Below are positions 1 through 64,000 of a stretch of 64,000 bases of DNA, piece by piece. Positions within the stretch are counted from its first letter, which is position 1. Every line of letters starts with the position of its first letter. The translations under genes and the position numbers were made by a program. The stretch is from Desulfatibacillum alkenivorans DSM 16219 (GTDB lineage: Bacteria > Desulfobacterota > Desulfobacteria > Desulfobacterales > Desulfatibacillaceae), in assembly GCF_900142135.1 (NCBI RefSeq), contig NZ_FQZU01000017.1, forward strand, positions 1 through 64,000, written 5' to 3'. The notes beneath the pieces are model-generated. The model searched no databases. It saw nothing but the letters and a program-made list of their open reading frames with translations, and was not told the origin of the DNA.

Positions 1-1569
1 GAAGAAAGCGGCTCGGAAGAAGAAAAGGAGGCAGGCGGCGAGGATCTTGAAATCGTCGAACTGGACGAGGATGAAGACCTGGAAGTTGAAGATGTGGAAG
101 AAGGGGAAGGGGAAGAAGGGGAAGGGGAAGAAGGGGAGGAAGTTGGCGAACCTGATGCAGATGTGCGATTTGAAGATTTGGATGACGACGTCGAAATCAT
201 CGATACTGATGAATTGGAGTATGAAGACATTGAGGAAGAGCCGGAATCCATTGAAGAAGATGATGATGTTGAAATCGTGGAGTTGGATGATGACGAAGAA
301 TTGGTTGATGTGGAAGATTGGGAAGGAGATGAAGCCGCTCTTGATGATGATGTGGAGATTGTGGACGCCCCGGAAGACGGTTTGGAGGAAATTGATGAGT
401 TGGAAGATGATGCGGACATCGTAGAAGATGGGATTGATGCAGATGTTGAGGAATTGGAAGGCGATTTGGAAGATGTTGAGGGGATGGACGACGATGAAGA
501 ACTGGAGGAAGTGGAGGAGGCTCTGTCTGATGAGGAAGGCGAGCCAACGGAGGGGGACGGATTCGGCGACGGAGATGTGGAGGAAGAGGACGAAGAGGAA
601 TTTGAAGAAGTAGGCTTTTTGGACGACGACGAGGAACTGGAGATCCTGGACGACGACATGGACTTGGAAGAGGTGGAGGAAGCGCCGGAGCAAGGCGCCA
701 TGGAACCCTCCATGGGCGCTCTGGGCGCGGACGATTCTCTGGAAGTGGAGGAGGATAAGGCCCGCGTCCTCGCCGAACAGTTCGACGGCTTTTTAGGCAG
801 TATGGAAAAGGCCTACAATCAATATTTGCTCATTCCCGAAGGCAGGTATGTTGTGGGTTGCAAATCGCCGGGCAAGGGGGATCGGCCCAGGCAAAAAATT
901 GACATGCCGCCTTTTTATATGGGCAAATTCCCCGTCACCAACGCCTTGTTTGAAATCTTTGTGGAAAAAACCGGGTACACCACTACGGCTGAAGAAAAAG
1001 GCTACAGCATGGTCTATAAAAGCCGGTACGAAAAAATCACCGATCCACGCACCGGCAAAACCCATGTCCGGTATAATCAATCCCGCAGTTGCGAAAAGGT
1101 GGAGGGCGCCAACTGGTATCAACCCCTGGGGCCGGGCAGCACATTGTACCGAAAAAGAAACCACCCCGTGGTCCATGTCAGCCGCCGGGACGCCATAGCC
1201 TTCGCCGCCTGGACCGGGAAAAAATTGCCTGGCGAGGACGAATGGGAAGCCGCAGCCCGCACCATAAAGGGTCTGATTTATCCTTGGGGAAGCGAATGGG
1301 AGGAAGGCAGGGCCAACACTGAGGAGGCCAAAATCGGCGACACCTGTCCTGTGGAGCATTTGCCCAACACCAATGCATTAAACATTTCAGGCATGGCGGG
1401 AAATATATTGGAATGGACGGCGGACCTGGCGGATTCTGACAAGCCCGAAGTCTTTGTGGTGAAAGGCTCCGCCTGGATTTCATCCCCGCCCGCCCCTTTA
1501 TACGCCCGGACGTTCTGCAAAGGGTCCGAAACCTCCAATATTCTGGGATTCAGATGCGTGGCGATTTGA
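1..1569 (+). CDS. Acidic repeat protein with C-terminal FGE-sulfatase-like domain (5' end outside window)
   Basis: The reading frame is open from base 1, so the N-terminus lies upstream; a GTG at 94 is internal and not a convincing start. About the first 255 visible residues are almost entirely Asp/Glu with short recurring units such as DDDVEIV, DDDEEL and DLEIVEL. From about base 770 the protein becomes an ordinary globular domain of the formylglycine-generating enzyme/SUMF1 (C-type-lectin-like) family: IPEGRYVVGC, FYMGKFPVTNALFEIF, LPGEDEWEAAAR, YPWG and NISGMAGNILEWT are all family landmarks, and it ends with GFRCVAI. Known FGEs use a Cys pair near the end; here the matching stretch (VVKGSAWISS) has Ser instead, so I infer a non-catalytic or binding role. 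The acidic half may be a flexible linker or an interaction or calcium-binding surface. Part of the protein is not visible, so its overall function is unassigned. Confidence 0.75.
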   Translation, partial: EESGSEEEKEAGGEDLEIVELDEDEDLEVEDVEEGEGEEGEGEEGEEVGEPDADVRFEDLDDDVEIIDTDELEYEDIEEEPESIEEDDDVEIVELDDDEELVDVEDWEGDEAALDDDVEIVDAPEDGLEEIDELEDDADIVEDGIDADVEELEGDLEDVEGMDDDEELEEVEEALSDEEGEPTEGDGFGDGDVEEEDEEEFEEVGFLDDDEELEILDDDMDLEEVEEAPEQGAMEPSMGALGADDSLEVEEDKARVLAEQFDGFLGSMEKAYNQYLLIPEGRYVVGCKSPGKGDRPRQKIDMPPFYMGKFPVTNALFEIFVEKTGYTTTAEEKGYSMVYKSRYEKITDPRTGKTHVRYNQSRSCEKVEGANWYQPLGPGSTLYRKRNHPVVHVSRRDAIAFAAWTGKKLPGEDEWEAAARTIKGLIYPWGSEWEEGRANTEEAKIGDTCPVEHLPNTNALNISGMAGNILEWTADLADSDKPEVFVVKGSAWISSPPAPLYARTFCKGSETSNILGFRCVAI

Positions 1570-1656
1570 AGCCGCCTTATTTCATGCGGCCAGCATTGCA
1601 GTCCGTTTTTACACACTATTCGAGTTGTTGAATCTTACCCGTCAATATTCCACAAA

Positions 1657-1900
1657 GACACTGGGTCCCCGTTTCCGGAATTGCGTCATGATGATTGCAA
1701 AACAACCACAATCATCCCGCCGCATCCCTCCACGGGGATGACGGAGAGAGACAGCTATAGGAATATATCGGTTTAAGCGGCCTATAGGGGATTCCCTTTA
1801 CGCCTGCACGCCCTATGAACTCACTTATAGCGCATAAGACCGTCATCCCCGCAAGGGTGATCCGCGTTTCCGGATCGCCCGCAAGCGGGGACCCAGCGTC
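1657..1900. repeat. Imperfect inverted repeat, REP/BIME-like, in a gene-free stretch
   Basis: The 423-base gap between the FGE-like gene and cheD contains a left arm at 1657-1744 (GACACTGGGTCCCCG, then CGGGGATGACGG) and a right arm at 1840-1900 (CCGTCATCCCCG, then CGGGGACCCAGCGTC). The arms are reverse complements with gaps. Short motifs of this GTCATCCCCG/CGGGGACCCAG type are common as dispersed palindromic repeats in proteobacteria. No open frame or other signal is evident here. Confidence 0.5.
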
Positions 1901-1992
1901 ATTTTTTTTGCGGCCCGGAACTGGTTCATGGCGGCCAGCTTCTGAACGCTGTTTTCGGAGGGATTAAACAAGCATAAAGTTCAGGGAGCACT

Positions 1993-2505
1993 TCAACGCT
2001 CCCCTTCGTAAGGGTACCAATCCGAAGGCCTGAGACGCTCCACCTTCATGACCGCGGTTTCGTTCTTCTCGGAATGAAAAACCAGCTTCCGCCCTTTTTC
2101 CCCGCCCACGTCTTCGGACACGACCTTGACGCCTTTTTTCTTCAACACCATACGGGCCAGTTCCACGTTTTCCTCGCCCACGTCTTCCTGGCTGTATTCC
2201 GGATTATAGGCGCCGCCGAAAATCTGGGCTTCCAGGTGGCGAATTTTGGAGCCTGCTTCCAGCATCATGTTGATGAGGGTGGGGATGGCTACGTTTCCGT
2301 AATGGGCGGTGGCCTGCTTTGGATCGGAAGTTCTGGGATATTTGAAATGACTCATGCCGCCCACGCGGCGTTTTTTATCAAAAAGGCTCACAGCCACGCA
2401 GGTTCCCAGCACCGTGGAAATAAGGGTCGGCTTGCTGGGCACAAAAATGTACGCAGGCTTGAGAAAATAATCCGCTTCGGCCGGTATGTTGTTTGCCCCG
2501 GTCAC
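1993..2505 (-). CDS. cheD: Chemoreceptor glutamine deamidase CheD
   Basis: CheD deamidates specific glutamines of methyl-accepting chemotaxis proteins to glutamate and can also bind CheC. This 170-residue protein is close to the usual family length. It has the catalytic Cys in LGTCVAVSLFD (C36), the catalytic His in GGMSHFKYP (H53), 17 residues later, and the conserved FGGA segment followed by IG/VGEENVELA-like and DVGGEKGRK motifs. The start is GTG at 2505, preceded by GAGGTG about 9 bases upstream. It lies 73 bases downstream of an amidohydrolase gene on the same strand; no other che genes are adjacent, so it probably serves receptors encoded elsewhere, possibly including the one at 56965-59322. 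Confidence 0.9.
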   Translation of the reverse strand: MTGANNIPAEADYFLKPAYIFVPSKPTLISTVLGTCVAVSLFDKKRRVGGMSHFKYPRTSDPKQATAHYGNVAIPTLINMMLEAGSKIRHLEAQIFGGAYNPEYSQEDVGEENVELARMVLKKKGVKVVSEDVGGEKGRKLVFHSEKNETAVMKVERLRPSDWYPYEGER

Positions 2506-2578
2506 GGCGCACCTCTTTGTCCGTTTAACGTTGCTTTGTTAAATGCATCCGGCGGAGTCCTCCGCCGAAAAGGTTGAT

Positions 2579-3403
2579 TTACTGGGGCAAAAGCCCCACG
2601 CCGTTTTCCCAGAACACCTTATCGTAAAACTCTTGGGAGAGTTTCATTTCCAGCATGGCGTCGATTTCCCCTTCCCTGGGAAGGATAAGATTGGGAAAAT
2701 CAGATCCGTAAAGGATCCGGTTTTTATATTGTTCCAGTTTTTCGGGACCTTGGTCGTAACGAACGTTGTCCCACGGCAAAAAGGAAAACGCCGTGTCCAG
2801 CATGAGGTTCTCATGCTTATCCAAAAGGTCCATGAAGCCTTTGTATTCCAGGCCGCCCATATGGGGGACGGTGGCCGGAAGCTCAGGATACCGTTCCAGC
2901 ACTTTCAAAAAATATTCCAGCCCCACGCAATTGTTGGACACAGGCCCGGTGCCGATGTGCATGAGCAGGCGCTTGCCTTTTTCCATAATGAGCTCGTACA
3001 GGTCAAAGAGCCGCGGATCATGGGGAAAAAAATCCGTCACCAGAAACTGGAGCTTTATGCCCAACACCTTGGGATGGCTCAGTATGTCCCGGGTCAAGGC
3101 CATGCGGTCTTCGTCTCCGGGATGAAAGGCGGCCAGGCAAAAAAGATCGTCGTATTCATCCAGGACCTTGGCGTTCCACTCGTTCAATGCCTTGGCCACG
3201 CCCGGTTTGTGGGCGTAATTGCAATACACGATTTTTTCTACGTTATGCTCCCGCAAGTAGTCGATGCATTCGCGGTAGTAAAGCTGATGAATCACCTTCC
3301 AATCGTAATCATGCACGAACTGCCGCCAAATCGCTTCAAACAATTTGTCAGGAAACAAATGGACATGGAAATCAATGATTTTTTTAGGAATTCTTGGGTT
3401 CAT
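2579..3403 (-). CDS. Amidohydrolase family protein (Amidohydro_2 type, TIM barrel)
   Basis: This 274-residue protein begins with the metal-binding motif IIDFHVHLFPD (H13, H15) and ends with YGSDFPN, whose Asp is the last metal ligand in the family. HIGTGP and PHMGG supply the likely middle ligands. This is the decarboxylase/lactonase-like branch of metal-dependent hydrolases; members act on small carboxylated or lactone substrates, but the substrate cannot be read from sequence. The start is ATG at 3403; the ribosome site is weak. It is upstream of cheD on the same strand, which may be coincidental. The 195 bases between it and the next plus-strand gene must hold divergent promoters, though I cannot pick them confidently. 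Confidence 0.85.
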   Translation of the reverse strand: MNPRIPKKIIDFHVHLFPDKLFEAIWRQFVHDYDWKVIHQLYYRECIDYLREHNVEKIVYCNYAHKPGVAKALNEWNAKVLDEYDDLFCLAAFHPGDEDRMALTRDILSHPKVLGIKLQFLVTDFFPHDPRLFDLYELIMEKGKRLLMHIGTGPVSNNCVGLEYFLKVLERYPELPATVPHMGGLEYKGFMDLLDKHENLMLDTAFSFLPWDNVRYDQGPEKLEQYKNRILYGSDFPNLILPREGEIDAMLEMKLSQEFYDKVFWENGVGLLPQ

Positions 3404-3598
3404 TCCGTTGCTGCTATGATCCTTTTAAGCTATTATAATCCGGGGGGTGTACCGCTTTGAAAGTCAGTATGAACGGGCTTGTTCATTTGGTCAAGGGCAA
3501 ACAAAAATATTTCAAAAGTGCATTTCGGCGGTTGTTAAAAAATCACAAATATGTTAATAAGTTGGAATTGTTCAAATGAACTAGGACGGATGCGGCGT

Positions 3599-3859
3599 AT
3601 GACATTTCCAAAGTGCTTCGGGGATTTGCAAAAAGTCTTCCCAATGGGGGAGGACGGACTTAGGGCGTCGCCGGATGAATGCCTTGCCTGCCAGTGCAAG
3701 ACCGATTGTCTACGATACGCCCTGGCCGGTACGGACGGGACGGCGGTGCACGAGGAGCAGGTGGACAAGGTTTATAATTCGGGGAATATGGGATTTTTGG
3801 AGCGGTGGTCCAAAAGAAAGACCCTGCACAGGGCGAAATCAAAAAAGAAAAACACATAA
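3599..3859 (+). CDS. Small cysteine-rich protein upstream of pgk
   Basis: A short protein of about 86 residues with a four-Cys core, [16 protein letters not shown], preceded by a conserved-looking [10 protein letters not shown] start. Several in-frame starts exist (3551, 3590, 3599). I prefer 3599 or 3590 because the segment before them does not look conserved and AGGA lies at 3583. The last part is basic ([13 protein letters not shown]). It ends 26 bases before pgk, so the two are probably co-transcribed. The Cys spacing could bind a metal or a small Fe-S cluster. I do not recognise a named family. Confidence 0.6.
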
Positions 3860-3885
3860 AAATTAAGAAAGTCGGAGCGGAAGCC

Positions 3886-5079
3886 ATGCTGAACATGAGG
3901 GACGTGGATATTTCGGGGAAGCGCGTTTTAATTCGAGTTGACGTTAATGTGCCTTTGGACGCCAATTTAAACATTACGGACGACACCCGTATCCGCGCAG
4001 TATTGCCGTCAATCAATTACGCGTTGGACGAAGGCGCCAAAGTGATCATCGCCTCGCACATGGGGAGGCCCAAGGGACAGGTCGTTCCGGAGCTCAGCAT
4101 GGCGCCGGTGGCCAAACGTTTTAAGCGTTTGCTGAAAAAGGAAGTGGAATTGGCGCCGGACAGCATAGGCCCGGAAGTCAAGGCCATGGTGGAGAAAATG
4201 CAGGACGGCGACGTCATCATGCTGGAAAACCTGCGTTTCCACCAAGCGGAAATTGACAATGACGACGCATTCGCCAAGGAATTGGCGTCTTTGTGCGACG
4301 TTTATATAAATAATGCATTCGCCGTGGCTCATAGGGAGAACGCCTCCGTGGTGGCCATCACCCGGCATGCTCCGGTTTGCGCGGCGGGCTTTTTGCTCCA
4401 AAGCGAGTTGAACTATTTCGCCAAGGCCATGAACGATCCGGCCAGGCCCCTGGTGGCCATTATCGGCGGGGCCAAGGTTTCCAGCAAACTGGGCGCCCTG
4501 CATCACATGCTCCAGCATGTGGACAAATTTGTGGTGGGCGGCGCCATGGCCTCCACCTTCCTGAAAAGCGTGGATTACAATGTGGGCAAGTCCAAGGTGG
4601 AAGACGACCTGTTGTGGGAAGCCCGCTCCCTGATGAAAAGAGCGACCATGCAGGGCACGGCCTTTTACATCCCGGTGGACGCGGTGGTGGCGGACCGTTT
4701 CTCCCCCGATGCGGAAAGCAAAATCGTGCCTATCCGTGAAATTCCGCCGGAATGGATGATCATGGACATCGGCCCGGCGACAGCCCTTTTGTACTCCGAG
4801 GTTCTCGCCAGCGCCAAAACCATCATCTGGAACGGCCCCATGGGCGTGTTTGAAATGGACGCATTCAGCCGGGGCACCATGTCCATGGTGAATTACGTGG
4901 CCAATTCCTATGCATTGTCCATCGTAGGCGGCGGCGATACGGACGTGGCCATTCACAAGGCCGGTGAGACGCATAGAATCACGTACATTTCCACGGGCGG
5001 CGGCGCCTTCCTTGCTCTTATGGAAGGCAAAACCCTGCCGGCTGTTGCAGCTTTGGAAAGGCATCAGGCGAAAATTTAA
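3886..5079 (+). CDS. pgk: Phosphoglycerate kinase
   Basis: Interconverts 1,3-bisphosphoglycerate + ADP and 3-phosphoglycerate + ATP in glycolysis/gluconeogenesis. The ATG at 3886 gives 397 residues, the normal length, and is preceded by GGAGCGG; a longer frame from 3805 would add a non-homologous basic leader. Landmarks in order: RVDVNVPLD (substrate loop), [35 protein letters not shown] and GGGDTD (nucleotide-binding C-domain). The gene follows the small Cys-rich protein and precedes the VTT membrane protein by 38 bases on the same strand. All motifs needed for activity are present. Confidence 0.97.
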
Positions 5080-5117
5080 ACGGCAGAGGCATAGCGAAAT
5101 AAAGGCCTTTAAGGCTC

Positions 5118-5822
5118 ATGGAGACACCGACCCCAAAAATTAGAACCAGGATCGCCGTGGCTGCCCTGGTTCTATTGGGGATTGGAGCAGCACTGGAACT
5201 ATATTACGGCGGCTTAGGGGCGAGATTGGGACGCCTGGCCGAGCTCATGCGGGAAAAGGAAAGCATGAGCATGTTCATGGAGTCCCTGGGACCGAGCGCT
5301 CCCTTGTACTTTATCGCCATACAAGCGGCCCAGGTTGTTCTGGCGCCCATTCCAGGAGAGGCCACGGGCTTTGTGGGCGGATATTTGTTCGGAATTTTTC
5401 CTGGATTCATTTTTGCAACCATGGGCCTTACCATCGGCTCGGTTATCAATTTTTTTCTGGGAAGATTTTTCGGCCGTAAGTACTTAAAATTTTTTATATC
5501 CGAAAAAAGCCTGGAGAAGTTTCGAGACTTATTGAGACGCCAGGGAGTTGTGGTGGGATTCCTCCTGTTTTTGATTCCCGGCTTCCCCAAAGACGTCTTG
5601 TGCCTGATCGTCGGGCTAGGCTCCATGCCCTTGGCGGTCTTTCTGGTCATCAGCACCTTGGGGCGCATGCCGGGCACCTTGCTCCTGGCCATCCAGGGGG
5701 CCAGCGTGTACGAAGCCCATTATACGCTTTTTGCAATAGTTGCAGGGGTTACTGTTTTGATCGGGGCGGGGGCCGCCCTTAATAAACAACGGATTTACAC
5801 ATTTTTGGAAAGGTTTAAATAG
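5118..5822 (+). CDS. VTT-domain (TVP38/TMEM64, DedA-like) membrane protein
   Basis: A 234-residue inner-membrane protein with an N-terminal transmembrane helix (about 10-30), a re-entrant/membrane VTT domain (about 65-205) and a C-terminal helix. The segment PIPGEATGFVGGYLFG, followed by a glycine-rich helix and GRFFGRKYLKFF, is typical of the SNARE-associated/VTT superfamily. Bacterial relatives act in membrane lipid homeostasis, including flipping of undecaprenyl phosphate or phospholipids in some members; which lipid applies here is not visible. Its stop codon TAG lies inside the AGGAGG ribosome site of the next gene, so the two are likely translated from one message. Confidence 0.85.
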   Translation: METPTPKIRTRIAVAALVLLGIGAALELYYGGLGARLGRLAELMREKESMSMFMESLGPSAPLYFIAIQAAQVVLAPIPGEATGFVGGYLFGIFPGFIFATMGLTIGSVINFFLGRFFGRKYLKFFISEKSLEKFRDLLRRQGVVVGFLLFLIPGFPKDVLCLIVGLGSMPLAVFLVISTLGRMPGTLLLAIQGASVYEAHYTLFAIVAGVTVLIGAGAALNKQRIYTFLERFK

Positions 5823-5834
5823 GAGGCCTGTCAA

Positions 5835-6896
5835 TTGTCACACTGGATGAGCAGAGATGAGCTGAGCATGCAGAACAGGCTCCGGAGGTCTCATTACGAG
5901 GTCCTTCGGGATGAACTGGACCAGTACGTTTTGGATTACGCCCTCACAGGGTCTTATAAAGCCTTCAAGGCCGCGGGCGTCCCCTATCCTTTTGTGGAAA
6001 AAAGGGAATTAAAACCCAGGGCGCGCATTCCTCAGGAGGAATATGGGGAGCAAAAGGCCTTTTTAATCCTTTTTGTGGAGGACAGCGTTCCCTCCATCCA
6101 TAAGAAATACATCCGCTTTTTTGACGTCAACAAGACGACCAAGGCCAACTTGTTTAAAAACAAGGCCATCCCCCTGTCCAGCCATTTTGACAGGAATTTG
6201 AAGTATTTTGAGTCCCGTAAGTTTTTCGACCTCATGGAGTGGCTGCTGCCCGTGGACTACGCCCTGCTTATCCAAAGGGAACCGGCATCCAAAACCCGGG
6301 ACCGGTTCAGCCTTTCGCATTTTCATGTTCGCGTGGACTGGCCCATTGCGGACGCCGCCGAAGATTTGGCCAGGCGTCTGCGTTATATTTCCAAGGAATT
6401 GTACGAAAAAGGGGAATCCTACGCCGAAGACCTGCAAAAGAAATTCTTTGAGTATTACTCCATGCCGGTCATGGCGGGAGGGAGAAGGACTGCGGCCATT
6501 GTTGCAGCCCAATTTTTAAGAAAGCTCCCTTGCATCTCCACCATATACGCAGGAAGCAGCGAAACCCGGGCCACCATCCGCATTTCGGAAAAAGACATTT
6601 CCAAATGCATCCTCATGAAGTTGAACGCCAAGGAAATGGAGCGGATCGCCCAGGAAAACCTCCTGTCCCTGGCCGCCTTCAAAAAGAATTATCTGGTCGC
6701 CAGGGAAGGCAACTCAGGCGTGGCCATATTCCAGGCAACCTACGTCCACACCAGCCAGGCCTGCCCGCCGGAAGACGGCAAACTGCGTGAGCTCAAGCCG
6801 GATCTCCATTGGCTGCGGGTGGAAAGCCAGCATTTGCTGCCCAGGCCCGGGGTGTTTAAATTCGCGCCCTTGCCCTACCCCATTATTTACAGTTAA
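5835..6896 (+). CDS. Conserved-looking protein of unknown function (353 aa)
   Basis: I do not recognise this family. The start is TTG at 5835: AGGAGG at 5821-5826 sits 8 bases upstream, whereas the first ATG (5847) would be 20 bases away. The protein is soluble, with no signal peptide or membrane helix. It is rich in Lys/Arg in its first half (ELKPRARIP, IHKKYIRFF, NLFKNKAIPLSSHF), has a SLSHFHVRVDWP segment, and a glycine-rich GGRRTAAIVAAQFL near residue 215. It overlaps the end of the VTT gene's ribosome-site region and is probably co-transcribed with it. No catalytic signature can be assigned. Confidence 0.75.
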   Translation: MSHWMSRDELSMQNRLRRSHYEVLRDELDQYVLDYALTGSYKAFKAAGVPYPFVEKRELKPRARIPQEEYGEQKAFLILFVEDSVPSIHKKYIRFFDVNKTTKANLFKNKAIPLSSHFDRNLKYFESRKFFDLMEWLLPVDYALLIQREPASKTRDRFSLSHFHVRVDWPIADAAEDLARRLRYISKELYEKGESYAEDLQKKFFEYYSMPVMAGGRRTAAIVAAQFLRKLPCISTIYAGSSETRATIRISEKDISKCILMKLNAKEMERIAQENLLSLAAFKKNYLVAREGNSGVAIFQATYVHTSQACPPEDGKLRELKPDLHWLRVESQHLLPRPGVFKFAPLPYPIIYS

Positions 6897-6905
6897 TAAG
6901 GCGGC

Positions 6906-7355
6906 CTATATCCGGCGCAGCATGGCAATTTCGTCGCAGTCCGGGAACTTGACGCAGTTGATGCAATCAGCCCAAATTTTTTGAGGAAGCTCATTTTTGT
7001 CGATCACGGCAAAATCGTGGAGTTCGAAGAACTTCGGCGCATAAGTGAGGGTGAACAGTTTTTTAATCTTGAACTTCAGGGCCTCTTCCATGCTGAACTC
7101 CAGCAGATGAGACCCTATTTTTTTGTGCTGATGCTCCGGCTTGACCGCCAAAGACCGGATTTCCGCCATGTCCTCCCAGCAAATCTGAAGCCCGCAGCAG
7201 CCAATCACCTCGTCGCCTTCCGCATACACGCAAAAGTCGCGTACGTGGTCGTACAAGGCCATGAGAGAGCGGGGCAAGAGCGTTCCCTTGGCGGAAAAAA
7301 TCTGTAAAATCTGATGGATCTGCTTTATATCAGCCACGGTGGCTTTTCGTATCAT
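6906..7355 (-). CDS. argA: Short-form N-acetylglutamate synthase (GNAT acetyltransferase)
   Basis: A 149-residue single-domain GNAT protein, probably making N-acetylglutamate from glutamate and acetyl-CoA, the first step of arginine synthesis. It has the acetyl-CoA-binding pattern SLAVKPEHQHKKIGSHLLE and, more diagnostically, LTYAPKFFELHDF and the Cys-containing tail WADCINCVKFPDCDEIAM found in the short ArgA-type enzymes that lack an amino-acid kinase domain. The start ATG at 7355 lies one base from the stop of the upstream PBP gene, so it is the last gene of that unit. Substrate assignment rests on family resemblance. Confidence 0.8.
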   Translation of the reverse strand: MIRKATVADIKQIHQILQIFSAKGTLLPRSLMALYDHVRDFCVYAEGDEVIGCCGLQICWEDMAEIRSLAVKPEHQHKKIGSHLLEFSMEEALKFKIKKLFTLTYAPKFFELHDFAVIDKNELPQKIWADCINCVKFPDCDEIAMLRRI

Positions 7356-7356
7356 G

Positions 7357-9336
7357 TTAATTCTCCAAAAATTTTTCAGGCAGCCTGGGCTCAGGCGCCC
7401 CTCTCCGGGGTTCGGTTCCTTTTATGAACAAGGCCTGCACCCCATGCCCGGGCGAGGTCGGTTTGCCCGACACCGGGTCTATAAAAACCGAGATTACCCC
7501 ATCCGGGCGAGGAAAGTAAACAACGGAGCGATCCTGCATTGCATTTTTCATGAAATCCACCCAGATAGGCAAAGCGGCCCGCGACCCGGTTTCGGTCCGG
7601 CCTAGGGAAGCGCCGTCGTCCCGGCCCACCCAGACGCCTGCTGCAAACTCCGGGGTGAAGCCTATAAACAGGGCGTCCTTGCACTGGGACGAGGTGCCGG
7701 TCTTGCCGGCCACCGGACCGGGCACGACCTGGGCTGCTTTACCGCTCCCTTCCTTGACCACCGCTTCCAGCATATCCACAATGACGGCCGCGTCCTGTTC
7801 GGCGACGGCGATCTTTTGTTCGTGCCTGGGTCTGTATATGACTTGGCCTGACCGGTCTATGGCTTCCAGCACGGAATTGGGTTCGTTCCACTTTCCGCCG
7901 TTGGCGAAAGCGGCGTAAGCAGCCGTCAATTCCAGGAGCGTGACCTCCGAACTGCCCAGGGAAAGGGATAGATAAGGCTTTAATTCAGACTGAATTCCCA
8001 GGCTTTTGGCCTTTTCGATCACCCGCGTGGGGGATAAGGCGTAAATCAGACGAGCCGCCGGGATATTCCGGGAATATGCCAGGGCCCTGCGAAAACATAT
8101 TTCGCCCTGAAAATTGCCCGAATAATTTTCAGGCTTCCATTCGGCGGTTTCCCTGCTTTTGGGAAAAATCACTTCCTCGTCCAGGACCAGGGTGCTCTGG
8201 GTCAGGCCTTCTTCCAGACCGGCGGCGATCACAAAGGGCTTGAACGAAGACCCCGGCTGTCTCTTGGCCATGACGGCCCGGTCGTATTGACTCTCGCCAA
8301 AGTCCACGCCGCCCACGTGGGCCAAAATTTCCCCGGTTTTCACGTTCAGGCAGATCAACCCGGCGTTGACCTCCCCGGGCGCCAGCCCTTCCCTTTCCTG
8401 AACCGCTTCCACGCCCTTTTTTACGGCCTGCTCCGCAAATTTCTGGAGCCGATAATTTAAGGAGGTGTGGATTTCCAGGCCGCCCTGATACAAAAGGTTC
8501 TCGCCAAGCTCTTCGCCAAGCTCCTTCCGCAGTTGGGCTGTATAGTACGGCGCTTTATCCTTTCCTGACCGGGATGCCGTGACCACGGGCTCGTTCACCG
8601 CCTGCTCATATTGCTCCTGCGTGATGTCGCCCACGTCCAGCATTTGCTTTAACACCACATTCCGCCGCCACTCTGCTTTTTCCTTGTTGGCCAAAGGCGA
8701 ATAGGCGGAAGGCGCTTTGGGCATGCCCGCGATCAAGGCGCACTCGGCCAGGGTCAACTCGTCCAGCTCCTTGCCGAAAAATCTGCGCCCGGCCTCCTGT
8801 ACGCCAAAGGCGCCGCTGCCAAAGGGAATCTTATTCAGGTAAAGCTCCAGGATTTCGTCCTTGGTGTAGCGGCGCTCCAACTGCAAAGCCAGGACGGCTT
8901 CCTTCAGCTTGCGGGTAAGAGTTTTCTCCGGGCTGAGAAAGTGGTTCTTGGCCGTCTGCTGGGTGATGGTGCTGGCGCCCTCCTTAAACCGGCCCGCCTT
9001 GATATTGCTGACCACCGCCCTCATGAGCCCTTTCACGTCCACGCCGAAGTGGTCGTAAAAACTCCGGTCCTCCGTGGCGATGATCGCCTGCCGGATAGCT
9101 TTGGGAATTGTCTCCAAAGGCGCCGGGTCGCGCCTTTCCTGGCACCATTCATCCAGAACCACGCCGTCCGAAGAATATACGCGGGTAATGCTTAAAGGCT
9201 TGGTGCTTTGAAGGTCTTGAATTTCCGGCAGGTCGTGCATCAGGCCGAAGTACAACGCAATCCCCGAGCCTGCAATGGCGCCCAACAAGATAGTCAGGGC
9301 CAGAGGCAGCCATTTTTTAATCCTGGATTTTGCCAT
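7357..9336 (-). CDS. Class A penicillin-binding protein (PBP1A-type bifunctional murein synthase)
   Basis: Polymerises and cross-links peptidoglycan from the periplasmic side of the inner membrane. The 659-residue product starts at ATG 9336 (MAKSRIKKWL), giving a cytoplasmic basic tip and one membrane anchor; the frame continues further upstream but that part is antisense to nothing homologous and overlaps the protease gene. The glycosyltransferase domain shows ATEDRSFYDHFGVD, GASTITQQTAKN and ELYLNKIPFG. The transpeptidase domain shows PGSSFKP (SxxK), YSRN (SxN) and GKTGTS (KTG). The start overlaps the stop of the CPBP protease in TGATG, indicating translational coupling. Confidence 0.93.
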   Translation of the reverse strand: MAKSRIKKWLPLALTILLGAIAGSGIALYFGLMHDLPEIQDLQSTKPLSITRVYSSDGVVLDEWCQERRDPAPLETIPKAIRQAIIATEDRSFYDHFGVDVKGLMRAVVSNIKAGRFKEGASTITQQTAKNHFLSPEKTLTRKLKEAVLALQLERRYTKDEILELYLNKIPFGSGAFGVQEAGRRFFGKELDELTLAECALIAGMPKAPSAYSPLANKEKAEWRRNVVLKQMLDVGDITQEQYEQAVNEPVVTASRSGKDKAPYYTAQLRKELGEELGENLLYQGGLEIHTSLNYRLQKFAEQAVKKGVEAVQEREGLAPGEVNAGLICLNVKTGEILAHVGGVDFGESQYDRAVMAKRQPGSSFKPFVIAAGLEEGLTQSTLVLDEEVIFPKSRETAEWKPENYSGNFQGEICFRRALAYSRNIPAARLIYALSPTRVIEKAKSLGIQSELKPYLSLSLGSSEVTLLELTAAYAAFANGGKWNEPNSVLEAIDRSGQVIYRPRHEQKIAVAEQDAAVIVDMLEAVVKEGSGKAAQVVPGPVAGKTGTSSQCKDALFIGFTPEFAAGVWVGRDDGASLGRTETGSRAALPIWVDFMKNAMQDRSVVYFPRPDGVISVFIDPVSGKPTSPGHGVQALFIKGTEPRRGAPEPRLPEKFLEN

Positions 9337-10007
9337 CAGACTCCTAAGGTCTTGCCTAAAACCCCCAATCCGGCCATGGCCAGGTTGCCGGACATATGGA
9401 TCATGAGAGGAACCAGGAGGCTTTTTTCCCTTTCGTATGCATAGGCGAAAACAAGGCCTCCCACGGTTTGGGTGACGGGGATGCCGGCCGATAAATCGTG
9501 GCTGAATACAAACAAAGCCGTGCTGCCTATTATGGCGGTCCAAGCGCCCCACTGCCTTAGAAAGCCGAACAACAAGCCGCGATAAAAAACCTCTTCGGCA
9601 ATGGGGCCAATTAGGCCGGCGCCCAGAATATAGGCCAGGGCCGGCCAAAAAGCATGGGGAACCGGATTGCCGAACAAGGTCAAGGGATTCCTGTCCATAA
9701 AAAAATAAACGGCGGCCATGCCCGCCCCTGCCAGGGCGGCGAAGCTCAGGCACCAGATGCAGCCTCTGATCAGGCCCCTTTTCCAGGTGGAGGGCCCAAA
9801 ACCGAGGCATGAAGCGCCTGACCCCATTTTCACCGTAATCAATATGATAAGCGCTGTTTCCACCATGCGCAAGACCAGCATGGCCCACTTGGCCATGATC
9901 CTGGATTCGGGCGCAATATAGGCGAACAAGGCCTCGCACAGAATTACTGCTGCTACGGCCGTAAAAAAGGTTTTAATATCAATGGATTTTATATTTGTTG
10001 TCTCCAT
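9336..10007 (-). CDS. CPBP family intramembrane metalloprotease (CAAX-protease-like)
   Basis: A 223-residue polytopic protein with the full CPBP (Abi) motif set: EEVFYRG (E138, E139, R143), FSHD (H170) and IHMSGN (H204, N208). These line a membrane-embedded glutamate-type protease site as in the CAAX prenyl endopeptidase fold. Several hydrophobic helices precede the motifs. Bacterial members cleave membrane peptides or simply act as membrane-protein partners; the target is unknown. It starts 19 bases inside the end of the upstream HEAT-repeat gene and ends overlapping the PBP start, so it is embedded in a cell-envelope operon. Confidence 0.88.
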   Translation of the reverse strand: METTNIKSIDIKTFFTAVAAVILCEALFAYIAPESRIMAKWAMLVLRMVETALIILITVKMGSGASCLGFGPSTWKRGLIRGCIWCLSFAALAGAGMAAVYFFMDRNPLTLFGNPVPHAFWPALAYILGAGLIGPIAEEVFYRGLLFGFLRQWGAWTAIIGSTALFVFSHDLSAGIPVTQTVGGLVFAYAYEREKSLLVPLMIHMSGNLAMAGLGVLGKTLGV

Positions 10008-11515
10008 CCCAACCTTCTTAACGCATTATATGCGTATAGCTGTACATAATAATGATCCGAATTTTTAACGATATCCTCAAGATATCCCGAGGGCCTGTCC
10101 CACGGCCTGCGGCCCAGAGCCCAAATTGCCTGACAGCGCACATTGGGCGAAGGATCCTTTAGCAGAAACAGCAAGTCCTTAAGGCTTTCCTTGTCCTGAT
10201 TATGGGCCAGAACCCTGGCCAGCCAATAGCGCTCGGCCATCTTGGGGCTATGGAGCAAATCATCATAGGCGGCGTGTTCGCGGATGTTCAGGTCCTTACT
10301 CATATAATTGCGCAGGCCGGCCAGGCGCTCCCTGGAAGAAGACGATTCCAGCAATTCCTGGGGCGGCTTGCCTTCCTGCCCCCTGTGCGCAAAATAGGCC
10401 AATTGCGTGTACAAGGACAAGCCGATGACCATCCAGACGGCTGCGGTTATAGCCGCGCCTTTTTTCCGGCCAAGCCATATGGAAGCAAGCCCTGCCATAA
10501 TGCTGAACAGAAAGGTGTAAATCCCCATGGGAAGCCCCAGCAGGAGGCTGCTGTACACCGTGCTGCGGAAGTTCTTCTGCAGGTCGCATTGATCGGCCAG
10601 GGCTTCCAAATGCTTCCCCGGAGCGTGCAGGAAGTCTTTGTATGTAAGGCTTTCTATTTTCCGGCCGCACCAGCCTTCAAGGATAAACGGGGCATCCTTG
10701 CCGTCGCCGTAGGTTATGACGATGTCCGCCGCATTTTTATCTTCCACGACAAAATAGTACGCGGCCAGCAGTTTATTGCGTAAAACCATCTTCTTTTTGG
10801 AGTTCGGATTGCCGGACAAATAAACCGTACGCATGGCCCGTTTGTCCAGGGGTTTAAAAGTGCGTGCAGCATACAATGTATAGTCGTAGTAAAAATCGTT
10901 CACCGCCAGGCCGGGCTTGTTATTCAGCAAAATGGCGTCCCGCAAATCCACAAAAGGGTCTTTGGAAGATTGGAAAGCCCAGAGCAGGCCCAGAATCACC
11001 ACCGGCAGGACGAAAAAGAATTGCGGCGCCCAGCCTCGGGAGGGCTGCCGCCTTAAGAGGATGTTACGCCTCCACATGATCGCCGCCGGCGCAGGCGGGA
11101 TCAGGATGAAAAAGGCGGTTTGCTGCCAGCTGCCCCAATTGGCGTTAAGAAAAAAGAAATACGCCCAAAACAAAAGAAAGATGCAAAGGCCGGCCCAAAA
11201 TCGCTGTATTTTGCCGCAAAACATGCCCACGGCCATAAAAACCAGAGAAAGCCCAACGCCCAGGGTAAATGTGTAAAACACAGCGGAAAAAAAAGCGGTT
11301 TTGAATTCCAGCAGCAGGGGCTGGACAATTTTGTTCGGGACGACCAAATATCCCTGAGAATTCAAAACCTGGAGTATGGCGTGATACTCCTGGTTGGAAG
11401 CATAAATCCACAATGCAGCAATAATATGGCATACGGCCATGCCGGATAGCAGAGCAACAGGCGGGCTTAGAAGCCAGGGAATCCTGTTTTCAGCAATTTC
11501 GGAATCAGACGTCAA
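9989..11515 (-). CDS. Multi-pass membrane protein with C-terminal HEAT-like repeats
   Basis: A 508-residue protein with about five hydrophobic helices in the first 180 residues, a roughly 130-residue extracytoplasmic segment (starting SKDPFVDLRDAILLN), a further pair of helices near residues 320-370, and a soluble C-terminal tail. The tail has helical repeat character: SSSRERLAGLRNY, MAERYWLARVLA, PSPNVRCQAIWALGRRPWD and YVQLYAYNALRRLGW resemble HEAT repeats, which mediate protein contacts. I do not recognise the membrane part. As the first gene of the envelope operon (then protease, PBP, acetyltransferase) it may scaffold envelope proteins; this is inference. Confidence 0.75.
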   Translation of the reverse strand: MTSDSEIAENRIPWLLSPPVALLSGMAVCHIIAALWIYASNQEYHAILQVLNSQGYLVVPNKIVQPLLLEFKTAFFSAVFYTFTLGVGLSLVFMAVGMFCGKIQRFWAGLCIFLLFWAYFFFLNANWGSWQQTAFFILIPPAPAAIMWRRNILLRRQPSRGWAPQFFFVLPVVILGLLWAFQSSKDPFVDLRDAILLNNKPGLAVNDFYYDYTLYAARTFKPLDKRAMRTVYLSGNPNSKKKMVLRNKLLAAYYFVVEDKNAADIVITYGDGKDAPFILEGWCGRKIESLTYKDFLHAPGKHLEALADQCDLQKNFRSTVYSSLLLGLPMGIYTFLFSIMAGLASIWLGRKKGAAITAAVWMVIGLSLYTQLAYFAHRGQEGKPPQELLESSSSRERLAGLRNYMSKDLNIREHAAYDDLLHSPKMAERYWLARVLAHNQDKESLKDLLFLLKDPSPNVRCQAIWALGRRPWDRPSGYLEDIVKNSDHYYVQLYAYNALRRLGWRQQI

Positions 11516-11590
11516 CGCCGCCCCCCTCTCAAGGCAGAATGGATGGATTTAGATCAATACAGTTTTCGTCGGGTTTGAAGTCCATCCGTA

Positions 11591-12081
11591 TTTTCGCCGC
11601 TGAGTTGCGCAAAGCCGGACTTCCTAACCCGACCTACGAACGCCCTAACGGAATCGTAGGTTGGGTAGAGCATGAAAACGCGTGTTAAAGGCCCGAGAAC
11701 CGCATTTTGCAGGATCGCATTGCATTGGCCTTTTTCTTTTCGCAAAACCCAACATAAAAAAACCCGGGCCGTTCTTCACAAAATCCCGCCTCCTCGGGTC
11801 TCAAACGTCAAACGTAGACTTGACCCCATTGCTTTCATTTTCGCCGCTGAGTTGCGCAAAGCCGGACTTCCTAACCCGACCTACGAACGCCCTAATGGAA
11901 TCGTAGGTTGGGTAGAGCATGGGAAGGCGTTATGAAAGCCCATGAACTGCATCTTGCAGGATCGCATTGAGTGGCCTTTTTCTTTTCGCAAAACCCAACA
12001 TAAAAAAACCCGGGCCGTTCTTCACAAAATCCCGCCTCCTCGGGTCTCAAACGTCAAACGTAGACTTGACCCCATTGCTTT
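11591..12081. repeat. Two-copy tandem direct repeat (unit about 247 bp) with internal hairpin
   Basis: Copy 1 (11591-11837) and copy 2 (11838-12081) are nearly identical, both beginning TTTTCGCCGCTGAGTTGCGC and ending with AAACGTAGACTTGACCCCAT. Each contains an imperfect palindrome, CCTAACCCGACCTACGA paired with TCGTAGGTTGGGTAGAG, a motif type often seen as dispersed palindromic repeats. Differences between copies are a few substitutions and one indel. Short open frames inside are not convincing genes. The array fills the space between the envelope operon and malic enzyme. Confidence 0.85.
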
Positions 12082-12092
12082 TAAACATCGCT

Positions 12093-14021
<1,929 letters not shown>

Positions 14022-14041
14022 TCAAGGCCCTTGAACAAAAC

Positions 14042-14072
14042 GGGGCTCATTCCAGCCAAAGGAATGAACCCT
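14042..14072. terminator. Hairpin between dsrP and maeA
   Basis: GGGGCTCATTCC at 14042-14053 can pair with GGAATGAACCCT at 14061-14072 (one G-U pair). The sequence resembles the stronger hairpin at 14121-14154, suggesting a degenerate second copy. There is no strong T-run, so a termination role is only possible. Confidence 0.35.
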
Positions 14073-14120
14073 GAATAATGTAACACAGTTGCAACCGCTT
14101 TGTTAAGCGTTCTTTAAATA

Positions 14121-14154
14121 AAACGGGGCTCACCCTCATGGATGAACCCCGTTT
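14121..14154 (-). terminator. Terminator downstream of dsrP
   Basis: A long stem, AAACGGGG paired with CCCCGTTT with further pairing inside (CTCACCCTCATGGATGAAC forms the loop side), sits 25 bases after the dsrP stop codon on the minus strand. It is near-symmetric with A-rich flanks, so it could act from either side, and it would end the dsr transcript. Confidence 0.65.
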
Positions 14155-14178
14155 GTTTCTTTCATTCAAGCGGAACGG

Positions 14179-15345
14179 TTAGTGGGCAGCGTCGCCCACT
14201 TCCGCTTTTACGCCGATGGCGATTTTGTACAGCACGGTGACGATCAAAGCGCCCACGGCGTACACGCCCACGGAGATCACCAGCTCGTTCAATGTGGGAG
14301 CGTATTCATTCACATGCTCAAGCGGGTTGGGGATGAAGCCAGCCACGACCAGAGCCACGCCCTTTTCCAACCAGGTGGAAAGCACCAGCATGATCAGGGC
14401 GGGAATGAGCAGGTTGTAATTGTTGCGGAACTTGGGCGGAATCAGCAGGATCAACACAATCACCGCTAAAATCACCGAAGCCCACATGACAGGCACCAGG
14501 GCGTGTCCTCCATGAAGTCCTGCAAACAGATACACGAACGCGTGCATATGGCCCGGAAGCTGGCTGTAAAAAGCCGTGAAGAGTTCCAGAAGCAGAAAGA
14601 ACACGTTCAGGATCATGGCGTAAGTGATGATGACCGCCAGGGATTTGATGGCCTTGTCGCCTGCGTCAAAAGAAGTGAACCTCCTGAGGAAGAACACAAT
14701 CAGCAGCAGGATGGCCGGCCCGGCGCAGAAAGCGCCGGCCAGGAATCGGGGCGCCATGATGGCGGTGAGCCAAAAATGGCGGCCCGGCAGGCCTGCATAC
14801 AGGAAAGCCGTGACGGTATGGATGCTGACAGCAAAAGGAATGGACAGGTAGATAAGAACCTTGACCCACTTTTGATAGTGGATGCCTTTCCTTTCGTTCT
14901 GGAGCACCGTCCAGCCGATGATAATGTTAAGGAACATGTAGGTGTTCAAAACGACCATGTCCCAAAAAAGGACGGAATTGGGAGTGGGGAAGATGATCAT
15001 GTTCATCATGCGCATGGGCTGACCAAGGTCAACCAATACGAACAGGAGGCACATGGTGATCGCGCCCACAGCCATGAATTCGCCGAGGATGGTGATTTTG
15101 CCGAAGGCTTTGTGGTCGTGCAGGTAATAAGGCATGACCAGCATAACGCCAGAGGCCGCCACACCCACCAGATAGGTGAGCTGTGCGATGTAGAATCCCC
15201 AGGAAACGTCGCGGCTAAGGCCCGTCAGAGTCAGACCTTCGTTGAACTGACGGAGATAAGCCCCGAATCCCACGGCTATCAATAACAGAAGAAATCCGAT
15301 CCATCCCCAGTATTTGCTGTCTCCGGTTAACGCCTTTTCAAGCAT
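14179..15345 (-). CDS. dsrP: DsrP, NrfD-like membrane subunit of the Dsr complex
   Basis: Quinone-interacting integral membrane subunit of DsrMKJOP, which links the menaquinone pool and periplasmic cytochromes to reduction of DsrC trisulfide in sulfate respiration. The 388-residue protein is almost wholly hydrophobic with about ten helices (for example NYLRQ-free helix WIGFLLLLIAVGFGAYL near the start) and the NrfD/PsrC fold pattern. It is the last gene of the operon, seven bases after dsrO, and is followed by a terminator-like hairpin. No residues look unusual for the family. Confidence 0.93.
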   Translation of the reverse strand: MLEKALTGDSKYWGWIGFLLLLIAVGFGAYLRQFNEGLTLTGLSRDVSWGFYIAQLTYLVGVAASGVMLVMPYYLHDHKAFGKITILGEFMAVGAITMCLLFVLVDLGQPMRMMNMIIFPTPNSVLFWDMVVLNTYMFLNIIIGWTVLQNERKGIHYQKWVKVLIYLSIPFAVSIHTVTAFLYAGLPGRHFWLTAIMAPRFLAGAFCAGPAILLLIVFFLRRFTSFDAGDKAIKSLAVIITYAMILNVFFLLLELFTAFYSQLPGHMHAFVYLFAGLHGGHALVPVMWASVILAVIVLILLIPPKFRNNYNLLIPALIMLVLSTWLEKGVALVVAGFIPNPLEHVNEYAPTLNELVISVGVYAVGALIVTVLYKIAIGVKAEVGDAAH

Positions 15346-15352
15346 AATTACC

Positions 15353-16168
15353 TCACACTATATAGTAAACTTGGGGTTGAGTTCCAACTTCGGGTTTCCG
15401 CCTGATGGTGTAGTTGTTGCGCAGCACCTTGCGGATTTCCGATTCCGGATCGTTCATGTCGCCGAAAACCAGTTCGCCGTTCTTACAGGCTTCCACGCAA
15501 TGGGGCTGCAGCCCCTTGTCCAACTGCTCCGCGCAGAAGTTGCATTTTTCCACGACGCCCTTCATCCTGGTGGGGAACTCGGGATTGATTTCCAAACTGG
15601 CAATCCTGGGGTCCTTGAAGTTGAAGCTCCGGGACCCGTAAGGGCACGCCGCCATGCAGAAGCGGCAACCGATGCAACGGTGGAAGTCCATGATGACGAT
15701 GCCGTCTTCGCGCTGAAAGGTGGCCTTGGTGGGGCACACGCGCACGCAGGCGGGGTTTTCGCACTGGTTGCAAAGAACCAGGACTTCGTTCTGGGTCACC
15801 TTGGGGGGCAGATGTTCGTTCATCTGCCCGGGGAAGGCGTTTTCGAATTCCTCTTCCCAGATCCACTTGATTTCGTCTTTGTTGTATTTGTCCCCTTTTT
15901 TCCGCAAAGGATGCAGGGGGATGTTATGGGCGTGGTTGCAGGCATGGATCATTTTTTCCATGGATTCCGCGGTCAGCTTGCGGGTGTCCACGACCATCGC
16001 CCATCTGGCGCCCTTTTTGGCTTCCGGATAAGGGGCCGCTCCCTTGGGGCCGAGCAACAGCTCCTTGGCGGAATCCAGCAAGTTCGCCTCCGCCGCCGTG
16101 GCCCCGGCCGCCACGCCTATGGTAGCGACGCCTGCAGCCTTCAGGAAGTGTCTTCTATCGCTTTTCAT
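15353..16168 (-). CDS. dsrO: DsrO, periplasmic ferredoxin-like iron-sulfur subunit
   Basis: Electron-transfer subunit of the Dsr complex, exported by the Tat pathway: the start ATG 16168 gives MKSDRRHFLKAAGVATIGVA, a clear twin-arginine-type (RR) signal, and GGAGGG lies upstream. A longer frame upstream is unsupported. At 271 residues it has the typical length. Cluster motifs visible are CNQCENPACVRVCP, CIGCRFCMAACPYG and CNFCAEQLDKG...CVEAC, plus an early CNHAHNIP segment that is typical of DsrO. Placed between dsrJ and dsrP with short gaps. Confidence 0.94.
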   Translation of the reverse strand: MKSDRRHFLKAAGVATIGVAAGATAAEANLLDSAKELLLGPKGAAPYPEAKKGARWAMVVDTRKLTAESMEKMIHACNHAHNIPLHPLRKKGDKYNKDEIKWIWEEEFENAFPGQMNEHLPPKVTQNEVLVLCNQCENPACVRVCPTKATFQREDGIVIMDFHRCIGCRFCMAACPYGSRSFNFKDPRIASLEINPEFPTRMKGVVEKCNFCAEQLDKGLQPHCVEACKNGELVFGDMNDPESEIRKVLRNNYTIRRKPEVGTQPQVYYIV

Positions 16169-16173
16169 GACTC

Positions 16174-16566
16174 TTATCCCTCCTTCGGCGGTTCGATATG
16201 GCAGTCCCAGCAGAAGGGGTCGACTGCGGCGTAGGTATGGCACCTGTCGCAGAACTCTGCCTTGTTAGAATGGCATTCCATGCACGTGTTGGACAGGCTC
16301 ATTTCGTAGAGCTGGCCGTCGATGCCGGGGGCCGTGTGGTTGGAATCCCTCACAACGGAGTCGCGCCACAGGTCCAGCACCTGCATATGGTTCGCCTGCA
16401 TGTTTTCACGCACGCACACGGGATTTCCCATGCTCTTGATGGCCGGTGTATCCAGGCTCGGCTGAGGAACCGCCGGAGCGCCGCCGCCCACGTTCAGAAT
16501 GAACGGAGAGGCGAACAGGGCCACAAAGATGACAAGTCCGGTGATGATTTTACCTGAATCGTACAT
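16174..16566 (-). CDS. dsrJ: DsrJ, periplasmic triheme cytochrome c
   Basis: Membrane-anchored cytochrome of the Dsr complex. The ATG at 16566 (MYDSGKIITGLV) is preceded by GGAGGAAG and gives 130 residues with an uncleaved-looking N-terminal hydrophobic segment. Three haem-binding motifs are crowded at the C-terminus: CMECH, CDRCH and CWDCH. The Cys in NPVCVRENMQANHM may be the unusual distal thiolate ligand known for one DsrJ haem. The gene begins one base after the dsrK stop, so the two are coupled. Confidence 0.94.
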   Translation of the reverse strand: MYDSGKIITGLVIFVALFASPFILNVGGGAPAVPQPSLDTPAIKSMGNPVCVRENMQANHMQVLDLWRDSVVRDSNHTAPGIDGQLYEMSLSNTCMECHSNKAEFCDRCHTYAAVDPFCWDCHIEPPKEG

Positions 16567-16567
16567 C

Positions 16568-18187
16568 CTATTCTTCCTCCATTCCGGCAAGCGGCTCAAA
16601 ACGAAGGTCTTCGGTGCGCTCTTTCTCGCCGTCTAAAATAAGAGCGTTTCCTACCAGTTCGTGGACGCCGGCGACCTGAACTCCGGGCACCCAGTAATCC
16701 ATCAGGGGAGGCAGGGCGGCGCGGTCGATAGCGCAGACGCAGGCAACCGTGTTAACGCCATGTTTCTCATGGACGTGCTTGACTGCGTTGGCCCTGGGCA
16801 TGCCGCCGCGGAACCTCAGCTCCAAATCCTCGCCGGCGTTGAGGCCGGACCCGCTGCCGCAGCAGAAGGTTTGCTCCCGGATGGTTCCTTCGGGCATTTC
16901 ATAGAAATGGTTGCACATTTCCTTGATGATGTACCTGGGTTCTTCCAAAAGCCCCATGCCCCGGGAGGGGTTGCAGGAGTCGTGGAAAGTCAGATTGTAG
17001 TTGTCGTTCCTGGTTTTGTCGAACTTGAGCTTGTTGTGCCTCAGGAGGTCGGCCGTGAACTCGGTGATGTGGATCATCTTGGTGGAAGCGGCGTTCTGGA
17101 ACACCGTGCCCGTGATGGGGCTCTTGGGAACTTCCAGATGATCCGCAGGTCCGTTCATGGTGTCCATGTACTGATGGATCACGCGCCACATATGGCCGCA
17201 CTCGCCGCCGATGATGTACTTGACGCCAAGGCGTTTGGCCTCCATGTACATTTTGGCGTTGAGGCGCTTCATCATCTCATGGGAGGTGAAAAAGCCGAAG
17301 TTGCCGCCTTCGGAAGCGTAGGTGCTCCAGGTGATGTCCAGACCCATGCTTTCCAGGTAATGGAAAAGGATCAGGTATCCCATGGCGGTGTATGTGCCGG
17401 GATCGGCGAACACGTCGCCGGAAGGCGTGATGAACAGAATTTCGGCGCCCTTCCTGTTAAAGGAAGGATTGACCCTGACGCCCGTGACGTCCTCGACTTC
17501 GTCTACGAAAAAGTCGATCATGTCTTTGAAGGCGTGGGGCTGGATGCCCAAGTGGTTTCCCGTGCGGTAGCAGTTGGAAACCGGAGTGGCGATCCAGTCG
17601 ATGTTCAGGCCCAGGAGGTTCAGCAGCTCCCGGCCGATGATGGTGATTTCCGCGGTGTCAATGCCGTAGGGGCAGAACACGCTGCAACGGCGGCATTCCG
17701 TGCACTGGAAAAAGTAGGTCCACCATTCCTTGAGGACTCTTTCGTCCAGTTTCCGGGCGCCGACCATTTTGCCGAGCAGCTTGCCGGCCAGGGTGTATTC
17801 CTTGCGGTATACGGACCGGAGCAGTTCAGCGCGGAGCACGGGCATATTTTTGGGATCGCCGGAGCCGATGAAAAAGTGGCATTTATCGGCGCAGGCGCCG
17901 CAGCGCACGCACACGTCCATGAAAAGCTGGAGGGAGCGGAACCTGTGCAGCCTGTCATGCAGGCCTTCCAGGACGATTTCCATCCAGTTTTCGGGCAGGT
18001 GCCAATCCTCTTCGATGGGATCCCAGTCTCTACCGTTGGGCATGCCTACAATGTTAAGGGGCTTGGCCTTTGCAGAGTAGCAATACATGCCCGGTCTGAT
18101 AACCGCCGGCGTATCCATCCACCCCGTTTTCGGCGGAGTGTGGTTGATCGCGGCCATTTCTTCTACCTTCGGGACTTCGTCAGCCAT
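16568..18187 (-). CDS. dsrK: DsrK, HdrD-like catalytic iron-sulfur subunit
   Basis: Cytoplasmic subunit that, by analogy with heterodisulfide reductase HdrD, reduces the DsrC trisulfide. The 539-residue protein has two [4Fe-4S] motifs, CVRCGACADKCHFF and CTECRRCSVFCPYG, and CCG-type domains with FHDSCNPSRG and FCCGSGSGLNAG that bind the non-cubane catalytic cluster. It is on the minus strand, directly after dsrM (one-base gap) and before dsrJ. Length and motifs are normal for the family. Confidence 0.95.
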   Translation of the reverse strand: MADEVPKVEEMAAINHTPPKTGWMDTPAVIRPGMYCYSAKAKPLNIVGMPNGRDWDPIEEDWHLPENWMEIVLEGLHDRLHRFRSLQLFMDVCVRCGACADKCHFFIGSGDPKNMPVLRAELLRSVYRKEYTLAGKLLGKMVGARKLDERVLKEWWTYFFQCTECRRCSVFCPYGIDTAEITIIGRELLNLLGLNIDWIATPVSNCYRTGNHLGIQPHAFKDMIDFFVDEVEDVTGVRVNPSFNRKGAEILFITPSGDVFADPGTYTAMGYLILFHYLESMGLDITWSTYASEGGNFGFFTSHEMMKRLNAKMYMEAKRLGVKYIIGGECGHMWRVIHQYMDTMNGPADHLEVPKSPITGTVFQNAASTKMIHITEFTADLLRHNKLKFDKTRNDNYNLTFHDSCNPSRGMGLLEEPRYIIKEMCNHFYEMPEGTIREQTFCCGSGSGLNAGEDLELRFRGGMPRANAVKHVHEKHGVNTVACVCAIDRAALPPLMDYWVPGVQVAGVHELVGNALILDGEKERTEDLRFEPLAGMEEE

Positions 18188-18188
18188 G

Positions 18189-19274
18189 TTACTCCTTCTC
18201 CTCTGGCGCAGCCGCCTCTTGGGTTTCTTCCAAAGTCTTCTCCACGGGCAGGCCCGCTTCGATCATCCTTTCCCGGAACTCATCTTCATAATGCTCGTAG
18301 GTATGAACCTTGACCGGGTAGTTCCAGGGGTTGACGTGCCTGAATTCCCGGGAGTTGCACAGCAGGTTTCTGGTGGGGCTCAGGAAGATGCCGCCCATGT
18401 GCATGAGCTTGGACATGGGGAAGTACGCCAACAGCACGCTCACCAGAAAAATATGGAGATAAAACATCCAGCCTATGGCCAGCGCTTTTTCCCCGATCCC
18501 TGCAAAGTCGAAATTCAGCATGGACATGATCAGGACTTTTACTGCCACGATGTCCACCTTGATTACGTGACGCATCAGGATGCCGCTCAACGCAATGCTG
18601 ATGATCAGCAGCAGGGGAAAGTAATCCTGGATCAGGGACACGTAACGAACCTGGGCGTTGGTCAGGCGCCTGAGCAGCAGCATGGTGGCCGCGCCAAGCA
18701 GGACAAAGCCGGAGATCAGCACGTGGGGCAGACCCAGTTGCAGAAAGCCGTCCAGGTTCTCCAGGAACATCACAGCCTGGAAGACCAGGGAGCCGTCTTC
18801 AGTGAAAAAACGGAAGTGACGAATAAACACGGTCAGGAAGGCGTAATGAAAAGCCAGGGCGAAAACCCACAGCCACATCTGCCATCCGTAGGCCAGCTTG
18901 GGGCCGTCGTGCAGTTCCATTTTTGTGTTGCGGAACAGGGACCTGAAAGTCAAAACTTCCAGTGCCATCCTTCCAACCACCCCCGCTTTGGTATAAGGCG
19001 CGTCAAAATAATTGGCCTTAATCCAGGGAAGGGATTTGCCCTGCCCTGCCACCGTGGCGATGGGAAACGGAACAGGACGGCGTCCCCACTTCACTACCTG
19101 AAGAATGACTCCTACGATGAACGCGATAAAAGCGAGCAACGGCACAACCACCCCCAGGAGCACCAAAAGCTCCGGAGTGTGGGAGTACTGGGCCAAACCG
19201 GCGACGCCGGCCGCGCCCACTACGAGCCCGCCAATCACGATCAGAGAAGCGATGAGGGAAATCCAAACGTTCAT
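18189..19274 (-). CDS. dsrM: DsrM, cytochrome b-type membrane subunit
   Basis: Haem b membrane subunit of DsrMKJOP, related to NarI/HdrE, oxidising menaquinol and feeding DsrK. The 361-residue protein has about six hydrophobic helices with His residues positioned as haem ligands (for example WVFALAFHYAFLTVF, LPHVLISGF, and FYLHIFLVSVLLAYFP) and the conserved MSKLMHMGGIFLSPTRN segment just before the C-terminal tail. GAGAGG precedes the ATG. It lies 31 bases after the RsbRD-like gene, which starts the operon. Confidence 0.94.
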   Translation of the reverse strand: MNVWISLIASLIVIGGLVVGAAGVAGLAQYSHTPELLVLLGVVVPLLAFIAFIVGVILQVVKWGRRPVPFPIATVAGQGKSLPWIKANYFDAPYTKAGVVGRMALEVLTFRSLFRNTKMELHDGPKLAYGWQMWLWVFALAFHYAFLTVFIRHFRFFTEDGSLVFQAVMFLENLDGFLQLGLPHVLISGFVLLGAATMLLLRRLTNAQVRYVSLIQDYFPLLLIISIALSGILMRHVIKVDIVAVKVLIMSMLNFDFAGIGEKALAIGWMFYLHIFLVSVLLAYFPMSKLMHMGGIFLSPTRNLLCNSREFRHVNPWNYPVKVHTYEHYEDEFRERMIEAGLPVEKTLEETQEAAAPEEKE

Positions 19275-19305
19275 TTACCGTTACCTCTCTTCCACCTCTT
19301 TAACA

Positions 19306-19854
19306 TTAGTTAACAGTTTCCCCGTCAGGATCGTCCGGAATTTCCGAAAGATCGCAAACAAGGTTCGCCCTTTTCATGGCCTTATAGGACAGGTTGCGCA
19401 CTTCGTTGACCCTTATTCGGTTCAACCTTTCCCGGCATTCCATAAACACGTCAAAACCCGCAAGGGCCATGGCGTCGATCTTGGAATCAAGGGCGGACCA
19501 ATCGGGCCTCTCCTCCAGGTTGGGCAGATCCTTGCCAACCTGCTCCCGGATCACTCCCTTGAGCTCAAACAAAAAACCGACCGCGTTCGACGGCGAAAAA
19601 TCCTGTACAGCCCGGACTTTCATGGAATCCTCCAGCAAGTCCACCGCCTTTTCCCGTACGTCGCCCTCCCCCAGAAGCAAATCAAGCAGGCCTTCCAGCC
19701 CCTTTTTCAAAGTGCTGCCCACAGGATTTGCGAACGGGTCGTTTTTATGCTTGAACAGCCGGTAGGCATCCGGCGAATAAGTGGACAGAACCCGGTCCTG
19801 CCACTTGTCAAGGATGCGTCCCTGCCTTTTTTCTATAATATCAAATAGATCCAC
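19306..19854 (-). CDS. RsbRD N-terminal-domain-like protein, first gene of the dsr operon
   Basis: A 182-residue soluble, largely helical protein. The N-terminus (EKRQGRILDKWQDRVLSTY) and the ENP-like FANPVGSTLKKGLEGLLDLLL segment match the globin-fold-like N-terminal domain of RsbR-type co-antagonists (RsbRD_N), here without a STAS domain. In other sulfate reducers a protein of this type often accompanies dsrM; its job is unclear, perhaps sensing or assembly. Same strand, 31 bases before dsrM, and the only gene between the promoter-like site at 20171-20199 and the dsr genes. Confidence 0.75.
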   Translation of the reverse strand: MDLFDIIEKRQGRILDKWQDRVLSTYSPDAYRLFKHKNDPFANPVGSTLKKGLEGLLDLLLGEGDVREKAVDLLEDSMKVRAVQDFSPSNAVGFLFELKGVIREQVGKDLPNLEERPDWSALDSKIDAMALAGFDVFMECRERLNRIRVNEVRNLSYKAMKRANLVCDLSEIPDDPDGETVN

Positions 19855-20170
19855 CTGAATACCTGCTCTCGCCCGGTCTATTCCCCCGGACCCTTATTGG
19901 AGATTTGGTCGCCGAACCCAGGCCGTGCGCGGGAAAACTTGAAGTTCCTCCCCGTCTCCCCTTGTCAACGCGGTTCGGCGCCTTATCTTATCAAAAAGGG
20001 CGCGTAACTCTTTAGTTTACGCCCGCTTCCGACAAGATGCGCCCTGGAATATCACTCGCAAAAGCGCGTCTTTTTCGAAAAGGAACAATGGCCTCAGGCG
20101 TCCCCGCCGCCCAAAACCAACCGGCTGATATGACAATGCATATTTGACCTGTACAGTCCGTCAACGGGCG

Positions 20171-20201
20171 ACATTAGACGAACAGCCCTTGACTGTCAAG
20201 G
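20171..20201 (-). promoter_or_regulatory. Candidate dsr operon promoter overlapped by a 15-bp palindrome
   Basis: Reading the minus strand: TTGACA at 20199-20194, a 17-base spacer, and TAATGT at 20176-20171. The -35 box is part of a perfect palindrome, CCTTGAC-T-GTCAAGG (20187-20201). A second TTGAC-N11-GTCAA pair lies downstream at 20144-20164. The predicted transcript would have a leader of about 310 bases before the RsbRD-like gene. The -10 match is only partial. Confidence 0.5.
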
Positions 20202-20584
20202 AAAAAACCGGGTTTAGCGCCCCGAAATAAGGGGCTTTGTGCAGGAATTCACATGCGGATTGGGGGGTTAAATCTCCTTGAAAAAAAAAGAGGTTTTCGC
20301 CCTGTTCCCCCGCCTTCATCCCGCCGCCTCTCCCCAGGCCCTTCCCAGGCTTTCACAGGCCGGAAAAGCCCCTCACTTTCACTTGCTCCTTTGACTTTTT
20401 GTTCAGGCTTTTTCCTGCGACAAGACCATGGAATGCGCTTGTTTTGATTTATTCAGGCAGGCAAATCCCCTTGTCAGCACCGGCCAATTCTCTTTGAATA
20501 GCCTCGGCAGTGTAATTTTCCATAACCGGAAGCGTTGAACACGCCTCGTAACGGCAGGCCCCGCGCCTGCCCAAAACGCGCCCG

Positions 20585-21000
20585 GCGCGTATCAAAAATG
20601 GGTGGCACTGGCAGCGTAGTTTGCTGCCAGTGTTGCAAAGCAACAGTAGGCGCGGCCGGGAAAGAACATAGAAATCAGGTATATATGGCGGGCGTACGGT
20701 ATTGATTGAAAGAGACATTTTGGCGATCTCGGATAAGCCATTATCTATAACAAAACAAATTTACTTCAAATACTTATATATGCATTCCCACGCAAAGCAT
20801 GGGAACGAGGCGACGGGGAAGATAATAGAAATTGGGGATCTTCGGCGGGCGGGCGTACGGAGGCGATTGAATCCCTCCATTTGCCTGACCTTGGATGGAA
20901 TCTTCGCCCGCTAAAATCTAACAACTTCCGCCAACCAAAGGGCCGCACCTTCTGCGCTTACGCGCCCAGGCAAGATACCGCATTGCCTGGGGCGCCCAAA
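20585..21000. repeat. Hairpin repeat element, copy I (with inverted right end)
   Basis: Left module: hairpin CACTGGCAGC/GCTGCCAGTG (20606-20632), then TTGCaaaGCAA, then AGGCGCGGCCGG, then GGCGGGCGTACGG. The right module (20941-21000) is an inverted version, with hairpin CCCAGGCAA/TTGCCTGGG and GCGCCC ends. An internal TTCCCAC/GTGGGAA-like palindrome at 20785-20805 belongs to a different repeat type. Shares architecture with 24542-24812 and 36011-36135. Confidence 0.65.
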
Positions 21001-21220
21001 CAATTGCAGCGGTTGCGGATGATTGGATCTCCCGGACGTAAAATCCCGTCCTTTCCTCTGTGATCGCCCCACATTTTCCGGCCCGTCCATTCCTCTTTCA
21101 GCCTGCATTTTCAAAGTTTATCATTTTTATCCTTAAGAATTGCCAAGACTGGTGCTTTTAGTTTCAGGACTATAAAAAAACGCTTCACCTGCGAGCGATT
21201 TAGTGGTATCACGAAAAAAT

Positions 21221-21232
21221 ACGAACGTTCGT
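21221..21232. promoter_or_regulatory. Palindrome ACGAACGTTCGT, possible TetR-family operator
   Basis: A perfect 12-bp palindrome, extended by a further GTTCG half-site, sits about 220 bases before the GTG start of the acyl-CoA-ligase gene. GAACGTTC-type palindromes are typical of TetR-family operators that control fatty-acid or drug genes. No regulator gene is adjacent to it. Confidence 0.4.
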
Positions 21233-21453
21233 TCGGTTGCGCAAAATGGAGGATGCGCAAGTGTTTTTCCGAATTTTTTTGATTCCGCCTTTCTTGTCCC
21301 GCAATCAGGACAAGAGCGCTAAACAGGGCGAAAAGAAGCGTAATTTCTTGATTTGCTTCTTTTAAGCGCTGCGGGAGGCGGCGCCCAGGCCCGAAAATTT
21401 ATCTTCCCCATCCAAAAACCCGTTTTAATCCCCCCCAGCAAAAGGAGGAAGCC

Positions 21454-23115
21454 GTGAACCAGAAGCATTTTCCCTTTTGGCCCAAGCGAGTACCCAAGGA
21501 ACTTGTTTACCCCCAAACCCCCTTGTTTGATTTTCTGGAAGTCTCCGCCCGCCGTTACCCGGATCAGCCGGGCATTATTTATTACGGCAGGGAAATCACC
21601 TACACCGAATTCTGGGACTCCTGCCAGCGGCTGGCCGGCGTGCTTGCGGATATGGGCGTGAAAAAAGGCGACCGGGTGGCCGTATACATGCAGAACTGCC
21701 CGCATTTTTCCATCAGCTACCTGGGCGGCATGAGGGCCAACGGCGTGGTCGTTCCCCTGAACCCCATGCTGGTGGACAACGAATTGCGCATTCTGCTTAC
21801 GGACTGCGAGCCCAAGGCGGTCATCACCACCACGGAGCTGTATCCCCGGCTGAAAGGCATTTGCGACGAACTGGGAATCAATAATATCATCGTAGGCGCT
21901 CTTTCGGATTACGTCCCGGAAGATCCTGACATCCCGGTTCCGGATTTTATAAGCCAGGTTCCCTCCTCCATTGAGGGAACCATCAACTGGCTGGACGCCC
22001 TGAAGGACGCCCCGGCGCCTCCCCCCGTGGAAGTAGGCCCCGAAGACCTGTGCCTGCTGCCTTACACCGCCGGCTCCACGGGCGTTCCCAAAGGCTGCAT
22101 GCACACCCACAAATCGGTTACCTCCAACGTCATGGGCTCCATATACTGGGCCAACGGCTCGCCCAGCATGGTGGCATTGGCCGCCCTGCCCTTTTTCCAT
22201 GTCACGGGCATGATTCACAGCTTTTTAGCGCCCATCGCCAACGGCGGCATCTCCGTTTACCTGACCCGCTGGGACAGGACCGCCGCCCTGGACGCCATTG
22301 AAAAATACAAGATAAACATGTGGGCCAACATCACCACCATGCTCGTGGACATGCTGGCGGCTCCTGACATCAACGAACGGGACATCTCCTCGCTCAGCTT
22401 TGTGGGCGGCGGCGGAGCGCCCCTGCCTGCGGCTTTGGGCGAAAAATTCAATAAAATGACCGGCCTTCAGTTCGCCGAAGGCTACGGCATGACCGAAACC
22501 ATTTCCCAAACCCACTGGAACCCGCCTGACAACCCCAAACTGGGCAGCGTGGGCATTCCGGTCTTTGGCGTGGACTCCAGGATCGTGGACGTGATCACCC
22601 TGAAAGAGCTTCCCATCGGGGAGCAGGGCGAAATCGTGGTCAACGGCCCCCAGGTCCTCAAAGGATACTGGAACAAGCCCGACGCCACCGCCGAGGCCTT
22701 CACGGAAATTGACGGCAAGCAGTTCCTCAGGACCGGCGACATCGGACGCATGGACGAAGACGGATACTTTTACATCATGGACCGCGTGAAACGCATGATC
22801 AACGCGGCCGGATTCAAGGTATGGCCCGCGGACGTGGAATCCACCCTGTACCGCCACCCCGCCGTGCTGGAAGCCTGCGTCATCGGCATCCCGGACGACG
22901 AGCGGGTTGAGACGGTCAAGGCCATCATCGTTCTGAACAAGGACTCGGTGGGCAAGGTCACGGAAAAGGACATCATCGCCTGGTCCAAAGAGCAAATGTC
23001 GGCTTATAAATACCCCCGCTTTGTGGAATTTGTGGAATCCCTTCCCAAGAGCGGCGCAGGCAAGATTCTGTGGCGCCAGCTTCAGGAGGAAGAGCGGGAG
23101 CGTTTAAAAAAATAG
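21454..23115 (+). CDS. AMP-dependent acyl-CoA synthetase/ligase
   Basis: Activates a carboxylic acid with ATP to an acyl-adenylate and then a CoA thioester. The start is GTG at 21454, eight bases after AGGAGG. The 553-residue protein carries the adenylate-forming signatures YTAGSTGVPKG (P-loop, about residue 201), EGYGMTE, RTGDIGRMDEDGYFYIMDR, and the C-terminal catalytic Lys in SGAGKILWRQL. The overall pattern is that of medium/long-chain fatty-acid or aromatic acid ligases; substrate not determinable. Next to it on the same strand, 77 bases away, is a phosphotriesterase-family hydrolase, suggesting a joint catabolic pathway. Confidence 0.9.
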   Translation: MNQKHFPFWPKRVPKELVYPQTPLFDFLEVSARRYPDQPGIIYYGREITYTEFWDSCQRLAGVLADMGVKKGDRVAVYMQNCPHFSISYLGGMRANGVVVPLNPMLVDNELRILLTDCEPKAVITTTELYPRLKGICDELGINNIIVGALSDYVPEDPDIPVPDFISQVPSSIEGTINWLDALKDAPAPPPVEVGPEDLCLLPYTAGSTGVPKGCMHTHKSVTSNVMGSIYWANGSPSMVALAALPFFHVTGMIHSFLAPIANGGISVYLTRWDRTAALDAIEKYKINMWANITTMLVDMLAAPDINERDISSLSFVGGGGAPLPAALGEKFNKMTGLQFAEGYGMTETISQTHWNPPDNPKLGSVGIPVFGVDSRIVDVITLKELPIGEQGEIVVNGPQVLKGYWNKPDATAEAFTEIDGKQFLRTGDIGRMDEDGYFYIMDRVKRMINAAGFKVWPADVESTLYRHPAVLEACVIGIPDDERVETVKAIIVLNKDSVGKVTEKDIIAWSKEQMSAYKYPRFVEFVESLPKSGAGKILWRQLQEEERERLKK

Positions 23116-23126
23116 TGCAACCTGAA

Positions 23127-23158
23127 GCCCGTCCGGGCGGGGAATAATCCGGGCGGGC
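23127..23158 (+). other. GC-rich hairpin between ligase and hydrolase genes
   Basis: GCCCGTCCGG (23127-23136) can pair with CCGGGCGGGC (23149-23158). No T-run follows, so it is more likely an mRNA-processing or stabilising hairpin than a terminator within the two-gene unit. Confidence 0.4.
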
Positions 23159-23192
23159 CCCCAAAATACCTAAAAAGATCAAGGAGGATCCC

Positions 23193-24176
23193 ATGGCTAC
23201 CGTAAACACCGTATTAGGCCCCATCTCTTCTGACGACCTCGGCGTCACCCTCATGCACGAACATATCTTGTACGGCTACCCAGGATGGGACGGCGACAGG
23301 ACCATCGCCCCCCTGGACCGCCAAGCCATCGTGGCCGCAGGCGTGGAAACCCTCAAGCAGCTCAAGGACGAATACGGCCTGAACTCCTATGTGGACGCCA
23401 CCGCCCTGGACGGCGGCCGCATGCCCGACATCCTTAAGGAAGTCTCGGAAAAATCCGGCGTGAACATCATCTGCTCCACGGGCTACTACTACGAAGGGGA
23501 AGGCTCCCCCACCTATTGGAAGTTCCGGAGCAGCCTGGGCGACGTCTCCGGGGAGTTGTACGATCTTTTCATGACGGAAGTGACTCAGGGCATCATGGAC
23601 ACCGGCATCAAAGCCGGCGCCCTCAAGGTAGGATCCAGCAAGGGCGAAATCACGGATTACGAAAAAATCATGTTCCAAACCGCCGCAAGGGTTTCCAAGG
23701 AAACCGGCGTGCCCATCATCACCCACACCCAGGAAGGCACCATGGGGCCGGAGCAGGCCGAACTCCTGATAGCGGCGGGCGCCAATCCCAAGCAGATCCA
23801 GATCGGCCACATGAGCGACAATGTGGACATTCAATACCAGGAGGAAACCTTCAAGCACGGCGTATACGTATCCTGGGATCGCATGGGGCTTCAAGGCCTG
23901 GTGGGCTGCCCCATGGACGCCGAACGCATTCCCGTCATGATCGAACTGATTAAAAAGGGTTACGCCGACAAAATGATGATCTCCCATGACTTCATCATCA
24001 CCTGGCTGGGAAGGCCCCTGAATCTGCCCGAGGAAGCCCTGCCCCTCATCGCCAACTGGCATCCCTCGCATCTGTTCAAGAACATCATTCCCGCTTTCAA
24101 AGAAGCCGGCGTCACCGACGATCAGATCAATTCCATCATCAAGGAAAACCCCCGCCGCCTCTTCGCCGGCGAATAG
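23193..24176 (+). CDS. Phosphotriesterase-family (PTE-related) metal-dependent hydrolase
   Basis: A 327-residue TIM-barrel protein with the PTE ligand set: MHEHIL (H22, H24) at the N-terminus, ALKVGSS supplying the probable carboxylated bridging Lys, ITHTQ and IGHMSD supplying the two middle His, and ISHDF supplying the Asp. AAGGAGG precedes ATG 23193. Natural substrates of such proteins are usually lactones or carboxylate esters rather than organophosphates. Linked to the acyl-CoA ligase upstream and ended by a clear terminator. Confidence 0.88.
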   Translation: MATVNTVLGPISSDDLGVTLMHEHILYGYPGWDGDRTIAPLDRQAIVAAGVETLKQLKDEYGLNSYVDATALDGGRMPDILKEVSEKSGVNIICSTGYYYEGEGSPTYWKFRSSLGDVSGELYDLFMTEVTQGIMDTGIKAGALKVGSSKGEITDYEKIMFQTAARVSKETGVPIITHTQEGTMGPEQAELLIAAGANPKQIQIGHMSDNVDIQYQEETFKHGVYVSWDRMGLQGLVGCPMDAERIPVMIELIKKGYADKMMISHDFIITWLGRPLNLPEEALPLIANWHPSHLFKNIIPAFKEAGVTDDQINSIIKENPRRLFAGE

Positions 24177-24195
24177 AATAACCGTCCTTTCCTCG

Positions 24196-24226
24196 CGGCG
24201 GGCCGATGCAACGGCCCGCCGTGTTT
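24196..24226 (+). terminator. Rho-independent terminator after the hydrolase gene
   Basis: A perfect nine-base stem, CGGCGGGCC (24196-24204) with GGCCCGCCG (24213-24221), followed by TGTTTT. It lies 20 bases after the stop codon. Confidence 0.8.
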
Positions 24227-24541
24227 TCCTGGATCGCCCCAGCTCCAAATTTTTGCGCGGGGACCGCACGGCTGCGCGCGAGAAAACCTCGCAACTACAA
24301 GCAAGGAAACCTCGCAACTACGCCGGGTTTCGGGAAAGAGATTTCGTCCGCCATGCCATCCCGTTTCATAGTGTCTTTCCCGGCCGCGCCGGCGCCTTGC
24401 TGCCACAACTCAGTCGCGCCCCAATTTTCGGCGGGTGCATGGGTTCTCTCGGCCTTTTTGGAGCTTCAGAACCCTGGCAGGCAAGGGGGCCTGCAACTAC
24501 ACAGTGAATTCATGGTCTGAGACTGTTTACAAAAAAGCCGA

Positions 24542-24812
24542 GCGGCTTGCCGCGCCCATTTACGGGAGGCCCATGCAGCGCTTTTTGCTGCCTGGGTTGC
24601 TTTAGCAACAAAAGGTGCGGCCGGAACAATTATTGGAGTTTAGAAAGGCCGGCGGGCGTAAGGTCGTGTTCGAATCCTTGCTTATCTTTGACTTCGGATA
24701 GGACGTTCGGCCGCAGAAAAGTCTTGGTTTCTATCAGCACAACGGCCGCTCCTTTTGCGCTTCACGCCTAAGCAAGACGCTGCTTTGCCTGGGGCGCCCA
24801 TCATGGAAAACG
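24542..24812. repeat. Hairpin repeat element, copy II, in an 858-base gene-free stretch
   Basis: Left module: CGGCTTGCCGCGCCCATTT, hairpin CCCATGCAGC/GCTGCCTGGG, TTGCtttaGCAA, AAGGTGCGGCCGG and GGCGGGCGTA. The right module near 24752-24812 is an inverted, more degenerate copy ending GGGGCGCCCA. The wider stretch 24177-25034 also holds a 17-base direct repeat (GAAACCTCGCAACTAC at 24283 and 24306) and a weak CCCACACAAAGCACGGG palindrome (24873-24889). Confidence 0.65.
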
Positions 24813-24924
24813 GTTGCAACCGACTTTTCCAACACCTAAAAACTAATTAATTTCAATAGTTCCATATACACCCCCACACAAAGCACGGGAACGAGCCAAA
24901 ACAGCCAATCTTCCCCCATATTTT

Positions 24925-25000
24925 TCGACCCATAGGTCATTTTTTTCTTGACCCGCCATTGGCATGGGCGTATCCTGTAAAAAATCGACCCGCTGGTCGA
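24925..25000 (+). promoter_or_regulatory. Promoter flanked by two TetR-type operators
   Basis: TTGACC (24948-24953), a 17-base spacer and TATCCT (24971-24976) form a good promoter. It is bracketed by TCGACC-CATA-GGTCAT (24925-24940) and the perfect palindrome TCGACC-CGCT-GGTCGA (24985-25000), the latter over the expected transcription start. The TetR gene begins at 25035, so autorepression of the whole operon is the simplest reading. Confidence 0.7.
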
Positions 25001-25034
25001 AAAAATCATTCAGGAAAAACAGCGTAAGGAATTT

Positions 25035-25661
25035 ATGAGAAAAGAACTTCGCATAGAACGCAAAAACAAGCTGCTGCAGGCGGCGGCGGAAGTGTTTGCG
25101 GAAAAAGGCTACGCCGGGGCGTCCATATCGGACGTGGCCGCCCGGGCGGGCATGGGCAAGGGCACGGTGTACGGATATTTTCCCAGCAAGGAGGATCTCT
25201 TTTTCGACGTGTTTTTCTGGTACGCCCTGCAATTGATGACGGATATTCACTTAAATTTTTTTAACGGTCGTCTTTCCGTTCGTGAAGCCTGTCTGCGTTT
25301 TACCTCCGAACTGGTAGAGCGCATGATTGAGTCCATTAAAATGTATCCCCTGACTCTTGAGTTTTGGTCCGCGGCTGCGTCAGGCGGATTGCGGGACCGA
25401 TTAAAACAAGCCATGTCAAGGATGTACTGTGATTACCGCAATCTTATTGGATCCATGATTCAGCAAGGGATTGAAACTGATGAATTCCTGCCGGAAACCG
25501 ATGTGGAAGGACTTTCGGCGGGAATCATGGGGGCCATCGACGCTTTGGGCCTGCAATTTTGGATGGACCCGGACTTTGACATCCGGGGGGCGGCCGAACA
25601 AACCATGGCTGCAATTTTAAATGGGATTTCCGTTCATCCCGAAACTGGCGATAAAGGATGA
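25035..25661 (+). CDS. TetR/AcrR family transcriptional regulator
   Basis: A 208-residue one-component repressor. The N-terminal DNA-binding domain is canonical: AAAEVFAEKGYAGASISDVA, then GMGKGTVYGYFPSKEDLFFDVF (helix-turn-helix about residues 25-50). The C-terminal helical ligand-binding domain is not recognisable to a specific class. It is the first gene of an operon with a LolA-like protein, two permeases, an ATPase and a barrel; the next gene starts four bases after its stop. Ligand is probably a lipid or hydrophobic compound moved by the system (inference). Confidence 0.92.
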   Translation: MRKELRIERKNKLLQAAAEVFAEKGYAGASISDVAARAGMGKGTVYGYFPSKEDLFFDVFFWYALQLMTDIHLNFFNGRLSVREACLRFTSELVERMIESIKMYPLTLEFWSAAASGGLRDRLKQAMSRMYCDYRNLIGSMIQQGIETDEFLPETDVEGLSAGIMGAIDALGLQFWMDPDFDIRGAAEQTMAAILNGISVHPETGDKG

Positions 25662-25665
25662 TATC

Positions 25666-26424
25666 ATGAAGCGACAAGCGACAGGCATTCTGGTTTTGCT
25701 GGCTTTAGCCCTCGCCCCCTTCCCCGCCCTGGCGGATGAAGACGGCGCGGCCATTGTGAACAAGGCTTTTGAGTACATGCGCGGCGACACTTCGAAGTCG
25801 GTGGTGGAAATGACCATCCAGCGTCCGGACTTCACGCGCACCATGGTCATCAAGGGCTGGACCAAGGGAAAGAGCGACGCCCTGTTTTTCATCGAAAGTC
25901 CGCCCAAGGACGCGGGCAACGGCACCTTAAAGAAAGGCCGGGATATGTGGACGTACAACCCCAAGGTGAACCGCACCATCAAGCTGCCCCCTTCCATGAT
26001 GAGCCAGGCCTGGATGGGCTCGGATTTTTCCAACGACGACCTTTCCAAGACCGACTCCCTGGTGGAGGACTTTGACCACACAGTGACTGCGGAAAAGGAA
26101 GTTGACGGCATGAAGGTTTATGAGTTGACCTCCATCCCCCACGAAGGCGCGGCCGTGGTCTGGGGCAAGCTGGAGCTGACCATCCGGGAGGACGGCGTGT
26201 TGCTGCGGGAGGCCTTTTTTGACGAGGACGGCCTTTTGGTCAAGGAAATGACCAACAGCGATGTCGCGGAACTTGGCGGCAGGCTTTTCCCCAAAGTATG
26301 GACCATGAAAAAGGCGGGCGAGACCGACAGATTCACCCGGTTAACTTATCAGGAGTTGGCCTTTGACGTGAAGCTGCCTCCCAACCTGTTTTCCCTGTCC
26401 AGCCTCAAGACCAAACGGAGATAA
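25666..26424 (+). CDS. LolA-like outer-membrane lipoprotein-sorting family periplasmic protein
   Basis: Starts at ATG 25666 (MKRQATGILVLLALALAPFP) with AAAGGA upstream; this gives a clean signal peptide cut after ALA. The 252-residue product has the LolA/LppX half-barrel family features: periodic beta strands, repeated MTIQRPDFTRTMVIKGWTKG, the DMWTYNPKVNRTIKLPPSMM segment and DFSNDDL. Family members carry a lipid moiety or lipoprotein across the periplasm. It is followed two bases later by the first FtsX-type permease, so it is probably the periplasmic shuttle of this operon. Confidence 0.85.
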   Translation: MKRQATGILVLLALALAPFPALADEDGAAIVNKAFEYMRGDTSKSVVEMTIQRPDFTRTMVIKGWTKGKSDALFFIESPPKDAGNGTLKKGRDMWTYNPKVNRTIKLPPSMMSQAWMGSDFSNDDLSKTDSLVEDFDHTVTAEKEVDGMKVYELTSIPHEGAAVVWGKLELTIREDGVLLREAFFDEDGLLVKEMTNSDVAELGGRLFPKVWTMKKAGETDRFTRLTYQELAFDVKLPPNLFSLSSLKTKRR

Positions 26425-26426
26425 TC

Positions 26427-27650
26427 ATGGGCGATCTTAAACTGGCGTGGCGCAACATCTGGAGGCATACAAGGCGGTCGATCCTGACCATGATGGCCAT
26501 CGGCTTCGCCTCGCTGCTCCTGGTGTTCATGCTCTCCTTTCAGTTCGGGTCTTACGAAGGCATGATAGACGCTTCGGTCAGGCTTTCCACCGGGCACTTG
26601 CAGGTTCAGGCCCAAGGATACCACGACAAACCGGAAATGCGGAAGGTGGTGAAAAATCCCCGGAAGGTCATGGACGCCCTCAGCCGGACTCCAGGCGTTG
26701 AAGCGTGCACGGCCCGGTGCCAGACCTTTGTGCTGGCCTCCAGCGAGGATCGCACGCGGGGAGTCATGATCATGGGCGTGGATCCCGAAACGGAATCCAG
26801 GGTCTTGAAAACCTCCTCCCTGATTCGCCAGGGGGAATATCTTTCCTCGGACGATCCCAACACGGTCATCATTGGAGCCCTATTGGCCGAGCGTTTGAAA
26901 ATCGGCCTGGGGGAGGAACTGACCATTTTAGGCCAGGCAAGGGACGGCTCCATTGCAGCCACGGTCATGACGGTAAGGGGGATTTTCAAGTCCGGCATCG
27001 ACGAGGTGGACCGGTCCACGGTCCAGATGCTGCTGACGGACTTTGACCAATTGTTCGGCATGGACGGCGCGGTGCACGCGGTAGTGGCCGTAGTCCACAA
27101 ACTGACCGAGGTGGGTGAAATCAAAAATACCGTGATGCAGGACGACGCCCTGAAAGGCCTGGCGGTCCTTGACTGGATGGAATTGTCCCCCGGGCTTAAG
27201 CAATCCATCCAGATGGACCTGGTGAGCGGAATCATTATGTACGTCATCCTGATCATTGTGGTGGCCTTCAGCATCATGAACACCTTTTTGATGGCCGTGT
27301 TTGAACGCACCCGCGAGTTTGGGGTCATGATGGCCATAGGCGTCAAGCCCTTGCGGCTGGTGAAAATCATCCTCATGGAATCCATGTTCATGACCGGCCT
27401 GGGGTTGTTGTTCGGCATGATTCTGGGCGCGCTTCTCACCCAGTATTTTGCGGGCGCGGGAATTTCCATGGGAGGCGCGGCCGACCTCATGGCCCAATAC
27501 GGGATTTCCGGCCGAATGTATCCCCGCTTGTCGCTGATCACGTTATTCAGCGGCCCGATCCTCATTGGCGTGGTGACTTTTTTTACGGCCCTTTTACCGG
27601 CCTTGCGCATCCCCAGGCTCAAGCCCGCCAACGCCATGAAGGCGGTGTAG
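26427..27650 (+). CDS. FtsX/LolC-E type ABC transporter permease (first of pair)
   Basis: A 407-residue permease of the MacB/LolE type: one N-terminal helix (RRSILTMMAIGFASLLLVFML), a periplasmic domain of about 220 residues, and three C-terminal helices beginning IIMYVILIIVVAFSIMNTFLMAVFERTREFGVM. The sequence MAVFERTREFG is the hallmark of the family. It pairs with the next gene and the ATPase at 28934-29617 to make an inner-membrane extractor of lipids or lipoproteins. Confidence 0.92.
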   Translation: MGDLKLAWRNIWRHTRRSILTMMAIGFASLLLVFMLSFQFGSYEGMIDASVRLSTGHLQVQAQGYHDKPEMRKVVKNPRKVMDALSRTPGVEACTARCQTFVLASSEDRTRGVMIMGVDPETESRVLKTSSLIRQGEYLSSDDPNTVIIGALLAERLKIGLGEELTILGQARDGSIAATVMTVRGIFKSGIDEVDRSTVQMLLTDFDQLFGMDGAVHAVVAVVHKLTEVGEIKNTVMQDDALKGLAVLDWMELSPGLKQSIQMDLVSGIIMYVILIIVVAFSIMNTFLMAVFERTREFGVMMAIGVKPLRLVKIILMESMFMTGLGLLFGMILGALLTQYFAGAGISMGGAADLMAQYGISGRMYPRLSLITLFSGPILIGVVTFFTALLPALRIPRLKPANAMKAV

Positions 27651-27663
27651 TTTAGGAGGAAAT

Positions 27664-28896
27664 ATGTTTGCACAATTGGCATGGCGCAACATTTGGCGCA
27701 ATCCAAGACGCACGGCGATCATCCTGCTGGCCATTTTCATGGGCGTGTTTTCCATGATTTTTTTCGCCGCCTTTTCCCGCGGCATGGCAAATGGCATGGT
27801 GAACAACGCCATAGACAACCTGGTGGGCCACATTAAAATCCAGCATCCCGACTATCGCTCCGACCCGGACATATCTCATCGGATAGACGATCCCCGGTCT
27901 GTCATGGACGAAATCCGGCCAGAACTGCCTGACGGATCGAAGATAGTCCAGCGCATCCGGGTGGAGGGCGTGGCCGCCAACGCCAGGGAAACTGCGGGGA
28001 TTGAAATCACGGGCATTGAGCCTTCCAAAGAAAAAGGCGTTTCGTTCATCGGGGATGCTCCCATTGAGGGGGAAATGCTGGAGGAGGATGACGAACACGG
28101 GATTCTTTTAGGCGCCGCCCTGGCGGACCGGTTTGACACGGAGGTCGGCAAGAAGCTGGTGCTGACCACCCAACGGGCGGACGGCGAGACCCAATCCCGG
28201 GCGTTCAGGATCAGGGGCCTTTACCATGCGGAAATCCAGGCCACGGAAAAGGCCTATGTTTTCATCACCCTGGACGCGGCTCGCAAGCTGGTCGGGAACA
28301 AAAATTGCGCCACGGAAATCGCAGTCACCCTGCCGGAAAATAAAGCGGACCGGGCGTTGGAGCAGACCGTTTCCAAGTGCAAAGAGGCGCTCAAGCCGTT
28401 CAATCTGTCCGTTTACGACTGGATGGAGCAGATCCCCGCCATGAAAGCCTACCTGGCCATGTTCGACATGTTTCTTTACATCTGGTTTGTGGTGGTGTTC
28501 ATCGCCATGGGCTTTGGCATCGTCAACACCGTGCTCATGGCCGTGTTCGAACGCATGCGGGAATTCGGCCTGCTAAAGGCCATCGGCATGAAGCCTGCGT
28601 GGATCATCCGCATGGTCCTGGGGGAAAGCCTGTTTCTGCTGATTGCAGGCTGCGCCGCAGGAACACTGTGCAGCCTGGCTTTCACCTGGTACGTGGCCGT
28701 GACGGGCATTGACCTGGGCAGCTTCGCCCAGGGGGTTAAGATGTGGGGCATGTCCCGGATGATTTATCCGGCCATCGATATCGGAGACGTGATCGCAGCC
28801 AACGCCGTGGTGATTGTGCTGGGATTGATCGTCTCCGTCTATCCGGCGGTCAAGGCCGCCCGGTTCACCCCCGTGGAAACCATGCGGCAAAATTAA
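27664..28896 (+). CDS. FtsX/LolC-E type ABC transporter permease (second of pair)
   Basis: A 410-residue paralogue of the preceding permease with the same layout: helix one RRTAIILLAIFMGVFSMIFF, a large periplasmic domain, and the C-terminal trio with VLMAVFERMREFGLLKAIG and PVETMRQN at the end. AGGAGG lies upstream of ATG 27664. The two permeases are clearly distinct sequences, so the transporter is likely a heterodimer of the LolC-LolE kind. Confidence 0.92.
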   Translation: MFAQLAWRNIWRNPRRTAIILLAIFMGVFSMIFFAAFSRGMANGMVNNAIDNLVGHIKIQHPDYRSDPDISHRIDDPRSVMDEIRPELPDGSKIVQRIRVEGVAANARETAGIEITGIEPSKEKGVSFIGDAPIEGEMLEEDDEHGILLGAALADRFDTEVGKKLVLTTQRADGETQSRAFRIRGLYHAEIQATEKAYVFITLDAARKLVGNKNCATEIAVTLPENKADRALEQTVSKCKEALKPFNLSVYDWMEQIPAMKAYLAMFDMFLYIWFVVVFIAMGFGIVNTVLMAVFERMREFGLLKAIGMKPAWIIRMVLGESLFLLIAGCAAGTLCSLAFTWYVAVTGIDLGSFAQGVKMWGMSRMIYPAIDIGDVIAANAVVIVLGLIVSVYPAVKAARFTPVETMRQN

Positions 28897-28933
28897 TCTT
28901 TAATGGCTCAAGCCTTCATATGAGGAAAATACC

Positions 28934-29617
28934 ATGAACGCGGTAAGTGCATCAAACGTTTCCAAAATTTATATGCAGGGCGACGTCAAGGTGACGGCGC
29001 TCAATAAAGTCAGCCTGGAAGTTGCACCCGGGGAGTTCGTGGCTCTGGCCGGACCTTCCGGATCGGGCAAGACCACCCTGTTAAACCTCATCGGCGGCCT
29101 GGACGAGCCGGACGGGGGTAAAATTTCCGTCAACGGAAAGGACTTTGCAAACATGTCCTCCGGGGATCTGGCCGAACTGCGGCTATCCCAGATCGGCTTT
29201 GTATTTCAGTCATACAACCTTATCCCCGTGTTTACGGCTGAGGAAAACGTGGAGTACATCCTTCAGCTTCAAGGCGAGGGCAAGGCCGAACGCAAGAAAA
29301 AAGCCCGAGCCATGCTGGACGACGTGGGCCTGGAAGGAAAATACGACCGCAAGCCGGCTCAGCTTTCCGGCGGCCAGCAGCAGCGGGTTGCCGTGGCCAG
29401 GGCTTTGGTTTCCAATCCCACGTTGATCCTGGCGGATGAGCCCACGGCCAACCTGGATTCAGTCACCGGCGAAAGCCTGCTCCGCACCATGCGCGAGATG
29501 AACCAAAAGCACGGAGTCACCTTTATCTTTTCCACCCATGATTCCATGGTCATGAACGCGGCCAAACGGCTGGTTTCCATGAAAGACGGCGCCATCGTGG
29601 ACGACAAGGTCAAATAA
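28934..29617 (+). CDS. LolD/MacB-type ABC transporter ATPase
   Basis: A 227-residue nucleotide-binding subunit with Walker A GPSGSGKTTLLN, Q-loop GFVFQSYNLIPVFTAEENV, signature [15 protein letters not shown], Walker B LILADEPTANLDS and H-loop IFSTHD. The LolD-like features (short, no extra domains, PTANLDS) fit the two FtsX permeases upstream. Its stop codon overlaps the start of the next gene (TAATG). Confidence 0.95.
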   Translation: MNAVSASNVSKIYMQGDVKVTALNKVSLEVAPGEFVALAGPSGSGKTTLLNLIGGLDEPDGGKISVNGKDFANMSSGDLAELRLSQIGFVFQSYNLIPVFTAEENVEYILQLQGEGKAERKKKARAMLDDVGLEGKYDRKPAQLSGGQQQRVAVARALVSNPTLILADEPTANLDSVTGESLLRTMREMNQKHGVTFIFSTHDSMVMNAAKRLVSMKDGAIVDDKVK

Positions 29618-30906
29618 TGCGACTCACACGCACGCTTTGCATAATCTGCTGTTTGCTTTGGATTGCAGCCCTCCCCTGCCAATCCGCGAGCCCGGACGTA
29701 GAAGCCAAATGGGGCGGCCACTTGCGCGCCCAGGGATCCTCCTCCTGGTACGGCAAGCCCCATGTGCTGGAATACGTGGGCGACACAGGCCCCCTTGCGG
29801 ACGGAGGCTTTGACGGACGATTGAACGGTTCTTTGTTCGCGGGCGAGCATCTGACCCTGGAAGCCCAATATCAAGCCGCTTTTACAGGCGGGGAATCCCG
29901 CAGGCAAATCTGGCGGTTGGCGCAAGGATTTCCCACGGCCCAATCCCTTGCGGCCGGCGCCCCCTCGGACGAGCACAGACTCTTTTCCCTCACAGGCGTG
30001 TTGGAGGAAAACGAGGACTGCCTTTTATATCATCGCCTGGACCGGCTTTCGGCAACCTACGCCGGAGACAGGATGACGGTGCGGGCGGGAAGGCAGGCCC
30101 TCACCTGGGGCAACGGGCTGATTTTCAACCCCATGGACTTGCTGAACCCCTTTTCCCCCTCGGACGTGGTCCGCGACTACAAAACCGGCGACGACATGCT
30201 GGTGCTGCAAGGCTGGGCCGGGCCTTTTTCCGACCTGCAACTGGCTTACGTCCCCCGCAAAAACGTCTGCACGGGCGACGTTTCCGGCAGCGAATCTTCC
30301 ATTGCAGGCAAAGCCAAGTTTTCGGCTTTCGGCTCGGATTGGGACGTCATGGCCGCGCGGCATTACAAGGACGCGGTTGCAGGGTTCGGCATGGTCCGGT
30401 ACGTTTTAAATGCGGCGTGGAGGATGGACTTCACCATCACGGCCCTGGGCGGCGATTTTTCAGACAGCGATTTCAGCGCCGTAACCAATCTGGATTACTC
30501 CTGGATATGGGGCGGGCATAATTTTTACGGCTTGTGCGAGCTGTATTACAACGGTTTCGGGCGCAACGATCCGTGGGACTCCCTGATGGACCCGGATCTG
30601 CTTATCCGGTTGGATCGGGGGGAAATATACACCCTGGGCAGGTGGTACGCCTCCGGGCAATTGCAGTTTGAAGCCCATCCTTTGGTGAACCTGTTTCTTT
30701 CCACCATCATCAACCTGGACGACGGCTCCTTATTGATTCAACCGAGAATCTCGTGGGACGCCCTGTCCTCCTTCAACATCCTTGTTGGGACGGACATCCC
30801 CGCCGGGTCCGGCAATACGGAGTTCGGCGGCCTGGACGAGCCGTTCACCGGCAAGTCCATGGGATCGCCGGTCAAGGCCTATCTGCTTGGCACGTGGTAT
30901 TTCTAA
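29617..30906 (+). CDS. Predicted outer-membrane beta-barrel protein
   Basis: A 429-residue protein with a signal peptide (CIICCLLWIAALPCQS) and alternating-hydrophobicity strands ending in the aromatic terminus GTWYF, as expected for a BAM-inserted barrel. Inner motifs include TVRAGRQALTWGNGL and MDLLNPFSPSD, which resemble outer-membrane proteins of the alginate-export/DUF1302-like group. Translational coupling to the ATPase suggests it is the outer-membrane end of the transport system. Confidence 0.75.
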   Translation: MRLTRTLCIICCLLWIAALPCQSASPDVEAKWGGHLRAQGSSSWYGKPHVLEYVGDTGPLADGGFDGRLNGSLFAGEHLTLEAQYQAAFTGGESRRQIWRLAQGFPTAQSLAAGAPSDEHRLFSLTGVLEENEDCLLYHRLDRLSATYAGDRMTVRAGRQALTWGNGLIFNPMDLLNPFSPSDVVRDYKTGDDMLVLQGWAGPFSDLQLAYVPRKNVCTGDVSGSESSIAGKAKFSAFGSDWDVMAARHYKDAVAGFGMVRYVLNAAWRMDFTITALGGDFSDSDFSAVTNLDYSWIWGGHNFYGLCELYYNGFGRNDPWDSLMDPDLLIRLDRGEIYTLGRWYASGQLQFEAHPLVNLFLSTIINLDDGSLLIQPRISWDALSSFNILVGTDIPAGSGNTEFGGLDEPFTGKSMGSPVKAYLLGTWYF

Positions 30907-31179
30907 TTCTCGAACGGACGAGGAATCAATCCACACCTAAAAGCCATTCTCCTGGCGCCCCTTCAGGCCCGTTAACAAACGCAATGCCGCCCTTCCTTGA
31001 CAAATCCGTTTGGTCCCGTTTAATTGCACGAGGCAAATTTAGCATTACAGGATGTGATTCGTCCTGATGTAAGACGCCAGTTCTTTGATGGGGATCAAGG
31101 GGATCTTCTGAGCCGGGGTTGCAGGATTCGCATTGTTCTAAATTGTCACGCCAATAAAAATCAGCTCAGGAGTTGCAAC

Positions 31180-33033
31180 ATGACCGCCCCAGTACACCGG
31201 ATCAAGGCAAGGCCGCTTTACGCCATTTTTTTCAGACACTGCTTTTCCTTTATTTTCATACTTTTATTTATCATATTGGCGCAAGCAGGCATTTCCTTGG
31301 CAGACGGCCTATGCCCCTCCGACCCGTTCAAAACAGCTCCCGGCATTACCGGCTGCGGAAACCCCGAGCCCATGATCGCCTGCGGCGAGTATTTCTCCCT
31401 GGCCTTGGATCATGCGGGACAAGTCTGGTGCTGGGGTTTCGGGCATTATGGACAGATAGGAAACGGAAGCAGCGCCACCCATCAGACCGCCCCCGCTTTG
31501 GCGGGCTACGGAATCTTGTCCGATGTACGAAGCATCGCAGCAGGAAAGAACTTTGGCATGGCCCTGGACGGTGACGGCCAGGTGTGGACCTGGGGAGATA
31601 ACGATTATTACAAACTGGGGCGCGGCGCAGATTCGGAGCCTGATAAGGACAATATTCCAGGCCGCGTGAACTCCGTCCTTTCAGGCTGTAAGGCCATTGC
31701 GGCGGGATACAACCACGGCTTGGCCCTGGATTCCCAAGGCAGGGTGTGGTCCTGGGGAAAAAACGAAGGCGGCGCGTTGGGGATTTCCGGCATTGCGGAA
31801 CGCAGCAAGCCGGGGTTGGCGTCGGGAACGCTTCCCATGGTAAAAGACATCGCCGCAGGCTATGATTTTTCCATGGCTCTGGCCGAAGACGGCTCGATCT
31901 GGGCATGGGGCGCCAACGGCCGGGGGCAGCTTGGAGACGGAACCAATACCCCCAGGCCCTTCCCGGCGCAGGCCAGCTCCGTGCTGTCTGGCATTACGGC
32001 AATATCCGCAGGCTATCAGCACGCCATGGCCCTGGACTCCCAAGGCAGGGTGTGGGTGTGGGGATACGGCGGCAACGGCGTCCTGGGTCAAGGGGCTTAT
32101 GAAGACCTCTCCACCCCCATAAAAATGGGAGGGCCTGTATCCAATATCGTCAGCATATCCGCCGGGCTGTGGCATACTTTCGCCGTCGCCGCCGATGGGT
32201 CGGCCTGGGCTTGCGGCTACAATAACACTGGGACCCTGGGGGACGGAAGCGCCTTGGAGCGAAAGACTCCCGTCCGGGTTCTGGCGCCGGGCAAGGTCTT
32301 GGCGGCCGCGGGCGGTCGAAATATGTCCCTGCTGCTCCTGGATGACGGCCAGGTGCGCTCCATGGGAAACAACATGTACGGCCAGCTTGGAATTGGAACT
32401 ACGGATTATGACGCGCATCCCGACCCCGTGACCGTGCTGGACGGGGCTTCGCCATTCAAGATTTTTTCGGACCAGGATGACGACGGCGTGGACGACCTGT
32501 ACGATAACTGCCCTTCCCTCTCCAATCCCGGCCAGGAGGACAGGGACGCCGACGGCGTGGGCGACTTATGCGATTATTGTCCCGGCGACTACAATCCCGA
32601 TCAGAAGGACTCGGACGGGGACATTATCAACGACGCCTGCGACAATTGTCCTTCCGTCTACAATCTTGACCAACACGACTTGGACGGGGACGGCGTAGGA
32701 GACGCCTGCGACAACTGCCCCGGCAATCCCGACCCCAACCAAAACGACTCGGACGGCGACGGCCGCGGCGATCTTTGCGACAATTGCCCCTTCACCCCCA
32801 ATTTCAGCCAGCAGGACGAAAACAACGACGGGATTGGAGACGCCTGTCCGGGCAAAGGCGGCTGCGATTTGAACGGCGACGGTTCGGCTGACCTTGCCGA
32901 CGCCATCCGCATTCTGCAGATAGCGACCAATAACGATCCAGGCGGGACGATCAATCGCGACAACGCCCTTGGCGATGACGGCAGGTTTGACGTGGAGGAG
33001 GCGGTGTTTATATTGCAAAGGGCTTGCGAATAA
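31180..33033 (+). CDS. Secreted RCC1-propeller protein with thrombospondin-3 repeats and dockerin-like end
   Basis: ATG 31180 (after CAGGAG) gives a 617-residue protein with a long signal peptide; an earlier TTG at 31024 would add an unsupported leader. Residues about 60-430 hold seven RCC1-like repeats with recurring SLALDHAGQVWCWG, MALDSQGRVWVWG and QLGDG units, enough for one seven-bladed propeller. Next are five thrombospondin type-3 calcium repeats (DNCP, DGVGDACDNCP, DSDGDGRGDLC). The end carries two EF-hand-like segments, DLNGDGSADLADAIRILQ and DGRFDVEEAVFILQ, as in type I dockerins. It is a calcium-stabilised extracellular protein, perhaps a surface or cellulosome-style partner; ligand unknown. 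Confidence 0.85.
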   Translation: MTAPVHRIKARPLYAIFFRHCFSFIFILLFIILAQAGISLADGLCPSDPFKTAPGITGCGNPEPMIACGEYFSLALDHAGQVWCWGFGHYGQIGNGSSATHQTAPALAGYGILSDVRSIAAGKNFGMALDGDGQVWTWGDNDYYKLGRGADSEPDKDNIPGRVNSVLSGCKAIAAGYNHGLALDSQGRVWSWGKNEGGALGISGIAERSKPGLASGTLPMVKDIAAGYDFSMALAEDGSIWAWGANGRGQLGDGTNTPRPFPAQASSVLSGITAISAGYQHAMALDSQGRVWVWGYGGNGVLGQGAYEDLSTPIKMGGPVSNIVSISAGLWHTFAVAADGSAWACGYNNTGTLGDGSALERKTPVRVLAPGKVLAAAGGRNMSLLLLDDGQVRSMGNNMYGQLGIGTTDYDAHPDPVTVLDGASPFKIFSDQDDDGVDDLYDNCPSLSNPGQEDRDADGVGDLCDYCPGDYNPDQKDSDGDIINDACDNCPSVYNLDQHDLDGDGVGDACDNCPGNPDPNQNDSDGDGRGDLCDNCPFTPNFSQQDENNDGIGDACPGKGGCDLNGDGSADLADAIRILQIATNNDPGGTINRDNALGDDGRFDVEEAVFILQRACE

Positions 33034-33107
33034 TATAGCCTGAATATCATTGCGTGGTTATGATCTGCCATGGATCCCGCTCTTTTATGGAAAAGGCTAT
33101 TTGTTTT

Positions 33108-34853
33108 ATGTTTCTCCCCACAACCAAACAGGAGCTCAAAAACTGGGGTTGGGACCGCTTGGATGTGATCCTGGTCTCAGGCGACGCATATATTGACTCG
33201 TCCTACTCGGGCGTTGCGGTGATCGGGCGGGTGCTCCAAAAGGCCGGATACCGGGTGGGAATTATCGCCCAGCCGGATATGGACTCCGGGGAGGACATTT
33301 CCCGTTTGGGCGCCCCAAGATTGTTTTGGGGAATCACGTCCGGCTGCGTGGACTCCATGGTAGCCAATTACACGGCCCTGGGCAAAAAGATCAAGCAGGA
33401 CGATTTCACCCCCGGCGGGGTCAACGACCGCAGGCCGGACCGGGCCGTCATCGCCTACACCAACCTGGTGCGGCGCTATTTCAAGGAAACGGCGCCCATC
33501 GTCCTGGGCGGGGTGGAGGCCAGTCTGCGGCGCGTCTCCCATTACGACTTTAAGTCCAAATCCATCCGCCGCTCCATTTTGTTCGACGCCAAGGCGGACG
33601 TCCTGGTCTACGGCATGGGCGAGAAAGCCGTGCTGGAGCTTGCCGCCGCCCTGGATAAAGGCGAGGATTGGCGCAATATCCGGGGTATCTGCTTTGCGGA
33701 CAAAGCGAAGCCCGAAGGCTTTTTGGAACCGCCCTCCCATCAGGCGGTGAGCAAGGACAAGGCGCAGTTTTCGGAAATGTTCCGGGCTTTTCAGGAAAAC
33801 CAGGACCCGGAGACAGCCCGGGGATTTTGTCAGTTGCAGGACACGCGGTATCTGATCCACAACCCGCCACAGCCTCTTCCCGGCGCCGAAGAACTGGACG
33901 GATTCTACGAACTGGACTACCAGCGGGACGCCCATCCTTATTATGCGGAACAGGGGCCTGTCCGGGCGTTGGACACCATCCGGTTTTCCCTGACCACCCA
34001 TCGGGGATGCTTTGGGCAATGCAATTTCTGCGCGATCACCGCCCACCAGGGCGCCCGGGTTCATTGCAGGACCGAGGCGTCCATCTTGCGGGAGGCTGAA
34101 CGCATAACCGCCCTCCCCGGCTTTAAAGGCTACATAGCCGACGTGGGAGGCCCCACCGCCAATATGTTCGGCTCCGCCTGCAAGAAGCAAGGCGGCCCCG
34201 GCGCATGCGCCCACAAAAGATGCTTGTGGCCCAAGCCCTGCCCCAACCTGGTTTTCGGCCATGACAAGCAAATGGCGCTTTTAAGGAAGCTGGGAGCGCT
34301 GCCCGGCGTGAAAAAAGCCTTTGTAGCCTCGGGAATCCGGTACGATCTGATCCTGGCAGACGGGAAGCAGGGCGCCGCCTATCTGCGGCAAATTTTGAAG
34401 GATCACACTTCAGGGCAAATGAAAATCGCGCCCGAACACGCTGTTGACCCGGTCCTGCATTTCATGGGCAAGCCCGGCGGCGAAGGCCTGGAGCGCTTCA
34501 AAGAGATGTTCGACGCCCTGGAATCCAGGCTGGGCAAAAAGCAATTCCTGACCTACTATTTCATGGCCGCCCATCCGGGCTGCACATTGAACCACATGCG
34601 GTCTCTCTCCAAATACGTGCAGGAAAAATTGCGGACGCGCCCGCAGCAGGTCCAGATTTTCACCCCCACTCCGTCCACCTACTCCACCCTCATGTATTAC
34701 ACCGGGAAAAATCCCTTTGACGGCAAGCCTGTGTTCGTGGAAAAAAATCCCCCCGCCAAACAAGACCAAAAAGACGCCCTGACCGGGCCGGCGCCCAAAC
34801 CAAAGTCCCGGCCGGCTGACAAGCGCCATAGAAAAGGCCGGCGCAGAGGCTGA
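33108..34853 (+). CDS. YgiQ-family radical SAM protein
   Basis: Starts most plausibly at ATG 33108 (MFLPTTKQELKNWGWDRLDV); an in-frame ATG at 33087 has no better ribosome site. About 581 residues. N-terminal DVILVSGDAYIDSSYSG and the WGITSGCVDSMVANY segment are YgiQ-like, and the radical SAM cluster motif is CFGQCNFCAI. The C-terminus is a low-complexity basic tail (KSRPADKRHRKGRRRG). Family function is not established in detail. No operon partner is evident. Confidence 0.9.
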   Translation: MFLPTTKQELKNWGWDRLDVILVSGDAYIDSSYSGVAVIGRVLQKAGYRVGIIAQPDMDSGEDISRLGAPRLFWGITSGCVDSMVANYTALGKKIKQDDFTPGGVNDRRPDRAVIAYTNLVRRYFKETAPIVLGGVEASLRRVSHYDFKSKSIRRSILFDAKADVLVYGMGEKAVLELAAALDKGEDWRNIRGICFADKAKPEGFLEPPSHQAVSKDKAQFSEMFRAFQENQDPETARGFCQLQDTRYLIHNPPQPLPGAEELDGFYELDYQRDAHPYYAEQGPVRALDTIRFSLTTHRGCFGQCNFCAITAHQGARVHCRTEASILREAERITALPGFKGYIADVGGPTANMFGSACKKQGGPGACAHKRCLWPKPCPNLVFGHDKQMALLRKLGALPGVKKAFVASGIRYDLILADGKQGAAYLRQILKDHTSGQMKIAPEHAVDPVLHFMGKPGGEGLERFKEMFDALESRLGKKQFLTYYFMAAHPGCTLNHMRSLSKYVQEKLRTRPQQVQIFTPTPSTYSTLMYYTGKNPFDGKPVFVEKNPPAKQDQKDALTGPAPKPKSRPADKRHRKGRRRG

Positions 34854-34972
34854 TAAAACCCATTATTTTAAAAATCCTTACAGATTAATCGGCGGCGCAA
34901 ATTAATTGCCCTTAACGCTTTCTCTTTGCTATAAAATTTAGGGGCTTAACTTTTAATGAGAGATTGATTTCA

Positions 34973-35908
34973 TTGAGCGACTTCATCCAAATTCGGAAAT
35001 CCCAAATATATTTTTACGAAAAAACACCGCTGTACACAAAGACCGACAAGGGCGGCTTTGTCCTTTATAAAGCCTCGCACCTGAAAGTCGACCCAAAGCG
35101 TTTTGCGGCGGACGGCTCCCCTTTGCTGTTTACCCCCATTGAAGCCCAGGAATTGGCCTCCAAGGAGTTGCGCGCCCAGTTGACGGACGCGCTTTTAAAA
35201 AGCGTGAAAGGCGGCGATTTAAAGGCTGTCAAGTCCGGTATGTGCAATATTGTGGAGGAAGCGTTCCAGGATCCCTTGGATGACAGTCTGCAAATCCTCC
35301 CGGATTCCCTGGAAATCATGTTTGAAGGCTATCCCAATATTATTCATCTCATCAAAGAAATTAACGAAATCCGCGTGGGCGGATCAAGCCTGGTGGAGCA
35401 TTCGGTCAACACCATGGTGTTGGCGATCAACTACTGCATCTGCGATTCATTTTCTTTTAAAGACACCAAGGATATGAGCCTGGCCGCCCTGCTCCATGAT
35501 GTGGGTTTGACCAAACTTCCCAAAAGCCTGATTGAAACAAACACAAAACTGTCTGATGCACAATTCATAGAGTATCAAAAGCACCCGAAAATCGGATATG
35601 ACATGGTGCGGGAAAAGGTGGAAATGCCGGCCTCCATGTCCACGGGAATCCTCGAACACCATGAGCGTTTTGACGGGTCGGGCTATCCCAAAGGCGCGAC
35701 CAAAATTTCCTTTGCCGGCTCGTTAATTGGCATGCTGGACAGTTTCGAAAGCCTGACCAACACGGAAAAACAGCACCGAAAAAGAAAAAAGCCTTTCAAC
35801 GCCCTCAAAATCGTCCAGGACGAAATCCTGAAATTCGGCCGGCACGATAAAACCGTGTTTAGGAAATTTTGTCTGAGCCTGAAGGGCAAAAGCAACTTTA
35901 CCCTGTAG
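34973..35908 (+). CDS. HD-GYP domain protein (putative cyclic-di-GMP phosphodiesterase)
   Basis: About 311 residues. TTG 34973 is preferred because GAGAG lies ten bases upstream; TTG 34964 is also in frame. The N-terminal 130 residues are unassigned. The HD-GYP core shows ALLHDVGLTKLP (HD), GILEHHERFDGSGYPKG (HHE...DGSGYP, the GYP loop) and SLIGMLDSFESLTN. This supports metal-dependent hydrolysis of cyclic-di-GMP. It lies alone, between the radical SAM gene and a convergent transporter operon. Confidence 0.87.
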   Translation: MSDFIQIRKSQIYFYEKTPLYTKTDKGGFVLYKASHLKVDPKRFAADGSPLLFTPIEAQELASKELRAQLTDALLKSVKGGDLKAVKSGMCNIVEEAFQDPLDDSLQILPDSLEIMFEGYPNIIHLIKEINEIRVGGSSLVEHSVNTMVLAINYCICDSFSFKDTKDMSLAALLHDVGLTKLPKSLIETNTKLSDAQFIEYQKHPKIGYDMVREKVEMPASMSTGILEHHERFDGSGYPKGATKISFAGSLIGMLDSFESLTNTEKQHRKRKKPFNALKIVQDEILKFGRHDKTVFRKFCLSLKGKSNFTL

Positions 35909-36309
35909 ACGTCCTCTGGTGAGCGCCTTTTAGGCGTGCAGGGTGCGCTTTGAGCAGGGCAAGCCCTGAAGCTACACTGAAACTTCATCCCCGAAGATCA
36001 TATACAACAGCGCCGCACGGCTTGCCGCGCTTATCCTTTGGGTGGCCCAGGCAATGAGTGTATTGCCTGGGTTGCGCGGCGCCAAAAGGCGCGGTCTGGA
36101 AAGTGTTTAGAAATTACAAAAGGTCGGCGGGCGGATGGACTTGATGAAACCTATGTTTCCAAGCGGATGAAAACTTGCCGAACGGGCGCCCATTTTTAGT
36201 CTATCGTTAATGGGAATCCAATTACTCTGACTTCCTCAGTAATGTCTTCAAGCGAAGGTCTCTATTCCGCGCCTAATTCGCAATCCGTCCTCACAACCAC
36301 TATATTGTT
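35909..36309. other. Gene-free convergent intergenic region with hairpin repeat copy III
   Basis: This 401-base space between convergent genes holds the hairpin repeat at 36011-36135 and a GCAGGGCAAGCCCTGAAGCTACAC motif (about 35938-35977) similar to sequence near 24476-24502. No terminator with a convincing T-run was found for either side. Confidence 0.5.
36011..36135. repeat. Hairpin repeat element, copy III
   Basis: CGGCTTGCCGCGC at the left, hairpin CCCAGGCAAT/ATTGCCTGGG (36047-36070), TTGCgcgGC, AAAAGGCGCGGTCTGGAAAG and GGTCGGCGGGCGGA. The flanks match copies I and II while the hairpin stem has a different, still complementary, sequence. No clear right-end inverted module is present here. 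Confidence 0.65.
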
Positions 36310-38271
36310 CTAATACGCCAACCTTCCCAAGGACTTGAGAATCAATGCGAAGCCCATGGCGAACATGCCGGTGAGGCCCATGCCGCAGGAGAACCCGGCC
36401 AATAAGACCGGCGCGTATTGCCGCCAGGATTTTCCGTACTTCTTGAGGAAGAAAAATCGTCCCAGCAAGGCGCCCGCCACTTCCAAAAGCATGCCGTGGG
36501 GCGTGCTCTGCCCCAAACCGCGGACCACGCCGTAAATCAGCATGATGGGCAATCCGAACAGCATGAGCAAAAAGTAGGTCAGCACGCCGAATCCCATGCC
36601 CGCCGCCACATACTCTCCACGCAAGGCCTGAAAAAACAGGGAGTTGCCTTCCAGGGTGGAAGTCTGCATCAACAGGGAGTTCAGGGCCTGCAAATGCCAC
36701 AACTCCTGAGCGTAAGGATAGCTGGAGGACGGAATGGGCGCCAGCCTCCATATGAACTGGGAGAACAGCAGGCTGGCGATGATCACCACCGGAAAGACCA
36801 CGATTTCCGCCTTGATGATTCCCCGCAGACTGGTTCCGGTCAGTTCGATCTGCCGGAAATGCACGGTGGCCTCGCCGTAGTTGTGGATGGGGATGGGCGC
36901 GTACCAGATTTCTATGCCCGAATATCCGAAAAAGCGGGCGCCGGCGATAAAACTGGCCTCCCGCACCAGGGGCAGGCTGACGAACTGGCCTGCAATGCCC
37001 TCCATCCGGGCTGAGACGTACGACACCACGGGAGTGTATATAAACCCGTAGGCCAGGAAGAATATCCACGGAAAGGTCGGCACCAGCCATACGCACAAAA
37101 GCACGTAGGCCAGGGTGGAGAACACGTAGATCCCCAGGGATATGTAAATGCTGAAATCCCCCCTGCCTTCGGGCGGGTGCAAAAGGTTTTTCCACGCCCC
37201 TCTCTCGCCCGGCGCCTTCTTGCCAAAGGAGCGCACCACGTGCCAGACGCCCACGGCGGCGATGGCCAACCCCAGGCCGATGCCGAAGCTCATGTAAAAA
37301 TCGAAATTATTGGCGAACACCGTATCCACCGTGCCCATGCCAGGATGCCACCGATGCAGGATGCCCACGGAATGGAGAATCGGATTCAGGATGACCGTGA
37401 TGATCAGACCCACAAGCCCGCCGATCACCGCCCAGAACGGCAGCACCATGCCGATGAAAATCAGCCCGATATCCAACTGGATGCCGGTGGCAACAGCGGG
37501 CAGGACTTGCTCGGTATAGCCGGTCAGCTCCACCCAGGGGATGGGAATCAACCGGATGGACTTGGCGAAAAGCAGGCCCGAGACTATGGGCAAAAGCACG
37601 TAGATGGCGCCGAAGCCCAGGCCGATCATGCCGCCTATGGAAAAGACCCGCCATTTCCAGCTTGTCTTGCGGTCTTCGGTGGATTCGGCCAGAGCCATGG
37701 TTCCCAAAGCCCCAACGGGCGCCATGGGGAAAGGCAGCTTTTCCACGTCGGAAGTGATGCGGTACAGGGTGTACCCCAGGCCGAAGTGGTCGATGCGTTG
37801 AATCAGTTGGGCGCCGGCCAGCAGCAGAATGGGCGTCAGCCAGTCCCTATGGAAAAAGGTGCGCTCCACCAGAGAGGAGGAATCGGGTCCGGGCGCCACC
37901 CAGCTTGGGATGTATTCCACCAGACCGAGCATGCGGGCCGCGTCGGACTGCACCAGGTATTGGCTCCACAAAAGCCCTTGGAAAGGCGACGCCAGGGCTG
38001 CTCCCGCCATGTAGTATAAGAGAAAAACCTCCTGCTGCTTAAGCTCGGTGTAGGAGCGTTTGGCGATTTCCGCAAACAGGATGATGGTCACCCACCGGGC
38101 CGCCGGTCCTATGCCCGTGCCGATGACCAGTTGCAGGTACATGCTTCCGGGCATCATGAGGAAGCCAATGAAGATGGCGCCCACAATGGTTTTCCAGTCA
38201 AAGCCCTCTTCAAAGTGGGAGGGAGGCTTTAACAAATCCCGATATTCTTGTAATTCTTTGTCCTCGTACAT
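36310..38271 (-). CDS. Large polytopic membrane transport protein (OPT/DUF6785-like)
   Basis: A 653-residue protein with 14 or so hydrophobic helices and few charged loops, resembling the second gene upstream (38284-40293) in size and style. Segments such as GAIFIGFLMMPGSMYLQLVIG and FGLPIMLIYGVVRGLGQSTPHG recall oligopeptide/metal-siderophore (OPT)-like transporters, but I cannot assign a substrate. It is the last gene of a five-gene minus-strand operon with FtsX/ABC components, 12 bases after the neighbouring membrane protein. Confidence 0.7.
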   Translation of the reverse strand: MYEDKELQEYRDLLKPPSHFEEGFDWKTIVGAIFIGFLMMPGSMYLQLVIGTGIGPAARWVTIILFAEIAKRSYTELKQQEVFLLYYMAGAALASPFQGLLWSQYLVQSDAARMLGLVEYIPSWVAPGPDSSSLVERTFFHRDWLTPILLLAGAQLIQRIDHFGLGYTLYRITSDVEKLPFPMAPVGALGTMALAESTEDRKTSWKWRVFSIGGMIGLGFGAIYVLLPIVSGLLFAKSIRLIPIPWVELTGYTEQVLPAVATGIQLDIGLIFIGMVLPFWAVIGGLVGLIITVILNPILHSVGILHRWHPGMGTVDTVFANNFDFYMSFGIGLGLAIAAVGVWHVVRSFGKKAPGERGAWKNLLHPPEGRGDFSIYISLGIYVFSTLAYVLLCVWLVPTFPWIFFLAYGFIYTPVVSYVSARMEGIAGQFVSLPLVREASFIAGARFFGYSGIEIWYAPIPIHNYGEATVHFRQIELTGTSLRGIIKAEIVVFPVVIIASLLFSQFIWRLAPIPSSSYPYAQELWHLQALNSLLMQTSTLEGNSLFFQALRGEYVAAGMGFGVLTYFLLMLFGLPIMLIYGVVRGLGQSTPHGMLLEVAGALLGRFFFLKKYGKSWRQYAPVLLAGFSCGMGLTGMFAMGFALILKSLGRLAY

Positions 38272-38283
38272 TACCCGCAGCCT

Positions 38284-40293
38284 TTAGTTGTATAGGACCA
38301 TGTAGCTGGAATCTCCGAACAGCCCGACAATCGCCCAGATCCCGCCCATGACAAAATCTCCGATGATCAATCCCATAAAGAACAAACGCAGCTTATTGAA
38401 CAACTTGACCCCGCCGTACCGCATGCACAGGGAGTTGGCCAGCCAGCCCACGAAAAAGCTGAACCACAGGACTTTCATGGCCGAGCTGTATGCGGTCAAA
38501 TATCCAATGGGGTGGATGGGCCACCAATAAAAGCGATGGTAGCAGACCACCAGAATCAGCATGACCACAGCGCCCAGGATGGAGAAAAAATGCACCCAGC
38601 GGCCCGGATCCGGGGGCGACTCCACCAGAGTCTGGACATTCTGCAGGGCGGCCAGGGTCGTCCTTGTGGCCCAGTCCAATTGCAGTTCGCGAATGCCGAA
38701 CTTATAGCACAGGGCCAGCATGGAGATAAAGGACACCGCCACGGCCAGGATAATAGTCACGGTCATGCCCAGTAGAAACATGTTGGGCCTGCCCGCCCTT
38801 TTGCTGATCTTGCTTGCGTGAAACAGGGAGGGCATGAGCGATTCCCTGAGATCCAAAAACAGGACCTTTTGGCTCACTCCGGCGAGTAACACGCCCACCT
38901 TGCTGAAAAACTGAGGCCCGAAAAAGGACATCATGCCGTCCAAAGGCGCCATGGTCAGGGAAAAATAAGCCACGCCGCCCTGGCAAATAATCCGGCTGGC
39001 AACCAGCATGATCATAAAAAAGGCGCCTATGACCAAAAAGCTCACAATCAGAGGCATGCCAAAATACCAGTTCCACAAGGTCAGCGCCGCGTATCCGATT
39101 ACAAAGCCCCAAAAAGCCAGGCGGGTGGAGAACCATTCCGCTCCGGACCATTCCACGGGTTTACGCCCGAAGGCCTCCCGGACTACGTCGGCCAAATGCC
39201 TGCGCGCCAGCCATAAAATAAACAAGAAAAAGATCCCGTAGGCTCCCAGCATCTGGGTTTCCTCCGGCCTGGTGATGTTGGGGCCGAAGGTCACGCCCAG
39301 GGCCGCGGCCGGAATGTTCAGGCCGAACAGGCTCAAGGCGCCGATGAACAATCCGCCCAGGATGAAGAAGAACCAGAAGGAGAATGATATCTGCCTGGAA
39401 GCCAGAAACGCGAACCCGATATAAGCCGGAAACAAATGAATCTTTAACTTATGAAATGCGGAGAACAGCCCGTATTTGGGAAAGTACGGCCCGGCCAGAA
39501 TCAGCGTGGGAATGTCGGGCACCGATGGATAATAAAAATGCAGCCCGTTTAAAATATGCAGAAAAACCGGAATGCACAATCCCGCCAGCAAATACGGATT
39601 GCCGAAAAATCCGCCCAGGCTCTTGGTTTGCACGGCCTCTTCCATGGCCAGGGGAACCTGAAGCAGCGGGAAGTTCATGCGCTCGTTGTCCACCCATTGC
39701 CTGGCGAAAATGTTCACCATGCAAAGCATGACAAAATAGCTGAGCAGGATGAACACGCTCCAGGTTATGAGGGGCGCGGCCCAGGCGGACCAGGGGATGT
39801 TTTTGATCAACTCCATCCACCCCATGTCCCTGCCGCCGTCCAGGCCGTTGTACAGCAATTGAACGGCGTCCGGGTTTTGGGGATACCACGACTTGGGCAG
39901 CAAGGGGTGGAGCGTTTCGGCCCATCTGTTGCCGGCCGTGGCGAAGTGGTACGGTGCGGTCATGTTGATGAAAAAGGTGCGCACCAATCCGGTGTAGGCG
40001 ATGCCCGAAACCAGGGCCATTAAAATCCAGGAAACCAGCAACTCCATGCCGGTGAGGATCTCCCGGCCGATCAGTTTGGCCAGGGCGTAGGCGACGAGAG
40101 TCAGAATCAAAAAGGCGCAAAAGGGCGCCAGGGGAAAATGCCCCCCGCCCAAGGGCGTGCCCTGCAGATAGACGTTGTTGTACGGCGTTACCGCGCAAAT
40201 AACCAGAGCCAGCACGGACCCCAGGATCACCGCTCTTTTTCTTATGCTCCGGCTTTGCGACCGGGGTTGTATTTCATTGCTTTCCAAGGTCAC
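38284..40293 (-). CDS. Large polytopic membrane protein (DUF6785/DUF6784-like)
   Basis: A 669-residue membrane protein with roughly 14 helices; the start is GTG, overlapping the stop of the giant fusion gene (TAGTG), so it is translationally coupled to it. It begins SIRKRAVILGSVLALVICAVTPYNNVYLQ and ends with SYMVLYN. The pattern recalls bacterial DUF6785-type membrane proteins of unknown function, but this rests on memory of the family and not on a signature. It pairs with the 653-residue protein downstream; the two probably form one membrane assembly. Confidence 0.65.
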   Translation of the reverse strand: MTLESNEIQPRSQSRSIRKRAVILGSVLALVICAVTPYNNVYLQGTPLGGGHFPLAPFCAFLILTLVAYALAKLIGREILTGMELLVSWILMALVSGIAYTGLVRTFFINMTAPYHFATAGNRWAETLHPLLPKSWYPQNPDAVQLLYNGLDGGRDMGWMELIKNIPWSAWAAPLITWSVFILLSYFVMLCMVNIFARQWVDNERMNFPLLQVPLAMEEAVQTKSLGGFFGNPYLLAGLCIPVFLHILNGLHFYYPSVPDIPTLILAGPYFPKYGLFSAFHKLKIHLFPAYIGFAFLASRQISFSFWFFFILGGLFIGALSLFGLNIPAAALGVTFGPNITRPEETQMLGAYGIFFLFILWLARRHLADVVREAFGRKPVEWSGAEWFSTRLAFWGFVIGYAALTLWNWYFGMPLIVSFLVIGAFFMIMLVASRIICQGGVAYFSLTMAPLDGMMSFFGPQFFSKVGVLLAGVSQKVLFLDLRESLMPSLFHASKISKRAGRPNMFLLGMTVTIILAVAVSFISMLALCYKFGIRELQLDWATRTTLAALQNVQTLVESPPDPGRWVHFFSILGAVVMLILVVCYHRFYWWPIHPIGYLTAYSSAMKVLWFSFFVGWLANSLCMRYGGVKLFNKLRLFFMGLIIGDFVMGGIWAIVGLFGDSSYMVLYN

Positions 40294-43200
40294 TATTCAT
40301 CCGCCGATCGAGAGTTCATGGCATTGTTCAGGATGTCCGTATACCGGATTTTTTCCTCCGGAGTCAGGGACCTCCACACCAAAAGCTGTTTGCGTAACTG
40401 GTTGACGAAAACCTTGTTGATGCGCTTCCAGGCATTGGTCTCCCCCGCTTCCCTGGTGAGGACGGTGCGGATTTCCAGGAAATAAGGATCGTCTTCGGAA
40501 GGCGCCATATAAATGTCCACCCGCTGCATGATGCCGAAGTCAAATGGCGCCAGCCAGGCTTTGACCTTTAAGTGCAGGCAGTGGCGCTTTTCGCACTGGT
40601 TTTCCGTACATAAAATGGGAACGGCGTCCGCGGTAAAATCCATGAATTGGCAATGGGGCGCCACTTCCATTTTGTTGGTGGAAAAAATCCCATGGGACAC
40701 GTCCTGGTACGAGGCGAAATAATCGGCGATAAACCCCCCGATGCCTTGCACCTCGTCATACCGAATCAGCACGGGCATGGATACGTTGATGACGTTCTTT
40801 TCCGCGTCCGGCAAACTCCAGGAGCGATTGACGTCCGGGATGGCGATGCGTGCGGCCACCCTGGAGGGGTAGATTACTGAAATCAGGACCACGGCGAAGA
40901 CCAGAATCATGGCCGCCACGCCCGCAAGGGAGGAGTAATTGACCGTCAGCCCGGCCCATAGGGACGTGCCTGAAAACAAGGCCGCTGCGGTCTGGGCCAC
41001 GACGTAGCCCAGGACCACCGATATGACGGCGAAAGCCATGGACTCCGCTACGAACAAGAAGGCTACATGAGAAGGCGCCAGGCCCACGGAAGTGTATATG
41101 CCGATCTCGCGCTTGCGTTCATAAACCGTGCCGATCATGGTGTTCAACACGATAAGCGCCGCAATGATGATGGGAATGGCGATGTTGGGCACTCCGCTGT
41201 AGCTCAACGTGTCGCTGGCGTGATACACGAACACGCCTTTGGGCTCGCCTAAAAAGATGGAGAGCTTGAACCGGTCCACCAGCTTGGCCGCGGTTTTCTT
41301 GACGTCCACCCCTTTGGCCGGTTTGAACGCAATACCCTTCAGGCCCCCGCCCATGGCCATGACCGTGGTGTGAGGCATGATAACCGTCAGGTTGGGCTCC
41401 ACATGCTGATACCTGCTTTGGAAGGCTTTAACGTCCTCGCCGGACTCCAGGGCGGCGGCTTCCACCTCGCTCATCTGGGCGGAAATCTCCCCGGGAAAAT
41501 ACACGGGAGTCAGCATTTCATCGTCCAGGTCCCGTCTTTCCTCCAAAATCCGGCTTGAAAACACGCCGGCCACGTCAAAGGGCTCGCCCCACAGGGTCAC
41601 GGCGCCGGTTGGATTTTTCGGATCAATGTCCAGGGCTTCGGCCATACGCTCCGGAAGCAGGACGGCATGGGAGTCGTTTTCATCCAGCCAACGGCCTCCA
41701 ACAAGCTCCTTGCCAATGCCGGTAACCTCGGGCTCCGTGCTTGCAAGGCCCACCAGTCCGGCGGCCGCAAACACCTTTTCTCCGCGCCGCACCGTAATGT
41801 GCAACGGCCGGGTTTTATCCTCCACCTCCAGCCAGACGCGGGGGGCGGAGACTCCCTTTCCGGCCAGTGCGTCCCGAAGAGTTTCCCGGGCTTCCGGCGG
41901 CAGGTCCCGCCAGTTGATATTTTTTAGCAGCAGCCCGTTATATGGCGCCGTATCCATGAACAGGCGCGAAAAGCTGTATCGCAGGCTTTGTATGGAGGTG
42001 AAGCTCATGATGGTGAAAGTCAGGATGATTAGGGTGATGCAGGTGAAGGTAGTCCTTAACCTGCGCCTTCTCAGATTGCTGACTCCCAGGAAAAAGGCCG
42101 CGGAAAAAGCCTGCCAGCGCCCCATTTCAGCCGCACGCACGTGGCTGGCCCGTTTTTGCAGCAAGGTCATTTCCTCTTCAAAACGGAAGAAGATAATCAG
42201 GCTGACCACCAGAGACAAGCCGATAATGAAAAAGGCCAGAACCACAACCATGGGGCTGTAGGCAAGCTGGAAGGCCGGATGCACTTTGTATATGACGAAA
42301 ATCAGGGCCGCCAGGATCGCCATAAAAGCGATAATCCGGCGATGGATGTCGGCGAAGGAAAATAAAAGCCGTTCCATGCAAAAGGCGAATGGCACGAACA
42401 GGGCGATGTAAAACAACACGCCGAAAAGCACGTCCTTTTGAGTCTTTTCCACGTCGTCATAAACCCTGCTGGCAAGAGCCCAGGATTTTTTAGCCGACTC
42501 GTAGGCCCTGGCGTATTGCTTGGATTTCAGAAACTGCTTGGAACTATCCAGCGCAGCGGTTCCGTCGTCCATGAGCTCCCGCAGCTTGTCGTTGTAAATG
42601 CCGTGGCTTTCCAAGCTGTCGATGCGCGGCCCTAAAAGCGCCCACATGTCCTTGGCCGCCTGCTGCTCGGTATTCAGGATGACATCCTGATCGTCCACGG
42701 AAAAGCCCACGCCCTCGGGCGCGCCTTCCGTGGCGTTGGTCAGGACCAGCTTTTTCTTGAGCACCGTGTCCGACAAGGTGAGCTTGAACCGGGACTGGGG
42801 CGGCATGAATATGGAGGCCAAAACCGAGGTGCGGGTGTCAATCCGGCTATACCAAAAACGCCTGGGTTCGGCCTCCTGCCTGGCGTCGATCAACTGAATT
42901 TTGGTCATGGGCCAGAAACTGCGCGGTTCCAGCAGGTTGAACAACGTGGTCTGGCGGCAGGAGAACATGATAAGGTCGGTTTCCGCGGATTTTCTGAGAA
43001 CCTTGACCCGGTATGCGTCCTTGCCGGTGGTCTCCTTGTCGATGGCCCAATAAGCCTGGCCGTTCTCGTCAAAGCGGTATCCTTCCAGGATCGCCTTATC
43101 CGTGGAGTGCTTCTTGTCCGCCATGCCCTTTAGCTGAAAATCGCCCAGGGCGTCGGTCATAACGTGGATGATGGAAGGGCCCTGAAAGCAAAGTATGGTG

Positions 43201-45128
43201 GTCTTGGGGGCGGCCTGGTCGGCGAATAGTTCGCCATGACGCATAAATTTTGCGTGGCCCGTGACAGTGGAAAAGCCTAATTTAGGATCTTTTCCGGAAT
43301 GCAATTCGTCGGCGAATGCCAGTTGTTCCAGGACCCCCAAGACCATCTCGGCCTGCTTGGAGGCCGTATTCCAATCCATGTTATCTATCGTATCAAAGGG
43401 CGTCCCCCACATGGGACGGGAATCGTTGATCGTCACAAAACTGGCGCTGGGATATCCGGCCAAAGCTCCCACTTCACCGCTCAAAGCCGGTTTATCTCCA
43501 AACCAGCTTTGCCAGGTGCGCAGCCCGCTGGGCCTGAGCGTATCGGCCAGGGGGTATTCCATGCCATTTTCTTTTAACTTGGCGCCTGCCTTTTGCATGG
43601 CTTTGTCCAGGGTTTTATAGGCGGAAGTCCTGTTGACTCCGTCCTTTAGCGAATAATGCCACCCCTGGCTGAAGCCGCCGGCGCCGTCCCCGTGGCTGGA
43701 AAGATGCAGCGACAAGGCGGAAACCACCTTGTACTCCCCCACCTGTTTTCTGAACGCCCTGGCCGTCTTGATGATCTTGCGCTGCTTGTTGGCGTCCTTG
43801 ACCACGTATTTCAGGTTTTTTTGGGCGGGATTGATTAACGAATGCATCAACTCCCGATCCTGATCGGTCAAATCCTTGTACGGAACCCAAAGCAGGGAGC
43901 GCAAAGCCATGCGCTTTTCCGCCAGCTTGTTGATTTCCTTTTTCTTTTCGTCCTTATTATCGGCCAAACGCAGGCGCATTAGCTTGTTGGATATGGCGTC
44001 CACCTGGGTTTTAAGCTCTTCGGACACCGCGTCGCGCAGGGCGTTGAAGTCTTCCCTGTTGGTCGGGAACTTGTCGGAAAATGCATCCAGGCTTTCCAAA
44101 GCCTTTTCGCCGTCTTCAATGACCTGCTCCAGACGGGCTTTTTCTCCCTTGATGACTTTATTCTTGGTGCACAGGCTCCACCACAACTCCCGGGCGCCGG
44201 CAAGGCCCTGGGCATGCCCGGCGGTGGCTACGAAGAGCACCGAACGGGGCGGCGGATTTTCCTTGAGAATGCGGATCAACTCCAGCAATGCCACGATGCC
44301 GCCGGCCTCATCCGCTCCCGGGGACTTGCCGAATACCAGGGCGGTGCTGTCGTAAAAGGCCTCCACCACCAGGAGCTCCTGCTTGAGGTTCTCGTCGGTT
44401 CCTTTCATGAAACCGTAAATATTCTGCGCCTTGACCTGCTCCCAGGCCATGGATGTTTTCAATTCCGCGTTTTCAGCGGCCAAACCTCTGGGCGCGGATT
44501 CATAATCTCCGAAAACTTCCCGGGCCTCGGCTCTGGTCATCCAGAACCGGGGAAAGTTATAGGGGGTCAGCTCGAATTTTTCCTGGAAAAAAATCTTGGA
44601 CGTGTTGGGATCGCCCACATAGATCAAGGCTTTGGCGCCCAGGGAGGCGGCATTCTGCCAATTCTTGCCCGACTCCATGTCCATGAGCATGATGCAGCCG
44701 GCGACCTTTTTTCCCTGAAGATCCTGCAGCCCGCCTTTTCCGGCGTAGACCACGGGTCCGGAGACTCCGTCTTCAAAGGATTGGGGGGCGATGGCGTTGG
44801 AATAAATGGGATTTAAAGCCACAGGCCGGGAGTCCGCCCCCAAGGAAAGGGAGCTTCCCCTATGCTCCAAAATGGGTACGCGAAAGTCCAGGGATTCTAC
44901 GTCTTCCAGGCCCAAAGCCTTGAACCGTTCGGCAATAAAAGCCGAAGCCTGGACGCAGCCTTCCGAGCCCGTGCTGCGATCTCCCAGAGAGGACAGGTAG
45001 GCGGTGTCTTTCCGCATTCCGTCGTGATCAATGGAAGCCAATCCCGCGCCCGGCAAGCCGAGGCTGATAAGGAAGGCCAGCAGGAGGAGCAATCCTGCAT
45101 AGAATTTATTTGTGTGCATTGGGGGCAT
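40293..45128 (-). CDS. Giant fusion: degenerate M28 peptidase-like domain plus FtsX-type permease
   Basis: A 1611-residue protein with an N-terminal signal peptide (residues about 8-32). Residues about 40-620 look like an M28 (aminopeptidase Y-like) fold with a PA-type insert around 115-215. Most metal ligands appear lost: the expected H-Y-D is AFYDS (258-260), PGADEAGG (270-277) keeps an Asp, and the catalytic E-E of the AEEQGL-type motif is GHAQGL (H305-A306); the final H-T-x-x-D-T is GTPFDT. After a beta-rich region come three helices (about 905-995), then the FtsX/MacB fold: helix LRTTFTCITLIILTFTIMSF, periplasmic domain, three helices with GTVYERKREIGIYTSVG. The last 170 residues (SLPDAEKNVINVS onward) are an unassigned domain. 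Encoded after the ATPase, before the membrane proteins. Confidence 0.85.
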   Translation of the reverse strand: MPPMHTNKFYAGLLLLLAFLISLGLPGAGLASIDHDGMRKDTAYLSSLGDRSTGSEGCVQASAFIAERFKALGLEDVESLDFRVPILEHRGSSLSLGADSRPVALNPIYSNAIAPQSFEDGVSGPVVYAGKGGLQDLQGKKVAGCIMLMDMESGKNWQNAASLGAKALIYVGDPNTSKIFFQEKFELTPYNFPRFWMTRAEAREVFGDYESAPRGLAAENAELKTSMAWEQVKAQNIYGFMKGTDENLKQELLVVEAFYDSTALVFGKSPGADEAGGIVALLELIRILKENPPPRSVLFVATAGHAQGLAGARELWWSLCTKNKVIKGEKARLEQVIEDGEKALESLDAFSDKFPTNREDFNALRDAVSEELKTQVDAISNKLMRLRLADNKDEKKKEINKLAEKRMALRSLLWVPYKDLTDQDRELMHSLINPAQKNLKYVVKDANKQRKIIKTARAFRKQVGEYKVVSALSLHLSSHGDGAGGFSQGWHYSLKDGVNRTSAYKTLDKAMQKAGAKLKENGMEYPLADTLRPSGLRTWQSWFGDKPALSGEVGALAGYPSASFVTINDSRPMWGTPFDTIDNMDWNTASKQAEMVLGVLEQLAFADELHSGKDPKLGFSTVTGHAKFMRHGELFADQAAPKTTILCFQGPSIIHVMTDALGDFQLKGMADKKHSTDKAILEGYRFDENGQAYWAIDKETTGKDAYRVKVLRKSAETDLIMFSCRQTTLFNLLEPRSFWPMTKIQLIDARQEAEPRRFWYSRIDTRTSVLASIFMPPQSRFKLTLSDTVLKKKLVLTNATEGAPEGVGFSVDDQDVILNTEQQAAKDMWALLGPRIDSLESHGIYNDKLRELMDDGTAALDSSKQFLKSKQYARAYESAKKSWALASRVYDDVEKTQKDVLFGVLFYIALFVPFAFCMERLLFSFADIHRRIIAFMAILAALIFVIYKVHPAFQLAYSPMVVVLAFFIIGLSLVVSLIIFFRFEEEMTLLQKRASHVRAAEMGRWQAFSAAFFLGVSNLRRRRLRTTFTCITLIILTFTIMSFTSIQSLRYSFSRLFMDTAPYNGLLLKNINWRDLPPEARETLRDALAGKGVSAPRVWLEVEDKTRPLHITVRRGEKVFAAAGLVGLASTEPEVTGIGKELVGGRWLDENDSHAVLLPERMAEALDIDPKNPTGAVTLWGEPFDVAGVFSSRILEERRDLDDEMLTPVYFPGEISAQMSEVEAAALESGEDVKAFQSRYQHVEPNLTVIMPHTTVMAMGGGLKGIAFKPAKGVDVKKTAAKLVDRFKLSIFLGEPKGVFVYHASDTLSYSGVPNIAIPIIIAALIVLNTMIGTVYERKREIGIYTSVGLAPSHVAFLFVAESMAFAVISVVLGYVVAQTAAALFSGTSLWAGLTVNYSSLAGVAAMILVFAVVLISVIYPSRVAARIAIPDVNRSWSLPDAEKNVINVSMPVLIRYDEVQGIGGFIADYFASYQDVSHGIFSTNKMEVAPHCQFMDFTADAVPILCTENQCEKRHCLHLKVKAWLAPFDFGIMQRVDIYMAPSEDDPYFLEIRTVLTREAGETNAWKRINKVFVNQLRKQLLVWRSLTPEEKIRYTDILNNAMNSRSADE

Positions 45129-45205
45129 ATTTGGTTCAGCTCATCAAGAGAGTGTCATGACCATCATAAAAATCGTTCCGGAGAGAAGCCGCAAATGCCT
45201 ATAAA

Positions 45206-45958
45206 TCAGTGCGTCTCCGCCGCTTCGCGCGTTCCGATCTGTCCTACGGAAATGTTCAGTTCGTCCCGGTTTTCCACTTTGTCCACCAAGCCGTCCCGAA
45301 TCCAGACGACCTGATCCGATACATTGAGCATCTTAAAGTCATGAGTGGCGGAGATGACCGTCACGTTCCGCTCCTGGCTGAGTTTTTTTAGCAGAGCAAT
45401 GATTTCCTCGCCCGTGGACAAGTCCAGGTTGCCCGTGGGCTCATCAGCCAGGATGATGCTGGGGTCGTTGGCCAGGGCTCTGGCCACGGCGACCCGCTGT
45501 TGCTGGCCGCCGGAGAGTTCGTTGGGTTTATGGCTGTATCTGTCGCCCAGGCCCACCAGCTTGAGGAGCTCCATGCCCTTTTCCATGGACGCGCTGCTGG
45601 TCTCGCCGGCGAATGTCATGGGCAGGGTCACGTTTTCCAGGGCGGTCATAACCTGGATCAGATTGAAGGTCTGAAAAATGTAGCCGATTTTACGGCAGCG
45701 CAGCCAGGCCAGCTCATAGGCGTCCAACTGGGCGATGTCCACTTCGTCGATGTAAACCCGGCCCGAAGTGGGTTTGTCCAGCCCGCCTATCATATTAAAC
45801 AGAGTGCTTTTTCCCGAGCCGGAAGGCCCCATGATGGAAATGTAGTTCCCCGTGGCGATCTCCAGGTTGATCCCCTTAAGGGCCTGAACCGTGATTTTGC
45901 CAAGGTTGAAGCTCTTGGTGACTTCCGATACCCTGACCACATTCTCGATATTACTCAA
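45206..45958 (-). CDS. LolD/MacB-type ABC transporter ATPase
   Basis: A 250-residue nucleotide-binding protein: Walker [13 protein letters not shown], signature [15 protein letters not shown], Walker [14 protein letters not shown] and the switch ISATHD. It overlaps the minimal permease by four bases (ATGA) and lies 77 bases before the giant fusion gene. It presumably drives both FtsX-type proteins of this operon, whose substrate is unknown. Confidence 0.93.
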
Positions 45959-46653
45959 TGCTCAACCCTCATGGCTTCCACTGGTTGCATGCGTGAGGCG
46001 ATCCAGGCGGGATAAAGGACGCCGGCCAGACTAAGCAGGATTCCGGCCGCCATCGCCGTTCCCACGGACATAAACACATGGCTCCAGTTCATATTGGTTA
46101 ATACCGGAGACCCGAAACGCAGTAAAAAACTAAGCAAGGCGAAAAAAGCGCCGCCCAGCGCCCCCGCAAGGGAGCCGACAAGGCCTTGCATGCCCGCCTC
46201 CAATACAAATAGCCGCAAGACAAAACGGTCCAGGGCGCCCAGGCATTTCATCGTGCCTATTTCACGGAATCGCTCGGTAACGGCCATCAAGTGCGCGTTG
46301 ACAATACCCACCACGCACACCAGAAGCGACAACAGGGCTATCCACCGCTGCTTGGGGCTGCTCCCCGCCGTGTCCTGGTCCGGAGCCAAATCATAACCGG
46401 ACTGAACCAATGCCTGCCTGTATCCCCGCTCGCCAGAGGACAACAATCCATTGGCGGCGTCCGTGCTTACCAGCACAAAGCTGAAAAAACTGATAGCCAA
46501 CACCAGCGAGGTGGTCGTTATCAGAGAACGAAAAAACCGCGCCTTAATGCTTTTGAACGAAATTTCCAGGGATTTCCTGAACGGAAGGACCACAAGTCTG
46601 CTGACTTTGCCTTTCCCTGCATTCGATCCTTGGGCTGTTTCCGCGCTAACCAT
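45955..46653 (-). CDS. Minimal FtsX-type permease (no large periplasmic domain)
   Basis: Most likely starts at ATG 46653 (MVSAETAQG), giving 232 residues; TTG 46671 is also in frame. It has helix one RSLITTTSLVLAISFFSFVLV, a periplasmic loop of only about 50 residues where relatives have 200 or more, and the C-terminal helix trio with LMAVTERFREIGTMKCLGA and PVEAMRVEH. It is a truncated but complete-looking MacB/FtsX core and probably pairs with the permease part of the giant fusion. First gene of the operon. Confidence 0.85.
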   Translation of the reverse strand: MVSAETAQGSNAGKGKVSRLVVLPFRKSLEISFKSIKARFFRSLITTTSLVLAISFFSFVLVSTDAANGLLSSGERGYRQALVQSGYDLAPDQDTAGSSPKQRWIALLSLLVCVVGIVNAHLMAVTERFREIGTMKCLGALDRFVLRLFVLEAGMQGLVGSLAGALGGAFFALLSFLLRFGSPVLTNMNWSHVFMSVGTAMAAGILLSLAGVLYPAWIASRMQPVEAMRVEH

Positions 46654-46799
46654 GAACTTGCAAGCCCCCAAAAGAAGCGATAGGTTTTAAGAAATCAGGC
46701 GCACTCCGCCATGTTCTGATGGAAATGAGCGTCCAAAGGAAATGATTTTTTTTGAAAGAAATTGGGCGTCCACACGCCCTGTTTTAAGGTTCTGCAGAA

Positions 46800-46828
46800 A
46801 CTATAATACATCAGGCGCAAAAGTAAAA
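46800..46828 (-). promoter_or_regulatory. Possible promoter for the FtsX/M28 operon
   Basis: On the minus strand, TTTTAC (46828-46823), a 17-base spacer and TATAGT (46805-46800) lie in the A/T-rich 188-base gap between the deacetylase gene and the permease. The -35 is weak, so transcription might also read in from the glycan cluster. Confidence 0.35.
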
Positions 46829-46841
46829 TTAATAATCAATA

Positions 46842-47621
46842 TTAATTTAAGCCGAGAGAATCAAAAGCGCCCAACTCAAGTTTCTTGTCCGCGCAAAAGG
46901 CCTGCAGCAAAGCCTCCAGAGCTTCAAAAGCCGCGTCGTTCATCAATTGGTGGTGAATCATGACCCCGCAATACCCGCTGGACAGGGCCCTGGACAGTTC
47001 CTGAAAAAAAACCGTCAAATCCTTTTTTCCATCCTTTTCCCTGCGGGTGTGAAGATCCACATTCACAAAGATGTCGGGAAGGCCTTGCGATTTTGGTTTG
47101 GCCCCTATACTGCGCGAAATTCCATTATACCCCATGGATTGCAGCAGGGCAAGCGTATGAGCGCTGCATCGATTCCAGGGGGGGGTGAAAAAGGGGAAAA
47201 AGCGCGGACCCAGAATTTGCTCCAATCGCTCCTTTCCCAAAGCAAGGTCCCTGGCGATCGCCTCCTTGGTGCGCGACGGCCCGAACTCCTGTTTCTTACC
47301 TTCCGGCTCATGGTTGATATGCCGCCAGCCGTGCTGATGCCAGCACCATAAGGAAGGTTCATCCCCGGCGGCCTCTAGAAGAGCCTGCCATCTTGGGCGG
47401 GAAATCCAGGAGGGGGTTACAGCGAGGCACAAAGGGGTTTGATACTTTTTAAAAAGCGCCATCATCTGGGTGAAGTTTTTGGACGGCGCGGCAATATCGT
47501 CAGCCCGAAAAAAGACCTTTCCCCGGCTGATTTTTTCCAGGGACTCATTCATGGTTCGGTCAAGCGAGCATTTAAAATCGTCCGGGTCGCATTTCCAAAT
47601 GTCAGAAACAACTTTCAGCAT
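46842..47621 (-). CDS. Polysaccharide deacetylase-like protein
   Basis: ATG 47621 (MLKVVSDIWKC) with GGAG upstream; it overlaps the end of the preceding glycosyltransferase gene by seven bases. The 259-residue protein has the NodB-type metal-binding start FRADDIAAPS, then WCWHQHGWRHIN with His-x3-His spacing, TPPWNRCS and MIHHQLMN. This matches deacetylases that remove acetyl groups from surface glycans. It is the last gene of the glycan cluster. The Asp-Asp and His ligands are present, so activity is plausible. Confidence 0.82.
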   Translation of the reverse strand: MLKVVSDIWKCDPDDFKCSLDRTMNESLEKISRGKVFFRADDIAAPSKNFTQMMALFKKYQTPLCLAVTPSWISRPRWQALLEAAGDEPSLWCWHQHGWRHINHEPEGKKQEFGPSRTKEAIARDLALGKERLEQILGPRFFPFFTPPWNRCSAHTLALLQSMGYNGISRSIGAKPKSQGLPDIFVNVDLHTRREKDGKKDLTVFFQELSRALSSGYCGVMIHHQLMNDAAFEALEALLQAFCADKKLELGAFDSLGLN

Positions 47622-48787
47622 CCGTCTCCGCTCCCATTGAGCGCCAGGCTCTCGGCCCATGCCGCCGTTTCCGCGGCGCCGTTCAGGTTGACCGGCGGAG
47701 TTTTCCCCCTGCCCTTTTCGATGATTCTTCGCATGCGAGGGATGAGCTGGTCCGGGCTTAAGCCCGCTTCGTCCAGAATTTCCAGGGCGCCCAAGGCTTC
47801 CAGCTTCCGGGCGCGCATAAGCTGTTCGCGATTCTGCTCAAAAGGCAGTACCAGGGCCGGTGCATGGGCGGCCAAAGTGTTCATGCAGGTGTTGTAGCCC
47901 GCCATGCTGATGGACAAATCCGCGGCGTCCAGCCAGGTCAGAAAGTCGTCGGAAAATCGTTCAACGACCAGATGGTCGTTGGAGCAGGCGGCCAGGCGCT
48001 CGTAATGGTCATCATCCAGAAACGGGCCGGTAAAAACGTGCATATGCCAATTTGCCGGGGCTTTTTCCAAAAAGGCCTTTTCCACGGGCTCCAGCAATGG
48101 CGCCCCCACCTTGCCGCCTCCGGCGCTGACCACGATCAATTTTTCCTCCGGTCCTATCCCCAGGGCTTTGCGCAGCTTTTCTCCGGCGCCGGGCCTGGGC
48201 TTGGGCGTGACAAAACCAGTGTAACAGACCGGAACCGTGATTTTATCCATGGAGGCGAATGTGTCGTCCAGGCTGACCAGCGAGGGGTCCGCATGCACGG
48301 CTAATCCATCAAAACACGCATTTAAAATGCTCGTTACCCTGTTTTCATAGGAGGCGGGGTTCTTCTTTTCCACCAGGATGTCCCGAAGGCTGCACACCAC
48401 TTTGCAAGGAGGCAAGTCCCCCCGGCGGATTCCCGCCAGGATGGGATCCAACTCAAACCTGAAGGCCTTACGGCCGAAGGGATACAATTCCACAATGAAA
48501 AGATCGGGCTTTTCATGTGAAAACATCTTCCCCAATAGCTCCACGCGCTCTTGTTTGACCTCTTCAATGCTCTTGGCCGGGTCCAGGGAGTGCATGCGGG
48601 AAAAATCCGCGTCCATGGCCAGGCCGGGCAGGCGGATTTCACGAACGTGAGGGGGAAGCTCCGCGTCCACGGGAGGACCTCCGGACACAAGAATCACCTC
48701 GTGGCTTGAAAACGCCTTGATGATTTCCAGGCTGCGAAAAAAATGCCCCATCCCCAGCACGTGTTGGCAGTAAAAAAGTATTTTCAT
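47615..48787 (-). CDS. Glycosyltransferase (GT28/MurG-like C-terminal fold), paralogue 1
   Basis: A 390-residue GT-B protein with the N-terminal glycine/His motif YCQHVLGMGHFFRS and C-terminal nucleotide-sugar-binding segments VVSAGGGKVG and SISMAGYNTCMNTLAAHAPALVLPF. It closely resembles the protein at 51947-53254 in motif layout, so the two bracket the cluster. Acceptor and sugar are unknown. Its end overlaps the deacetylase start. Confidence 0.82.
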   Translation of the reverse strand: MKILFYCQHVLGMGHFFRSLEIIKAFSSHEVILVSGGPPVDAELPPHVREIRLPGLAMDADFSRMHSLDPAKSIEEVKQERVELLGKMFSHEKPDLFIVELYPFGRKAFRFELDPILAGIRRGDLPPCKVVCSLRDILVEKKNPASYENRVTSILNACFDGLAVHADPSLVSLDDTFASMDKITVPVCYTGFVTPKPRPGAGEKLRKALGIGPEEKLIVVSAGGGKVGAPLLEPVEKAFLEKAPANWHMHVFTGPFLDDDHYERLAACSNDHLVVERFSDDFLTWLDAADLSISMAGYNTCMNTLAAHAPALVLPFEQNREQLMRARKLEALGALEILDEAGLSPDQLIPRMRRIIEKGRGKTPPVNLNGAAETAAWAESLALNGSGDGC

Positions 48788-48826
48788 GAACTCTTTCTAT
48801 ATTGATAGCAGCAATAGCCGGGCCAA

Positions 48827-49447
48827 TTATTTCAAAGCCACGCCGTTCAGGGCCTCGATTGTCAGCCCAGCGCCGTCGCACGTCAAAATCTGGGCGTATC
48901 CTTTTTTCAGCACCGAAGGCTCTGAGGGTAAAAAAGCCCGGCCCAAAAGGTGGTACATGATGCAGGCTATGACGCCCCGGTGGGCTACGATAATGATGGT
49001 CTGGCCCGTCCATTTTTCATGAAGCCTTTGTAAGGCCTTGATGCAGCGTTTCATGACCGATATGCGGGACTCGCCGCCCGGCGGAGAGAACTCCCACCCC
49101 AAATCCACCATGCTTTGCAATATAACGGGCGACTCCTCTTTGATCTCAGCCAGGGTCTTGCCTTCCCAACGCCCCCAGGACTGTTCCAGAAAACCCACGT
49201 CCTGGCTCAGGGGCAAATCCAGGGCTTCGTTGATGTATACGGCCGTGTCCACAGCGCGATTCAAGGGGCTGCATATCATTCGATCCGGGGAATATTCTTT
49301 TAGAATCGCCCCCCAGGAGCGCGCGGCCTGAACCCCTTCCGGGGTGAGCGGGCTGTCCGTCATCCCCTGGATGAGCTTCATTTGGTTCCATTTTGTCTGC
49401 GCGTGACGCACCAGAATAAACCGGGTTGTTTCAGCCTTGTCGTTCAT
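48827..49447 (-). CDS. Histidine phosphatase family protein (phosphoglycerate mutase-like)
   Basis: A 206-residue protein with the catalytic LVRHAQTKWN at the N-terminus, the GMTDSPLTPEG and CSPLNRAVDTA motifs, and the second His in VAHRGVIACIMYHLLG. In glycan clusters such phosphatases often hydrolyse sugar phosphates or related esters; it is not likely to be the glycolytic mutase. It overlaps the upstream glycosyltransferase by 17 bases. Confidence 0.88.
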   Translation of the reverse strand: MNDKAETTRFILVRHAQTKWNQMKLIQGMTDSPLTPEGVQAARSWGAILKEYSPDRMICSPLNRAVDTAVYINEALDLPLSQDVGFLEQSWGRWEGKTLAEIKEESPVILQSMVDLGWEFSPPGGESRISVMKRCIKALQRLHEKWTGQTIIIVAHRGVIACIMYHLLGRAFLPSEPSVLKKGYAQILTCDGAGLTIEALNGVALK

Positions 49448-50561
49448 AATGCTCCCTAATGCACCGGTTCAATATATCTTCCATATTGGAATAATTGCAA
49501 TCCAGGTCATGCCGGGATCTCACATACGAAGCCGCCCGGGCGCCCATTTCCGCCCTTTTTTCCGGATTGACCAGCAAGTCCTTCATGGCGTTCACATAAG
49601 CGCCCAAATCGCCCAAAGGGGTGAGAAAGCCGGTCCGGCCGTGGATCATGACCTCGGGGATGCCGCCGTTATGGCAGGCGACTATAGGCAAGCCGCAGGA
49701 CTGGGCTTCCAAATAGACCATGCCTAACGTTTCGTTGAATCCGGGAAAGGCGAACACGTCCCCGGCGCTGTACACCCTGTTCATGTGATCCCGCGGAATT
49801 TTTCCCAAGAGAATAAAATCTTCGCCCAAAGACTCTTCGGCCGCCTGTTCGATGCGGCGGCGCTCCCTGCCGTCGCCGGCGATGGCCAGCTTAAATGGAA
49901 GGCCCTGATTCTTGAGGATCCCGCAGGCCCTGATGACCCACAGCAGGCCCTGGGTTTTGACGTCAGCCCGGAACATGGCGGCGGAAAGCACCACGGGCTT
50001 GTCTTCCGCGCCCCACTGTTTTCTTAGTTCAACTCTTGCCTCTTCATCAAAAGCAAACAATCCAGGCTTAATGCCCGGGCGGATGTAGCTTAGCCTGGAA
50101 GGAGCGATCAACCGCCTGAGGTTTTTCAGGTCTTCCCTGCGATTGGCGAAAATATGATCCGCAGCCTTCAAGGCAAGCCGGTTCAGGTGGAATCCGGGCA
50201 TGGTCTTTATGCGGCGTTTATGCTTGGTGGAATAGATGCCCTGAAAAATCGCGTAAGGCAGGTTGAGCGCCTTGCAGACGCCGGGCCCCAGCAGGTCCGG
50301 GGCTTTGTAGTAGGAATGATAGGTCAGCCAAAGGTCGGGTTTTTCAGAAGCGGCGAGATCCAGCACCCGTCTTTTTTCCGCCCGGATTTGGGGAAGCATC
50401 CCAGGCTTCCAATACATCCAACGGGTGCGCAGCCTGCTGGCGGCCGTGACTTCATGGCCCCGGCTTTGCAGGTATTCCACCAGTCCCCGGGCCGTCACAA
50501 GATCCCCGGAGGGATTGGGGTGATCCAGCGGCTTGAATGGAGGATAAAAAAATATCTTCAT
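49431..50561 (-). CDS. Glycosyltransferase family 4 protein
   Basis: A 376-residue GT-B enzyme. Features: FYPPFKPLDHPNPSGDLVTARG start, LSYIRPGIKPGLF, KIPRDHMNRVYSAGDVFAFP and the retaining EX7E-type segment GFNETLGMVYLEAQSCGLPIVA. Uses an activated sugar to extend a surface polysaccharide or glycolipid; sugar unknown. Coupled to the histidine phosphatase downstream. Confidence 0.9.
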   Translation of the reverse strand: MKIFFYPPFKPLDHPNPSGDLVTARGLVEYLQSRGHEVTAASRLRTRWMYWKPGMLPQIRAEKRRVLDLAASEKPDLWLTYHSYYKAPDLLGPGVCKALNLPYAIFQGIYSTKHKRRIKTMPGFHLNRLALKAADHIFANRREDLKNLRRLIAPSRLSYIRPGIKPGLFAFDEEARVELRKQWGAEDKPVVLSAAMFRADVKTQGLLWVIRACGILKNQGLPFKLAIAGDGRERRRIEQAAEESLGEDFILLGKIPRDHMNRVYSAGDVFAFPGFNETLGMVYLEAQSCGLPIVACHNGGIPEVMIHGRTGFLTPLGDLGAYVNAMKDLLVNPEKRAEMGARAASYVRSRHDLDCNYSNMEDILNRCIREHYERQG

Positions 50562-50602
50562 ACACCGGTCCAGGCAATTGTCGGCTGACTAATTGAATAT
50601 TA

Positions 50603-51847
50603 TTACACTCCGGCGGCCCGATGAAGTTCGGCCAAATCCCCTATGAGCTTTTTGTTGGCGAATTCGGCATTGACAAGCGCCCGGGCGTTTTCGGCGACTT
50701 CCTTCCGCAATTCTTCTTGCGTGAGAAGTTTCATAATAGCGTCCGCCATGGCTTCGGGCGATTTGGGATCCACCACCAAACCGGTGTTCTCATGGCGCAG
50801 CACCTCCGGAATAGCTGACACGTTGGTTCCCACAACAGGCACGCCCATGGCCATGGATTCCAGGAATACATTGGGAATTCCGTCCCGGTCTCCGTTTTTG
50901 GCCACCTCGCAGCCAAGGACGAACAGGTCTGACTTGCGGAATTGATCCAGCACAACGCCGTGGGGCCGGGTTCCCAGAATTTTCGTGTTGGATTCCAGGC
51001 CAAGTTCCTTGATAAGCGCCAGGAGGTCTTCCTTGTCGTCTCCGTCGCCTATGAGGGTGTGCTGGAAATCCACGCCTCGTTCCTCCAGAATTTTCAGAGC
51101 CTTATACACGGTGGGCAGGCCTTTTTTGGCGGTCATCCTGGCTACGGTGAATAATTTGTAAGGCGGTTTGGGCATGGCGCCGTTTTCGGACCCGGCGAAC
51201 AACTCCACATCGATCCCGTGATAAATCCTGTATATGGGCGTCGACCCGTCCAGGGCGATTTTCTTTAAGTGCCGGCGGTTATATTCCGTGCACGTCACCA
51301 CGTATTGGGCCAGCTTGATTTTTTCCGCAAGCTGCCTTTCGTCCGAGGTGTAGATGTCCTTGGCGTGGGCCGTGAACGAAAAAGGAAGGCCGGAAAGCAT
51401 GCTGGTGAACATGGCCACGGACGTGGGCGAATGGGCGAAATGGGAGTGCAAATGCGCAACCCCGCTTTGGGGCAGTATTTTATGCACAACGTATCCGGCC
51501 TGAAGCAGGTGCTTGAAAGTGGCCGACTTTCTGGTGCGCAAAAATCGTTTAAAGGCCAGGCCCAGGGCCTTCAGGTAGACATCCGGCTTTTTTACCAGCA
51601 AAGGGATGTTATGCCGTAAAAAAGTCCCCATGGGCCTCCAAAGGGTCTGGGGAAGATAATCCACAGGCGCTTTAATCTGCTTAACGCTGTCGTGGCAAAA
51701 GGATTCCCTGGGATGCCGCATGGAAATCAGGTGGATTTTAAATCCCATTTGTTCGAGCAAAAGAATTTCATTGGAGATAAATGTTTCGGAAATTCTGGGA
51801 TAGCCTTTTAAGATGATGCCCAACACGGGTTTTGCCTGATCACTCAT
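50603..51847 (-). CDS. Glycosyltransferase family 4 protein
   Basis: From ATG 51847 (MSDQAKPVLG), 414 residues; AGGAAA precedes it and the frame to 51895 is unsupported. N-terminal GYPRISETFISNEILLLEQMG and C-terminal FVLGCEVAKNGDRDGIPNVF, LESMAMGVPVVGT and ENTGLVVDPKSPEAMA are typical of GT4 enzymes of exopolysaccharide clusters. The 41-base gap to the next gene suggests co-transcription. Confidence 0.9.
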   Translation of the reverse strand: MSDQAKPVLGIILKGYPRISETFISNEILLLEQMGFKIHLISMRHPRESFCHDSVKQIKAPVDYLPQTLWRPMGTFLRHNIPLLVKKPDVYLKALGLAFKRFLRTRKSATFKHLLQAGYVVHKILPQSGVAHLHSHFAHSPTSVAMFTSMLSGLPFSFTAHAKDIYTSDERQLAEKIKLAQYVVTCTEYNRRHLKKIALDGSTPIYRIYHGIDVELFAGSENGAMPKPPYKLFTVARMTAKKGLPTVYKALKILEERGVDFQHTLIGDGDDKEDLLALIKELGLESNTKILGTRPHGVVLDQFRKSDLFVLGCEVAKNGDRDGIPNVFLESMAMGVPVVGTNVSAIPEVLRHENTGLVVDPKSPEAMADAIMKLLTQEELRKEVAENARALVNAEFANKKLIGDLAELHRAAGV

Positions 51848-51868
51848 TATGCATTTTCCTAAACGTAA

Positions 51869-51921
51869 AAAGCCGAAGGCGTTCGCCGGGAACAACGGCC
51901 CCGCAGCGCCGCGGCGGCTTT
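51869..51921 (-). terminator. Possible attenuator between two glycosyltransferase genes
   Basis: AAAGCCG (51869-51875) pairs with CGGCTTT (51915-51921), with further internal GC pairing, and the minus-strand copy continues into TTTTTACG. It might reduce read-through from the first gene of the cluster; moderate evidence only. Confidence 0.35.
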
Positions 51922-51946
51922 GAATTTAATATTACGGGCTCTGACT

Positions 51947-53254
51947 TCAATCCGGCCCATGATAGCGGGCCATTTGGGCGTGGGCGGGCAAAGGGTTGGA
52001 GGGCTCTGAAAGCCCGCCGTACGAGGTGGATGCGGCGGCCTTTTTGCAGGAACAACCGGCGGGTTGGCGTTGGAATTGTTTCAGGCGCTGGCTGATGACG
52101 TCCAGGCCCGTGAGTTGAAATTCCGAAATGGCCTTTAAATAAGGTTTGGAATTGCCCAGAAGCTCCTTGATTTTGGAGTCCATGGCCTCCGGGCAAAGGG
52201 AGTCTTCGGGGATATAGTCAACCAAACGCCTTTCCTTGAGAACCTGGGCGCGAATCAACTGCTCCTTGCGCGGCGTCTCCCTGGGGATGATCAGGGACAT
52301 TCTTCCCAAAGTAAGGCTTTCGCAAACCGTGTTATATCCTCCCATGCTGACCACCAGGTCTGCAGCGGCCAGAACCTCCTCCATGCTCCGGTGGAACTGG
52401 ATGGCTTGTACGCCCAGTTTTTTGGCCCGGGAAACCACGTTATCCCGCTCTTTTTCCGCCATAAAAGGTCCTGTGACCAACAGGCTTTTAAAGGAGGTTT
52501 TTCCCTTTTGGCGTTCCAGCATGGATAAAAAGCAGTTCAGCAGGGAGTAGCCGTCCCCTCCCCCGCCGGTGGTGGCCACTACCAGCTTTTCGCCGTTGGA
52601 GCACCCAAACCTCTTACGCATGGCTTTTACGGCGGCGGTCTCGGGTACGTTTCGGGGAATATAGCCGGTGAAAAGCATCTTGTCGCTGATTGCCGAAGGG
52701 ATCTGATACTCGGTTATGGGATCGTAGAAATCCTGAATTCCATAGACCCAGATCTCGCTGTAGGTGTCCTCCAGCAGGTCGTAGATGCCCTTATCCCGCC
52801 AGTCTTTCCGGGTGGCCGACGACTCGTCCATGATGTCGCGCAGCCCCAGGACGGTCCTGGTTCCGGGCAAAGACCTGCGCAGCCACTGAAGGGTGGGCAG
52901 GATCTCTTTTTTAAGGCCCAGGGGCTCTTTGTCCACAATGAACAAATGGGGCTGAAAGGTTTTCGCCGTGGCCTTGATAATGCTCTTGCGAATGTCCAGC
53001 GCCTGATTGGGATGAATCTTGATGGAAAGAGGCAGATATTCTTCGTTGGCTTTTTTGATCATGCCCGGAATCCGGACAAAGTCGATCTTGTCCGGCAGGG
53101 CGTACCGCCCCACAATGGGGGAGCCCGTCAGTATGAGTATATTGGTGTTACGCCCACGTAAATGCGATGCAATGGCCATGGTGCGGCGGATGTGCCCAAG
53201 GCCGTAAGTGTCGTGGGAGTACATCAGGATATTATATGTCGATTTGCGTTTCAT
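51947..53254 (-). CDS. Glycosyltransferase (GT28/MurG-like C-terminal fold), paralogue 2
   Basis: ATG 53254 (MKRKSTYNILMYSHDTYGLG) gives 435 residues; the earlier 53299 start is unsupported. Motifs MYSHDTYGLGHIRRTMAIA, VATTGGGGDGYSLL and VSMGGYNTVCESLTLG match the paralogue at 47615-48787. The last 40 residues (QPAGCSCKKAAASTS) are an unusual Cys/Lys tail. First gene of the glycan cluster. Confidence 0.8.
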   Translation of the reverse strand: MKRKSTYNILMYSHDTYGLGHIRRTMAIASHLRGRNTNILILTGSPIVGRYALPDKIDFVRIPGMIKKANEEYLPLSIKIHPNQALDIRKSIIKATAKTFQPHLFIVDKEPLGLKKEILPTLQWLRRSLPGTRTVLGLRDIMDESSATRKDWRDKGIYDLLEDTYSEIWVYGIQDFYDPITEYQIPSAISDKMLFTGYIPRNVPETAAVKAMRKRFGCSNGEKLVVATTGGGGDGYSLLNCFLSMLERQKGKTSFKSLLVTGPFMAEKERDNVVSRAKKLGVQAIQFHRSMEEVLAAADLVVSMGGYNTVCESLTLGRMSLIIPRETPRKEQLIRAQVLKERRLVDYIPEDSLCPEAMDSKIKELLGNSKPYLKAISEFQLTGLDVISQRLKQFQRQPAGCSCKKAAASTSYGGLSEPSNPLPAHAQMARYHGPD

Positions 53255-53429
53255 CCCTTGTTCCAACGTGGTGTGCGTGGAGTGTTTTCGTATTAACAAT
53301 AATGGCTTTTCGGGTCAATAGGGAAATCAAATTCGACGGGTTGGGAACAATTTTCTAGAATTCCGTAAGTCGCGGAGGGCGATCGACAAATTCAAGCGGC
53401 GTGGAGATGCCATGACAAAAGGATGGGAC

Positions 53430-53462
53430 AAAAAAGGCCGAACCCGATAGGGTCCGGCCTTG
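53430..53462 (-). terminator. Rho-independent terminator after the dehydratase-like gene
   Basis: AAGGCCG paired with CGGCCTT (53434-53462, with GAACCCGATAGGGTC between) and a run of A on the plus strand (T on the transcript) at 53430-53435. It lies 22 bases after the stop of the minus-strand gene at 53484. Confidence 0.8.
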
Positions 53463-53483
53463 TGAGTGGGATCAAACAGTATT

Positions 53484-54974
53484 TTAATTGCCGGCCCAAT
53501 CCTTGGCGCCCTTGTTGTGGCCCGGCCATTCGCTTGATTCGCCGATGCCGGCCCATTCCTTGGCAATGCCGATTCGGTACTCCAAATCATAATGGGACCG
53601 CACCAGAATATGCCCGGTATGGGGAGAGCCCGAAGCGTTCACGCCCCACCCCATATAATAGCCCGTGAACTCGGTGGAGGACAGCTCCCTGCACAAATAC
53701 AGGGCGCGCATGCGTTCTTCGGTGGTGTATTTCCCGTTTCCCGCCAGGGTGAAGTCCAGGAGCTTTTTGAGCGCGGGGTTCTGGTAATCTCTGGCCGTGG
53801 GCATGGTGACAATAATTCCGCCGCCGATGTCGTGAAGCATTTGGATATGCTCTCCGGTCAGTTCCTTGATGTAATTTAGCCCGGCATTGGCCTTGAGGGG
53901 ATCGGGCATGAACACGCCGCTGGGATGCATCCTGCCCGCCGCCGCAGCTCCAAAAGCGCAACCTTGGGCGATTTCCGCCATTTGCATGCAGTGCGTCAGC
54001 TTGTCCTGGATATGGGACTTGTTCAAGACTCCGTTTACATCGGCGACCAGGGCGGCGATGCCGGCCACCAGGTCCGAGTGCCCTGCCAGGCAACTGCACT
54101 TGGACTGACGCTGAATCGTTCCGAAATAGTAGGGAAACAAAGCCGCCATGTCCCATTCTCCGCACAGGAGGACCTGATCCCAGGGAATGAAGACGTCCTC
54201 AAAAAAGGTCGTGCCTTCCACAATTCCAAAAGCGGAGCTCATGGGGCACTGCATGGGCATGTCGATATGCTCCACGTTGGGAGAGGGTTTGGCGATCATG
54301 GTGATGCCCGGCGTGTCGGTGCGCGCCCAAAAGGCCACGGCAAAATCCTTGTCCTCCCCGGTCATGGCCCGGCAAGGCATGACGCTGATAATGGGCGTGC
54401 AGGGGCCGTAAGATGTGTGCACCTTGCACCCGCTGACCGTAATGCCTTTGGCGTCCTTTTTAACGACCCGCACCCCCGGATAGTTCTGTTGCTTGGACGG
54501 CCTGACCGAACGATCCCCCTTGGCGTCCATCTTGCCCAAAGACGAATCCCAGTCGTTTTTCTGCATGAGCTCTGCAAAACGCTTCATGTTCTCGTGATAC
54601 TTGGTCCCGTGCTTCTGATCCGTCTCCCAGGTAACGGCCCATAATAGCGTCTGGATGTTGGAGCCGCACCAGGCGCAAAACCGCCGATTGGCAATGTCCC
54701 GGGTTAAATCCAGCTTAAGCAGGGAGTCTTCCATGGAGGTTTGTAGGTGGGTGCTCAGCCTGCGGATGGGTTCGTGGGTCAGGGGCGACTGCACGGCGGC
54801 CACATCCTTGTTGGCTGCTTCAAAGGCAAAATCATGGTTTTGGGAGACGATCTTCATGGTGGATTCAAAACGGGGATCGTCCCAGATGTTTTCCACCTTT
54901 TCCCCTAACATGTATACATTGGGTTTGGTCTGCCGCAAAAAATCCAGGTATTCTTCTCCGGTTTTGATAGCCAT
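53484..54974 (-). CDS. 4-hydroxyphenylacetate 3-hydroxylase/4-hydroxybutyryl-CoA dehydratase family protein
   Basis: A 496-residue protein of the flavin-dependent HpaB/AbfD family (FAVAFWARTDTPG, GEWDMAALFPYY, GNGKYTTEERMRALYLCREL). The known AbfD dehydratase binds a [4Fe-4S] cluster with two Cys spaced C-x3-C and later H-x6-C. Here the first pair is NRRFCAWCG (C100, C103) and the later motif is QRQSKCSC, so the first Cys and the His appear to be replaced by Asn and Gln. It may therefore lack the cluster or be a flavin-only enzyme. It stands alone between a glycan cluster and a divergent regulator gene. The substrate is not known; alignment should be checked. Confidence 0.75.
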   Translation of the reverse strand: MAIKTGEEYLDFLRQTKPNVYMLGEKVENIWDDPRFESTMKIVSQNHDFAFEAANKDVAAVQSPLTHEPIRRLSTHLQTSMEDSLLKLDLTRDIANRRFCAWCGSNIQTLLWAVTWETDQKHGTKYHENMKRFAELMQKNDWDSSLGKMDAKGDRSVRPSKQQNYPGVRVVKKDAKGITVSGCKVHTSYGPCTPIISVMPCRAMTGEDKDFAVAFWARTDTPGITMIAKPSPNVEHIDMPMQCPMSSAFGIVEGTTFFEDVFIPWDQVLLCGEWDMAALFPYYFGTIQRQSKCSCLAGHSDLVAGIAALVADVNGVLNKSHIQDKLTHCMQMAEIAQGCAFGAAAAGRMHPSGVFMPDPLKANAGLNYIKELTGEHIQMLHDIGGGIIVTMPTARDYQNPALKKLLDFTLAGNGKYTTEERMRALYLCRELSSTEFTGYYMGWGVNASGSPHTGHILVRSHYDLEYRIGIAKEWAGIGESSEWPGHNKGAKDWAGN

Positions 54975-55086
54975 GGCGTCTCCTTTCCATTTTTGGTTTT
55001 TGTGGGATATGAAACAAGGCGTTAGTCCCTTGCCTGCAATTTGTTGAGACCATTATAGCGGGCGGTATTCGCCCTGGCTATCGGCC

Positions 55087-55136
55087 CTTGTCGGATAATT
55101 TTGACAGAATGCCGATAGGAACTTGTCAGAATTTGG
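55087..55136. promoter_or_regulatory. Direct repeat CTTGTC-GA-AATTT ahead of the LuxR-type regulator
   Basis: CTTGTCGGATAATTT begins at 55087 and CTTGTCAGAATTT at 55122, 35 bases apart; TTGACA at 55101-55106 lies between. The two boxes could bind the regulator encoded downstream (autoregulation) but no promoter can be placed with confidence. Confidence 0.35.
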
Positions 55137-55214
55137 ACTACAGTATATCCTGGAATCATCATAAACCGGCCCGGGAATGGAAGTTCGTTTTAACCTAAGA
55201 AACGAGAGAAACGC

Positions 55215-56888
55215 ATGGATGTTTTGCGCAGCGAAATCGCGGCGGAGCTTCTGGATGCGCTGGACGAGGCGTCGCAAAGCGTCTTTTACGTCATCCAGGA
55301 CGGAAAATTCGTATACGGCAACAAGAACGGATGCAGGATCACGGGGCTGAATCACCAGCGGGACGTATACGGAAAGCCCGCCTTAAAGTTCGTGCACCCG
55401 GATGACAAAAAGCTCATCGCGGAAATGACCCGCAAGGTGATGAACGGCGAAAGCATCCATCCCTTTGAGTGGCGTTTGCACACGGTGGACGGAAACATCG
55501 TGTGGGTCATGGGCTTTTTGGTCAGGATCAATTTTCGCGGCCGCCCTGCAGTCCTGGGAAGTTATATTGACATCAGCCGGACAAAGGAAACGTGGTCGGA
55601 GCTTCAGGAAACCAGCCGAAAGCTGGAGGAGGCCACTCTGAACATGCAACTGGTGCGGGAAGAGGAGCGTGCTCAGATTGGCTGGGAAATCCAGGAGAAC
55701 CTTGGATCAACCCTGGAGAGCCTGCGCACGGAAATCGAAGAGTTGTTTGAGGGCGGAAAATCGGACAAGGCCCCTGTCCTGCACAAGATTGACTTGGCGC
55801 AAGACGCTTTGTCCGGAATTTGGGCCCACATGAATTGGCGGGAAAAGGAGACCCCGGACTTAAACAGCGCGGTCAGGAGGCATGCCAGGGAAGTTGAAGA
55901 GCAAACCGGCAAAAAGGTGGAGCTAAGCCTTGCACGAAAGAAAATCAGCCTTGCTGCAAAGGACGCCGCCGCCATAGCCCGGTTATGCGGGGGAATGTTG
56001 AAGACGCTTGCTGACATCGGCGATTGGCAAGCCATGGAGGTCCATCTCGATTATAAAGGTCAACGCATTGAAGTGGAGTGCATCTGCCGCCCCCCCGATA
56101 AAGGCGGCCCGTCAATCCCGGGCATTGATGAAGCCCGTTTTCATCCTTTATCAAAACGGCTGAAAGAATGGGACGGCGGCCTGGCTCTTGACAAGCAGGA
56201 ACGCAAGCTCGTGCTAAAGGCCTCGTTTGCCCCGCCCTTCGCCTCGGGGGAGCGGCAAACCCGCATTTTGTTGGGAAGCGGGCAGCCCATCCTGCGGGAG
56301 GGAATTGTTCGGATTTTGTCGGGAATGGAAGATGCGGCCGTCGTGGAAGAAGCCTCCACCTTCCTGGAACTCATGGAGAGACTCAAGGATTTGGATTTTG
56401 ATTTGCTGCTTTTGGATACCGGCGTTCTGGGCGCCCAGGCGGTCCATAATCTCATGAGAATCAAGGAAGCCTCTCCATACACCCCCATCCTGACCCTAAC
56501 TCCGGACAGCGATGACGATGATTTCAGCGTTCGGATGCTTCGCCATGGCGCAGCAGGATGCCTGTCCCATTCCAGTAGCGTCAACGAATTAATAGCAGCC
56601 GTGCACAAGGTCGCCGCCGGCAGGAAGCATGTGAGCAATCGCATCGCCGAAAAACTGGCCTTTGAGGTGGACATATACGCGCCCAAACCTTTTCTATACA
56701 AACTTTCCGACCGGGAGCGCCAGGTCATGTTTATGATCGCCGAAGGCAAGACCATGAAGGAAATCGCCTCGGAGTTGCGCCTCAGCTACAAGACCATCGC
56801 AACGTACAGAGCCAGGGTGTTTGAAAAAATGCATATGCGAACCGACGCGCAAATTGTGCGCTATGTGGTTTCCAAAGGGCTGTTATAA
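55215..56888 (+). CDS. PAS / degenerate kinase helix / receiver / LuxR-HTH fusion protein
   Basis: A 557-residue soluble regulator. Residues about 15-125 are a PAS domain (VFYVIQDGKFVYGNKNGC, FEWRLHTVDGNIVWVMG). About 148-345 resemble the dimerisation and ATPase region of a NarX-type kinase, but the expected ELHDELG phospho-acceptor is EIQENLG, with Gln160 in place of His. About 350-465 is a receiver: TRILLGSGQPILREG (the usual Asp-Asp pocket is Ser-Gly) and LLLLDTGV (D401 kept). About 488-555 is a LuxR-type HTH, KLSDRERQVMFMIAEGKTMK. Phosphotransfer is therefore probably lost or altered. Divergent from the dehydratase-like gene. Confidence 0.85.
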   Translation: MDVLRSEIAAELLDALDEASQSVFYVIQDGKFVYGNKNGCRITGLNHQRDVYGKPALKFVHPDDKKLIAEMTRKVMNGESIHPFEWRLHTVDGNIVWVMGFLVRINFRGRPAVLGSYIDISRTKETWSELQETSRKLEEATLNMQLVREEERAQIGWEIQENLGSTLESLRTEIEELFEGGKSDKAPVLHKIDLAQDALSGIWAHMNWREKETPDLNSAVRRHAREVEEQTGKKVELSLARKKISLAAKDAAAIARLCGGMLKTLADIGDWQAMEVHLDYKGQRIEVECICRPPDKGGPSIPGIDEARFHPLSKRLKEWDGGLALDKQERKLVLKASFAPPFASGERQTRILLGSGQPILREGIVRILSGMEDAAVVEEASTFLELMERLKDLDFDLLLLDTGVLGAQAVHNLMRIKEASPYTPILTLTPDSDDDDFSVRMLRHGAAGCLSHSSSVNELIAAVHKVAAGRKHVSNRIAEKLAFEVDIYAPKPFLYKLSDRERQVMFMIAEGKTMKEIASELRLSYKTIATYRARVFEKMHMRTDAQIVRYVVSKGLL

Positions 56889-56891
56889 AAA

Positions 56892-56928
56892 GGGGCCTGC
56901 GCGGATTGTGCGCAAGCCCCCTGTTTTT
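56892..56928 (+). terminator. Rho-independent terminator after the fusion regulator
   Basis: GGGGCCTGCGC pairs with GTGCGCAAGCCCC, followed by CTGTTTTTAG. It is ten or so bases after the TAA stop of the gene. Confidence 0.8.
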
Positions 56929-56964
56929 AGTCCGGGCCTTTTAGCCCATGATCATTTTTGCTGG

Positions 56965-59322
56965 TTAAAAGTCCTTGAAATCATCATCGTCTTCAAAAGG
57001 GATTACCTGAGCAGGGCTGACCTCCTGGGACTGCTCCAGTTTTTTCTGCTTTGCGGCCGTCTTTGCGACCGGTTTGGCGCCTGCACGGCCGGAAGAGATA
57101 GCCAGAGGCTTTACATTGCCCTTCCTTTCGCTCCTTGCGTGTTTTTGACCGGCGCCTCCCACCAGGGCCAGCAATTCCTCCACCGAGCTTTTCATCACTT
57201 CCGCCTGAGCGTTCAACTCTTCGGATGCAGAAGCCGACTCTTCGGCGTTGGCGGCGTTCTGCTGGGTGACCTTGTCCATTTCGGAAACAGCCTTGTTGAC
57301 TTGCTCAATGCCTTGAGCCTGTTCGTTGGAGGCGGCTGAAATCTCGCCCACAAGCTCTCCAACTTTTTTGGCGCTTTCGGCAACCTGGCTGAAGGCTTCG
57401 TTTGTTCTGGTGACAATCTCTCCGCCGTCTCCCACCTTTTTCACCGTGGTTTCGATAAGGTCGGCGGTGTTTTTGGCGGCTTCGGCGGCGCGCATGGCCA
57501 GGTTGCGCACTTCGTCAGCCACAACGGCGAACCCGGCGCCGGCTTCTCCCGCCCGAGCCGCTTCCACGGCTGCGTTCAGGGCCAACAAGTTGGTCTGGAA
57601 GGCGATTTCATCGATGGTTTTGATAATTTTGGAGGTTTCTTCGCTGGCCTTGGAAATTTCCCCCATGGAAACGGTCAAATCCTCCATGGACTGATTGGCC
57701 ACGGCCACCACCTGATTGGCGTCCCTCATGAGCTTGTCGGCCTGATCCGCATTCTCGGCGTTCTGCTTGGTCATGGAGGACATTTCCTCCAGGGAGGAGG
57801 AAGTTTCCTCCAAGGAGGCCGCCTGCTCCGAAGCCCCTTCGGCCAGGGACTGGCTGGAGGAGGATACCTGGCCGGAGGCGGAAGCCACCTGCTCGGCGCC
57901 TTCATCCAGATCGGCGCTGATTTTCCCCAAAACCCTGGTCAGGCTGCGGGTGATAAAAATAGCCGCGCCAATGGCGGCCAACAGGCCGATGCTCAAACCG
58001 ATGATCATAACCACGGAGGCGGCGCCCAGCGAAGAGGCGGCTTCAACGGCGATTTCATCCGTACTTTGCAATCCCGCGTCCGCCGTGTTTTTACACACCT
58101 CGATTAATTTATTGCCGGCTTGCTCCCTTTGCGAGCCGATATTTTGGAGCTTTTTCCAGTTATCCAGGAACGCCGCCAAAGCGGCTGCGTATTGGTTTCC
58201 CGCCGCCTCAGTATTATCAATCTGCCCTATGTTGGCCTGGTTCCTGGTTATTTTTCTCAAGGCGGCATATTTGACGTCCATTTTGGGAAAGTTTTCCAAG
58301 GCGCTTTGAATGAGCTTGGGATCTCTGGTCGCCATGGATTTGAAGGCTTTGACCCGGGTGTCGTTGCCCAGGTCAATGATATCATTGACCAGGAATATTT
58401 TCTCGTTGCGCTCCAACATTTCACTGCGAAGTTGATTCTGCTGGGACTTCAAAAAGGACTCGCAATTGGACACGTATTTTCCGGCGGCGTCGTCCATATT
58501 TCCGCGTTGCCTTTCCAAGACATTGCGGTCTGCATAGTCGCCCTTTTTGAATTCCTCCAGGAACCCGTTCATGGCGGACCCGTAAGCGGCTGCGGCGGCC
58601 TCGGTTTCGTCAATTTGCTTGATGTTAGCCTGATTGCGGGTGACGGCCCTTAAGGCGTTGGTGTGGTCTTTCAAGTCCACCAGCATCAGAATGGCCTTCT
58701 CCATCATGTCAGCGTCTCCGCTGGCCTGGGCTTTGAAGTTCGTCACCCTAACCTGAGTGCCTAAGTCCACGATCTCTGAAACAATGGCGACTTTCTTCTG
58801 TCTGTCCTCCAAATTAGTTTGAAAGGCGGTTTTCTGGTCTTCCAGAAAAGCGGCGCAGTTTGTCATAAAGGCGGCCGCGTTGGCGTCCAGTTTGGCCCTT
58901 TGATCGTCCATTTCCGCAATGGTGCTTTTGGTCTGTTTGATCAGAGCTTCATAATCGTTGGTCGCCTTGTGAGCATCGTCCACCTGCCCTTTCAAGGCTT
59001 TCAGGTGGATGGATTTATCCGCAAGCTCTGCGGCCTCGTCCAAGTGCCGCTTCACCGCCGCCAGTTCCTCGTTCGCGGCCTGCAGGTATTTGTCCTCTTC
59101 ACTCATGCCATAGCCGCGCATCTGGTACATCAGGCGGTTGGCGGCGCCGCGCAATGCTGACGTCACCGCCACCTCAGGCACGTATTCATGGGCGAGCTTA
59201 TTCGAGTCCGCCTCCACGCTTTTCATGTTGTAGATAGCCATGCCGCCCAACCCCATGGCGATCAGAATGACTATCGTGAATCCCAATATAATTCGCTGCC
59301 CAACGGTCATTTGCTTTCCCAT
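56965..59322 (-). CDS. Methyl-accepting chemotaxis protein with duplicated periplasmic sensor module
   Basis: A 785-residue transmembrane chemoreceptor starting at ATG 59322 ([15 protein letters not shown]), with AAGGAG upstream; another start 18 bases earlier is less likely. Helix one is about residues 10-32. The long periplasmic region (to about 445) contains two similar helical modules: one with [19 protein letters not shown] and [16 protein letters not shown], one with [19 protein letters not shown] and [16 protein letters not shown]. Helix two follows ([20 protein letters not shown]), then the cytoplasmic signalling domain with [19 protein letters not shown] hairpin tip. The C-terminal tail ends in acidic DDDDFKDF. 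It may be a substrate for the CheD at 1993-2505. Confidence 0.92.
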
Positions 59323-59427
59323 AATGTCTCCTTTTTCCACGCATAGAGATTCTTGTAAAAATACAGCCTATTATTTTTCCGTTTTTGATTATTTTTCCGG
59401 TTTTGCTTATTTCCCCGGATAGTTGCC

Positions 59428-60993
59428 TTACCCGGTCTCTTCGGCCTGCATGATCTCCTTAACCATAATCCCCACATTTTTGGCGTCATCCAGGGTATGC
59501 ACCGCGCTGCTTGTTTGGCCTCGAGACCGCCACAGGACATGCAGGCGCGAAGGGTCGTAGTCATAGATTATGGCGGCGGACTCCGCCTGGGGATTATTCA
59601 AAACAAGGATTTGCGACAACAGGTAGCCCTCTTCAATGAGTTTGTCGATGATGGCGGGCAGCGTCTCGGAACCGGGCGCAATCACCATAAATATCAAGGA
59701 CCTTTTTTCACTGGGTAAAATGTCGAAACTCTCAATGCGCTTGACCATGCGTCCTACAAGATTCACGCCGCCTCCGCCGTAAATTTTGTCATGGGGGCTT
59801 ACGTGCGCCATGTACCCGAACCGTCCGGGGCGGGCAGCAAGAAATCCGGTGCAGGTGGATACGCCGAAGGTATGCAGCCGCTCTCCCTTTTTGGCCCACA
59901 AAAACTCGTCCATATCAATGCGAAGGGTTTTTGAGGACTGCGGGACGTCAAGGTCACGGGCGGGGGGGGCCGGCTGATTTTGGAGTTGATCCATCAACCT
60001 GTTTGCATAGTACTTCCGGTGGTCGGCGTAGTGCTGCGTAATGATTTCGTCCTTATCCATTTTTGCGACCACAAGCCAATGGACGCCCATGAAGGAAACC
60101 ACTTCAAAGGATGACAAGGCCTGGCATCCCCGGTAATCCGTAACCATGCGCCGGCCCCGGCCCTCCTTGAACTTGGCCTGGATGTTCCTGTCGTCCAGCT
60201 TTCTATTCAAAATACTGGAATCACCAGTAAAATTAGATTCCGTCAGCATAAGGCCATCTGCATTGACCAAAAAAGTCTCTCCGGTTTGCCCAAGACTTTC
60301 TATCCAGGCGAATATGGTGTTCACTTTGTTGACTGCCAGTTGAAGCACCAACCACCCCTGATGCTCATTTTTAATAAGCACCGGCTCCACAAAAAAGGCG
60401 GCGGGTTCGGCGGATGGGGCGTAATGGAAAAAATCCACAAAGCATTCTTCTTGCGGCTTTGCCTCCAGGCATTGAGACAAGCGGCTTCCGCCAGCCTCCC
60501 CGGTAATAAGGTTTGCGCCGGGAATATAATCCTTGCGCATGGAATGGATGATATCTCCGTTAAGAGTCACGAACAGGACGTCGTAAAAAGCGAAATAATT
60601 TTCGGCGAAGTAGACTGAAAGCGACCTTTCCAGTTCGTCGATCGTTTTTTCCAGTTCACGGGAGGAATGATTCTGGCTTTTGGCCTGGCTGTACTGCTGA
60701 TGAATGTCAAAACAGCCCGACATAAAAGGATCCTTGGCGACCTGACGCGCCAAGCCGTGAATCCGGTCGCAAAACCGGTGCAGGGCGGCTACCTTTTCTT
60801 CCCTGGCGTAATCCAGAGCTACATAGGCCCAATCGTACACCCCCATGGCGGCGCAAGGGGCGGGTGCGGCGCCCAATATTGAAAAAATGATAGTAATTAT
60901 CAATAAGCGCCTATGGTATGGGACATGCCATTTGAGGCTATCTACTTTATAATAAAGAATATTAATACGGGATGAATCCATTTTCCGCTGCAT
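59428..60993 (-). CDS. Exported Cache-type sensor with C-terminal CheD-like domain
   Basis: A 521-residue protein with an N-terminal signal or anchor helix (residues about 28-48, LLIITIIFSILGAAPAP) and no later membrane helix, so the bulk should be periplasmic. Residues about 60-330 look like a double Cache sensor (FYDVLFVTLNGDIIHSM, GETFLVNADGLMLTESN, SFEVVSFMGVHWLVVAKMD). Residues about 358-515 resemble CheD: FGVSTCTGFLAA supplies Cys381 with Thr375 upstream, GYMAHVSPHD supplies His397, 16 residues later, versus 17 in the true CheD of this window. If the domain is active it would be a deamidase on the wrong side of the membrane. A chemoreceptor gene lies next to it on the same strand. Confidence 0.7.
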   Translation of the reverse strand: MQRKMDSSRINILYYKVDSLKWHVPYHRRLLIITIIFSILGAAPAPCAAMGVYDWAYVALDYAREEKVAALHRFCDRIHGLARQVAKDPFMSGCFDIHQQYSQAKSQNHSSRELEKTIDELERSLSVYFAENYFAFYDVLFVTLNGDIIHSMRKDYIPGANLITGEAGGSRLSQCLEAKPQEECFVDFFHYAPSAEPAAFFVEPVLIKNEHQGWLVLQLAVNKVNTIFAWIESLGQTGETFLVNADGLMLTESNFTGDSSILNRKLDDRNIQAKFKEGRGRRMVTDYRGCQALSSFEVVSFMGVHWLVVAKMDKDEIITQHYADHRKYYANRLMDQLQNQPAPPARDLDVPQSSKTLRIDMDEFLWAKKGERLHTFGVSTCTGFLAARPGRFGYMAHVSPHDKIYGGGGVNLVGRMVKRIESFDILPSEKRSLIFMVIAPGSETLPAIIDKLIEEGYLLSQILVLNNPQAESAAIIYDYDPSRLHVLWRSRGQTSSAVHTLDDAKNVGIMVKEIMQAEETG

Positions 60994-61100
60994 GTCTTTA
61001 AAATTAAACTCCCCTTGCGATATTGATATTTTTTAAAAAAAATTCTAATTGGATTTCCGGCATGAAATTCATTCAAATTTCGTGCCAGCAAGGAGAGGTC

Positions 61101-61154
61101 ATGCAAAATAGCGGGGACGCCGTCAACGCGGCGAAAAGTAACAAGTGCGGATAA
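61101..61154 (+). CDS. Possible micro-ORF (17 aa) with strong ribosome site
   Basis: ATG 61101 follows AAGGAGAGG and encodes MQNSGDAVNAAKSNKCG before a TAA. It sits in the 257-base gap between two minus-strand genes, with a hairpin GGCATGAAATT/AATTTCGTGCC just upstream (61059-61085). No family or conservation evidence; it may be chance. Confidence 0.2.
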   Translation: MQNSGDAVNAAKSNKCG

Positions 61155-61250
61155 TTAAAACGCGGCATGGTTGAATTGCAACAAAGGACGATAAAATTCG
61201 CAAAATTCAGGGCAATCATATGCGTCAGGATTGAAAGGCCGGCGGGAAGT

Positions 61251-64000
61251 TCACGCTTGGTCCAGCGCGGTCCGGACGACCTGGGCCAATTCCCTTTTTA
61301 CAACGGGTTTCATGACGTATCCCTGGATTCCCATGGAAGCGGCCTTTTCTTCGTCAATAAAATTGCTGAATCCCGTACAAATTATGACAGGCAGTTCTGG
61401 CCTGATTTTACGCATCTCCATGGCCAGTTGGTCGCCCGTCATGTTCGGCATGGTCATGTCTGTCACCAATAGATCAAAGGCGTGGGGCTCTTTTGTAAAT
61501 GATTCCAGAGCCAGCAGGCTTGAGGAGCAGGAAAAGACGTCATACCCAAGCCTTTCAAGAATTCTTTTTTCCAGTCTTTCCACGGGCGCCTCGTCGTCCA
61601 CCAGCAAAATTTTCTCCGATCCCCCAGGAACGGGCGTTTCTTCCGTTTTTTCCCCGCCCTCGAAACCCCGCTCCTTAATGGGCAGGTAGACGCTGAACTT
61701 CGTCCCTCGCCCGGATTCGCTAAAGACCCTTACGGCGCCTTGGGCCGAAGTCACTATACCGTGCACCACCGAAAGCCCCAGGCCCGTGCCTTTGCCTCTT
61801 GGCTTGGTGGTGTAATAGGGGTCGAAAATCCGTTCAAGAACCTTGTCTTCAAGCCCTACGCCCGTGTCAGACACAATGAGCACGGCATATTTCCCCCCTG
61901 ACAGTTCAGGAAAAGACGGGTCATTGGAAGGTATGGCGGTCTCCTTAAGTTTCACCGTGAGGGCGCCTCCCGTCATTTCCATGGCATGATAGGCATTCGT
62001 CGCCAAATTCATGACTATTTGATGAATCTGCGTGGGATCGGCCATCACGATGCCGCACTCCGCAGCAATGTCCAGTTGAAAATCGATGGTGGTCGGAATG
62101 GCGCCGCGGAGCAGCTTCATGGCTTCCTTGATAATCGGCTGAAGCCGGAGAGGCCTGATTTCCTGATTGTCCTGGCGGCTGAAGGTTAAAATCTGCTTGA
62201 CCAGTTCCCTGGCTCTTAAAGCGGCGTGAAAAACCTCCTCCACATAGTTCTGCATGGAACTGTCAGGGGGGATGTCTTCTTTAAGCATTTCGGTAAACCC
62301 AAAAATGGGCGTTAATATATTATTGAAATCATGGGCGATCCCTCCTGCCAGAGTCCCGATGGCCTCCATCTTCTGGGACTGGGCCAGGCGCTCTTCCAGT
62401 TGGATTTCCTCGGTGATATCCCGTTTCACGCCAATGTAATTGGTGATTTCGCCGTTCTTATCCATTACCGGAGAAATGGAGGCCTTTTCGGTGAAAAAGC
62501 CGCCGTCCTTGGTTTTATTAACCATGCGGCCTTCCCAGGTGCGGCCGCTGCTTATGGTTTGCCACATCTGAGCGTAAAAGGCCTCATCCTGCTCTCCGCT
62601 TTTTAGTATATTGGGGTTGCGGCCGATCACTTCCTCCCTGGAGTACCCGGATACCCTTTCAAATGAGGGATTGACGTATTGGATGTTTCCATCCGCATCG
62701 GTAATGACGATGGTTTCTCCGCTTTGCTCCACGGCCTGAATCAAACGCTCCCGGTCAGCCTCGGTTTTCCTGCTTTCCGAAACATCCGCAAAAATGCAGG
62801 CAAACTGCCCGGGGGCGGGTCTGTATGCGGTCACGTAAAAATGCCGGTCCAATGCCATGGAGTAATTTTCAAACGAAATGGGCTCGCCCGTTAAAGCCAC
62901 TTTTCCATAGGCTTCAATCCAGCTTTTTTCTGTGAGCGGCAAGACCTCCAGCACCCGCTTGCCCAGGATGTCTTCCCCTTTTAATCCGGTCATTCTTTCA
63001 AAGGCGGGGTTAATCGCCAGAAAACGATAATCCACGGGCTTTCCATCGTCATCGCAAATAATCTCATGGAGCGCAAACCCGTCCATCATCTCTTCAAACA
63101 AGGACTTGAAGTCCCTTTCCACCTTCCTATGTTCGGTGATGTCCCGGCAAATCCCCAAAACCGAGGTCAGTTGTTTTTTGGCGTCCCGCACGGGGACGAA
63201 ACGCACATTATACATTTTGGCGGGATGCTTCCCTGTAACAACAAGTTCGGACTCGCAGCCGGCGTTTGTAGTGAAAACCCGGTTCAAACCCTTATCGAGA
63301 AATGCCGCCTGATACTCGGGATAGCCAAGCTCCCTATGGGTTTTTCCAATTCCCTGCCCGGGAGCCAGGCCCATGACCTCTGCGGCTTTATCGGAAATAA
63401 AAAGGTACCGCCCCTTCCTGTCCATGCGGAACAGTAAATCCGGCAGGCCTTCCAACAGCGCTCTTTGCCTGGCCTGGTTTTCTTCCATGGTTTCCTGCAT
63501 GCGGATTCTTGCAGCGACCCTGCCGAGCCTTTCGGCCAGTGCGTGCAGAAGGTCCGCCTCTTCTCTCAAAAACGCCTCGCCGTCATGGAGCGGAGGCGCT
63601 TTCAAATATCCGGCTTCGATGACGCCGAGCCTTTCGCCTTCCACTTCAATGGGAGTGGAAACCTTGAGCGCCGTGTCCTTGTAGTTTTCCGTGGCGTAGG
63701 TTTGCCCCTCAAAGGAAATGCCGGCCCAGGCCATGGATGAATGCCGGAGTCCATGGGGGATAAGCTCCACGCACCCGCGGATAATTTCCTCCAGGGTAAT
63801 CCCAGGCGTTTCCACCAGGCGTCCCAGCCCATACAGGCACTGGAGTTCGCTGACCCTTTTGCGCAGGAATTCTTCCGCGCGCCTCATCTCCGTAATGTCC
63901 GACATTACCGCCTGCACCTGGTCGGGATGTTCTCCCCCATGGGAGAATCGCGGAACAATGCTGAGTTGAATCCAGCGGTATTCCTTCAATTTGGGGTTAT
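61251..64000 (-). CDS. Multi-PAS hybrid histidine kinase (5' end outside window)
   Basis: The frame is open to the window edge, so the N-terminus is missing; TTG at 63989 is internal. The visible part, in order: the end of a PAS/PAC (WIQLSIVPRFSHGG), a GAF-like domain (LYGLGRLVETPGITLEEI), PAS (GLPDLLFRMDRKGRYLFIS), PAS (LFEEMMDGFALHEIICDD), PAS (ETIVITDADGNIQYVNPSF), the HisKA helix with phospho-acceptor GGIAHDFNNIL, an HATPase domain (VSDTGVGLEDKVLERIFD, GTGLGLSVVHGIV) and a C-terminal receiver (KILLVDDEAPVERLEK, LLVTDMTMPNMTG). All catalytic residues seem present. It may phosphorylate a partner regulator; the fusion protein at 55215 is one candidate but its receiver is atypical. Confidence 0.92.
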   Translation of the reverse strand, partial: NPKLKEYRWIQLSIVPRFSHGGEHPDQVQAVMSDITEMRRAEEFLRKRVSELQCLYGLGRLVETPGITLEEIIRGCVELIPHGLRHSSMAWAGISFEGQTYATENYKDTALKVSTPIEVEGERLGVIEAGYLKAPPLHDGEAFLREEADLLHALAERLGRVAARIRMQETMEENQARQRALLEGLPDLLFRMDRKGRYLFISDKAAEVMGLAPGQGIGKTHRELGYPEYQAAFLDKGLNRVFTTNAGCESELVVTGKHPAKMYNVRFVPVRDAKKQLTSVLGICRDITEHRKVERDFKSLFEEMMDGFALHEIICDDDGKPVDYRFLAINPAFERMTGLKGEDILGKRVLEVLPLTEKSWIEAYGKVALTGEPISFENYSMALDRHFYVTAYRPAPGQFACIFADVSESRKTEADRERLIQAVEQSGETIVITDADGNIQYVNPSFERVSGYSREEVIGRNPNILKSGEQDEAFYAQMWQTISSGRTWEGRMVNKTKDGGFFTEKASISPVMDKNGEITNYIGVKRDITEEIQLEERLAQSQKMEAIGTLAGGIAHDFNNILTPIFGFTEMLKEDIPPDSSMQNYVEEVFHAALRARELVKQILTFSRQDNQEIRPLRLQPIIKEAMKLLRGAIPTTIDFQLDIAAECGIVMADPTQIHQIVMNLATNAYHAMEMTGGALTVKLKETAIPSNDPSFPELSGGKYAVLIVSDTGVGLEDKVLERIFDPYYTTKPRGKGTGLGLSVVHGIVTSAQGAVRVFSESGRGTKFSVYLPIKERGFEGGEKTEETPVPGGSEKILLVDDEAPVERLEKRILERLGYDVFSCSSSLLALESFTKEPHAFDLLVTDMTMPNMTGDQLAMEMRKIRPELPVIICTGFSNFIDEEKAASMGIQGYVMKPVVKRELAQVVRTALDQA

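What the first reader, a model, noticed from the sequence alone, without database searches (positions are those of the whole stretch)
59428..60993. Cache sensor fused to a CheD-like domain with a signal sequence
CheD proteins are normally cytoplasmic. This protein has an N-terminal export signal, a Cache-like sensor region and then Cys381/His397 in the same spacing pattern as CheD (16 residues against 17 in the CheD at 1993-2505), with Thr375 upstream. A chemoreceptor gene follows on the same strand. The domain could deamidate or hydrolyse something in the periplasm, or act as a non-enzymatic adaptor. The CheD-like call is from motif spacing only.
Basis: partly seen in the sequence, partly recalled or inferred. 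Interest (0 to 1): 0.72.

Follow-up and report, generated by a model that had tools for sequence, protein, structure and literature searches.

The report
Exported Cache-CheD-like protein beside chemoreceptor
This is a protein sent outside the cell membrane that joins a small-molecule sensor to a domain with the fold and intact active site of CheD, an enzyme that normally adjusts chemotaxis receptors inside the cell; relatives occur in about ten bacterial phyla, often right next to one kind of chemotaxis receptor, which hints at receptor adjustment from the outside.

Summary
The gene at 59428-60993 (minus strand) encodes a 521-residue protein: export segment, dCache-type sensor, and a C-terminal domain that matches no Pfam or NCBIfam model. 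An AlphaFold model of that domain from 38 homologues is very confident (pLDDT 94.6, pTM 0.89). Its closest solved structure is Thermotoga CheD (Z 14.7, 2.4 A over 134 residues), then NTAN1, YlmD/YfiH, BLF1 and CNF of the same cysteine-hydrolase superfamily. Thr375, Cys381 and His397 align in sequence with CheD's catalytic Thr21/Cys27/His44 and are kept in every homologue that spans them, including those found by profile alone. Homologues in about ten phyla pair an export segment or lipobox with a Cache-like region and this domain, with no second membrane segment. In 12 of 38 loci a same-strand chemoreceptor lies within 150 bp, usually with a helical (HBM-like) sensor; this genome's only receptor with that sensor is the neighbour. 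I conclude it is a new extracytoplasmic family of the CheD superfamily, probably an active, Cache-controlled amidohydrolase of chemosensory pathways. That it deamidates the receptor's outer domain is plausible but unproven: no cognate Gln/Asn emerged and the CheD target motif is absent there.

The parts
59428..60993 (-). Cache-CheD-like gene, 521 aa, exported
   Evidence: translation without stop; full-length homologues at 27-63% identity
60847..60909 (-). residues 29-49: hydrophobic export segment (signal peptide or signal anchor), A-x-A-like site at its end
   Evidence: KD 2.17 at residue 30, no other segment above 1.54; homologues have signal sequences, several a lipobox
60064..60774 (-). 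residues 74-310: dCache_1-type sensor domain
   Evidence: Pfam PF02743 E 3.4e-7 here; 32 of 34 homologues match at E<=0.001
59431..59931 (-). residues 355-521: CheD-like cysteine-hydrolase domain, no Pfam/NCBIfam family
   Evidence: AF2 model pLDDT 94.6, pTM 0.89; CheD 2f9z_C best match
59869..59871 (-). Thr375, equivalent of CheD Thr21
   Evidence: invariant; in register with 2f9z_C
59851..59853 (-). Cys381, predicted nucleophile, equivalent of CheD Cys27
   Evidence: invariant; in register
59803..59805 (-). His397, equivalent of CheD His44
   Evidence: invariant; in register
56965..59340 (-). neighbouring methyl-accepting chemotaxis protein with a tandem helical (HBM/4HB-like) periplasmic sensor; proposed partner
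   Evidence: MCPsignal E 5e-45, HBM E 6e-5 below cut-off; only 1 of 27 MCPs of the genome with this sensor; the same MCP type adjoins homologues in other loci

Best explanation
An exported (periplasmic or membrane-anchored) two-domain protein. SHOWN by prediction and comparison: a dCache-type sensor is fused to a domain with the CheD fold and an intact Thr/Cys/His triad, outside the cytoplasm, and the gene is preferentially placed in chemosensory clusters next to receptors, mostly with an HBM-like all-helical outer sensor. INFERRED: it is an active thiol amidohydrolase; ligand binding by the Cache domain gates or positions the CheD-like domain, which changes the neighbouring receptor's signalling from outside, most likely by hydrolysing side-chain amides (Gln/Asn) on the receptor's helical sensor. 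This would mirror on the outer side what CheD does to receptor helices on the inner side, without CheC control.
For: Fold: pLDDT 94.6, pTM 0.89; CheD top in Foldseek (E 1.3e-7) and VIA (Z 14.7, rmsd 2.4, 134 aligned; next NTAN1 11.1, YlmD 10.7). Sequence: among 177,635 PDB sequences the domain profile ranks T. maritima CheD first, with T21/C27/H44 in register, though only at E 0.12. Triad invariant in 39 of 39 rows and in profile-only hits that span it. CheD triad Cys27/His44/Thr21, and loss of activity on Cys or His mutation in the related NTAN1: PMC7022378; CheD deamidates Gln in receptor helices (same paper). Export. Partner: same-strand MCP within 150 bp in 12 of 38 loci, chance about 4e-18 on a rough model that ignores kinship, on either side of the gene, in Thermodesulfobacteriota, Verrucomicrobiota, Myxococcota and Planctomycetota; cheW or cheA nearby in others. 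Co-occurrence with the sensor: 9 of 13 genomes against 30 of 376, Fisher p 2e-7, not corrected for kinship.
Against: No activity, ligand or substrate is shown. Thirty of 389 class genomes have the same full-length receptor sensor without this protein, and the protein occurs away from receptor genes in about half of the loci (some contigs are short), so it is accessory at most. Comparing sensors with and without the protein gave no clear diagnostic Gln/Asn, only N154 as a weak lead. The CheD/CheR target motif is found only in the cytoplasmic part of the receptor. One adjoining receptor has a dCache_2 sensor instead. B. subtilis CheD needs its binding more than its catalysis (PMC3513319).
Confidence: 0.42

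Rival explanations
1. It is an exported Cache-controlled thiol amidohydrolase, but its substrate is not the receptor: it hydrolyses a small amide, peptide or cell-wall fragment, and the product or the loss of substrate is what the receptor senses.
For: The superfamily includes enzymes on non-protein substrates: YfiH structures with UDP-MurNAc are among the matches. Residues invariant in CheD outside the triad are not the ones invariant here, so the substrate may differ. About half of the loci lack a receptor neighbour.
Against: YfiH/YlmD score lower than CheD. Conserved linkage to one receptor sensor type is easier to explain by direct contact.
Confidence: 0.28
2. It is a non-enzymatic co-receptor: the Cache domain binds the ligand and the CheD-like domain only docks on the receptor's outer helices, as a solute-binding protein would.
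For: B. subtilis CheD acts in chemotaxis mainly by binding receptors and CheC rather than by deamidation (PMC3513319).
Against: Thr, Cys and His are invariant across about ten phyla, which docking alone would not require.
Confidence: 0.22
3. It belongs to a signalling function other than chemotaxis, for example with the upstream histidine kinase, and the receptor is a bystander in this genome.
For: A MASE3-PAS hybrid kinase lies upstream on the same strand (61251 to beyond the window end). Several homologues lie away from any chemotaxis gene.
Against: Receptor adjacency recurs in distant phyla and on either side of the gene, and the shared sensor is unique among the 27 MCPs here.
Confidence: 0.06

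Closest known systems
CheD, chemoreceptor glutamine deamidase (PF03975; T. maritima 2F9Z)
   Same: Fold (Z 14.7), Thr/Cys/His triad in register, association with MCP, cheW and cheA genes
   Different: Exported, fused to a Cache sensor, below Pfam CheD detection, different invariant residues outside the triad, Cys-His spacing 16 not 17, no possible contact with cytoplasmic CheC
NTAN1, N-terminal asparagine amidohydrolase (6A0F)
   Different: Eukaryotic and intracellular, with an appended C-terminal region that confines it to N-terminal Asn
YlmD/YfiH (Cu-oxidase_4 / DUF152)
   Same: Same fold (Z about 10.7), single-domain cysteine hydrolase
   Different: Cytoplasmic housekeeping protein (own knowledge), no sensor domain, no receptor linkage
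dCache chemoreceptors and kinases (PF02743)
   Same: Same class of extracytoplasmic sensor
   Different: Those span the membrane and signal to cytoplasmic domains; here no second membrane segment and the output domain is on the outside

Membership tests
CheD family (PF03975) | Scores above the Pfam/NCBIfam CheD models | tested here: not met
   No CheD hit for the protein, or for any of 38 domain and 34 full-length homologues
CheD family (PF03975) | Profile-level sequence relation to CheD | tested here: inconclusive
   hhalign against 23 CheDs: probability 2.5%, E 0.019, in register; hmmsearch ranks 2f9z_C first in the PDB at E 0.12
CheD family (PF03975) | Cytoplasmic location | tested here: not met
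   Export segment in all homologues, lipobox in several, no second membrane segment; predicted, not measured
CheD family (PF03975) | Deamidates Gln of chemoreceptors | not testable with these tools
   Needs biochemistry; the CheD target motif is absent from the receptor's outer domain
CNF1/YfiH/CheD-like cysteine hydrolase superfamily | Alpha-beta-beta sandwich fold | tested here: met
   All best matches are superfamily members: CheD, NTAN1, YlmD/YfiH, BLF1, CNF
CNF1/YfiH/CheD-like cysteine hydrolase superfamily | Catalytic Cys and His, with Thr or Ser 6 before the Cys | tested here: met
   T375/C381/H397 invariant; CheD T21/C27/H44 and NTAN1 S69/C75/H92
CNF1/YfiH/CheD-like cysteine hydrolase superfamily | Amidohydrolase activity | not testable with these tools
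   No assay possible
dCache_1 sensor family (PF02743) | Matches the dCache_1 profile | tested here: met
   E 3.4e-7 here (30.5 bits, below the 45-bit cut-off); 32 of 34 homologues at E<=0.001, best 4e-17

The most novel reading that the evidence does not exclude
Bacteria have an extracytoplasmic counterpart of CheD: a ligand-gated, exported deamidase that covalently modifies the outer sensor domain of its cognate chemoreceptor, so that receptor adaptation or activation also happens outside the membrane.
Probability: 0.33. Interest if true: 0.9.

Novelty: new variant of a known kind. Interest (0 to 1): 0.7.

Why it matters
As established knowledge, covalent adaptation of chemoreceptors (methylation, deamidation) takes place on their cytoplasmic helices. 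An exported, sensor-coupled CheD-fold enzyme linked to one receptor class would put covalent receptor tuning, or substrate processing coupled to taxis, on the outer side. It also gives an unannotated domain family, found in about ten phyla, a fold, an active site and a testable partner.

Tried and rejected
Folding the full protein without an alignment gave a useless model (pLDDT 34.6). A search for a receptor Gln/Asn that tracks the presence of the protein gave no clear answer: most Q/N are conserved in both sets; N154 (82% against 8%) is a weak lead confounded by kinship. The CheD/CheR motif is not in the outer sensor. No viral contig was found to encode the domain and plasmid matches cover only the Cache part. 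The full-length profile found no solved Cache relative, so no ligand could be suggested. Carbonic anhydrase linkage was checked and found in one locus only. Papers on a secreted CheD, or on CheD fused to Cache, were not found in the held library, which lacks most subscription journals. Selection caveat: the 38 loci were found with motif patterns around Thr/Cys or around His, so their conservation is partly chosen; the profile-only searches give the same result.

Full report
The gene. The finding lies on the minus strand: ATG at 60993, stop at 59428, 521 residues. It has an N-terminal hydrophobic segment (residues about 30-48, KD 2.17) ending in an A-x-A-like site, and no later membrane segment. 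Residues 74-310 match dCache_1 (E 3e-7). Residues 345-521 match nothing in Pfam or NCBIfam.

Homologues. A whole-genome search of relatives gave full-length homologues at 63, 56, 47 and 34% identity. A scan of 84,980 species genomes with the domain alignment gave 38 loci, mostly Thermodesulfobacteriota (Desulfobacterota), also Planctomycetota, Verrucomicrobiota, Myxococcota, Bacteroidota, Gemmatimonadota, Deferribacterota, Omnitrophota, Sumerlaeota and Neomarinimicrobiota. These phylum names follow the submitters' titles, many of them metagenome bins. The family is sparse: 13 of 389 genomes of the class, 3 of 297 of the phylum. Every complete homologue has the same layout: export segment or lipobox, about 300 residues with Cache, then this domain. 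The nearest relative with a name is in Desulfatibacillum sp. MAG7.

Active site. In 39 rows Thr375, Gly377, Cys381, Tyr394, His397, Ser399, Asp402 and Tyr405 are invariant (38 rows). The Thr-Cys distance is always 6 and the Cys-His distance 16, or 17 in one. Homologues found only by profile, not by motif, keep the triad too, for example L079.

Fold. With 38 sequences AlphaFold2 gives pLDDT 94.6 and pTM 0.89. Foldseek's best PDB match is 2f9z_C, T. maritima CheD (E 1.3e-7); then NTAN1 and YfiH/YlmD. VIA-align gives CheD Z 14.7 (2.4 A, 134 residues), NTAN1 11.1, YlmD 10.7, BLF1 9.6, CNF about 7.5, and unrelated folds below 4. The alignment contained no CheD. Sequence comparison is weak but consistent: CheD is the first PDB hit of the domain profile at E 0.12, with T21/C27/H44 on T375/C381/H397, and the profile comparison with 23 CheDs is in register though of low probability. 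The published CheD triad is Cys27/His44/Thr21 (PMC7022378).

Neighbourhood. The downstream gene (56965-59340) is a methyl-accepting chemotaxis protein with a helical sensor related to HBM/4HB. The genome has 27 MCPs and only this one has this sensor. Of 38 homologous loci, 12 have a same-strand MCP within 150 bp: downstream in L032-L037, L043 and L050, upstream in L044, L047, L054 and L056. L040 has an HBM-HAMP-PAS receptor next door, cut by the contig end. Others have cheW, cheA or an MCP within 2.6 kb (L045, L046, L057, L061, L067, L068). Nine of the 12 MCPs share the window MCP's sensor; L050 also has an HBM domain, L043 has dCache_2, L044 is truncated. In the class sample 9 of 13 genomes with the protein also have the full-length sensor, against 30 of 376 without. 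In genomes without the protein the same receptor often sits in a cheW-MCP-cheA cluster, so the protein is an optional addition to an existing pathway. It can be inserted between cheW and the MCP, as in L033 and L037.

Mechanism. Shown, by prediction: location outside the cytoplasm, sensor plus CheD fold, intact triad, and genetic linkage to receptors. Inferred: thiol amidohydrolase activity under control of the Cache ligand. Speculative: the receptor's outer helices as substrate. CheD's natural targets are Gln residues in receptor helices (PMC7022378), and this sensor is helical with conserved Gln and Asn; but no diagnostic target residue emerged and the CheD motif is absent outside. A binding-only role has precedent in B. 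subtilis CheD (PMC3513319), but does not explain the invariant triad.

Membership. It is not a member of the CheD family as defined by Pfam, and it is predicted to lie in another compartment. It meets the fold and active-site criteria of the CNF1/YfiH/CheD-like superfamily and is best described as a new family within it. Confidence: fold and superfamily about 0.95, extracytoplasmic about 0.93, active enzyme about 0.75, receptor as direct target about 0.4.

Noticed in passing
L040:6867-8498; L057:10704-11405: The L040 homologue carries, between its signal sequence and the Cache domain, about 35 residues that look like the N-terminus of a carbonic anhydrase (by eye, not scored). In L057 a carbonic anhydrase with a signal-like N-terminus (Pro_CA E 4e-44) lies between cheW and the MCP with the same sensor. 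This may hint at CO2/bicarbonate sensing.
   Followed up: partly
window 61251-63998 (continues to contig C48 position about 65156): Hybrid histidine kinase (MASE3, several PAS, HisKA, receiver) upstream on the same strand; further upstream lie ABC-transporter-like genes and a PBP-like binding protein.
   Followed up: partly
window 55215-56888 (+): PAS domain followed by a receiver and a LuxR-type HTH in one 557-residue protein, with an uncharacterised stretch between.
   Followed up: no
window 56965-59340 and homologues L034, L035, L037, L054, L056: The MCP sensor is modular: some homologues carry extra copies of a helical module of roughly 100 residues, so sensor length varies.
   Followed up: no
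G000: The genome holds 27 MCP and 6 CheD matches; some CheD matches here and in relatives lie in open frames of about 450 residues and may be CheD fusions.
   Followed up: no
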